Positions 1 through 5,696 of a stretch of 5,696 nt of DNA are shown here, piece by piece. Source of the stretch: Nitrospinae bacterium RIFCSPLOWO2_12_FULL_45_22 (lineage in GTDB: Bacteria; 2-12-FULL-45-22); NCBI GenBank assembly GCA_001803565.1, contig MHDQ01000048.1, forward strand, positions 1 to 5,696. The letters are read 5' to 3'. How positions within the stretch are numbered: position 1 is the stretch's first letter; each line of letters begins with the position of its first letter. Position numbers and translations under genes: made by a program. The notes beneath the pieces were generated by a model, which did not search any database, had not been told where the DNA came from, and worked only from the letters and a program-made list of their open reading frames with translations.

Positions 1-2
1 AT

Positions 3-758
3 AGCAACGGGGGTTTTTTAGAGTTCCACAATGCCTGTGAGGCCAAGCTCCCTCATAACTATGTCCTCAAGCGAGTCAGGTTGGACAAGGGTTTCTTTGA
101 TGAGATAAACTTCCAATATTTTGAAGAGGCCACCACAGAATATGTCTGCAAGGCCCCCTTAAAAGAGAATCTAAAGAAGGTGGCCTTAGATATATCTGAC
201 TGGGAAGAGGTAAGCAATCGCCACAGTGTGGCCGAACGGATGCTCATCTTGCCTAGCTGGTCCAAACCGAGAAGGTTCATCTTTATCAGGGAGAAGATGG
301 ATCAGAATGGTCAGTTGTTGCTCCCAGGCCTCTATAAATACCAGGCTATTGTGACCAATATCGAGGACGAGACTTCCCTGGAGATATGGCAGGACTATAA
401 CCGAAGGGCCAGGATAGAAGGTACCATTGAGGAGCTTAAAGACGGCTTCGCCTGTGAGCAGATGAGTCAACATGAGATCAGAAGAAATCTGGCCTTTATG
501 GCGGTAAAGCTCATTGCTTACAACCTGCATAACTTCTTTAAGAAGGCCTTATTGCCGGATCATGCTAAGGGATGGAAGATCAAGACCTTAAGGATGGATT
601 TCCTCCGGGTCTCAGGAAATATCGTGGGTAATGGCCGTTACCGCCGGATTCGGTTAGCTGCCAATCGGTCCCTTATGGCTTTGGTCGAAGCAGTAAAGGC
701 CAATTTAGAACGGTTCCTTTGGCAGTGGTCTTATTGCTTGATTTATCACCGGGCCTGA
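3..758 (+). CDS. IS1380-family DDE transposase, C-terminal part (5' end outside window)
   Basis: This reading frame is open from the first full codon of the window, so the gene is cut by the left edge. The internal TTG at 81 is not a convincing start, because the frame continues upstream of it with protein-like sequence. The encoded part catalyses cut-and-paste movement of an insertion sequence. Visible family signs are a VRLDKGFF segment (Asp at 84-86) matching the second catalytic Asp block, usually DSGF in IS1380 members. Further on is RRARIEGTIEELKDGF, with the catalytic Glu at 417-419, the Y/R..RA.IE..I.ELK.GF signature of this family. A basic C-terminal tail (MDFLRVSGNIVGNGRYRR) also fits. 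The first catalytic Asp and the left inverted repeat lie outside the window. The C-terminus looks full length. I could not identify the right terminal repeat or target duplication. Family assignment comes from motif recognition, not from a search. Confidence 0.85.
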   Translation, partial: SNGGFLEFHNACEAKLPHNYVLKRVRLDKGFFDEINFQYFEEATTEYVCKAPLKENLKKVALDISDWEEVSNRHSVAERMLILPSWSKPRRFIFIREKMDQNGQLLLPGLYKYQAIVTNIEDETSLEIWQDYNRRARIEGTIEELKDGFACEQMSQHEIRRNLAFMAVKLIAYNLHNFFKKALLPDHAKGWKIKTLRMDFLRVSGNIVGNGRYRRIRLAANRSLMALVEAVKANLERFLWQWSYCLIYHRA

Positions 759-825
759 ACGCTCTGATTTTACTGAACAATTAGGGAAAAGGTAAAACTG
801 GCCAAAAGAGAGGGGTGGTTTGCCC

Positions 826-852
826 AAAAAGGGCTCATTTTCGCCCTTTTTT
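826..852. terminator. Symmetrical hairpin, probable bidirectional terminator after the transposase
   Basis: A nine-base arm AAAAAGGGC (826-834) pairs perfectly with GCCCTTTTT (843-851) across an eight-base loop, and one further T follows. The A run on one side and T run on the other make it a Rho-independent terminator-like structure in both directions. It lies about 70 bp after the transposase stop, so it could end that transcript. A smaller alternative hairpin, GCCC-AAAAA-GGGC (822-834), competes for the same bases. Whether it belongs to the insertion sequence or to the flanking DNA is not clear, since the IS end was not located. Confidence 0.6.
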
Positions 853-922
853 CGCCTCGTTGGCTCTTCTTTGTATAAAAAGCGATACATGCCAAGTTAG
901 TTACTGAAAAAATGGATAAAAA

Positions 923-1176
923 TTGGTAATTCTTGTCACCGGACCTCTCTTAGCTAAAATTACTTGCCGGTTTCAGGATAAAAGTACTATTTCAGAAGAA
1001 CTCAAGGTTTTACGAAAAAAAGGCTTGATACCAAATCCAGAACTTGGTAAAATAAATTTCCAAATCGATAAAATCCACAAAAGGACATTAAAAAGATGCA
1101 ACTTCTGGAGAAATTGCTAAATGAATTTCCTCTCATGGCTAAAGCAGAAGAAAAGAAGATTGTGGAAGAAGCGTGA
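923..1176 (+). pseudogene. Possible frame-broken remnant of a small charged protein
   Basis: One frame is open from about 923 to 1120 and reads as a lysine- and leucine-rich, partly helical sequence (for example SEELKVLRKKGLIPNPELGK). It then goes out of frame in a run of five A at 1090-1094. Moving to the next frame there continues in the same style as KKMQLLEKLLNEF and ends in AEEKKIVEEA with a stop at 1174-1176. The joined product would be about 85 residues. There is no good ATG or ribosome-binding site at the left end (only a TTG at 923), so the 5' end is probably missing or the stretch is not coding at all. I do not recognise a family. A fragment damaged by the neighbouring insertion sequence is one explanation. 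Chance open sequence in AT-rich DNA is another. Confidence 0.25.
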
Positions 1177-1234
1177 AGACAAGAATCTTCTATCTCGGAC
1201 TCTTCAGTTTTAATCCCAAAAAATTAATTAACCG

Positions 1235-1270
1235 ATATCTTTCTTTATCTTTATAAAGAAGTTAAGATAT
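1235..1270 (+). promoter_or_regulatory. Long AU-rich hairpin enclosing the start codon of the M48 gene
   Basis: ATATCTT (1235-1241) pairs with AAGATAT (1264-1270), and directly inside it TCTTTAT (1242-1248) pairs with ATAAAGA (1253-1259). This gives 14 Watson-Crick pairs with a four-base loop (CTTT) and a four-base bulge (1260-1263). The weak purine-rich ribosome-binding stretch AAAGAAG (1255-1261) and the first two bases of the ATG at 1269 are inside the stem. In the mRNA this would hide the translation start. The pyrimidine-rich left arm pairing with the purine-rich right arm resembles the layout of RNA thermometers and translational attenuators. That role is inferred from the fold alone. 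Confidence 0.4.
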
Positions 1271-2003
1271 GAAACTATTTAAGCTATATCCTCTCTTATT
1301 ATTTAGTATAATCATTCTAGCCTGTGCTACTGGAAGCTCAAGAGAATCTATTAAAGAGGATCGCCGACAAAAAGGCATTCCCGAATCCATATCACAACAA
1401 TGGCAGCGAGAACAAGAAGAACGGATAGTTAAAGTGGGCGAAAAACTCATTGAATTAGCTCCCAACGCCAAAGAGTTCACCTTTCATTTAGCGATTTCAA
1501 AGAAAGATAGCGGAGGAATAATTGACCCTGACTCTGTTAATGCTTGGACGAATGGGTGGCAAATTTTTGTGACCCGGGGGATGATGCGCTTTATTAAAAA
1601 TGATCATGAATTAGCTGTTATTCTCGGACATAAAATTTCCCATGCTAACAGCGTCTCAAGAAAAGTCGTAAAAAGAAATATTGTTGATTACATACAGACT
1701 ATAGCATTTGCAACTGTGGGAATTCCTCCTATTTGGAATACACCGCCAATAGACCCCTCTACGATGAAATTTAACCACGGTGAAGAGAAAAAAAGCGATT
1801 ATGAAGGCCTACAATGGGCTTACAAAGCGGGATATGATATTTCTGGAGGTCCTGCTTTATGGGAACGTTTCTTCACTCAGATACCGGGTTCAGTAAAAGG
1901 TGGATTCCTGTCATCCCATCCCTGGTCAACAGAACGTTTTTTGCACATGCAAGAAATCATCCGTGAATTAACCCAAGCTTCTAGTTCCGGATCAGGAGAA
2001 TGA
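1269..2003 (+). CDS. M48-family metallopeptidase-like lipoprotein with altered active site (HKxxH)
   Basis: A 244-residue protein. Residues 1-18 form a signal peptide (MKLFKLYPLLLFSIIILA) and Cys19 sits in a slightly atypical lipobox (ILAC), so it is probably lipid-anchored in the envelope. The body matches small M48 zinc peptidase lipoproteins that act in envelope protein quality control. It has NAWTNGWQIFVTRGMMRF (91-108), the HELAVILGH helix (113-121), HKISH (121-125), ExxxD at Glu173-Asp177 followed by a GL...AGYD stretch (180-190), and SSHPWSTERF (215-224). His121, His125 and Glu173, the expected zinc ligands, are present. The catalytic Glu of HExxH is Lys122 (codon AAA, 1632-1634), one base from GAA. 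It is therefore likely inactive as a protease, unless this is a sequence error. It stands alone: the next intact gene starts about 630 bp downstream. The ATG at 1269 is chosen because it gives the full signal peptide. The ribosome-binding site is weak and buried in a hairpin. Confidence 0.85.
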   Translation: MKLFKLYPLLLFSIIILACATGSSRESIKEDRRQKGIPESISQQWQREQEERIVKVGEKLIELAPNAKEFTFHLAISKKDSGGIIDPDSVNAWTNGWQIFVTRGMMRFIKNDHELAVILGHKISHANSVSRKVVKRNIVDYIQTIAFATVGIPPIWNTPPIDPSTMKFNHGEEKKSDYEGLQWAYKAGYDISGGPALWERFFTQIPGSVKGGFLSSHPWSTERFLHMQEIIRELTQASSSGSGE

Positions 2004-2294
2004 ATTTTTTGGATTTGGATTTTTGATAAAACTTGTAGATTGGTTGATCAAAGACCCAATTAATATTTTCAATCAAAATTTCGGAACATTCGGGCCGAAG
2101 GGAGGAAAGATTATAAAAAGAATATAAGATAAATCAAGGAATTACCGTCATGAATCAGGGAACCCCAAGTCCTTTAGTAGACCGAATGTCATATGAGATA
2201 TAGAAGGTGATGTTATTCTAGGGGGATATGTTGTCAAAGTATGAATAGGGTCAAATATTCTTGTATCCTTCGATAGCTGAAAAATTGCTTTTTT

Positions 2295-2404
2295 CTGCTT
2301 ATGCACTTGACTTTCCTAATCGTTCCTTACACACAAGATATACGATCTATATGTTTCCAAAATACCATATGCTGAAGCAACTTCAGTCAAGCGCATAAAG
2401 CAAG
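2295..2404. repeat. Spaced inverted repeat (about 17 bp arms) with inner hairpin
   Basis: The left arm CTGCTTATGCACTTGAC (2295-2311) is almost the reverse complement of the right arm GTCAAGCGCATAAAGCA (2386-2402), with one mismatch and one extra A. The roughly 74-bp interior includes a perfect small hairpin CTGAAG-CAA-CTTCAG (2372-2386) directly against the right arm. The unit of about 110 bp could be a miniature transposable element, a structured RNA, or a regulatory structure upstream of the gene at 2638. No flanking direct repeat was found by eye, and no second copy lies in the window. Confidence 0.45.
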
Positions 2405-2620
2405 TAATTTTTTATTGACAAATTTTCTACCTTATGTTAGGAAAGCAGTAAGTGTTTAGGGTGGAGATAAAAGAAAATGAAACTAGATTAACAGTTTTCT
2501 ATTTATATCATACCTGAATTTGGAATAAGTTTTCCTTTTAATTTTTTGGAGTGTTGAGATTTCCAACTGACTTTATTGATGGAGGATGTGAAAAAGGTTT
2601 TTAGTATAGTAGCCTTTAAA

Positions 2621-2632
2621 AGAGGGAGGGAG
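2621..2632 (+). promoter_or_regulatory. Strong ribosome-binding site that fixes the start at 2638
   Basis: The purine run AGAGGGAGGGAGG, ending just before TTTT and the ATG at 2638, contains GGGAGG/GGAGG at a normal distance. It is the best Shine-Dalgarno match in the window. It supports translation from 2638 into a Sec signal peptide, and so argues that the GTG at 2816, the first start-like codon in the frame of the protein body, is not the real start. Confidence 0.7.
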
Positions 2633-2637
2633 GTTTT

Positions 2638-3877
2638 ATGTACCGTCTTTATAATGGTTTACTAATTCTTCTTTTTGGACTCTGTATAGCGGCGATTTGC
2701 GTCAATCTTGGTACTGCTTGGGCTTGGGAGAGCGACACTGCCGCAGACCTAAGTCGAGCCATTCTTTTGGAATGAGATACTTACGGATCAGACCAATGGC
2801 TCTGCCGCAGACAGCGTGAATATCAGTGACATACCGGGCGCGGAGCTGCCGTCTCTCGACTCATCGAGCTTAGAGCCACCCCCGGTGGGGAAAGCTTCCC
2901 GGACATCTGTGCCTTTAGCTCTCCTTGATGATAACAGAAAAAACTGGCTCGTTCCAGTGAGTAGCAAAAGTAATCGTATGATGGTCACCATGTCTGGTTG
3001 GGACTCTGTCGGACGAAATTTAGTGTATACGGGATTAAAACTGGACCCCACTGTAAACGAAATCATTCATATCCCCAAAAGCTATCAAGCCGGCAAAATT
3101 TACTTCCTTGAGCTCCAGAGCAAAGGGATAAAGGTTACTGTGCTTGACCCTAAACAAGTAGCTTCAATGGGGGGACCACTTCCATATCTTGAAAACCGTA
3201 AGCTCAGTGGTGGTGGCGGTAACTTTATTCTAAATATAGATAATGATGCATCCCGGAAAAATTTCTTTTATAAAGGGCCATCTGAGATCAAATGGGGAGA
3301 AGAACAGCTTACCAGTTGGGAGCCCGCTTATAGAAGTGTATATAAGGGCAAGGTAATCACTATGTCACAATCCTATGCGAATGCCTCTGTTGCAAATGCG
3401 ATATTAAAAGATGGTTTGTCGGTTGATGGTACTTTTATGTTTTCCTCACAGGCCAGTAGGAATACATTAAACATGATTGGAGAAAAAAACAGGCTTTTTG
3501 TAGGGAATACTTTTGGTGATATAGGTCCAGGTAAGTTTGATGGCCTTACTAAATTTAATTGGACTTTTTCAACAAACAATGCCATTGGAAGAAGGATAAG
3601 TAATCCCCACAGTGCTACAATAATTCCTGAGAATCTAGAATCCACTTTCATTGGAGTGAGAGGAGGTCCATCTTTCGAAATTAGCTCCGGAAACAAGGGT
3701 ATCCTCCCTGGGGGCATATACGTTCCCTCTTCTATGCCATCGGTTAACTTTGTCTCAGGTAGCTTTCGTTTGATAGATATATATAGAACGGAATATATGA
3801 ACATGCTGCAAATCCCTAACCAGTATAATTTTAATTATAATAGGGAGATGCTACAGTTAAGGAGAAATATCCCTTAG
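2638..3877 (+). CDS. Secreted protein of unknown family, signal peptide and body split by a one-base frameshift
   Basis: Translation from the ATG at 2638 gives a Sec signal peptide, with a hydrophobic core at residues 7-24 and likely cleavage after AWA (residue 29). It then runs ESDTAADLSRAILLE to a TGA at 2773-2775. The next frame, free of stops from 2753, carries on as WNEILTDQTNGSAADS and the rest of the body to the TAG at 3875-3877. Removing one T from the run at 2765-2768 joins both parts into about 412 residues. The body is rich in Ser, Gly and Asn, with many alternating hydrophobic residues suggesting beta structure, a GGGG stretch (in KLSGGGGNFIL), and no cysteine or membrane segment. 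I recognise no family or catalytic motif. The start at 2816 (GTG) has no ribosome-binding site or signal peptide. The frameshift may be a sequencing error, a true mutation, or less likely recoding. The next gene follows after 11 bp, implying co-transcription. Confidence 0.65.
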
Positions 3878-3888
3878 GTCTCCGATCC

Positions 3889-4704
3889 ATGTTACAACCG
3901 TACAGCTTTCCAGCCCGGGTCACTGATGATCGAGTTGGCTCAACGTTCGCGTGTGGAAGGAATGCACACCTGCAGAGGTGCCGACTTTGGTCCCGAGCTT
4001 TATGTCCGTTTGTATTATTGTTTATTCTAGTAGGCTGCGGTGCGGGCAGGCAGGAGTCCTCGGCACGAATCACGCGAGTGATATCCCCATGTGAGACCGT
4101 CCGCGATGAGCTTGACGCCGTGGTGACAGCAGTTCGAAAAGGAAGAGGCGAAGTTGCAGAGAATCAGCTTAAGAAGGCAGTGGCTCGCGCCCCAGTTTGC
4201 GCGCGAGCACATCTCCTGCTGGCTATGGTATTGCGCGAAAAAGGCAAGCTTACAAGTGCGCTGGAAGAGGCAAACGAAGCAGCACGCTTGGCGCCTGGCG
4301 ACGCAGTAATTCTGAACCTGATCGGAAATATACATGCTGCTATGGCGGCTAGCACGGGAAATCCACAGGAAGCGCTGGAGGAACTCACTATTGCCCGAAT
4401 CACTTATGCGGCCGCTATCAATATCGGCAATCCTGACATTCAATTTTCCAGCATGATCGGACTTCTAGGGATCTATCTGGAGCAAGAGCGGTTGCTTCGC
4501 CGCATCGGGAAACATACCGAGGCAGATGTGCTGCGCGTGGAAATCCAGGCATTTATTAAGGATAATCCCCGAACGAGCAAGACTCTCGAAATCTATGAGC
4601 TGCGCAATCCAACTGCTGTCCCTGTCCGAGTTGATGATCCGATGCACCCCAAGCCTGGCAAACGCACAGAACGACTGAGGCAAACCTTGGAAGGTACGAA
4701 ATGA
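3889..4704 (+). CDS. TPR-repeat lipoprotein
   Basis: A 271-residue protein with a lipoprotein signal: basic segment RLWSRALC (32-39), hydrophobic core FVLLFILV, and lipobox LVGC with Cys50 as the lipidated residue. After a low-complexity linker, residues 73-182 form helical pairs typical of tetratricopeptide repeats. The clearest is residues 105-138 (ARAHLLLAMVLREKGK, then ALEEANEAARLAPGD), flanked by a weaker one ending in QLKKAVARAPV and one covering NLIGNIHAAMAA to YAAAINIG. TPR lipoproteins usually act as protein-binding scaffolds in the envelope, and the partner here is unknown. The C-terminal 30 residues are proline-rich and basic. The region before the signal core is unusually long (about 36 residues). 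No other ATG, GTG or TTG lies between, and no clear ribosome-binding site precedes the ATG, so the start is uncertain. It follows the upstream gene by 11 bp and is more GC-rich than the genes to its left. Confidence 0.75.
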   Translation: MLQPYSFPARVTDDRVGSTFACGRNAHLQRCRLWSRALCPFVLLFILVGCGAGRQESSARITRVISPCETVRDELDAVVTAVRKGRGEVAENQLKKAVARAPVCARAHLLLAMVLREKGKLTSALEEANEAARLAPGDAVILNLIGNIHAAMAASTGNPQEALEELTIARITYAAAINIGNPDIQFSSMIGLLGIYLEQERLLRRIGKHTEADVLRVEIQAFIKDNPRTSKTLEIYELRNPTAVPVRVDDPMHPKPGKRTERLRQTLEGTK

Positions 4705-4713
4705 GGATACCAC

Positions 4714-4725
4714 TAACGATCGTTA
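4714..4725. promoter_or_regulatory. 12-bp perfect palindrome between the TPR gene and the next gene
   Basis: TAACGATCGTTA is a perfect 12-base palindrome in the short gap after the TPR lipoprotein stop. A second small symmetry, TCCGG-G-CCGGA (4733-4743), follows it directly. The pair could be a protein-binding site or a weak intercistronic mRNA structure. No promoter elements are visible beside it and there is only one copy in the window, so the role is speculative. Confidence 0.25.
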
Positions 4726-4777
4726 TGGAAACTCCGGGCCGGATAGTTTGAATAACAGGACCATAAGCAGATTTATC

Positions 4778-5377
4778 ATGAAAAAGAAGAGGATTATCAT
4801 ACTAATACTGGTGATAGTTATGCTTGGAGGCAGGGTGTCATCGGCCTACGCAAACCCTTATTTATTGCTTGCCCCCATCCTATTTGTGAAAACGATGCTA
4901 AGCGTCTTTGGTCTGATTGGTACTACAAAAGAGGTTGTTAATTTTATTGCATCGAACCCGCCCGGTATTGATGTGCCCCTCATGCGGGAAGATATAGTAT
5001 CGGCGCCGGTTGATCATGTATGGGAAATGCTCCTGAGCTATGTGCAGCGCTGTGGCTATGATGTCCACGTGGCCGCTAAACAGAGTGGTGCGCTCAGTTT
5101 TGGCTTCAGCATCAGTCCCGATGGTGACTACACAATGTCTTTGTACCCCGATAGCAGCGACGTGTGGACCGAGTGGGAAGGTTGGGAAGTGGAATATAAT
5201 GCTAAACTATACGTGACAGTATTTGTCAACCCTATTGGTCCCGGACGCACAAAGGTTAGCGTATGTTCACTGGCCCGGGTCCTCGGAAAGTACAAAAATG
5301 ATGTTTATAACATAGGATGGCGGGGGTCGAGCGGCCGCATAGAGCGCGAGGTACTCAATGCAGCAAGGGGTAGTTAG
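4778..5377 (+). CDS. Exported protein of unknown function, possible BamC/START-like fold
   Basis: A 199-residue protein from the ATG at 4778, which gives a textbook Sec signal peptide: MKKKR, a hydrophobic core (6-16), then AYA before Asn26 as the likely cleavage site. A TTG at 4748 would add ten residues before the basic segment and is less likely. Neither start has a strong ribosome-binding site. Residues 27-50 are again hydrophobic (YLLLAPILFVKTMLSVFGLIG) and may hold the protein at the membrane. From residue 65 the pattern V.APVDHVWEMLLSYVQRCGYDV, then GALSFGF, a Trp-rich turn (WTEWEGWEVEY), and beta-rich KLYVTVFVNPIGPGRTKVSV recalls helix-grip domains such as BamC or START-like proteins, in which a VW helix is followed by strands. 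This is inferred from pattern only. The C-terminus GSSGRIEREVLN would be the closing helix. Its last codons overlap the next gene, which shares parts of this pattern. Confidence 0.7.
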   Translation: MKKKRIIILILVIVMLGGRVSSAYANPYLLLAPILFVKTMLSVFGLIGTTKEVVNFIASNPPGIDVPLMREDIVSAPVDHVWEMLLSYVQRCGYDVHVAAKQSGALSFGFSISPDGDYTMSLYPDSSDVWTEWEGWEVEYNAKLYVTVFVNPIGPGRTKVSVCSLARVLGKYKNDVYNIGWRGSSGRIEREVLNAARGS

Positions 5378-5696
5378 CAATGGCAACATCATAGTAGGAC
5401 TAGTGCTTTTGACTGTGCTCATCCTATGCAATGTTTGTAGTCTGAAGCCACATAGTGCTTTTGTTTGGGAGGACCCGTTCGGTCATTGCAGCAGCCGCAT
5501 GATTACTAGCGAAACAACAGTTGATAAGATAGTTCCTTTGGCGCCGGAGGAAGCCTGGGCAGCGGCCGTAACAGCGGCTGGGCGAAATGGCATCGTAAGT
5601 GAACTCATGGAGCGGGAGAGAACGGTCGCCTTTTTCGACGAGGATTTCTACTGCCAGGTAATTAAGCTCGCTCCGGTAGGAGAACGAACCCGGGTG
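5358..5696 (+). CDS. Exported or lipoprotein paralogue of the preceding gene (3' end outside window)
   Basis: The frame is open from the ATG at 5358 to the window edge, giving 113 codons. A GAGGT ribosome-binding site (5348-5352) lies five bases before the ATG. The gene overlaps the end of its neighbour by 20 bp in another frame, a sign of translational coupling. Residues 11-23 are a hydrophobic core (IIVGLVLLTVLIL) followed by Cys24 and Cys27, so a lipoprotein or membrane-anchored form is possible, but neither site is a good lipobox. Residues 58-113 share a pattern with the preceding protein: IVPLAPEEAWAAAVTAAG matches its V.APVDHVWEMLLSYVQ helix, and APVGERTRV matches its NPIGPGRTKV strand, each with a one-residue gap. 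The two are therefore probably divergent tandem paralogues acting together in the envelope. The rest of the domain lies beyond the window. No function is known. Confidence 0.7.
   Translation, partial: MQQGVVSNGNIIVGLVLLTVLILCNVCSLKPHSAFVWEDPFGHCSSRMITSETTVDKIVPLAPEEAWAAAVTAAGRNGIVSELMERERTVAFFDEDFYCQVIKLAPVGERTRV

Follow-up and report, generated by a model that had tools for sequence, protein, structure and literature searches.

The window analysed here comprises the first 5,696 bases of contig C48 (17,353 bases), part of a 3.67-Mb genome that is assembled in 321 contigs and is 85% complete. It contains the 3' part of a transposase, a secreted-protein gene, a tetratricopeptide repeat (TPR) lipoprotein gene and an M48-family lipoprotein gene whose catalytic Glu is absent. 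Two further M48 genes lie beyond the window on the same contig. The features, numbered from the contig start, are as follows.

3–758: IS1380-family transposase, 3' part, at the contig start (sequence match, 3–755).
1269–2003, + strand: M48-family lipoprotein ORF without the catalytic Glu (complete ORF, 244 amino acids; PF01435; AlphaFold2).
1269–1325, + strand: signal peptide with terminal lipobox I-L-A-C19, marking a predicted lipoprotein (translation, by eye).
1539–1544, + strand: N91-A92, an invariant pair in the strand region preceding the catalytic helix, retained (alignments of 26 and 94 sequences).
1629–1643, + strand: HKISH, with metal ligands H121 and H125 retained and K122 (AAA) in place of the catalytic Glu (bases; 94-sequence alignment).
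1656–1658, + strand: S130 where the family helix (HExxHxxxxH) has its third His; a gapped alignment treats that His as deleted (relatives' alignments).
1776–1799, + strand: H170-G-E-E173-K-K175-S176-D177, with ligand E173 and D177 retained and family RxxEREAD changed to HGEEKKSD (16 nearest relatives).
1917–1937, + strand: HPWSTER, the HPx4R active-site plug including the fourth ligand H217, retained (94-sequence alignment; role in BepA).
2638–2775 and 2816–3877: secreted protein, signal peptide and body, in different frames that meet near 2756–2775 (ORFs).
3889–4704: TPR lipoprotein, two genes from the M48 gene.
5881–6705: M48 protein with HELIH, on contig C48.
9694–10620: M48 protein with HEVAH, on contig C48.

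The 244-residue ORF at 1269–2003 matches Peptidase_M48 in Pfam (PF01435; E = 6.7e-12, 46 bits against a cut-off of 20.3) and carries the metal ligands and HPx4R plug of the family as well as its profile. It scores 27.6 bits on the BepA equivalog model NCBIfam NF052400, below the curated cut-off of 570. Its nearest relative, L039, comes from another phylum and aligns across residues 5–234 with 37% identity (E = 1.5e-37); judged by this alignment and the family-wide motifs, the likeness to M48 is far from chance. By eye, the hydrophobic signal ends in a Cys (LLLFSIIILAC19), L039 has the counterpart IISC at the equivalent place, and a lipid anchor is predicted. AlphaFold2 (26 sequences) modelled the protein with a mean pLDDT of 83 and a pTM of 0.76, confidently over the domain, and the M48 fold is that of this predicted model rather than of a solved structure. 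The best match of the model among solved structures is Escherichia coli BepA (6sar; Z 15.9, 147 residues, rmsd 3.1), followed by 3c37 (Z 13.7), and both rank above other zinc peptidases. By sequence, the best solved relative is 3c37 (E = 5.2e-11).

Bases 1629–1643, CATAAAATTTCCCAT, encode H K I S H (residues 121–125), and the codon AAA at 1632–1634 places Lys where M48 peptidases have the Glu of HExxH, one base away from GAA. In M48 peptidases this Glu activates water. The Pfam match and the translation confirm a preliminary description of the gene as an M48-like lipoprotein with HKxxH, and the translation and a 94-sequence M48 alignment bear out the three zinc ligands and the motifs that it listed: HELAVILGH (113–121), ExxxD (E173–D177) and SSHPWSTERF (215–224). 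In that alignment H121, H125, E173, D177, H217 and P218 are invariant, and R223 is conserved at 99%. All four metal ligands (H121, H125, E173 and H217) are therefore present in the K122 protein, the last of them within HPx4R, a conserved M48 plug motif whose His completes the set of four zinc ligands in BepA (PMC7950410). Scaffold motifs beyond the active site, AYKAGYD and SSHPWSTER, are retained too. The protein thus combines a homologous fold with a lost catalytic residue, as a pseudopeptidase does. The alterations extend further than first described, to the third helix His, R170, E175 and A176. Both the Glu and the third helix His are invariant in the 25 relatives of alignment A3, and the His is also found in the 16 nearest relatives; the ORF, which reads HKISHANSVS, has neither.

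None of the 93 other M48 homologues compared has Lys at this position. They came from across the bacterial phyla and from named genome contigs, and 92 of them carry Glu at residue 122. The lone exception carries Val (L027; G032:C217): with HVVGH and a plug Arg changed to Gln, it is a natural M48 homologue lacking the catalytic Glu and represents an independent case. The prospect that Lys might recur in a clade of close homologues, raised in the preliminary description, did not materialize. All near relatives have Glu, and no second Lys-bearing M48 sequence was found in searches of 39 named loci and 1,244 genomes, a total in which overlapping sets are counted more than once. This search covered the host's own phylum (2 genomes, the second from a different family within that order), two spread sets of 386 and 385 genomes, the phyla to which the L010 and L039 hosts belong, and 392 genomes from the same phylum as a second close relative, L078; residues were read at the best loci of each search only, a little over 100 M48 sequences. 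Genome contigs were searched with patterns from a three-sequence alignment, an eight-sequence alignment being too diverse for patterns, and a scan of them with patterns from the single protein found no relative. Plasmid records yielded distant M48 matches only, the best among the matches listed having 24–27% identity. The genome itself holds six other M48 matches, of which those showing the motif keep Glu. The survey turned up no clade that shares the Lys state, and the K122 protein is a lead rather than an established pseudopeptidase family.

Its 16 nearest relatives define 23 near-invariant columns, and the K122 protein differs at 5 of them: E122K, the missing third helix His, R170H, E175K and A176S. 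These departures occupy 5 of the 12 active-site-helix columns and none of the 11 elsewhere (Fisher one-sided p = 0.024, in a post hoc test). None falls on a metal-ligand column, and D177, P218 and R223 are likewise unchanged. The pattern bears directly on the option, kept in the preliminary description, that the real codon at 1632–1634 encodes Glu and that Lys is a sequencing or assembly error. Such an error would be a small one, AAA being one base from a Glu codon, in a fragmented assembly where a frameshift at a T run next door may itself be artefactual; the base at that codon, however, cannot explain the lost third His, R170H, E175K or A176S. A single-base error is unlikely because these four active-site changes accompany E122K, and we consider it very improbable. 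The sequence feature is real and is most likely an inactive M48 homologue.

In maximum-likelihood trees, the K122 protein groups with L039 and L078 (Planctomycetota bacterium nzgw511; 41% identity over residues 84–238) inside an M48 set whose members all keep Glu. The fork joining that set has support of 100/98 in the first tree, and the grouping in the second is weak (74/82). The end branch of the K122 protein measures 1.18–1.44 changes per column, about twice the length of its nearest relatives' branches (first tree, L039 and L078: 0.61 to 0.70; second tree, L039, L078 and L137: 0.25 to 0.77). The preliminary description had held that uniformly Glu-bearing homologues together with relaxed selection would count against it. 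Glu is indeed present in every near relative, and the long branch indicates faster change, which fits a new role and relaxed constraint alike.

The M48 locus is AT-rich and atypical in codon usage, and it opens an envelope-gene cluster at 1269–12273 of the contig (L008) that includes three unlike M48 proteins (HKISH, HELIH and HEVAH). Further along the contig are small lipoproteins, the two active-looking M48 proteins and an NHL propeller lipoprotein, with transposase-type genes recognized by eye from 12951 on. The small lipoproteins at 5358 and 10617 are remotely alike, and a run of N at 5697–5765, just past the window, marks an assembly gap that interrupts the ORF starting at 5358. In codon statistics built on 12 contigs, most cluster genes score below the tenth percentile of 91 ORFs from other contigs, and their GC content ranges from 0.39 to 0.53; in both respects the cluster stands apart from the rest of the genome. 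It has the look of a patchwork island in which envelope proteins abound. Contig C206 bears a partial copy, 92% identical, of the IS1380 remnant, which helps to tie the contig of the window to this genome. The secreted-protein gene at 2638–3877 consists of a signal ORF, MYRLYNGLLILLFGLCIAAICVNLGTAWAWESDTAADLSRAILLE, followed in another frame by EPFFWNEILTDQTNGSAADSVN, with the two overlapping beside a T run; this apparent frameshift is either an assembly indel error or a break in the gene. The protein has no Pfam family and no second copy in the genome. We rejected a recent duplication into active and inactive copies on the contig, as the other two M48 proteins are remote (17 and 8.5 bits) and sit elsewhere in the tree on long branches. 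A role in anti-phage defence was also set aside, with no PADLOC match among six proteins tested. Promoter and terminator scans stayed at shuffle level.

Several known systems resemble the K122 protein. The M48 lipoproteins of the L039 and L078 group, all with HExxH, share its domain limits and the motifs MMRFIKxxxELAVxLGH, AYxAGYDxxxGxxxWERF and SSHPxSxER, and L039 also shares the lipoprotein signal; they read HE[LI]AHxxxGH and EREAD where the K122 protein reads HKISHANSVS and EKKSD. BepA (YfgC; 6sar, 6ait), an E. coli M48 peptidase and chaperone-like factor, has the same M48 fold, four ligands and HPx4R plug. It differs in its active Glu137 and in its TPR domain, which the K122 protein lacks; a separate TPR lipoprotein is encoded two genes away. 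The BepA E137Q mutant is in effect a laboratory version of the lesion seen here. PDB 3c37 (Geobacter sulfurreducens M48, Q74D82) is a single-domain M48 protein like ours, but its motif, HEINHA, retains Glu. Outside the family, inactive ADAMs (HQxxH and others), FtsHi and alpha-MPP are metallopeptidase homologues with altered motifs that are kept for binding or complexes (PMC11266112), although they belong to other families and are recognized, established members. The nearest parallel for the substitution itself is fungal Ecm14, an M14 pseudopeptidase in which the general-base Glu of a zinc peptidase is also Lys and no activity was found (PMC11266112). Its fold and family (M14 carboxypeptidase) are different. 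This recognized pseudoenzyme offers a precedent for the Glu-to-Lys change. Occasional broken motifs occur in roughly half of HExxH families according to one survey, in which Ala, Leu and Gln were over-represented among the residues replacing Glu (PMC3650047). M48 goes unmentioned in a 2024 review devoted to metallopeptidase homologues that are inactive (PMC11266112), and 'M48' and 'pseudoprotease' seldom occur together in the literature searched.

The strongest competitor to a role in binding is slow decay. In this account the gene lost its function, perhaps because it had been acquired horizontally or because other M48 peptidases of the genome made it redundant; mutations then struck the active site, either first or by chance, and the frame has yet to be broken. 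Much of the setting would suit it: Glu in all near relatives, a branch of about double length, an amino-acid make-up unlike that of the family, atypical codon usage and variable GC across the cluster, an adjoining IS1380 fragment, a neighbouring gene that looks frameshifted, and six other M48 matches to supply redundancy. Decay should, however, also strike the conserved scaffold, whereas every departure from a conserved column lies in the active-site helices, and the ligands and plug are untouched. The frame itself, moreover, runs through 244 codons with no stop or frameshift. Random change in this ORF was computed to produce 0.07 stops per missense change, so that 80 neutral amino-acid changes would be expected to bring about 5.6 stops, with a probability of 0.0035 of none (0.06 for 40 changes); more than about 40 such changes would nearly always leave a stop. 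Long neutral decay is unlikely because the frame is open despite the stops expected, and a short or recent episode would be compatible with the sequence. The preliminary description had placed a pseudoprotease kept for binding beside a recent loss. We favour the former, and decay keeps a substantial but smaller share of our belief.

The protein might instead still be an enzyme, with another residue serving as the base or with different chemistry at the site. Its four retained ligands make a metal centre plausible, and some pseudoenzymes are described as having migrated catalytic residues (PMC10211241). Against this, the helix HKISHANSVS gains no acidic residue for the one lost, the milder E137Q change already renders BepA protease-dead (PMC8423444), and a Lys beside the metal would be expected to disfavour catalysis. 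We regard continued catalysis as improbable.

We therefore prefer, at a probability of roughly 55%, a solitary but real M48 pseudopeptidase that has lost catalysis, probably kept its metal site and works by binding. Its gene product would be lipid-anchored and envelope-facing, retaining the M48 fold, four metal ligands and HPx4R plug around a general base replaced by Lys and a rebuilt second shell. Peptide-bond hydrolysis would not be expected of it, by analogy with BepA E137Q and from zinc-peptidase chemistry; the loss of peptide cutting anticipated in the preliminary description is thus well supported by what is known of the family. The substitutions, their clustering, the unbroken frame and the predicted fold are direct results, while inactivity, lipid anchoring and binding are inferred. 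The E137Q change abolishes proteolysis by BepA (PMC7950410, PMC8423444), and the mutant, which is dominant negative, binds LptD more stably and still has maturation activity, though weakened (PMC8423444, PMC7950410). Because the K122 protein has likewise lost the base and kept the binding scaffold, it would be expected to bind without cutting. We surmise that the old substrate groove serves to hold a partner protein, or envelope proteins that are unfolded or being assembled. All the ligands for a metal are present, yet the adjacent amine would disfavour its binding, and K122, as a permanent positive charge, may weaken the metal or take its place. A more specific version, in which Lys occupies or tunes the metal site and the protein is a pure substrate holder or a partner of the envelope proteins encoded alongside, is doubtful.

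BepA unites cutting with a chaperone-like function, and laboratory E137Q mutants serve to study the latter. A natural M48 protein in which only the cutting half has been lost would, if the reading of the K122 protein as a binding pseudopeptidase is true, show that selection can act on the binding half alone.
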